From a virus: a stretch of 23,479 nucleotides of DNA. Location: IMG/VR virus record IMGVR_UViG_3300019890_000019, positions 1-23,479 of that record. One strand, written 5' to 3'. The notes under the pieces were generated by a model that was given only the letters and a program-made list of their open reading frames with translations, was not told the origin of the DNA and did no database searches. Position numbers and translations under genes: made by a program. Position 1 is the first letter of the stretch. Each line of letters opens with the position of its first letter. This document shows, in pieces, positions 1-23,479 of the stretch.

Positions 1-404
1 GCGAACTGGCAATTAAGACCAATCTGCGCGGCAGTCACTCCGGTGACAGTTGATGTGCCGACTTGAGCCAAGAACTGCGCGGCAGGATCATTGATGACAT
101 AGACCTCAACGTTATTCGCCGCAGCGACATCGCTTCCAGGCCAGTAGTTTGACCACGTAGTGCGCTTCTGCGCGACAGATGGGTATTTACATCCCACGAA
201 TACGCCCGCAAGGGCTGTGGTGCCAGGACCTGGGCCTGTGGTGATGCCAGCGATAGTGCCGTCGGCCGCGAGCCGAAACACCGGATCGCCAAAGAAAATA
301 TTCGCGGTGTTGTAATTAGTGATACCGACGACTTGCTCGTAGGTCGGCGATGCACCAGTGCCGCTGCGCTGTTGAAACCCGAAAGGCGCGAAGACATTCG
401 CCAT
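1..404 (-). CDS. Virion structural protein, C-terminus cut by window edge
   Basis: The ATG at 404 follows AGGAG by about 10 nt and the frame stays open to base 1, giving the first ~134 residues. The protein opens MANVFAPFGFQQ and has a GITNYNTANIFFGDPVFRL stretch and a WSNYWPG motif. From memory, these features (a [FS]P-type start, a 'xIxxGDPV' turn and an SNYWP motif) mark a virion structural family that is common in podovirus-like phages and often called capsid-associated or minor structural protein. It lies downstream of the scaffold-like and GroES-like genes, where head proteins are expected. I cannot tell a major capsid protein from a decoration protein, because the C-terminus is missing. 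The overlapping frame starting at 397 is a shadow: it has no ribosome binding site and an unnatural Arg/Ser-rich composition. Confidence 0.72.
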   Translation of the reverse strand, partial: MANVFAPFGFQQRSGTGASPTYEQVVGITNYNTANIFFGDPVFRLAADGTIAGITTGPGPGTTALAGVFVGCKYPSVAQKRTTWSNYWPGSDVAAANNVEVYVINDPAAQFLAQVGTSTVTGVTAAQIGLNCQF

Positions 405-507
405 GACGGAACACTCCTAATCGGAGGTCGTCATGCTCTACCGGAGAACAGAGAGACCTTTGAAAATCTTATATCGAAACTTGAGCACCGGGCCCAAGAT
501 GTGATGG

Positions 508-537
508 ATTAATTACACGCTTCCGCGCGCTTGTCAA
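508..537 (-). promoter_or_regulatory. Weak candidate promoter for the structural gene at 404
   Basis: The minus strand carries a perfect -35 hexamer TTGACA (537-532), which overlaps the stop codon of the preceding small gene. An AT-rich block (TAATTAAT) follows 16-17 nt further on, but it matches the -10 consensus poorly. The 129-nt gap before the structural gene is otherwise empty, and highly expressed head genes often have their own promoter. Only the -35 element is convincing. Confidence 0.25.
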
Positions 538-698
538 TCAAACTTCGCCGGAATGACGATAATTTCAATCGGCGGATGGTATTTCGGCTTGAGAATATTC
601 AAGACTTCCTCCACGAGGCGTTCAAGCATTTCGATCTTGCGATCAATACGTTGAATCCTGTGGAGGATTTCCTGCTCTTCATGCGTCTGAAGAGTCAC
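534..698 (-). CDS. 54-residue coiled-coil protein, or shifted 3' end of the preceding gene
   Basis: This short reading frame opens with GTG at 698, 4 nt after the stop of the 118-aa gene, and ends with TGA at 534. The product is charged and helical (EILHRIQRIDRKIEMLERLV, a heptad-like pattern) and then has a Pro/Ile-rich tail (HPPIEIIVIPAKFD). Composition and codon use look like real coding sequence. No clear Shine-Dalgarno site precedes the GTG. The frame also extends upstream: removing one C from the CCCC run at 727-730 would join the 118-aa protein directly to this segment (VSPRPPQLVDKNVTL). It may therefore be the C-terminal coiled coil of one ~180-residue protein rather than a separate gene. 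Function is unknown; a virion-associated role is suggested by position only. Confidence 0.5.
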   Translation of the reverse strand: MTLQTHEEQEILHRIQRIDRKIEMLERLVEEVLNILKPKYHPPIEIIVIPAKFD

Positions 699-702
699 GT
701 TT

Positions 703-1059
703 TTATCGACGAGCTGCGGCGGCCGCGGGGCTCACTGGTGTAACGGTGATCCCGGTGGGAGGGAAAAACGTCGGAACGGTACCAGCTTCGGTAAAGGTCT
801 GAGTGATCGGCGTGCCAAGCGTGGTACCAGCGGTATCCAACGCGGTAGCAACTACCGTACCAGTACCAGCCGCAACGCTCGTTTGGAATGCCCACGGAGT
901 GGGAGTTTCAACACCAGTCAGAAGAACTGCGGTCTGTGCAACACCAGTCGAATCGGTTACTACAACGCTGGTCGAAGCGAAGGCTACGCCCGTAGGCGTA
1001 GAGACCGCGGTGGGGCTTACAACTACCGCGACAATGATCGGGATCAGGGGAGTGGACAT
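703..1059 (-). CDS. Thr/Val/Ala-rich 118-aa protein, probably virion-associated
   Basis: The ATG at 1059 is preceded by AAGGAA at 8-9 nt. The protein is rich in small and beta-branched residues (Val, Thr, Ala, Ser), has almost no charge and no membrane or signal segment. This composition resembles beta-sandwich or Ig-like domains of phage decoration and fibre proteins. It ends in an odd Ala-Arg run (PAAAAARR) read from a GC-rich tract just after CCCC. That tail looks like out-of-frame sequence, because the other frame continues into a sensible coiled coil. It sits among head genes on the late strand, downstream of a possible terminator. I recognise no family. A structural role is inference from composition and context. 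Confidence 0.62.
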   Translation of the reverse strand: MSTPLIPIIVAVVVSPTAVSTPTGVAFASTSVVVTDSTGVAQTAVLLTGVETPTPWAFQTSVAAGTGTVVATALDTAGTTLGTPITQTFTEAGTVPTFFPPTGITVTPVSPAAAAARR

Positions 1060-1184
1060 GGAGAAAATTCCTTCTGTATGAGTTTTGCGAGCCTAGCGCG
1101 AATTGTTGACAGACGTAAGACCACGCCTACCGTGAGTTCGTGTAGTCTAAAGATACCCTCCGCCGTCTAAAAAGCAAGTTCTAC

Positions 1185-1224
1185 AAAAAATGTGCCCTAG
1201 CATATGTGCGCGCTTATCGCACAT
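1185..1224 (-). terminator. Candidate rho-independent terminator with two competing hairpins
   Basis: Read on the minus strand, ATGTGCG (1224-1218) can pair with CGCACAT (1210-1204) around a 7-nt loop. The same 5' arm (ATGTGC) can pair instead with GCACAT (1195-1190), which runs straight into six T residues (1190-1185). The element lies 42-81 nt past the stop of the gene ending at 1266 and before the next minus-strand start at 1059. The stems are short, so termination could be partial. Confidence 0.4.
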
Positions 1225-1265
1225 GGCGCAGAGGACGAACTGGACTGGCTTTGCATCAATGGCGT

Positions 1266-1874
1266 TCACTCGGTCGGAATCTTCATCGGCTCGTAGCTCT
1301 TTTTTATTTTGACTAATGAGTCACCCTTGTTATTCCGCTCGAAATGACCAGCTTGCGCGCCACTCAATTGCGCTTCCTTTTGCCCTACTTGTTCGCGTGC
1401 TTTGCGATTCTCGCGCGCAACGGCCGATGCGGTAATTTCTGCAGGCCGCTCCATCAATCTTTGCCCGTCCCGGTCGATGGTCATGCCCTTGTAGTTATCT
1501 GGCATCATCTCAGGATGTCGATACGCTGGCACTGCTTCCCAGCCAGCACGCGCGATTTGAACTTGATAGGACGGATCTTCCTTATTCAGCACCGTATGCA
1601 TCTTCCATTCGTAGGACCAGCCATCCGGAATGACACGAAGATCAATCGCGAACTTATCCTCGCCTTCAGGGATGTTATCGCCACCCCAATGCTCGCGAAG
1701 TTCTTGAGCTCGCTTAGCGGCGCGGGTGCGCGGGTCGTCCTCGCGCGGTTGAGTCTGTGCGGTGGCAGTCATCGCGGCAGGCGCTAGTCCTGACGGCATT
1801 GGAGCGTGAGGGCCTGGACGGCGGCGCGGCGCGGCGTCTTCGCCTATCACTGGATCTTCGTTATCGGTACTCAT
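1266..1874 (-). CDS. Conserved phage head-region protein (202 aa), unknown function
   Basis: The ATG at 1874 overlaps the stop of the preceding gene as ATGA, so it is probably translationally coupled. The N-terminal ~60 residues are disordered and rich in Pro, Arg and Ala. The core (about 70-145) has the segment IPDGWSYEWKMHTVLN, then YQVQIARAGWEAVP, RHPEMMP and an LMERPAEIT motif. I recognise this pattern (a Trp-rich 'PDGW.YEWK', then 'GW.PVP..RHPEMMP', then 'LMERP') from conserved proteins of unknown function in the head modules of podovirus-like phages. The C-terminal third is a charged helix, probably coiled. No catalytic motif or membrane segment is visible. Soluble; a role in the virion or in head assembly is inferred from position. 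Confidence 0.75.
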   Translation of the reverse strand: MSTDNEDPVIGEDAAPRRRPGPHAPMPSGLAPAAMTATAQTQPREDDPRTRAAKRAQELREHWGGDNIPEGEDKFAIDLRVIPDGWSYEWKMHTVLNKEDPSYQVQIARAGWEAVPAYRHPEMMPDNYKGMTIDRDGQRLMERPAEITASAVARENRKAREQVGQKEAQLSGAQAGHFERNNKGDSLVKIKKSYEPMKIPTE

Positions 1875-2128
1875 TGCAGACGGCCCTCTCGTTTCAATAA
1901 TTGCTTGTTTCTCGCATATTCTTCAACCGTCTGCCCTGTCGCTTCCGCCATTTCGACTTCTTGAGGGCTTAAAGTGACGACATTCGCGCGAGGTCCAGCA
2001 CCATTTCCTGAACGTGAGACAGGAGCTGCGGCTGGCGCGGCTTTGCGGGCGGGTGCGGCAGCATCGCTTAAGACTTCTTCGGGCTTCGGGTCTTTCGTAG
2101 GCGGCGCATCGGTACTGCCAATGCGCAA
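1871..2128 (-). CDS. C-terminal part of a frameshifted scaffold-like protein
   Basis: An 85-residue product could start at TTG 2128, but the same frame is open back to about 2201 and continues the preceding protein. Joining the frames gives ...RQMLRA-HEDAIDDGLAADTPEYF... without a break in sense. The segment ends SPQEVEMAEATGQTVEEYA followed by a basic helix (RNKQLLKREGRLQ), a terminal motif I associate with coiled-coil phage head proteins. The middle is Ala/Pro-rich linker. Independent translation would need the weak TTG start. More likely this is the 3' end of one gene spanning 2819-1871, interrupted at the GCGCGC tract (2197-2202). The stop codon overlaps the next gene as ATGA. Confidence 0.6.
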   Translation of the reverse strand: MRIGSTDAPPTKDPKPEEVLSDAAAPARKAAPAAAPVSRSGNGAGPRANVVTLSPQEVEMAEATGQTVEEYARNKQLLKREGRLQ

Positions 2129-2192
2129 AGTCTTCTCGATCGAGGCGAAGTACTCTGGCGTGTCGGCTGCAAGACCATCATCGATCGCATCT

Positions 2193-2819
2193 TCATGCGC
2201 GCAACATTTGGCGATTCAATTTCGTATCTCGCACATATTCAGGATGCGCCCGGACCCACGCGGCTGATCTTGGCGATAATGTAGCCGTGAATTGCTCCAC
2301 TGGATCACTTGATTGGCGAGGTGTCGGCTTTGGCGCGCTCTCTAAAGCTTTCTTGCCGCTTTCTAGTTGAATGAGCTTCGCTGAGTTATCCGACATCGAC
2401 TCTTGAATCTCTGCGGCCTTATCGTAATCCTGAGCGGCGAGCGCCGCGGCGTATTCACCGCGCAAAGATTTGCTTGATGTCTTGATATTCTCGATTGCGG
2501 TGGTCACCAAGTGCAATCTGTTGTCATGGCTCTCGGTTCGCGCGGCTACTTCGGCTTGCGACGCCTCATTGGCGCGCCGTTCAGCGTCCGCTCGCGCCGC
2601 TTTTTCGTCTTCGAGCTGCTTTTTAAGTTTCTCAAGGCCCTCTTCAGGCTTAAGTACAGTGCGATCCGCTGGCGCATCAACCGGATCGGTCTTAACGATC
2701 TCGATTTCTGGATCTTTCGCGGCTTTAGGATCAATTTTTTTCGGTTTTTTGGCCGCTTCGGCGTCGAGTGCGTCAAGATCAATGCGGATTTCGTCGGTTG
2801 GGGTTGCCATGACTACCAT
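2193..2819 (-). CDS. Coiled-coil scaffold-like protein, N-terminal part (frameshifted)
   Basis: The ATG at 2819 has GAGG 5 nt upstream and overlaps the previous stop by 7 nt; the ATG at 2810 (MATPTDE) is the alternative. The first ~75 residues are acidic, Lys-rich and disordered. Residues ~80-170 form a long charged coiled coil (KLKKQLEDEKAARADAERRA). A compact conserved motif follows (LSPRSAAWVRAHPEYVRD). Length, charge and position just upstream of capsid-type genes resemble phage scaffolding or minor head proteins, but that role is inferred. The frame stops at 2193 right after a GCGCGC tract. Adding one more GC dinucleotide would continue into the adjacent frame, giving a protein of roughly 315 residues. 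Confidence 0.7.
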   Translation of the reverse strand: MVVMATPTDEIRIDLDALDAEAAKKPKKIDPKAAKDPEIEIVKTDPVDAPADRTVLKPEEGLEKLKKQLEDEKAARADAERRANEASQAEVAARTESHDNRLHLVTTAIENIKTSSKSLRGEYAAALAAQDYDKAAEIQESMSDNSAKLIQLESGKKALESAPKPTPRQSSDPVEQFTATLSPRSAAWVRAHPEYVRDTKLNRQMLRA

Positions 2820-3253
2820 ACCATCCTCGGGTCAGCGACCCGTGCGCGAATCATATCCTCGAAAACCATGCGACATGGCACGTAATCTTCGCGAGCCAGC
2901 ACATTGGGACGCATATTAACGTCAAGCGCCCATGCATCCGATGGTTTTATCACCACCCAGTCGTGCAACTGAATATCAAGGCCGTAGGTGACGCCCGTGC
3001 GTTCATCGGTGCGCACGAAGCGACACGCGGATCCGATCTTAAGTACCAAGTGCGCTTTAGCCTGATACAAATCCTCTTTCAAATTCTGGTGCGGCAGGAC
3101 AATTCCGCCAGGCGTTTTTTCATCGCGCATGTAAATCGCGACTAGGACTTCGTTATTGGCTATTTCGTAGCCTGATAGGTCGCCTACTTTGTCGAGAATC
3201 CGTTTTTTTAGCGGGTCGATATCGACGTGCGGTTTTATGGCGGTCGCGGGCAT
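2813..3253 (-). CDS. GroES-like (chaperonin-10 fold) phage protein
   Basis: The ATG at 3253 is preceded by AAGG at 6-7 nt. The core carries features of the Cpn10 beta-barrel: EVLVAIYMRDEKTPGGIVLP corresponds to the strand and 'xxTxGGIxLP' mobile-loop region of GroES, followed by KEDLYQAKAHLVLKIG and LHDWVVIKPSDAW, which match the 'G.VV..G' and 'GD.V.' strands. At 146 aa it is longer than bacterial GroES (~97 aa), with an N-terminal basic helix and a C-terminal extension. Related phage proteins occur in head gene clusters and are often annotated as co-chaperonin-like. By analogy with T4 gp31, one role could be helping host GroEL fold the capsid protein, but a structural virion role is equally possible. 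Confidence 0.68.
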   Translation of the reverse strand: MPATAIKPHVDIDPLKKRILDKVGDLSGYEIANNEVLVAIYMRDEKTPGGIVLPHQNLKEDLYQAKAHLVLKIGSACRFVRTDERTGVTYGLDIQLHDWVVIKPSDAWALDVNMRPNVLAREDYVPCRMVFEDMIRARVADPRMVW

Positions 3254-3256
3254 GAT

Positions 3257-3460
3257 TTACCTTTTACTGATGATGGTGTTGATTTCTTCGCAGTACGCAT
3301 CCGATACTCGCCGAAGCGCATGGATCTGGCCGACATGGTAGCGATAGGCTGCAAAATCTTGAATTGACGCTAAACCATCCAGCACATCGCGCAATCGCTC
3401 GATTTCAGCGGCGATTATTTTTTTAAGTTCGGATTCGAACTGAGTACCGAGCGTCTGCAC
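3257..3460 (-). CDS. Small conserved helical phage protein (67 aa)
   Basis: The gene starts with GTG at 3460, 3 nt after the previous stop, and ends 3 nt before the GroES-like gene. The product is almost entirely helical: an amphipathic N-terminal helix (FESELKKIIAAEIERLRDVL), a YRYHVGQIHALRRV helix and a C-terminal CEEINTIISKR. Proteins of this size with the 'YR..VG.I.AL' and 'EEIN.I' motifs recur in phage head modules; I know no assigned function. It has no membrane segment. Tight spacing on both sides suggests co-translation with its neighbours. Confidence 0.7.
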   Translation of the reverse strand: MQTLGTQFESELKKIIAAEIERLRDVLDGLASIQDFAAYRYHVGQIHALRRVSDAYCEEINTIISKR

Positions 3461-3463
3461 AAA

Positions 3464-4318
3464 TCAGCCGTAAGCGCGCGCCTTCTCTAGCCGTCCAAGC
3501 CCGCCGCCTGCACCTGAGTCGATAGGATACGCCCGACCGCCTGATTTACGTCCCATTGGCGGCGGACCCATCGGAGCCGATGCCCCTGGAGGCGGCATCG
3601 GAGGCGGCGCGCCTTGATGCAAACCAACCGGACCACCTGGTGGCATGCCGGGAGGCGGCATCGGCATAGCTGGTTTCGCAGCACCACCGCCTGGCGCGAT
3701 GATGATGTTGATGTTCGTGCCTTTCTTCGCCCGTCCGCCTTTGGCCCTCGCGATGCGCCCGCCTTCAGGACGCGAACCGCCATAGGAAATGGGACCACCA
3801 GCAGCTTTTTTGACAGCACCACCCATGCACTTTGCGCACTTGCATTCCTTTTCATGAACTTTGCCGCCAGCAGCGCGCATGATCGGACGCATGCCGGGAC
3901 GTGGTGCGGCATTGCCGACGCGCGGCTGCATGCCAGGGTGTGGGCGTCCCATCATCGGACCGCCGGCCATTTTCTTAGCGCGTCCGCCTTTCTTCATGCC
4001 GCCGTCGTGCTTGATGCCATCGCGCTCTTGGTTAGCCTCTTTCATGTCGCGGTTCATGTACGAATCCGCGGTCATGGCGGAACCGCCAGATTTCCGCGGT
4101 TTACGGCCAGCATGCATTTTTGAGGCTTCGCCGTGCACTTTTCCGCCGCTCTTGTACTTGTTGCGCGAGATTGGGCGCATGCCTGTCTTTACTTCGGCAT
4201 TCATCGGTTCTGGTGGGGTCCAGGATGATGCGTCCACTTTCTGGTGAGGATCTGTGCTGGTAAGGCGATTGACCTTGGCCTTCGCTTGACTGCGGGCCTT
4301 TTCGGACATCTCGCTCAT
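3464..4318 (-). CDS. Gly/Pro/Lys-rich low-complexity phage protein (284 aa)
   Basis: The ATG at 4318 has GAGG 8 nt upstream. The conserved N-terminus includes DASSWTPPEPMNAEVKTGMR and a PISRNKYKSGGKV segment, which I recognise from conserved phage proteins encoded next to portal genes. The rest is strongly basic, with repeated GGR/GGK-AKK blocks (for example KKGGRAKKMAGG), a Cys pair (KECKCAKC, around residue 160) that could bind metal, and a Pro/Met/Gly-rich stretch (PMPPPGMPPGGP). Such sequence is likely disordered and may bind nucleic acid in the virion; that is inference. Because of the skewed composition the antisense frames are long and open (for example 3614-4123 plus), but they are shadows. 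Confidence 0.75.
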   Translation of the reverse strand: MSEMSEKARSQAKAKVNRLTSTDPHQKVDASSWTPPEPMNAEVKTGMRPISRNKYKSGGKVHGEASKMHAGRKPRKSGGSAMTADSYMNRDMKEANQERDGIKHDGGMKKGGRAKKMAGGPMMGRPHPGMQPRVGNAAPRPGMRPIMRAAGGKVHEKECKCAKCMGGAVKKAAGGPISYGGSRPEGGRIARAKGGRAKKGTNINIIIAPGGGAAKPAMPMPPPGMPPGGPVGLHQGAPPPMPPPGASAPMGPPPMGRKSGGRAYPIDSGAGGGLGRLEKARAYG

Positions 4319-4378
4319 TTTTGATACCTCATTTCGCTGAAACTAGTCCAATTAACAAGGATTTGCAAACTTTTACAG

Positions 4379-4384
4379 TATAAT
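4379..4384 (+). promoter_or_regulatory. Perfect -10 box upstream of the HNH gene
   Basis: A consensus TATAAT stands 72 nt before the HNH start, in the gap between divergent genes. No good -35 hexamer lies 16-18 nt upstream, so the promoter would depend on the -10 box or on an activator. Transcription would start near 4391, inside the long hairpin. Confidence 0.4.
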
Positions 4385-4386
4385 CC

Positions 4387-4427
4387 GGGTTCCGGCAGGC
4401 GCTAACCACAACGCCTGTCCAGAACCC
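4387..4427. repeat. Long imperfect hairpin in the HNH leader
   Basis: GGGTTC (4387-4392) pairs with GAACCC (4422-4427), and GGCAGGCG (4394-4401) pairs with CGCCTGTC (4412-4419, one G-U pair). The arms are separated by a small 1x2 internal loop and a 10-nt terminal loop, giving 14 base pairs. No T-run follows on either strand, so it is not a simple terminator. It could block readthrough, hide the HNH ribosome binding site, or mark the boundary of the mobile gene. Confidence 0.6.
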
Positions 4428-4455
4428 TAACCATCTAAATGGAACGAGCATTCAA

Positions 4456-4905
4456 ATGGCTGATATCCATCATACACTAGCAAACCATGTCGTAATTACT
4501 TCCACAGGTTGTATGGAATGGACTGGCTGGAGAACCGAAGACGGATACGGACGTATCGGGTCTGGCAACAAAAAGAAATACATGCATCGTATTTCATACG
4601 AGTTAACTTTCGGATCGATCCCTGATGGGTTATGGGTTTTGCATAGATGCGACAATCCACCATGTTTGAATCCTAATCATTTTTTTCTCGGTACCTTGAA
4701 GGATAACTTTCAAGACATGTACAGGAAAGGGCGTCAGCGAGGCCCGCAAGGTGAAAAACACAACAAATGCAAACTCACGGCAGAGCAAGTTTTAAAAATA
4801 AGAGATGACGAGCGGCCGTTAGCTGCCATAGAAGCTGAATACGGGATATCTAATGGGACCGCATCAAAGATACGTAATCGGCTTATTTGGAAGCATCTGC
4901 CTTAG
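4456..4905 (+). CDS. HNH homing-type endonuclease with C-terminal HTH
   Basis: This 149-aa protein matches the HNH_3 type of phage endonucleases. The core from H44 (HRISYE) through HRCDNPPCLNPNHFFLGT (63-80) contains the paired His/Cys/Asn residues of the beta-beta-alpha metal fold. The linker GEKHNKCKLTAEQV leads to a helix-turn-helix (EYGISNGTASKIRNR, ~128-142) for site recognition, ending in the usual WKHL. These enzymes nick or cut double-stranded DNA and spread their own gene. It lies on the plus strand inside a minus-strand late region, and its stop codon directly abuts that of the portal gene. Its DNA is more AT-rich than its neighbours. Together these points indicate a mobile insertion. 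The ribosome binding site is weak. Confidence 0.9.
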   Translation: MADIHHTLANHVVITSTGCMEWTGWRTEDGYGRIGSGNKKKYMHRISYELTFGSIPDGLWVLHRCDNPPCLNPNHFFLGTLKDNFQDMYRKGRQRGPQGEKHNKCKLTAEQVLKIRDDERPLAAIEAEYGISNGTASKIRNRLIWKHLP

Positions 4906-7287
4906 TTATTTCAAACCATTATCAACATCGTTAATAATTTTTCTCGCTTTCACTCCAACTCCGCTAGTAGATACTTGACCGCCTCCCTCAGTTGTCGGCG
5001 CGCGTACCAAGTTCCCAGCAAGGCCTATAGCTGTTTCATGCAATTTAGCTAGCCGATCCTTGTCTCGATTCTGATTTTCAGTCTCGGCTTCTTTTTCGCG
5101 CACGGCAACTTCACGTTTCTTGGTCTCTGCATCCATAAGTTTAGCTTGAGCCAAAGCTTTATCGACTTCTGTATCTACTTGCTGCGCAGGTCCCGCAGAG
5201 GTTGACTCTGGTTTAGGAGCGAGCGCCCCTGTTTTTATCTTTTCCGCAGTTTCAGCTGCTGCTGCCTGAGCTTCTGTCATTCTCGCCTTCGCCTCTGCTG
5301 TCGCGGCATCGGCCTTAGCTTTATCATTCGCCATTTCGTTTTGCATTTGAAGCAACTGAGGTGGGGGCGAAGCCCTTGCTGCTGGAGGTACGAAAAATTG
5401 TTCAGGGTTAGACCATCCCATAGCGATCAATGCAGCCGTATCAATTGCGATTGGATCGTAGAGATTTTGAGATGACGCTTGCAACTGCTTCAATCCAGTA
5501 ATTTTTAGCATCCGCTGTCCCATGCTCGCCGTATTAGGGTCGGCCTGCGGTACGAGTTCGCAATTATTCGCCGCCTGCATGAACTTCGCAACATCCCACA
5601 CGGTTTTCGATTTGCACTTACGTCCGAACGATTCAGGGTGATCTTTGAACACCTTCACAATCAATTGAAACTCTTCTGCCTGCGCAGAGTGCATGCGCTT
5701 ATGCACGGAGTTCACGATTTTTACCGCTTGGTCGATCAATGCAAGCGTGGTACCTACAGGGGCTTCGGCGCGACCTTCGCCTACCTGCAACTCTGACGTG
5801 CCGCCAACGCGCTGACCAGTCTCCACCATGTTGTTGACTAGATCCATCAACGCCGGCTGCCCTGACGTGTTGTACGGCAGTGGCATCACTGCCTGATTGA
5901 TCGGCATTCCGTTGGTGTCAATCTGAGCCCCGCCGCCTGGTGGTACGCGAAATATGTTCGTATTCTGGCGCGTGCCAGATTTCGCCATCAAAAATCCAGG
6001 GAAATTCGCGTACATGCCATTATCAAGCATCTCGCGCCAAGCGGCTGTCACCGCATTTGTGGTGTTTCCCAAAATATGCAGTAAGCCAATGTCGTAGAAT
6101 CCCAATCCTGGCACAAACGTGTACTTCACATAGCGCGTCCGTGCGGTGGGTAATTCCTGATCGTCTTCCTCGAAATTTCGCGTGACAGATAGTGCCTTGC
6201 GGGATGATTTATCGATCGTCACCACGTATGGTATCTCTAATCCTGACTCTTCGCCGTCGTGCTTATGCTCGAATCCTTTGATATCGAGTTCACAGCAAAT
6301 CTCGTAAATCTCGCGATCCCGATCATCGGGACGGAAATTATTGACGGTGAGACCTTGTTGGCTTTTCTTCTCTTCCTGCAGCGCATCTTGCGTAGGCTGT
6401 GCCGGATCTGGCAAATCAACGTCGCGATATACTTTCAGAATCTGCATGCGCTTAACCAGCGATGGGCGCATGTATGTTCTATGCGTGATGCGCCGCGCAT
6501 CGGTTAAGTTCACGGCCGCTTGATTGACGATGATGTCTTCGGCATCGACAGATAAGGATACCGGGCGGCTTTTTATCGGGCAGTAGTACACTTTTTTGAA
6601 CGTCGTACCACCAAAGCCTAGCATCAACAGCATGCGATCCGTGTCCGGATAGTACTCGGTCGCGACAGCCGTTAGATAATGGTTCATGTCGCGCTCGTAG
6701 TCGTTCGCGAGCTGATCCTCTTTTAGATCCGCATTGTTATCGTCGTTCCTGATCTTGACAGGTCCGTCCGTGGGGAGTAATTCTGATCTGGCGTTGGCCT
6801 GAAAACGTAGCACAGCTTCTAAAAGGAGGGGGTGCCTAACTTTTGACATTCCTTCGACGGGTGCCCCGTCGCTTGCGCCTTGAACATTCGGTAATTCTAT
6901 CTTTAAGCCTAAGAGTTTTATGCCGAGCGCGCGATCTTCGATCCATTCTTTGCGCGACTCAATATCCTGATCCACCGCGAGCAGCAAATCTTCGGTGATG
7001 CGCGTCAGTTCGCCTTCATCGATCTTGTCAATCAGGTTATCGAACCATTGCAGGGGACCGTCATTTGCGGCACCGGTTTTACCCAATGGAGCGCCATCTA
7101 GGGATACCGAGATCGATCCATCTCCGTGATTGATGCGGAGGATATTCCCTTTCGTATCCACGTCCGGTACATCTACCGGATCATCGTCTGTCATATCAAC
7201 GATGACTTTAGCGGGGTCAGGCAGTTCAGGATCGGGTTTACCGACTATCCGAAGGTTGGCGTTTCCTAAACCTGCGACGGCGGCCAC
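4906..7287 (-). CDS. Portal protein
   Basis: At 793 residues this is the size of P22-type portals. The N-terminal ~100 residues form an acidic extension. The central body includes a VRHPLLLEAVLRFQANARSE segment (about 150-170), then helices and loops typical of portal wing and stem regions (YPDTDRMLLMLGFGGTTFKK). A conserved VPGLGFYDIGLLHILGNTTN region follows. The C-terminal ~150 residues are an Ala/Glu/Lys coiled coil, as in barrel extensions of long portals. The portal forms the dodecameric ring at one head vertex through which terminase pumps DNA. It starts with GTG at 7287, sharing one base with the preceding TAG, so translation is coupled. Its position after TerL is the standard packaging order. 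The HNH stop codon abuts its 3' end. Confidence 0.85.
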   Translation of the reverse strand: MAAVAGLGNANLRIVGKPDPELPDPAKVIVDMTDDDPVDVPDVDTKGNILRINHGDGSISVSLDGAPLGKTGAANDGPLQWFDNLIDKIDEGELTRITEDLLLAVDQDIESRKEWIEDRALGIKLLGLKIELPNVQGASDGAPVEGMSKVRHPLLLEAVLRFQANARSELLPTDGPVKIRNDDNNADLKEDQLANDYERDMNHYLTAVATEYYPDTDRMLLMLGFGGTTFKKVYYCPIKSRPVSLSVDAEDIIVNQAAVNLTDARRITHRTYMRPSLVKRMQILKVYRDVDLPDPAQPTQDALQEEKKSQQGLTVNNFRPDDRDREIYEICCELDIKGFEHKHDGEESGLEIPYVVTIDKSSRKALSVTRNFEEDDQELPTARTRYVKYTFVPGLGFYDIGLLHILGNTTNAVTAAWREMLDNGMYANFPGFLMAKSGTRQNTNIFRVPPGGGAQIDTNGMPINQAVMPLPYNTSGQPALMDLVNNMVETGQRVGGTSELQVGEGRAEAPVGTTLALIDQAVKIVNSVHKRMHSAQAEEFQLIVKVFKDHPESFGRKCKSKTVWDVAKFMQAANNCELVPQADPNTASMGQRMLKITGLKQLQASSQNLYDPIAIDTAALIAMGWSNPEQFFVPPAARASPPPQLLQMQNEMANDKAKADAATAEAKARMTEAQAAAAETAEKIKTGALAPKPESTSAGPAQQVDTEVDKALAQAKLMDAETKKREVAVREKEAETENQNRDKDRLAKLHETAIGLAGNLVRAPTTEGGGQVSTSGVGVKARKIINDVDNGLK

Positions 7288-7499
7288 TAGAGCGACGACA
7301 GTATATGAAGTGGGTGCAGCATGTCTTTCTGGAACAATTCAAGCCCCTTAAAAGCCGCGGAATCATCCGACGTAGCGGCCACGTCATAGACGCGAATTTC
7401 ACGGCTAGGAGCCTTACCCTTCACGGTCACGCGAAATAGCCACGGTCGCTGGTGGCGCGAGATCAAGTCAACGGTGGCATCGGCCAAAAATAGGGACAT
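7287..7499 (-). CDS. Small protein between terminase and portal (70 aa)
   Basis: The ATG at 7499 lies 14 nt after the TerL stop, with only a distant AAGG as ribosome binding site; the stop shares a base with the portal GTG. The product begins MSLFLADATVDLISRHQRPWLFRVTVKG, followed by an acidic stretch and a C-terminal helix (FKGLELFQKDM). The strand-rich core with 'RPWLFRV.VKG' recalls conserved small phage proteins, but I know no function. The position suggests a role in packaging or head completion. No catalytic motif or membrane segment is visible. Confidence 0.65.
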   Translation of the reverse strand: MSLFLADATVDLISRHQRPWLFRVTVKGKAPSREIRVYDVAATSDDSAAFKGLELFQKDMLHPLHILSSL

Positions 7500-7513
7500 T
7501 GGCGGATAGTACC

Positions 7514-9172
7514 TTAAACTGGGTACAAAGCCACATTCTGGTTACCAAGGAAGCGTTTGGACTCTTCAATGTCAGCAAGTCGCTCAGGTCCGCGCTGTAG
7601 CAATCCCATATCTCGCAAGGTTCGCAGTCCCATCGACACGCAGTCTACAAGGTCATCATGAGTAGATTTTGGAAACTGCCCGGCCTGCTTGATAATCGCC
7701 TGTGCCCATTTCGTATCTGGCGCATGCACTAATCCTTCCGCGAATAAATGCTGCACGGAATACAGTCGCGCCATCTTGTCTTGAGATTTTGGATCGAACA
7801 GTTGCACGCTGAAATTTTCGTTCGCATATAGGCGGCGAATTTCTTGTGCCACCGATATCCCGCTTGCTTTGTTCTCGATCATCAATACATCAACTTTTAA
7901 ATCCTTCGCGCTCTTTGCAACCTTTGATACCAATTCATGTAGTTCCAATCTTGCGACCCAAGAATGCATGCACATGACCGCAGGCGCGCCTTCCACATAG
8001 GTGCGATTCGTGTACATAAGATTCCCATCATTGTCCCTAACCGTCGTGGCTTGCGCTTTTTGATCTCCTGAAAATATTCCCCATACGATCATCGCGCTCG
8101 GATCATTAACTGTCTTCGTTGTGTATGCGGTATCAAGTGTCATCAGCGTGAAATCCATCGGCGGGAATGTTTCTCTCTCCCATAGCACCCACCAATCGGA
8201 TTTTATGATTCCACCCCCCTTAGGTTCCGGCCGCTGTTGAATCTGCCCGGCAAAAGTCCAAGGCCCCATCGTGGTTTCAAGTCGCTTTAAAGACGCTTCG
8301 CTGAATCTTTCAGGCCATAGCAACTGATTCGGTTCGGTGCGCGGATCTTTCCATCCTATCGTCGTAATGAATGAACGCTCAGGCTCATAGCGGCCCGGCA
8401 AAATCAATTGCGTCCAGCCTTCCAATTCGTGCTCTTGAATGTGACCAGTTAAATCATTTTCTCCAAGTCGCTGTTGAATGATGATGTACGCGCCAGTTTC
8501 TGGATCATTCAATCGCGATGGCATCGCGGTCGTCCACCAGGTTATGGTTTCCTCGATCGTGGCTTCGGATTGGATTTCATTGGCCGCGTTTGGATCATCG
8601 ATACAGATGATATTTCCGCCTTCTCCGGTGACGCCGGCGCCGATGCTTGTTATCAATCGCTCGCCGCCTTGATCATTCGTGAAGCGGCTCTTAGTATTCT
8701 GATCAAAAACTAATTGGAAGCGATGTCCCCATAATTGCTGATACCAAGGAGACTCTATCAATCGACGGCACTTCACGGAGTCTCGAAGTGAGAGCTTATC
8801 TGCGTAGCTCGCAAATAGAAACGGTACGCCAGGCCCGGATGTCGGACTTATCAATGGCTGCGCCCATGTCCATGCAGGGAAGGCAACCGATAGCAAAAGG
8901 GACTTCCCGTGCCGCGGAGGAAGGTTGATGATCAGCCGCCGTATCTGCCCGTCGACCACCGCTTGCAAGTGCTCGCAGATGGCGTCCAAGTGCCACCCGT
9001 CGATCCACTTGCCGGGGTCCATATAGCGCCAAGCGGCTTTCAAAAATTCGTAAAGAGATTCCTCAAACTCAGCGCGATCCAGGTCGAGCAATTGCAGTTT
9101 TGGATCAATTTTCGATAGGTCAAATCCTGGGATCATCCGCTGAGGATAACGTAAGCCCGTGACGTGGGCCAA
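7514..9172 (-). CDS. terL: Terminase large subunit (TerL)
   Basis: Packaging motor of 552 aa. The ATPase domain has Walker A LPPRHGKS (84-91), the form typical of terminases, and Walker B IICIDDP (188-194), followed by a WWTTAMPSRL region. The RNase H-like nuclease domain shows the expected acidic triad: D347 in LMTLDTAY, E433 in MIENK and D506/D507 in THDDLVD. It cuts concatemeric DNA and pumps it through the portal. The start is probably TTG at 9172, because GAGG lies 7 nt upstream; the internal ATG at 9136 has no ribosome binding site. The TerS-like gene lies upstream, with a small HTH gene and an Acb2/Tad1-like gene between them. Confidence 0.96.
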   Translation of the reverse strand: MAHVTGLRYPQRMIPGFDLSKIDPKLQLLDLDRAEFEESLYEFLKAAWRYMDPGKWIDGWHLDAICEHLQAVVDGQIRRLIINLPPRHGKSLLLSVAFPAWTWAQPLISPTSGPGVPFLFASYADKLSLRDSVKCRRLIESPWYQQLWGHRFQLVFDQNTKSRFTNDQGGERLITSIGAGVTGEGGNIICIDDPNAANEIQSEATIEETITWWTTAMPSRLNDPETGAYIIIQQRLGENDLTGHIQEHELEGWTQLILPGRYEPERSFITTIGWKDPRTEPNQLLWPERFSEASLKRLETTMGPWTFAGQIQQRPEPKGGGIIKSDWWVLWERETFPPMDFTLMTLDTAYTTKTVNDPSAMIVWGIFSGDQKAQATTVRDNDGNLMYTNRTYVEGAPAVMCMHSWVARLELHELVSKVAKSAKDLKVDVLMIENKASGISVAQEIRRLYANENFSVQLFDPKSQDKMARLYSVQHLFAEGLVHAPDTKWAQAIIKQAGQFPKSTHDDLVDCVSMGLRTLRDMGLLQRGPERLADIEESKRFLGNQNVALYPV

Positions 9173-9223
9173 TCGGCCGCCTCACTAAGCAGGGAAAGGC
9201 GGCGAACCCTCTCTCAGGATTCG

Positions 9224-9499
9224 TTACTTCGTGATGTGCTTGACGGCCCACATCACCGCTTCTTCGATCTTCGTCTTGGCAATCGACATCTCGCGGCTTT
9301 GGACGCCTTCGCACATGGCGTAGAACTCCAAGCCCTTATCCTTGATCGCTTGCATAAAATCTTTTTCTGCCTGTGTCAGCACGCGGTACTCGTGGCGCAT
9401 AACGTTATTGACGGTCCGCTCATCACTTGTGGACGGAATTGTTGCTGTCTGCCCCAATGGCCCAGACGCTTGCGCTGCCAGATGGCACTTCGGACACAT
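9224..9499 (-). CDS. Acb2/Tad1-type domain protein, candidate anti-CBASS/anti-Thoeris sponge
   Basis: Residues ~39-91 match the helical-hairpin pattern I associate with the Acb2/Tad1 family: an LTQAEKDFMQAIKDKGLEF helix, then SREMSIAKTKIEEAVMWAVK (68-87) and a terminal HITK. Known members of this family sequester cyclic oligonucleotide or ADP-ribose signals made by CBASS or Thoeris defence. Activity here is inferred from motif only. The N-terminus has CPKC and a Ser/Thr linker. The frame is open upstream to 9556 and would encode a partner CPTC (C codons at 9538-9536 and 9529-9527), completing a zinc ribbon, but no standard start codon exists there. ATG 9499 is the only in-frame start and has a weak ribosome binding site. 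The start may be lost to a small deletion. Confidence 0.68.
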   Translation of the reverse strand: MCPKCHLAAQASGPLGQTATIPSTSDERTVNNVMRHEYRVLTQAEKDFMQAIKDKGLEFYAMCEGVQSREMSIAKTKIEEAVMWAVKHITK

Positions 9500-9585
9500 G
9501 CGGTCGTCGGCACCTTTAAAATAGCCACATGTCGGGCAAACGTGTTTGGTACTTTGCTATCGGCTATCATACAGCGGCGGTGGTG

Positions 9586-9786
9586 CTAAGCGACATCGTT
9601 CAATTTCCGTGCAATTCCTGTGTACGCAGCCTTGCGCCATGCGGCGTTCTTGAGTGTTCGCAAACTCACGCCCATTTGATGCGCCATGACTTTCCATGAT
9701 GGTTTTTGCATGCGCGCACCGTGTACGTACCATTTGTCGATGGCGCGCAGTTTAGGATAGGTGAGCGCATGTGGACGCCCGCTCAT
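9586..9786 (-). CDS. Small helix-turn-helix protein (66 aa)
   Basis: The ATG at 9786 overlaps the end of the TerS-like gene by 4 nt (ATGA). The product is basic, with a YPKLRAIDKWYVHGARM helix and a likely HTH at about residues 30-53: SWKVMAHQMGVS, then RTLKNAAWRKA. It resembles small DNA-binding proteins placed between terminase subunits. It could bind packaging or promoter DNA, or be a TerS accessory. No enzyme motif is visible. Clear Shine-Dalgarno support is lacking, but the coupling overlap favours translation. Confidence 0.62.
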   Translation of the reverse strand: MSGRPHALTYPKLRAIDKWYVHGARMQKPSWKVMAHQMGVSLRTLKNAAWRKAAYTGIARKLNDVA

Positions 9787-10349
9787 TCAATCACCGGATC
9801 ATCATCGGTCGGTTCCACCGGATCACCTTCACCACCATTTGCAACTCGCGTAATCATCGCTCGCAGCGACTGGCGCTCCTCAAACGTCAATTTACTACTG
9901 TCTATGATCGGCGCTGCATTGCGCTTATCTTCCATCTCGATTCTCTTCGATGGCGGTGCCCACTCAGATCCGCCACGCCTATCTAATATCGCCATGCCGA
10001 CCTTGGATGCGGCAGGGTCAGTATCCGAGGTCGCGATACGCAGCATGTTAGCCGCGACGCTCGATATGACCTCTGCGGCGCCTAAGTCATAGTCATCCGC
10101 ATAGTGAGACATCATCATCGTCACGCTGATGCCTAGCATCTTGGCCGACAGCGTTTTAGGCAACCCCAATCCGCCGAATCTTTTCACCATGCCAGCGAAC
10201 ACGGGTGATGGATGCTCACCTGCGTTTCGCAGCAGTTCGATACGCGCCTGGTGCTCACGCTCGATAATGTCGAAGCGCTCTTTCATCCACAGGGAAATCA
10301 TTTCGCGCTTCGAGTCAGGCAGGGACGGCAATTCTGGATCGTCGGTCAT
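9783..10349 (-). CDS. Terminase small subunit-like protein
   Basis: The 188-aa protein has an N-terminal helix-rich region with a possible HTH (LSAKMLGISVTMMMSHYADD, ~67-86). Then comes the helical segment LGAAEVISSVAANMLRIAT with DPAASKVGMAILDRRGGSEW, close to the 'A...VA..L..IA..........WL..R..W' oligomerisation core of phage small terminases. The C-terminus is acidic and disordered. TerS recognises the pac or cos site and stimulates TerL. The position, two genes upstream of TerL on the same strand, fits. The ATG at 10349 shares a base with the preceding stop, so it is coupled. Identification is by pattern and context; another DNA-binding role is possible. Confidence 0.6.
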   Translation of the reverse strand: MTDDPELPSLPDSKREMISLWMKERFDIIEREHQARIELLRNAGEHPSPVFAGMVKRFGGLGLPKTLSAKMLGISVTMMMSHYADDYDLGAAEVISSVAANMLRIATSDTDPAASKVGMAILDRRGGSEWAPPSKRIEMEDKRNAAPIIDSSKLTFEERQSLRAMITRVANGGEGDPVEPTDDDPVIE

Positions 10350-10567
10350 TACTCACTCGAAGAAGTCAGTTCCTTCAATTCGGTTTGCTTCTCAATGCAG
10401 AGCGACCATATATAGATTACCCAGCCAATGACCCAAATGGTTCCCCAGACAGCCCACACCCATTCGGGCGCGTGGAAGTGATCTAGCATCAAGAACCAAG
10501 TCATTGTGCTGGCCACCGGAAGATGCGTTGGCATTTGGTTTCTATTTATAACCTTCTTACTCTTCAA
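10349..10567 (-). CDS. Small Trp-rich membrane protein (72 aa)
   Basis: The likely start is TTG at 10567, with AGGA 7 nt upstream; an ATG at residue 12 (MPTHLPVAS) is the alternative. One clear transmembrane helix covers about residues 36-57 (WVWAVWGTIWVIGWVIYIWS), with a shorter hydrophobic segment (MTWFLMLDHF) before it. The C-terminus is charged (EKQTELKELTSSSE). 'PTHLPVASTM' followed by 'APEWVW' recurs in small phage membrane proteins of unknown role. A holin-like function is possible given its size and membrane segment, but no lysis enzyme is nearby. Confidence 0.68.
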   Translation of the reverse strand: MKSKKVINRNQMPTHLPVASTMTWFLMLDHFHAPEWVWAVWGTIWVIGWVIYIWSLCIEKQTELKELTSSSE

Positions 10568-10620
10568 GAGGCTTTCCTTACCTTGCTATATTGATCGTCG
10601 ATCATGGCTTCGCGGCGGCA

Positions 10621-10710
10621 TCAAAAGCGAATGCATCGGGCAAATAGCATCCCGGTGCAGCAGGCTCCAATCAGGAACCAAATAAATAACGCCCAGTGCA
10701 TCGTAATCAC
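10621..10710 (-). CDS. 29-residue membrane microprotein
   Basis: The GTG at 10710 overlaps the previous stop as GTGA, with GGAG about 10 nt upstream; TGA is at 10621. The product MITMHWALFIWFLIGACC then TGMLFARCIRF is one transmembrane helix with a basic tail. LIGAC resembles a lipobox, but there is no positively charged N-region, so a plain membrane peptide is likelier. It lies directly upstream of another membrane protein gene, so the two could act together at the inner membrane. The function is unknown. The overlap and composition support a real gene. Confidence 0.55.
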   Translation of the reverse strand: MITMHWALFIWFLIGACCTGMLFARCIRF

Positions 10711-10901
10711 GACTTCGCTTCTCCGCTGGCATCACGTGCTGAGTTATCGAACTCAGGCCAGGGCTCATCGTTTGCCAGCGCGACAGCGAAATTAGCAACT
10801 CTACAAGCGAAGCTGTTGGATAGCGGTCGGCTATCGAACGGGTCGCCGCGAAGATTGGAGGCAATCACCAGCAACCCTAAGCGCATTCGTTCGGCGTTCA
10901 T
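10707..10901 (-). CDS. Unknown 64-aa phage protein
   Basis: The ATG at 10901 follows AGGGA at 5 nt, a good ribosome binding site, and lies 15 nt after the RHH gene. The product MNAERMRLGLLVIASNLRG has an amphipathic N-terminal helix, then SFACRVANFAVALANDEPWP and an acidic, polar end. No membrane segment of full length, no metal motif and no known family. It is translationally coupled (GTGA) to the membrane microprotein. The competing frame 10586-10864 is judged a shadow. Confidence 0.6.
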   Translation of the reverse strand: MNAERMRLGLLVIASNLRGDPFDSRPLSNSFACRVANFAVALANDEPWPEFDNSARDASGEAKS

Positions 10902-10916
10902 TACTTTCCCTATGGA

Positions 10917-11126
10917 TTATTCGCTGCCGCCAGATTTAGACGGACCCATCAGATCATACCCGCCAGCCTTGCCCACACTCCTGGCCCACTTGCCTCGTCT
11001 CTCTAGCAATCCTCGAATATAGTCGTTCAACTTCTCGCCACACTCCCACGCCTCAACCTCGAGCGCGGCCTTCAATGCAGGCGTTACAGGGATATGGATC
11101 GTCGCGGTGCGACCGTGGATCGCCAT
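10917..11126 (-). CDS. Ribbon-helix-helix-like DNA-binding protein (69 aa)
   Basis: The true start is probably ATG 11126, 1 nt after the preceding TGA, with GGAG 4 nt upstream. The longer in-frame extension to 11291 is an Arg-rich shadow of the Cys-rich gene. RTATIHIPVTPALKAALEVE shows the short beta strand (TATIHIPV) and first helix of an RHH fold; a second helix follows (LNDYIRGLLERRG). Such proteins dimerise and bind direct repeats to repress or partition. The C-terminus is Gly/Ser-rich (GGYDLMGPSKSGG). The target is unknown. Confidence 0.6.
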   Translation of the reverse strand: MAIHGRTATIHIPVTPALKAALEVEAWECGEKLNDYIRGLLERRGKWARSVGKAGGYDLMGPSKSGGSE

Positions 11127-11127
11127 A

Positions 11128-11436
11128 TCACTCCGTGCACGACGGATCGGACGGGCAGCTACTCTTGCCCTGGCAACGATGCGGCGCGTAGCAGAACGCC
11201 GGACAATTGTCCGACTGCCACAGTACGGGAACTGCCGGATAGGGTAAGCGCTTGCCGTTCGATACCACCTTGCCGGTGATGTTCTCGGCACGAATTATCG
11301 CATCGGTGATCTTCTCACCCTCGCAGCAAGCGTGAGTGCCGTCGGTGAAGGAGAGCCAGAAGGGGGTCACTCGGTCACCTGCGTAGACGGAAAACGTATT
11401 GGAGGAACTGGGCCGCTCACGGTACCACCGTCCCAC
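11128..11436 (-). CDS. Cys-rich, probably zinc-binding small phage protein
   Basis: The likely GTG start at 11436 overlaps the preceding gene by 20 nt; a GTG further down (VTPFW) is the alternative, and neither has a good ribosome binding site. The C-terminal half carries LPYPAVPVLWQSDNCP and then closely spaced cysteines (NCPAFCYAPHRCQGKSSCP, then SDPSC). This 'LPYPA......CP.FCY.P..C.G..SCP...SC' pattern recurs in phage early-region proteins and suggests a small zinc-bound fold. Function is unknown. It is transcribed with the RHH gene, 1 nt away. Confidence 0.62.
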   Translation of the reverse strand: MGRWYRERPSSSNTFSVYAGDRVTPFWLSFTDGTHACCEGEKITDAIIRAENITGKVVSNGKRLPYPAVPVLWQSDNCPAFCYAPHRCQGKSSCPSDPSCTE

Positions 11437-11644
11437 GGATTACGAACTCGTGCACTTCGTTTATCACGCGCTCTTCGTACTCTAGATCATTGTCTGGCGG
11501 CCAGTAGAAATCGTTCACTCGCTCGAGTATTGCTTGGGCTTGCAGCAGCTTCGCGGTGATGGCCTCGCGCACGCGCCGGCACTCGGCGAGCTCGGCTCGG
11601 ACTGGCGAGGCTGCGCGCAGCAATTCAAAATCAGCGTCGTTCAT
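11417..11644 (-). CDS. Unknown acidic helical protein (75 aa)
   Basis: ATG 11644 is chosen because AGGA lies 6 nt upstream; TTG 11650 is the in-frame alternative. The product is helical: FELLRAASPVRAELAECRRV, then a heptad-like AITAKLLQAQAILERV, then an acidic segment (WPPDNDLEYEERVINEV). It is probably soluble and may form a coiled-coil dimer. I recognise no family. It overlaps the downstream Cys-rich gene by 20 nt. Confidence 0.55.
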   Translation of the reverse strand: MNDADFELLRAASPVRAELAECRRVREAITAKLLQAQAILERVNDFYWPPDNDLEYEERVINEVHEFVIRGTVVP

Positions 11645-11675
11645 GACCAATCCTTAGCCGCACGGCTTCCATGAC

Positions 11676-11792
11676 TCATGGCGTGCCCTCCGGCGGCAAC
11701 CGAGATGCGACATCGTTCAACCATCGCTCGATCTGTGCCTGCATCGTCGTGTCCTTTTTGGCGCACCATACCTTAATGCGGCCGTGTGTCAT
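11676..11792 (-). CDS. Possible 38-aa protein overlapping the RHH gene end
   Basis: ATG 11792 (MTHGRIKVWCAKKDTTMQAQ, ending IERWLNDVASRLPPEGTP) reads past the stop of the 182-aa gene, with a 20-nt overlap. Sequence after the overlap looks coding: a basic strand, an amphipathic helix and a polar tail. No Shine-Dalgarno site is visible. The longer version back to 11888 is a repetitive Met/Thr/Gln shadow of the Asp/Ala repeats and is not accepted. It fills an otherwise empty 120-nt gap. Confidence 0.42.
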   Translation of the reverse strand: MTHGRIKVWCAKKDTTMQAQIERWLNDVASRLPPEGTP

Positions 11793-12321
11793 TTGCGTCA
11801 AGGTCAGGTTCACCCTCTTGCGCTTCTGCGTCACTTGCGTCTGTGTCGTCATTTGCGTCAATCGTATCATCTGCGTCATCTTTGTCAATCACGCTCTCAA
11901 TTTGGCGCATCAACTTGTCTTTCTCGACTGGGGTGATCGCGCAACTGCGCATCGCCTTGCCTACGTAGTCCTCATGCTCTTTGTCCGATGACCAACCTTT
12001 GAAACTCATCGCGCGAGCGCGCATTTTCAACTGATCTTCATTCATCGGCTTAGGTCCTGCGGGCTTTGACGGGATGATCGGACTTGCGTCAACTGGCCAT
12101 GGCGGATGGTAAGTGTCAATGGTTGGTTGCGGATTCCAAGGTGCCCGAACACTCGGAGCGTATTGAGGCGTCTTTACCGGCGCCGACCCTCGCGCCAAGG
12201 CGGCCAGCGTCGCAGCTAGATACTGAGACACCGAGCGGACCTCCTTGCGCGCTTGCGCACGCACCCACTTTTCCGTCGCCTCATCCACGTAAGTTGTTAA
12301 CTGATTGCGTTTGGTAGCCAT
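11773..12321 (-). CDS. RHH-type regulator with acidic repeat tail (182 aa)
   Basis: The N-terminus (RNQLTTYVDEATEKWVRAQA, then SVSQYLAATLAALARG) fits a CopG/Arc-like ribbon-helix-helix: strand QLTTYVD, helix A and helix B. A Pro-rich linker (~50-90) follows, then a helical region (DQLKMRARAMSFKGW...), and finally an acidic tail built from Asp/Ala/Asn repeats. In DNA the tail is a degenerate array of TGCGTCA units (11795-11885). RHH proteins bind short direct repeats. Three ATGTACT repeats lie 43-91 nt upstream of this start, so autoregulation is likely. The iteron array farther upstream could also be its target, in a plasmid-partition-like role. This gene begins the long late run. Ribosome binding site weak. 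Confidence 0.65.
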   Translation of the reverse strand: MATKRNQLTTYVDEATEKWVRAQARKEVRSVSQYLAATLAALARGSAPVKTPQYAPSVRAPWNPQPTIDTYHPPWPVDASPIIPSKPAGPKPMNEDQLKMRARAMSFKGWSSDKEHEDYVGKAMRSCAITPVEKDKLMRQIESVIDKDDADDTIDANDDTDASDAEAQEGEPDLDANDTRPH

Positions 12322-12363
12322 AAAGACACATTACCATACAGCTTAGTGCCGCACAATGATGTG

Positions 12364-12412
12364 ATGTACTACCGAGAGTACCTTACTTTAATGTACTACA
12401 GAGTAATGTACT
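12364..12412 (-). promoter_or_regulatory. Three ATGTACT direct repeats, candidate operator
   Basis: ATGTACT occurs at 12364-12370, 12391-12397 and 12406-12412 (AGTACAT on the minus strand), spaced 27 and 15 nt. They lie just upstream of the RHH regulator gene. Short direct repeats are the usual targets of RHH repressors, so this is probably its promoter/operator. I could not place a confident -10/-35 pair. Confidence 0.5.
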
Positions 12413-12488
12413 TTTTTGGCAATTTTTTTGACATTTTGTAGCTGATCGCGTGGGGCAAAGACCTAGTACATCGGGTCCCGCGATCCTG

Positions 12489-12516
12489 AATTTAGGGGGT
12501 GCCACCCCTCGAAATT
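12489..12516. repeat. Dyad-symmetric hairpin in the intergenic region
   Basis: GGGGT pairs with ACCCC around a GCC loop (about 12496-12508), flanked by AATTT (12489-12493) and AAATT (12512-12516), giving about ten pairs with a small internal mismatch. No T-run follows on either strand. It may be a regulatory or origin-associated hairpin. Confidence 0.45.
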
Positions 12517-12534
12517 GCCTATTGGTGAGCCGGC

Positions 12535-12600
12535 GGCCGATACGGCAGGACACAAGGCGAGTATGAACTCTGCTCATGTAGCTCACGAACTGTATCGGCC
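12535..12600. ncRNA. Possible structured RNA element closed by a 9-bp perfect stem
   Basis: GGCCGATAC (12535-12543) and GTATCGGCC (12592-12600) are perfect inverted copies. Between them is a second hairpin, GAGT-ATGA-ACTC (12560-12571), extendable by GC/GC with one bulge. A nested fold like this in non-coding sequence suggests an RNA or cruciform element. The strand is unknown and there is no homology evidence. Confidence 0.3.
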
Positions 12601-12775
12601 TGCACTTCGCATAATAACCAGTATGTTCAATAGAATGCACAGTCAATAGTACGTATATATATCATTACTATCAATAGTATACTCGCATTATATGATGCTA
12701 GATATATCGTTATTATTCGTTGCTAACAGGATATCAACAGTTACAGATCGTTGCTGCTCTGCAATATTTTCATGT

Positions 12776-12784
12776 TGTGTATAA
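12776..12784 (-). promoter_or_regulatory. DnaA box
   Basis: The minus strand reads TTATACACA, an exact match to the 9-bp DnaA consensus TTAT(N)CACA. It lies between the two AT-rich tracts of the proposed origin. A single box can arise by chance, but the context supports it. Confidence 0.45.
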
Positions 12785-12907
12785 CTATGTTGCTATGCAG
12801 TATGAACCGCGAGCAGAACAAGGGAGGCAGAGCGGCAAGCAACCCGGCCAGAATCCTAGTTGATAACTTTCGCTTATCAGTAAGTGACGGCTTACACATT
12901 TAAGTAA

Positions 12908-13189
12908 GACTGTAAGGACTGTAAGCGAGACTGTAAGCTATAACTATCTGATTTATATCTATATATTACAATCTTACAGATAATACAATGATATAGCATG
13001 ATGTATGAGATAGTTAGAGTTAGAAAAAATAATATTACGTAGAAATGGAATGTTGCGTTTTAGACTGTAAGGACTGTAAGAGACCATTCAGCGCGCAACC
13101 GAAAAGTCCGTAAGCGACTGAAATATCAGATGTTTACATTGGGTGAGTCGATCGGAACAGTCCGCAGATAGGACTGTAATGACTGTAAG
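12908..13189 (+). repeat. Seven 9-bp iterons (GACTGTAAG) in three clusters
   Basis: GACTGTAAG occurs at 12908, 12917, 12929, 13063, 13072 and 13181, and GACTGTAAT at 13172. Each cluster has a head-to-tail pair with exact 9-bp phasing. Clusters 2 and 3 are each followed by CCGAAAAGTC (13099-13108 and 13214-13223), so a module of about 45 bp is duplicated. Same-orientation, evenly phased copies are typical of initiator-binding iterons or RHH centromeres. Confidence 0.8.
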
Positions 13190-13243
13190 AGGACTTGGCG
13201 GACGCGCCACCAGCCGAAAAGTCTAAGGCCAAATCAAGGCTCG

Positions 13244-15535
13244 TTAAGGCTTATCCTCAACACTCACGCGAATTGGCTTGACATATTGGCGCACGTTATC
13301 GATCGTCTTCGGTATCCATCCGTGCGCCTTTAATATATTGCTGATGCGCAGCTTATTGGATTGATTCAAATCCTTCTTCTCAACGGCAATTGCATCAGTG
13401 AGAATTTTCACCGGGTGGACGGGGTGCCCAGCGCGTTCTCGCTGTTGGCAATACATCAACACATCCTCTGTCCAGGGGTCCTCGGAGTTGCGAGCTCGCT
13501 GCTCAGCAGAGGTATCATCAACCGGCATCTTGTAAAATGCCTCGCCATCCTTGTATGCGCGCAGCGCTTCGGCAAAGATTTGTTCGCGCTGTCCACGCAG
13601 CACCTCGAGGTCGATGCCTTTACAGCGCAAAGGCCAATAACGTCTAATCCCACGCATTTCAGGCAAATAATCGTCTGTCTCGGAGGTCGCTGCAAAAATG
13701 CACTTGCGCTTATGGTCTTGATCAAATCGACCATATTTCATCCGATATCGGTCGGTTCGTTTCGTAATAGTTGAAATCACATCGCCGTGATCTCGGCGAC
13801 TGAACCCGGCCATATCTGGGATCTCGATTAGCCATTTACCCTGAACGCTTTGAATAAATTCATTACTGCCAAATGCCGTGCTAACTGCGGCAAACCACCG
13901 ATCGCCCAATATCTCCAAAGCCGAGGATTTGCCCTCGCCTTGTGTTCCCTCGAGCACCGGCATGTGGTCGGCTTGAACGCCTGGAACATAGGCCCGTGCA
14001 ATCATGGATATAATCCAATTGCGCCCAACAGCCATGCTGTATGGTGTTAACACAACACCTAAACAGTCACCGACCCAAGTCGATAGTCGTTCGTGGCTAT
14101 CCCACTCCAGACTTTCTAGCCATTCTTGTACAGAGTTGCGCTCATTCTCGTGCGCGGCGTGGCCAATGGCGTCCTCCAATAGCTTTAGCGAGAACTTGGG
14201 GAGTTGTAATTCTTGCTGAATAAATGTGGTCAGCCGTTTGGTGTCGACATCATTCCATTCGCGCGGAGTGGGGCCATAAACGGTGTGAAAAATGCGTTCT
14301 CTAAAATCGTCCCACCAGATTTTCTCTTTATATTTAGGGTGAAATCTAATGATCATGCTGGCGTTGGAAAGCGTCGGATGCGGCACATCCTTGTTGTCTA
14401 CCGCTAGCCGCAAATCCTTCCATATGACTAGATTCGATCGCGGCGGCTGCCCGTCAGGGTAATCCTCATCGCGCTTACGATTTTTGGCCGGCAGGAACTC
14501 AGCATCAATCGGCGCGGCATCATCGGGAGTCGCCGGCTCCGCCGTTGCAGCCCCTGAACCCTCAGTCATGGCAACAACCGAAGGCTCAGACGCCTCCTGA
14601 ACTGCAGCGGCTGGAGTCGGCTCCTTGGATGCTACCGTAGTGACGATGTGATCACCCGCCCATTTGGCAATTTGCTTGGCGTCCATGCCTTCGGACACCG
14701 CATCGGCGATATCCCAGCCTGGCGGCTGCTGCCCGTTGGGCTGTACCACTCGCACGCGCGACGCTATGTTGGCTAGGACACCGGCGAGCTGCGCCCCCGC
14801 CCGGCTCCCTGGATCGTCCGCATCAGGCCAAATGATGACATCGCGGCCCTCGAGGCACGTCCAATCTGTATGCTTGACCGCGCTAGAACCACCCGCCCAG
14901 GTCATGCAGACGTATTTTTTTAAGGTGTGCGCTGCAATATCGGCGCATTTCTCACCCTCGACAATCAACACTGGCGCTTGCGGATGCTTTGGCAGCAGCT
15001 CGGCGTGATACGCGGGCTTGGGCGCCGGATAGGCGTGGCCATCCCATTTGCCGTTGCGCCAAGTCCATTGTGCGAAAGTCTTACCGTTGGCTAAGTCGTA
15101 GCGAGTGACCGCGAAGGCCCGTCCGTAGCGATAGCAGGCGCTCGCTACGCCGTTGGTAGGATGCGGTGCAGGATCGGGCGCATCCTCCGGGATCGGCTCA
15201 GGGCGCCTCTCAGGGGCTTTGGTGCGGGGTAATTTTGGCGCTTGCCGACCCTCAGTGACGCCGACTAGGGCTGCGACCTGCTTGAGCGCGGCACCGTTGT
15301 TGATATGGTTCAATGCAGCGTAGAGCGCGATAAGGTCCCCGCCGCGTTCCGAACCTGCTCCATGCATCCATGCGCCAGTGTTCAGGTTTACGGTCCAGGA
15401 ATCGCCTATACCGCCGTTAGCCTTGCGCTCCCCCAGCCATTCATGCCCGCGGCGCTGGCCGCCCATCCACTCAGGTAATAGAATCAACGCGGACGCTAAG
15501 GCCGCAGCTCCGACATCCTCGAAAGACAGGGCCAT
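13244..15535 (-). CDS. Primase-helicase: TOPRIM plus VirE-type ATPase
   Basis: This 763-aa protein joins three parts. Residues ~1-95 resemble a CHC2-like primase N-terminus without the cysteines, ending in GGDLIALYAAL. A TOPRIM domain has the catalytic Glu in VLIVEGEK (189-196) and the Asp pair in DVIIWPDADD (232-241). After an Ala/Pro linker (~300-345), a VirE/DUF-type P-loop ATPase carries Walker A EGTQGEGKSS (529-538), an acidic strand WLIEIPDM (~568-575) and a sensor/arginine region (AATSETDDYLPEMRGIRRYW, 616-635). Such proteins prime and unwind DNA at phage origins. ATG 15535 is 6 nt after the RHH gene stop, so it is coupled. The iteron region begins 55 nt past its stop. It is probably the replication initiator. 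Confidence 0.88.
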   Translation of the reverse strand: MALSFEDVGAAALASALILLPEWMGGQRRGHEWLGERKANGGIGDSWTVNLNTGAWMHGAGSERGGDLIALYAALNHINNGAALKQVAALVGVTEGRQAPKLPRTKAPERRPEPIPEDAPDPAPHPTNGVASACYRYGRAFAVTRYDLANGKTFAQWTWRNGKWDGHAYPAPKPAYHAELLPKHPQAPVLIVEGEKCADIAAHTLKKYVCMTWAGGSSAVKHTDWTCLEGRDVIIWPDADDPGSRAGAQLAGVLANIASRVRVVQPNGQQPPGWDIADAVSEGMDAKQIAKWAGDHIVTTVASKEPTPAAAVQEASEPSVVAMTEGSGAATAEPATPDDAAPIDAEFLPAKNRKRDEDYPDGQPPRSNLVIWKDLRLAVDNKDVPHPTLSNASMIIRFHPKYKEKIWWDDFRERIFHTVYGPTPREWNDVDTKRLTTFIQQELQLPKFSLKLLEDAIGHAAHENERNSVQEWLESLEWDSHERLSTWVGDCLGVVLTPYSMAVGRNWIISMIARAYVPGVQADHMPVLEGTQGEGKSSALEILGDRWFAAVSTAFGSNEFIQSVQGKWLIEIPDMAGFSRRDHGDVISTITKRTDRYRMKYGRFDQDHKRKCIFAATSETDDYLPEMRGIRRYWPLRCKGIDLEVLRGQREQIFAEALRAYKDGEAFYKMPVDDTSAEQRARNSEDPWTEDVLMYCQQRERAGHPVHPVKILTDAIAVEKKDLNQSNKLRISNILKAHGWIPKTIDNVRQYVKPIRVSVEDKP

Positions 15536-15541
15536 GGGCCG

Positions 15542-15727
15542 CTAAGCGATATCGGGTTGCGGGGTTTTCAGTCGCTCTAAGTGCTGGCGCACCAGAGCCT
15601 CGACGGCGGCGGATTTGTTGCCGCCGCACAGTAGCCCGAGGGCACTGTGGATTTCAGGATCAAGGTTGACATTGAGATTAATTCGCTTGCCTTTTGGCAG
15701 CCGTGGACGGCGATTTGCATGATCCAT
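15542..15727 (-). CDS. Small RHH-type regulator upstream of primase (61 aa)
   Basis: After a basic start (RRPRLPKGKR) comes INLNVNLDPEIHSALGLLCG, the beta strand and helix A of a ribbon-helix-helix, and NKSAAVEALVRQHLERL as helix B. The conserved 'GN.S..V..L' turn fits the family. It is a DNA-binding dimer by family, likely an autorepressor or copy-number regulator of the primase operon. A candidate promoter lies 45-74 nt upstream. The ATG at 15727 has a weak ribosome binding site. Confidence 0.75.
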   Translation of the reverse strand: MDHANRRPRLPKGKRINLNVNLDPEIHSALGLLCGGNKSAAVEALVRQHLERLKTPQPDIA

Positions 15728-15771
15728 AGATGGTGTCCGAAATGAGTGTGCATGTATTGTTGCGGACGTAG

Positions 15772-15801
15772 AATTTAGACCCGCGACCGACGCACAGTCA
15801 A
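15772..15801 (-). promoter_or_regulatory. Candidate sigma-70 promoter for RHH-primase operon
   Basis: The minus strand reads TTGACT (15801-15796), an 18-nt spacer, and TAAATT (15777-15772). It stands between the VRR-NUC gene end and the RHH start. The leader holds the inverted pair GTCCG/CGGAC (15735-15739 and 15763-15767), a possible RHH operator. Confidence 0.5.
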
Positions 15802-15805
15802 TAGA

Positions 15806-16159
15806 TTATGTCGCGCGCCCTGAAATAATTACGCGAGCCTCGTCGACCGATCGTGCAACCCCCGCGCGTCCGCCCGCCATGCGTACAGTTTTTATAAACG
15901 CCGCCTGCTCTTCGCTGAGTCTGCCATTCTTAGATTTCGCCTCGATCGCGGTAAATATTCCACCGCTCGACCATCCGGCGATATCCGAGAATCCCGCAAC
16001 GGCTAATTTTACTGGTCTAGGGTAAGAGAGAACTAAGCGCGTCGGTGACTGCTCAATGATTTTCCCTTGCCAGGCGAGTCCGGAATTTAGTCGGAACAGC
16101 CTACAGTCTCCATGACTGAATTCGCCGATGATCGCGGAATAGAGTTCGGATTCGCTCAC
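15806..16159 (-). CDS. VRR-NUC domain nuclease
   Basis: The 117 residues form a stand-alone VRR-NUC (PD-(D/E)XK) domain. It has FRLNSGLAWQG near residue 22, the metal-binding Asp in GFSDIAGW (D59), E-x-K in IEAKS (E73, K75), Gln in LSEEQAAF (Q85), and the typical AGGRAGVARSVDEA (95-108). Family members cut branched or single-stranded/double-stranded junctions, as in FAN1, and stand-alone phage forms often sit next to SNF2-like helicases. Here the helicase-methyltransferase gene is one gene upstream. GTG 16159 overlaps the HTH stop as GTGA. It is probably a Holliday-junction or flap-processing enzyme in replication. Confidence 0.88.
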   Translation of the reverse strand: MSESELYSAIIGEFSHGDCRLFRLNSGLAWQGKIIEQSPTRLVLSYPRPVKLAVAGFSDIAGWSSGGIFTAIEAKSKNGRLSEEQAAFIKTVRMAGGRAGVARSVDEARVIISGRAT

Positions 16160-16296
16160 GCTTGCGCCACGATTCGCGAAATGGTCGGCTGCGATACTCC
16201 TAAAAATCTAGCGAGTTCTTTCTGCGTTGCGAGCCTTCGCCGATATACGTGCCAGACGAATTGCCTCAATCGTGCGTCAAGACATTTATGCGACAT
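16156..16296 (-). CDS. 46-aa helix-turn-helix protein
   Basis: ATG 16296 lies inside the end of the helicase-methyltransferase gene (11-nt overlap) and the TGA at 16156 overlaps the VRR-NUC GTG. The product MSHKCLDARLRQFVWHVYRR then RLATQKELARFLGVSQPTIS ends RIVAQA. KELARFLGVSQPTISRIV is a textbook HTH: helix 2, the Gly-Val turn, then the recognition helix SQPTISRIV. It could be a repressor of this operon or a DNA-targeting subunit for its neighbours. It is small for a repressor and has no dimer domain visible. Both overlaps support translation by coupling. Confidence 0.68.
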   Translation of the reverse strand: MSHKCLDARLRQFVWHVYRRRLATQKELARFLGVSQPTISRIVAQA

Positions 16297-18478
16297 CGAA
16301 TAGATCGCCCATTGATCGCTTCGCTTGCCGTAAATTCTCGACTGCCGTCTCCCAGTATGATCGCTTCAATTCGCATCCTATGAACTTCCGTCCATTCTGA
16401 AGAGCGACGTAGCCTTCAGAGCCAATGCCGGCGAATGGACTTAAGATCGTATCACCTGGATTGCTCCATAGCTCAATGCCGCGTTGGATCACTTGCATCT
16501 GTAAGGGGCAAATGTGGCGCTCGTCTTCGTGTTCTCTAGCGCTACGAAACTGCAAAGTGTCCGACGGATTGATATCCATCCAAACAGGGCTGGCGTAGTT
16601 TTGCCAAACTCCCACCGGAAATGACTCTTCGGTATGTGTCACGCGTTCCGTATTTTCTCCTGGCTTGCGCATCGTTACCAAATAATCCGGGATGCCCTGA
16701 CGCGACATGGCGGAATCTTTTTTGAGTTGTTTATATAACAGTCCGAGCGCTTTCGTGCGTTGCATCGCCGTCACCGGATCTTTCCAAATGCAGACCTCAC
16801 TATGGAATATCCAGCCTTCTTGCTCGAATAGCCGAATCAAATCGCCGCGAAAATCTCGAATGCCGATATAACCGTGATGCGTTTTGCTGGTCGGCAAGTT
16901 CATGCAATGAAAACTCACTAGACGACCAGGCATCGTCACGCGATACAGATCCTTCACCAAATAACCGAAGTGATTCAAAAACTCCTCTTGATACTTGCAA
17001 TTCCCCATGTCGCGATCACTGGCGCTATACGTATACAAACTCGCGAACGGAGGCGAAAATATCGTGTAATGAATGGAATCAGTCGGTATCTCTTTGACAA
17101 TATCTACGCAATCACCTAAATGCATCTGCCATCCATCGCTGGATATAATATTTGTCTCATATTCGTTCATGTTTCGCGTAGTCCCTGTGATGTTGGCGCG
17201 CATTTGTTCGCGCATGTGGTCAACGATTTGTGCGGCCATCTCGCCGGCTGCGGCGTCTTTGTCTTTGATGTTTTTTAAAACTGCGCCTTCTGTATCCGCA
17301 ATGATGACATGCGCATTGACTTCGCGTAGTTGACCAAATCTATAACAGCGGCGAATCGCTTGATAGAACTGCTCCCAACTATCCGAGAGTCCGACAAATG
17401 CCATATGTGCGCAGAACTGTAGATTTAGACCAAATCCTGACATCGAGCTTTTTGTAACGAGCACTCGTTTTTTACCGTCCAGAAATGCCATAAGAGCAGA
17501 TTCTTTTTCCTCGACAGACTGATTTCCACGAATCTCTATAGCGTCAGGAATCGCTTTGCGCAGCGCATCTGATTCGCCATTGAGATTGCACCAAACTACC
17601 CACGGCTGATCGCTGGAGTTTACAAGCGCCGCGCATTGCGCGACGCGTTCCGTGATCGACTCGCGCCGTGCCGCGATACGCTCCTGCAGGGTCGCGGCTT
17701 CTAGCGCGAACAAATAGCCGTCCGTAGGCTTATCAACGCGGATTACATGTTCATGTAGGGATAGTTTTGGCAGCACGAACGCGCCATCTTCATAACCCAA
17801 ATCAGATGGCTTGCGAATCATCACCGACCACGAAGCCAGCCATTTCCAAAAGTCGCGCTGTGCATGACCTTTGAGCCGCCAAGATTGCGTTTCGCCGCCG
17901 TCGTGGACAAAGAACATCGACAGCATCTCGACGCGCGACATACTCCCAACGAATTGCGCGTGGTTGCCGAGTTCCATGTAATCATTTGGCGCTGGCGTCG
18001 CCGTGCATGCTAGTCGATATGGCGTCTGCGAGAATGCTTCGATTATCGCTGTGCGCGTTGCGCCATCGTAGGATTTCAAAATAGAAGATTCGTCTAATAC
18101 AATGCCAGTGAAGTAACTCGGATCGAAGTGCGACAGCATCTCGTAATTGGTGATCGTTATCCCAGTTTCAACCGTCGACTGATTGCGGCAATAACGTACA
18201 GGGATGCCGAACTTATCGCCTTCGTGGACTGTCTGCGATGCAACGGCCAGCGGCGCGAGGATTAGTACGTTGCCTGGAATGTGTTTGGCCCATTCCAATT
18301 GCATCGGCGTCTTGCCCATGCCGCAATCAGCGAAGATCGCCGCTCGCCCGCGCTTCAGTGCCCATCGCACGATATCTGCTTGGAATGGGAACAAATGCGC
18401 AGACAGTTCTGGAATGTCAGTCAGGCCGCATAGTGGCGAGGTGATGGCTTTATCAGCCAGAAAACTGTCGTAATTCAT
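16286..18478 (-). CDS. SF2 helicase fused to beta-class DNA methyltransferase
   Basis: 730 aa from ATG 18478, chosen because it overlaps the previous stop as ATGA (GTG 18502 is an in-frame alternative). Residues 1-~430 are an SNF2/SF2 helicase: Walker A CGMGKT (52-57), DESS (129-132), TATPAPN (159-165), and motif VI QAIRRCYRFGQ (373-383). Residues ~445-730 are a methyltransferase with catalytic motif IV SPPF (475-478) before the AdoMet motif FAGIGSEG (682-689), the beta order, which fits N4-cytosine or N6-adenine methylation. A GWQMHLGDCVDIV segment precedes motif IV. No nuclease domain is visible. It may modify phage DNA while translocating, or act in replication with the downstream HTH and VRR-NUC proteins. 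The target is unknown. Confidence 0.88.
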   Translation of the reverse strand: MNYDSFLADKAITSPLCGLTDIPELSAHLFPFQADIVRWALKRGRAAIFADCGMGKTPMQLEWAKHIPGNVLILAPLAVASQTVHEGDKFGIPVRYCRNQSTVETGITITNYEMLSHFDPSYFTGIVLDESSILKSYDGATRTAIIEAFSQTPYRLACTATPAPNDYMELGNHAQFVGSMSRVEMLSMFFVHDGGETQSWRLKGHAQRDFWKWLASWSVMIRKPSDLGYEDGAFVLPKLSLHEHVIRVDKPTDGYLFALEAATLQERIAARRESITERVAQCAALVNSSDQPWVVWCNLNGESDALRKAIPDAIEIRGNQSVEEKESALMAFLDGKKRVLVTKSSMSGFGLNLQFCAHMAFVGLSDSWEQFYQAIRRCYRFGQLREVNAHVIIADTEGAVLKNIKDKDAAAGEMAAQIVDHMREQMRANITGTTRNMNEYETNIISSDGWQMHLGDCVDIVKEIPTDSIHYTIFSPPFASLYTYSASDRDMGNCKYQEEFLNHFGYLVKDLYRVTMPGRLVSFHCMNLPTSKTHHGYIGIRDFRGDLIRLFEQEGWIFHSEVCIWKDPVTAMQRTKALGLLYKQLKKDSAMSRQGIPDYLVTMRKPGENTERVTHTEESFPVGVWQNYASPVWMDINPSDTLQFRSAREHEDERHICPLQMQVIQRGIELWSNPGDTILSPFAGIGSEGYVALQNGRKFIGCELKRSYWETAVENLRQAKRSMGDLFDVA

Positions 18479-18699
18479 ACCTGAGCCACCCCTCTCGGAC
18501 ACGGCGGACAGTCATGGCCTAATGCTGTGCCGTGGCTACATGCACCATTACTTGGAATATGGATATCGTGCGCGGCAATAATGGTGCATTTTTGGCAGAG
18601 TGGTTGCGGCTCGGCATGTTTCCATCCCATGTTGCAGCAGCAACCGCCCATATTGACGATGACGCGATGTTGCGCGGCGATTAGCTCAGCGTCGGTCAT
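18475..18699 (-). CDS. Cys/His-rich small zinc-binding-type protein (74 aa)
   Basis: The start is ATG 18699, overlapping the previous stop as ATGA; the longer version to 18906 is a shadow. The product MTDAELIAAQHRVIVNMGGC is followed by cysteines and histidines: CCCNMGWKH, PLCQKC, CSHGTALGH and CPPC. The spacing suggests one or two zinc sites, such as CxxC....CxxC with a His. Its stop overlaps the helicase-methyltransferase start. Function unknown. It could bind nucleic acid or its neighbours. Small Cys-rich proteins are common in phage replication operons. Confidence 0.65.
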   Translation of the reverse strand: MTDAELIAAQHRVIVNMGGCCCNMGWKHAEPQPLCQKCTIIAAHDIHIPSNGACSHGTALGHDCPPCPRGVAQV

Positions 18700-19007
18700 G
18701 ATGTGACGAACTCCCGCGTTGTGTAGCCGCACTCGCGACAAGTAATTCCTGGTGAATGCGCCTTGGCGTATTTGCAGCCGCGCATTCCGTGATCGTGAGA
18801 ATTGTAGGAATCGTATGTGAATAATGGCGAGAACTTCGCCGAAATGCGCCGTTCTGTCTCCATCTTCAATACCTGCTCTGGCGATCGCAGTCGTACGTGG
18901 TAGCACATATCGCGCCAGTGCTGAGCGCGGCCATGCTCGCTCGTTGCGTTCACGAACTGATCATAGGCAGCGTCTATTAGGGATTCGCGGTCGGAGTCGG
19001 TCATCAT
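18696..19007 (-). CDS. Unknown small protein with C-terminal Cys/His motif (103 aa)
   Basis: ATG 19007 overlaps the helicase stop (ATGA) and has AGAGGA 7 nt upstream, so the in-frame extension to 19040 is unnecessary. The N-terminal half is helical and acidic (RESLIDAAYDQFVNA). The centre is basic. The C-terminus has HDHGMRGCKYAKAH and GITCRECGYTTRE, with a CxxC and a preceding Cys and His residues that could chelate zinc. I recognise no family. It is translationally linked to both neighbours. Confidence 0.65.
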   Translation of the reverse strand: MMTDSDRESLIDAAYDQFVNATSEHGRAQHWRDMCYHVRLRSPEQVLKMETERRISAKFSPLFTYDSYNSHDHGMRGCKYAKAHSPGITCRECGYTTREFVTS

Positions 19008-20401
19008 GCTTGCTTCCTCTTTGCTAATCGTCCATTCCATACATGCTGTGCCCAGCCTGATTTGTAGCCTTTGATTCGTTCGATATCTCGTAATTGCTGC
19101 AGTGTTGACTGTCCTTGCGCTTGTCGCTCCCGCTTCTTCGCAATCTGCTCAGGCGTAAATTCCACCAGCTCGCCGTCTTTTTCTTCGATCTCTTGTCTAG
19201 GCTTTACCTCGAATATATGGCCACATTCTACGCACGTTGCGGCGCGCGCTGGCGATGCTGCGAAGCATTTAGGGCAGACGCGGATACCGGGAGGGGGTTT
19301 TTTCTTGCGCTTATCGGCGTCGCCTTCAAGGGTCCATTCTCGAGGATCGCTTGGCAATCCAAACTTCATCGTAGAGTTCACGTGATCCATAATCAGCGCA
19401 TGGCTTTTTCCTGGCGCCGGTCGCAATATTCTCCCTATCTGTTGGCGCCATAATCCTTCGCTCGCCGTCGGGCGCAATAGAATTCCCGCGTGTACATTTT
19501 CGATATCTAGGCCCTCGCTGAACAAATCGCACGAAGCCATGACTTTTATCTTATTATCCCTAAAATCCTTGACCGCCATGCGCCGTAATTCTTTATCAGT
19601 GCCGCCATCAAGTGCAAGCGCAGAAATGTCGGCTTTGCGAAACTGTTCAGCAACATTATGGGCATGGGCTACCGACGTACAGAAGACAAGCGCCTGCAGT
19701 CCATCGGCAAGTTTTCGATAGTGCGAAAGCGCATCTCCCGTAATGGATGGCGTATTCATCAAAGCTTCGGATTCTTCGTGCTTAAAGTCGCCGGCACGTA
19801 TATGTAGGCCAGATGTATCGGCAGTAGGCGGCGCGAATATGCGAGCTGGCGCGAGATATCCCATTGCCGTCAACTCTGAAATGGTAGGGCCGACAATGAG
19901 TTTGTCGAAGTGTGAAGCGAGGCCGTGGCCGTCCAAACGTATCGGCGTCGCCGTAAATCCGCATATTTTAGCGGTCGGGTACGCTCTAATGATTTTCGAC
20001 CACTGCGAACCAACGCTGACATGATGGCACTCATCGATCACAATCAACGTGGGGGCCGCATAATCGCCAAGGCGGCGCACTAATGTTTGCACACTGGCCA
20101 CTGCCACATGGTGATTGCTCGCGCGCCATCGACCAGCGCTGCGGTTATAGCCTGCTGCGATGATATCTGGCGTCACGTCGAACTGACGCAAACGCTCCAC
20201 GATCTGATCCACTAGTTCGACACGATGGCAGAGAATAAGCACTCGCTTGCCGCGTTTCTCGGATGATTCTGCAATAGCCGCGAAGACCGTTGTTTTTCCT
20301 GAACCTGTGGGACTGACGTATAACGGCGCTTTGAATCCGCTAGCGAACGCTTCACGGATTTGCGCGATACCGGTGGATTGATATTGGCGTAACGTAATCA
20401 C
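19004..20401 (-). CDS. SF2 DEAD/DEAH-type helicase with C-terminal zinc ribbon
   Basis: The 465-aa protein has Walker A TGSGKT (32-37), DECH (123-126), TATP (150-153), and motif VI QQIGRILRP (320-328), with a LRQYQ Q-motif at the start. It resembles type III restriction R-subunit-like and UvsW-like helicases of phages. A zinc ribbon (C376, C379, C390, C393) and a basic coiled tail follow. It unwinds branched DNA in replication or recombination. Start GTG 20401 has a weak ribosome binding site. It heads a six-gene run joined by overlaps, divergent from the plus-strand operon. Confidence 0.9.
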   Translation of the reverse strand: MITLRQYQSTGIAQIREAFASGFKAPLYVSPTGSGKTTVFAAIAESSEKRGKRVLILCHRVELVDQIVERLRQFDVTPDIIAAGYNRSAGRWRASNHHVAVASVQTLVRRLGDYAAPTLIVIDECHHVSVGSQWSKIIRAYPTAKICGFTATPIRLDGHGLASHFDKLIVGPTISELTAMGYLAPARIFAPPTADTSGLHIRAGDFKHEESEALMNTPSITGDALSHYRKLADGLQALVFCTSVAHAHNVAEQFRKADISALALDGGTDKELRRMAVKDFRDNKIKVMASCDLFSEGLDIENVHAGILLRPTASEGLWRQQIGRILRPAPGKSHALIMDHVNSTMKFGLPSDPREWTLEGDADKRKKKPPPGIRVCPKCFAASPARAATCVECGHIFEVKPRQEIEEKDGELVEFTPEQIAKKRERQAQGQSTLQQLRDIERIKGYKSGWAQHVWNGRLAKRKQA

Positions 20402-20426
20402 TTAATTGAAGTCTCGCACAAATCGT

Positions 20427-20460
20427 TTGACAAAGTAAAGCCGCTATTCTATAACGGCTT
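20427..20460 (+). promoter_or_regulatory. Strong sigma-70 promoter with palindromic operator
   Basis: TTGACA (20427-20432), a 17-nt spacer and TATAAC (20450-20455) form a near-consensus promoter. An inverted repeat, AAGCCG (20438-20443) and CGGCTT (20455-20460), straddles the -10 box with an 11-nt gap and could be a repressor site. The 5' UTR is about 27 nt and ends in a good TAGGAG. Confidence 0.85.
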
Positions 20461-20489
20461 CTCTCAAATAACTCAGGTAGGAGCAACAA

Positions 20490-20984
20490 ATGAATGCAGA
20501 AGTAGAATCAATCAGCGATCCCATCGAACTTGACTTGGCTGAAAAGGCCATCGCGCTTGCCAAGATACGACAACGATGGAGTGCTATCAAAGATTTCTAT
20601 AGACCCATCGTCAATGCTTTTCATCGTCTCGGTCTCGAGCCGACTTTGAGCACCGATGTTGATCTGTCGTTCTCTGGCGATGCGGCAAAACTTGCTGCCG
20701 TCGTTCGCATTCTTCGCACCAGCGGATTCACGACTTCATCTGAACGTCCGAAGGCTGGTGAGACTACATGGTATGCAAGATACGTGCATCCTGAGTGTCC
20801 GACGAACGTATGGCTGTATTTCACGTCCTCGGTATGCAAGCGAGTGAAAATCGGCACGAAAATGGTTGAGCAGGATGTATACGAGACTCAGTGCGACGAT
20901 ATATCTACCAGTGTGCAGACAGTGGAATCCGTCAGATACGATGGCATTGATACCGCAACGCCTGAACTTGAGATGCCATTTTGA
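20490..20984 (+). CDS. Unknown first protein of the plus-strand operon (164 aa)
   Basis: ATG 20490 follows TAGGAG at 6 nt and stands directly behind the strong promoter. The N-terminal ~60 residues are helical. The middle has LSTDVDLSFSGDAAKLAAVV, then ETTWYARYVHPECPTNVWLY and VCKRVKIGTKMVEQ, a mixed alpha/beta fold with several aromatics. It ends in an acidic peptide (TATPELEMPF). A short acidic tail ending in Phe, and the position at the head of a recombination operon, recall single-stranded DNA-binding proteins, but I see no OB-fold signature and do not assign that. Its stop overlaps the exonuclease start. Confidence 0.7.
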   Translation: MNAEVESISDPIELDLAEKAIALAKIRQRWSAIKDFYRPIVNAFHRLGLEPTLSTDVDLSFSGDAAKLAAVVRILRTSGFTTSSERPKAGETTWYARYVHPECPTNVWLYFTSSVCKRVKIGTKMVEQDVYETQCDDISTSVQTVESVRYDGIDTATPELEMPF

Positions 20985-21838
20985 ACGCCCATCTGCTCCC
21001 CTTAACCGCCGCGCAGTACCATGCGGACCCGGCCATACGTCCGAGCCTGTCCAATTCGATCGCTAAAATTTTGATCGATCAATCGCCGGCCCATGCGTGG
21101 TTGGCGCATCCGCGCTTGAATCCTAATTATCAGCCTGAGAGCGATAGCAAGTTCGATCTAGGCTCTGCCGCGCATGTCATGCTGCTCGAGCGGCGCGATG
21201 ATTGTATCGTGCGCGTACAGGCCGATGACTGGCGCACGAAGGCGGCGCGCGAGGCTCGTGACGCGGCACAGGCCAATGGTCAATATGCGGTGCTGGAGCG
21301 TCAATACGCCGATATTGAGATGATGGTCAAGGCGGCGCGCGACTTCATAGACGATACGGAATTGAAGGGCATCTTTGAGACTGGCGAAGCGGAGCAGACT
21401 TTGCTCTGGCAGGAGGGCAACGCGCATTGCCGCATTAGACCTGATCTGTTGTCCGCCGACCGCCGTATCATATTGGACTACAAGACCACGCCGTCCGCAC
21501 ATCCGGAAGCGTTCATCATGCAGATCGGCCGCATGGCCTATGACCTGCAGGCTGAGTTCTACACGCGCGGGGTAGCGTACTTAACTGACGTTGAACCGCA
21601 GTTCGTTTTTCTGTGCCAAGAGTCAAAGCCGCCGTATGCGTGCTCACTGGTAGCATTATCAGGCGCGTACCGAGAGGTAGGAAAGGCAAAGGTCAATCAG
21701 GCCATTAAATTGTGGTCCGAGTGTATGACCACGAACGCCTGGTATGGATACTCGAACAAAATTCACTGGGGAGAGCCAAAACCATGGGATTTGGTCAAAG
21801 CAGAGGCCGCGATGGCGGCGGTGGAGGAAGAGGCGTGA
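20981..21838 (+). CDS. PD-(D/E)XK exonuclease, RecE/YqaJ-like
   Basis: The 285-aa protein has GSAAHVMLLE (61-70), then RIRPDLL with D155, ILDYKTT with D166 and K168, and a DLQAEFY motif (188-194), matching the metal-dependent core of RecE C-terminal/DUF3799-type nucleases. These degrade one strand of dsDNA from ends to leave 3' tails for annealing. The start is TTG 20981, overlapping the previous TGA; a GAG lies 8 nt upstream. The ATPase downstream and this enzyme probably form a recombination pair, with an HNH gene between them. Confidence 0.86.
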   Translation: MNAHLLPLTAAQYHADPAIRPSLSNSIAKILIDQSPAHAWLAHPRLNPNYQPESDSKFDLGSAAHVMLLERRDDCIVRVQADDWRTKAAREARDAAQANGQYAVLERQYADIEMMVKAARDFIDDTELKGIFETGEAEQTLLWQEGNAHCRIRPDLLSADRRIILDYKTTPSAHPEAFIMQIGRMAYDLQAEFYTRGVAYLTDVEPQFVFLCQESKPPYACSLVALSGAYREVGKAKVNQAIKLWSECMTTNAWYGYSNKIHWGEPKPWDLVKAEAAMAAVEEEA

Positions 21839-22341
21839 AACTTTGCAGCGTTGAAGGCTGTGAAGAAATCGCCATCTGCAAAGGATGGTGCGACGGACAT
21901 TATTCTAGATGGAAGAAATCCGGTAACGTTAACGCGTCCGTTCCATTGCGACAACATCGCGAAAAAGGAACCGGTACTATCCATGATGGATATCTGAGGC
22001 TCAGTATCGATGGCAAGTTAGTTCGTGAACACGTCATGTTGGCAGAAAAGGCTCTCGGTAAGGCACTTCCACCAGGAGCACAAGTTCACCACGTCGATGA
22101 GAACAAGCAAAACAATTCTCCAGGAAATCTTGTTCTTTGTCCCGATGACGCATATCACAAATTGTTGCACTTAAGGCAACGTGCCATTGATGAATGTGGA
22201 AACGCAGAGTTTCGCAAATGTCAATTTTGCGGAAGATGGAGCGATCCGTCGACCATGAAATACAATAGCCGAATGTTTCATCACGCCGAATGCCGCAGGG
22301 CAGATAATGCGAGACGAAGCGCGGCAAGGAAGGAATCGTAA
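21835..22341 (+). CDS. HNH endonuclease with N-terminal zinc finger
   Basis: The start is GTG 21835, overlapping the exonuclease TGA, with GGAGG 7-8 nt upstream; the in-frame extension to 21712 lies in the exonuclease gene. The N-terminus CSVEGCEEIAICKGWCDGHY is a small zinc finger (C4, C9, C15, C19, H22) common in phage HNH proteins. The core VHHVDENKQNNSPGNLVLC (84-102) holds the H-N-H residues, and a C-terminal CQFC plus HHAEC forms a second zinc site. It is a free-standing homing-type nuclease, inserted between recombination genes but keeping their overlaps. Its DNA is somewhat AT-richer than the exonuclease gene. Confidence 0.88.
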   Translation: MKLCSVEGCEEIAICKGWCDGHYSRWKKSGNVNASVPLRQHREKGTGTIHDGYLRLSIDGKLVREHVMLAEKALGKALPPGAQVHHVDENKQNNSPGNLVLCPDDAYHKLLHLRQRAIDECGNAEFRKCQFCGRWSDPSTMKYNSRMFHHAECRRADNARRSAARKES

Positions 22342-23282
22342 TGAGTTTCGTTATAAAAAAAGCTATTCGTGAACAAACTGGATTGATCATAGGTCTGGCT
22401 GGAGGAACGGGATCTGGAAAGACTTTTTCTGCGATGCGCCTTGCTTCCGGCATTGCCGGCGATCGACCTTTTGTTGTTTTAGATACCGAAGCAGGTCGAA
22501 GTCGACACTATGCCGATCAATTTAATTTTGATATTGGCGATCTTTCTCCACCGTTCTCTCCAGATTCTTATTCCGAAGCGATTAAGGCAGCCGATATCGC
22601 TGGATATCCAGTCATAGTCGTAGACTCCATGAGCCATGAGTGGAGCGGTGAAGGGGGAGTGCTGGAAATGCACGACGCCGAAGTGGATAGAATGGCTGGA
22701 ACCGACTGGAAGAAACGCGAAGCTGTGAACATCGCTGGTTGGATCAAACCAAAAATGCAGCACAAAAAAATGGTACAGAGATTACTTCAAGTACGTGCTC
22801 ACTTGATTCTTTGCTTCCGTGCCGAAGAGAAAATAGAAATGGTGCGTGAAGAAGGAAAGATGAAAATCGTTCCGAAGGTATCCATGACCGGTATAAACGG
22901 CTGGATGCCAGTGTGCGAAAAGAATCTTCCATTCGAACTGACCGCATCATTTCTGTTGACCGCCGATGCGCCTGGCATGCCGAAGCCAATCAAGCTGCAG
23001 GAGCAGCACAAGGTTATGTTTCCGCTCGATAAGCCAGTGGACGAAGATTCAGGCCGCAAGGTCGCCGCATGGGCATCGGGCGGCGCGGTCGCGACGACGA
23101 TCACTCCCGCCGACTTCGACGCAATGACTCGCACCATGGACGTTAAAACGATGCCCGAACTAGAGCGCGCGTTCGGTACGGCGTACACTCGCGCAAAGCG
23201 GCTTAAGGATGATGCGACGATGAAGCGGCTTAAGGCTTATTACGATGCGACGAAAGAGTCGCTAAACGAAGTGACGATTTAA
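22341..23282 (+). CDS. RecA-fold AAA ATPase, Sak4-like
   Basis: ATG 22341 shares a base with the HNH stop; AAGGA lies 8-9 nt upstream. Walker A is GGTGSGKT (21-28) and Walker B VIVVDSMSHEW (91-101), followed by VRAHLILCFRAEEKIEM and PKVSMTGINGWM. This matches PF13479-type phage ATPases related to the single-strand-annealing Sak4 group. The C-terminal ~80 residues are a helical extension absent from the smallest members. The neighbouring RecE-like exonuclease supports a recombination role. It may act with an annealing protein not in the window. Confidence 0.8.
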   Translation: MSFVIKKAIREQTGLIIGLAGGTGSGKTFSAMRLASGIAGDRPFVVLDTEAGRSRHYADQFNFDIGDLSPPFSPDSYSEAIKAADIAGYPVIVVDSMSHEWSGEGGVLEMHDAEVDRMAGTDWKKREAVNIAGWIKPKMQHKKMVQRLLQVRAHLILCFRAEEKIEMVREEGKMKIVPKVSMTGINGWMPVCEKNLPFELTASFLLTADAPGMPKPIKLQEQHKVMFPLDKPVDEDSGRKVAAWASGGAVATTITPADFDAMTRTMDVKTMPELERAFGTAYTRAKRLKDDATMKRLKAYYDATKESLNEVTI

Positions 23283-23294
23283 CAGGAGATTTAA

Positions 23295-23479
23295 ATGAGA
23301 ATTATCCGTCAAGGTGATGTCGCCTTAGTGCGCGTCAAATCCATTCCAGCCGATGCTGTCGAGCAGAAGATCGAAGGACGTATCGTGCTGCAACATGGTG
23401 AAGTAACCGGACACGCTCACGCTTTCTACGATGACACGTATAACATTAAGTTATACGTAGCTCATGGTGGCGCTCGATA
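23295..23479 (+). CDS. Conserved phage protein, cut by right edge
   Basis: The ATG follows AGGAG at 6-7 nt, 12 nt after the ATPase stop. The 61 residues visible include RQGDVALVRVKSIPADA, then GRIVLQHGEVTGHAHAF. The 'RQGDV.L..V' and 'GEVTGHAHA' motifs recur in small phage and actinobacterial proteins of unknown function, probably beta-rich. It is in the same operon. The C-terminus is outside the window. Confidence 0.75.
   Translation, partial: MRIIRQGDVALVRVKSIPADAVEQKIEGRIVLQHGEVTGHAHAFYDDTYNIKLYVAHGGAR

Follow-up and report, generated by a model that had tools for sequence, protein, structure and literature searches.

What does a virus do with a DNA motor and a DNA methylase joined in one chain, and do the small genes that overlap it belong to the same machine? 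The question is raised by a viral stretch of 23,479 nucleotides (IMG/VR record IMGVR_UViG_3300019890_000019; below, the window), in which the genes for the fusion, a helix-turn-helix (HTH) protein and a VRR-NUC nuclease follow one another. An earlier note on this DNA regarded the fusion as unusual and the genes together as resembling a compact machine. Features of the window are listed in Table 1.

Table 1. Features of the window discussed in the text
Feature	Position	Strand	Remarks
149-aa ORF	4456-4905	+	Homing-endonuclease match, 4.4e-6; opposite strand, just beyond portal gene
VapE-type replication protein	13244-15535	-	N-terminal Toprim-like region; Pfam and PHROG scans
VRR-NUC nuclease, 117 aa	15806-16159	-	PF08774, 4e-10, 40.2 bits (cut-off 23.8)
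HTH protein, 46 aa	16156-16296	-	HTH_3, 24.0 bits (cut-off 23)
Fusion protein, 730 aa	16286-18478	-	ORF 16286-18502, ATG at 18478
SWI2/SNF2 motor	residues ~1-400 of fusion
Helical linker	residues ~401-448 of fusion
Beta-order amino-methyltransferase	residues ~449-722 of fusion
114-aa ORF between fusion and RadD-like helicase	18696-19040	-	No family match
Second SF2 helicase, RadD/ResIII-like	19004-20401	-	RadD profile, 1.2e-43; 0.5 kb upstream of fusion
Exonuclease VIII-like, HNH and Sak4-like genes	20981-23282	+	Divergent from fusion operon

The fusion protein

The 730-aa chain had been described as an SF2 helicase and a beta-class methyltransferase, and Pfam, PHROG and Foldseek agree. Pfam gives Helicase_C (9e-8) and weak SNF2-rel_dom/ResIII matches, then N6_N4_Mtase (3.6e-16); PHROG gives PHROG_16, DNA helicase (1.8e-69), and PHROG_67, DNA methyltransferase (8.8e-39). 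The AlphaFold2 model, computed with 40 aligned relatives as input, has a mean pLDDT of 78. Its first part matches the SWI2/SNF2 motors Mot1, CSB, ISW1 and RapA in Foldseek (E ~1e-13 to 1e-16) and its second part the TTHA0409 methylase, 2zif (E 4e-15, target TM 0.79). Within the fusion no match to a nuclease domain was found, in agreement with the earlier note.

In 46 relatives (31-88% identity) the motifs of either enzyme vary little or not at all. They include Walker A (G53/G55/K56), DE at 129-130 and SNF2 motif VI (Q373/R377/R380/Q383) in the motor, and SPPF (475-478) and F682-x-G684 in the methylase. SPPF comes early and FAGIG late, the order of the beta group. The methylated base would be N4-cytosine or N6-adenine, as SPPF alone fits either. 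A frameshift or sequencing artefact was rejected: all of the 80 best IMG/VR relatives (58-88% identity), drawn from 429 stretches with relatives, have a single continuous frame.

Distribution of the family

A tblastn search with the fusion matches 609-615 phage records, and in 305 GenBank records the match covers 80% or more of the protein. In IMG/VR, relatives are encoded in the 429 stretches, found via only six peptide patterns, and among genome contigs 519 of 590 candidate stretches are relatives. The 80 genome-contig relatives that were kept span many bacterial phyla as well as two archaeal bins, and are likely prophages or viral contigs. The name 'DNA helicase/methylase' is already given to such proteins in the Arthrobacter phages Faja (gp78) and Anekin and in Mycobacterium phage Sparky. 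These counts and names indicate a widespread phage family, so the fusion, annotated in many phages, is not the oddity it had been taken for. It is a further member of the known helicase/methylase family (PHROG_16 + PHROG_67; Faja gp78, Synechococcus phage S-CBS3 gp40), with the same domain order and motifs and alignment over the full length, although the immediate neighbours of those members differ from the window's. A NAR study is reportedly a likely earlier report of SNF2-methylase coupling. Such coupling in phages has been described, in one chain or as a gene neighbourhood, and a type-III-like translocating methylase mechanism has been proposed for the related DarB dyad (PMC5512222). No functional study of the fusion's activity was found in the papers searched.

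Fused and split forms

Motor and methylase are separate genes in 17 of 111 dereplicated relatives. The two parts occur together, fused or adjacent, in phages of cyanobacteria, actinobacteria, Bacteroidota and Proteobacteria and in a methanogen virus. The state changed 10 times on a FastTree tree, and at least 8 of these changes are forced by well-supported branches. Split genes in many cases overlap or lie a few bases apart; in Gordonia phage Holliday (gp68-69), EBPR podovirus 1 (gp52/gp50) and S-LBS1 (A50-A49) the parts are homologous to those of the fusion and the genes overlapping or adjacent, but they make two chains. That the two parts have joined and separated repeatedly is strong evidence, at the genome level, for motor and methylase acting as a unit. 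The earlier proposal that the fusion and its neighbours form a unit thus stands for this pair, fused or adjacent, and fails for the HTH and VRR-NUC genes. One relative, L103, was not counted as split, its only interruption being an in-frame TAG inside the motor. This codon (1490-1492, between RFGQ and RPVN) lies in an otherwise open frame on a Spartobacteria-binned contig, and may reflect recoding of TAG, a mutation or an error.

Most split motors carry a tail that the fused forms lack. A hydrophobic-P-x-[W/F] sequence ends 17 of 20 split motors and is found in none of 150 fused linkers, four regular-expression matches having been set aside because inspection showed them to be the methylase start (TGPGW-like). 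The tail tracks the split state in 6-7 of 8 independent pairs and never the opposite (sign test p ~0.016-0.03), a lead and not a test, since the motif was picked after viewing the sequences. It is missing from three SNF2 helicases without this methylase, from Streptococcus, Staphylococcus and Escherichia phages. The tail could dock the split motor to the methylase. Both it and the interchange of fused and split forms may be new.

Gene order varies among the split forms. In Alteromonas phage XX1924 (L089, 3971-7346) the gene order is methylase, an intervening gene, motor; the motor still has a P-x-F tail, and upstream there are a VRR-NUC gene and another SF2 helicase. A GIY-YIG-like ORF (L174, 4597-5195) and an annotated endonuclease (L092, 5365-5993) separate motor and methylase in two other relatives, and are possibly intergenic homing endonucleases.

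The HTH and VRR-NUC genes

The chain of overlaps reported earlier is real: the HTH start codon sits 11 nt within the 3' end of the fusion gene, and the GTG start of the VRR-NUC gene overlaps the HTH stop by 4 nt (GTGA), although the VRR-NUC gene itself falls just outside the interval first drawn for the chain. GFSDI and IEAK in the nuclease are apparent PD-(D/E)xK residues. Its phage relatives are annotated as Holliday junction resolvase or VRR-NUC, and a comparison with solved structures gave no sequence match.

The overlaps are not conserved. When 178 relatives were searched with a profile, an HTH homologue turned up only in L002, an 88%-identical contig, and at 82% identity the HTH is already gone, the overlapping frame in L003 encoding a different protein. 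L002 itself, the closest relative, has no VRR-NUC gene in the following ~1 kb. Among the 67 dereplicated neighbourhoods that extend 3 kb or more to each side, a VRR-NUC gene lies within 3 kb of the fusion in 8, window included, in variable order and strand; this is a lower bound, as the profile missed a weaker match in L003. Over whole records, VRR-NUC exceeds the Pfam cut-off in 15 of 50 relatives. It lies within 3.5 kb of the fusion in 15 of the 16 records with any match (downstream, upstream or on the other strand), several of which belong to one clade and are not independent cases. VRR-NUC thus tends to occupy the same region when present, yet is no obligate partner.

These results bear on the reading that the three genes are a restriction or exclusion system, in which the fusion would modify phage DNA and an HTH-guided VRR-NUC would cut unmodified DNA. 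The genes are contiguous and overlapping in the window, a motor, a methylase and a nuclease resemble type III restriction part by part, and VRR-NUC is usually close by where a relative has it. However, neither the HTH nor VRR-NUC is a conserved partner, and we reject the three-gene exclusion machine for that reason. The HTH frame, on whose conservation the earlier note had staked the idea, is shared with one relative in 178, and many phages have the motor-methylase pair without a nearby VRR-NUC gene. In other phages VRR-NUC accompanies an SNF2 motor where there is no methylase; the resolvase annotation of the VRR-NUC relatives also speaks against a restriction role, and no whole PADLOC system was matched among the window proteins scanned. 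We regard this reading as very improbable. The VRR-NUC protein is probably a separate structure-specific, resolvase-like nuclease (Holliday-junction type) encoded in the same replication/recombination region. The 46-aa HTH is best read as a regulator specific to its lineage.

Genomic context

The RadD-like helicase, VapE, exonuclease VIII-like and Sak4-like proteins of the window support a replication/recombination region. The RadD-like helicase, which the earlier note did not list and which probably has a C-terminal zinc ribbon, is a recurrent neighbour and is found beside the fusion in one clade (L056, L064-L081). Across phages, the neighbours of relatives include SSB, RecA-like, YqaJ, single-strand annealing, RadD-like helicase, VapE, RusA and sliding clamp proteins. 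The immediate neighbours are very mixed: C5 methylases, SSB, RusA, NinG, sliding clamp, ParB-like and HTH proteins, among others.

That VRR-NUC genes near SNF2 helicases are known from phages, as the earlier note stated, is illustrated by Staphylococcus phage phiSa2wa_st1, which carries virE, VRR_NUC and an SNF2 helicase. The kinds of neighbours are as in the window, but unlike the window there is no methylase, which makes VapE, VRR-NUC and an SNF2 motor together an ordinary phage set. In Escherichia phage Golestan (L181, 1555-3901) the genes for an SNF2 helicase and a C5-type methylase overlap, and a Holliday junction resolvase is encoded nearby. The pairing is similar to the fusion's and the methylase unrelated.

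Comparison with known systems

The archetype of a phage protein with both activities is DarB of phage P1, in which a SWI2/SNF2 motor and a DNA methylase are joined and packaged in the virion (PMC5512222). The fusion could on this ground be a DarB-like anti-restriction protein, packaged and injected with the DNA, but this is improbable. DarB and related polyvalent proteins have the reverse domain order (LPD36, then an EcoKI/TaqI-like methylase N-terminal to the helicase) and exceed 2000 aa. The fusion has its motor first, its methylase is of the beta-order SPPF class, it is 730 aa long, and its gene lies among replication genes, not in the structural block. We reject the assignment on these differences of order, class, size and context.

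With type III restriction-modification (Mod and Res) the fusion has in common a beta-order methylase and an SF2 motor, and VRR-NUC adds a further likeness as a member of the PD-(D/E)xK superfamily. The motor is SNF2-like, however, and its nuclease partner is not conserved; neither SF2 motor of the window has the C-terminal nuclease domain of a type III Res. For DISARM, a DrmD match covers only ~70 residues (4e-7), and no other Drm protein was found among the 15 window proteins scanned, the record being a fragment. HMA (helicase-methylase-ATPase; PMC11705971) has an m5C methylase, whereas that of the fusion is N6_N4_Mtase and not C5. For the window proteins scanned, PADLOC returned only partial matches, to methylases and generic helicases, and a defence system was rejected.

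The presumed target-recognition region

Residues 567-650, between motif VIII and motif X, are the presumed target-recognition region, an assignment made from motif order because much of the region has low pLDDT. No other part of the protein is as conserved. Mean pairwise identity is 0.79 in the window's clade (0.70 over the 46 proteins), compared with 0.57-0.65 for the motor and 0.66-0.67 for the catalytic parts in that clade. A second type, with a long insert, occurs in Mycobacterium, Arthrobacter, Pseudomonas and FCOV-F46 members (the Actinobacteria/Pseudomonas/FCOV-F46 branch). If residues 567-650 are the recognition domain, their conservation, which may be a new observation, suggests that family members share one methylation target and are not tailored to the host. 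An invariant specificity fits evasion of varied host restriction poorly, so the benefit may be a different one, such as replication, packaging or repair marking. A conserved specificity makes host-matched evasion less likely.

Proposed function

We think it rather probable that the fusion acts as a phage DNA methylase of the early region, powered by a motor tracking double-stranded DNA, with a target shared across the family, and that it protects or marks phage DNA. The SNF2-type domain would track the duplex, driven by ATP, and carry the tethered beta-order amino-methyltransferase along the replicating phage genome; the methylase would modify one target common to the family, at N4 of cytosine or N6 of adenine, and the phage would gain protection or marking of its DNA. 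We infer the activity of both parts, translocation, base and target, and biological benefit; translocation is assumed from homology to SNF2 proteins.

A role in replication or recombination competes with this reading and is appreciably less probable. Here the motor would remodel replication intermediates or strip host proteins, and methylation would serve as a mark for telling the strands of phage DNA apart or for packaging, rather than as a means of evading restriction. The replication-type neighbours favour it, as do a recognition region that varies less than the catalytic core and the methylase-less SNF2 helicase in the same kind of context in the Staphylococcus phage. Against it, restriction evasion is the role usually given to phage methylases.

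Our preferred reading of a motor-driven methylase with a shared target predicts that unrelated phages with the same conserved recognition region share one methylated motif. More speculatively, and we hold this as doubtful, the pair might place one host-independent mark in phages of very different hosts, held together either by fusion or by a docking tail. If so, fusion would make the tail unnecessary, and the mark would serve replication or packaging in a conserved way, not host-matched restriction evasion.
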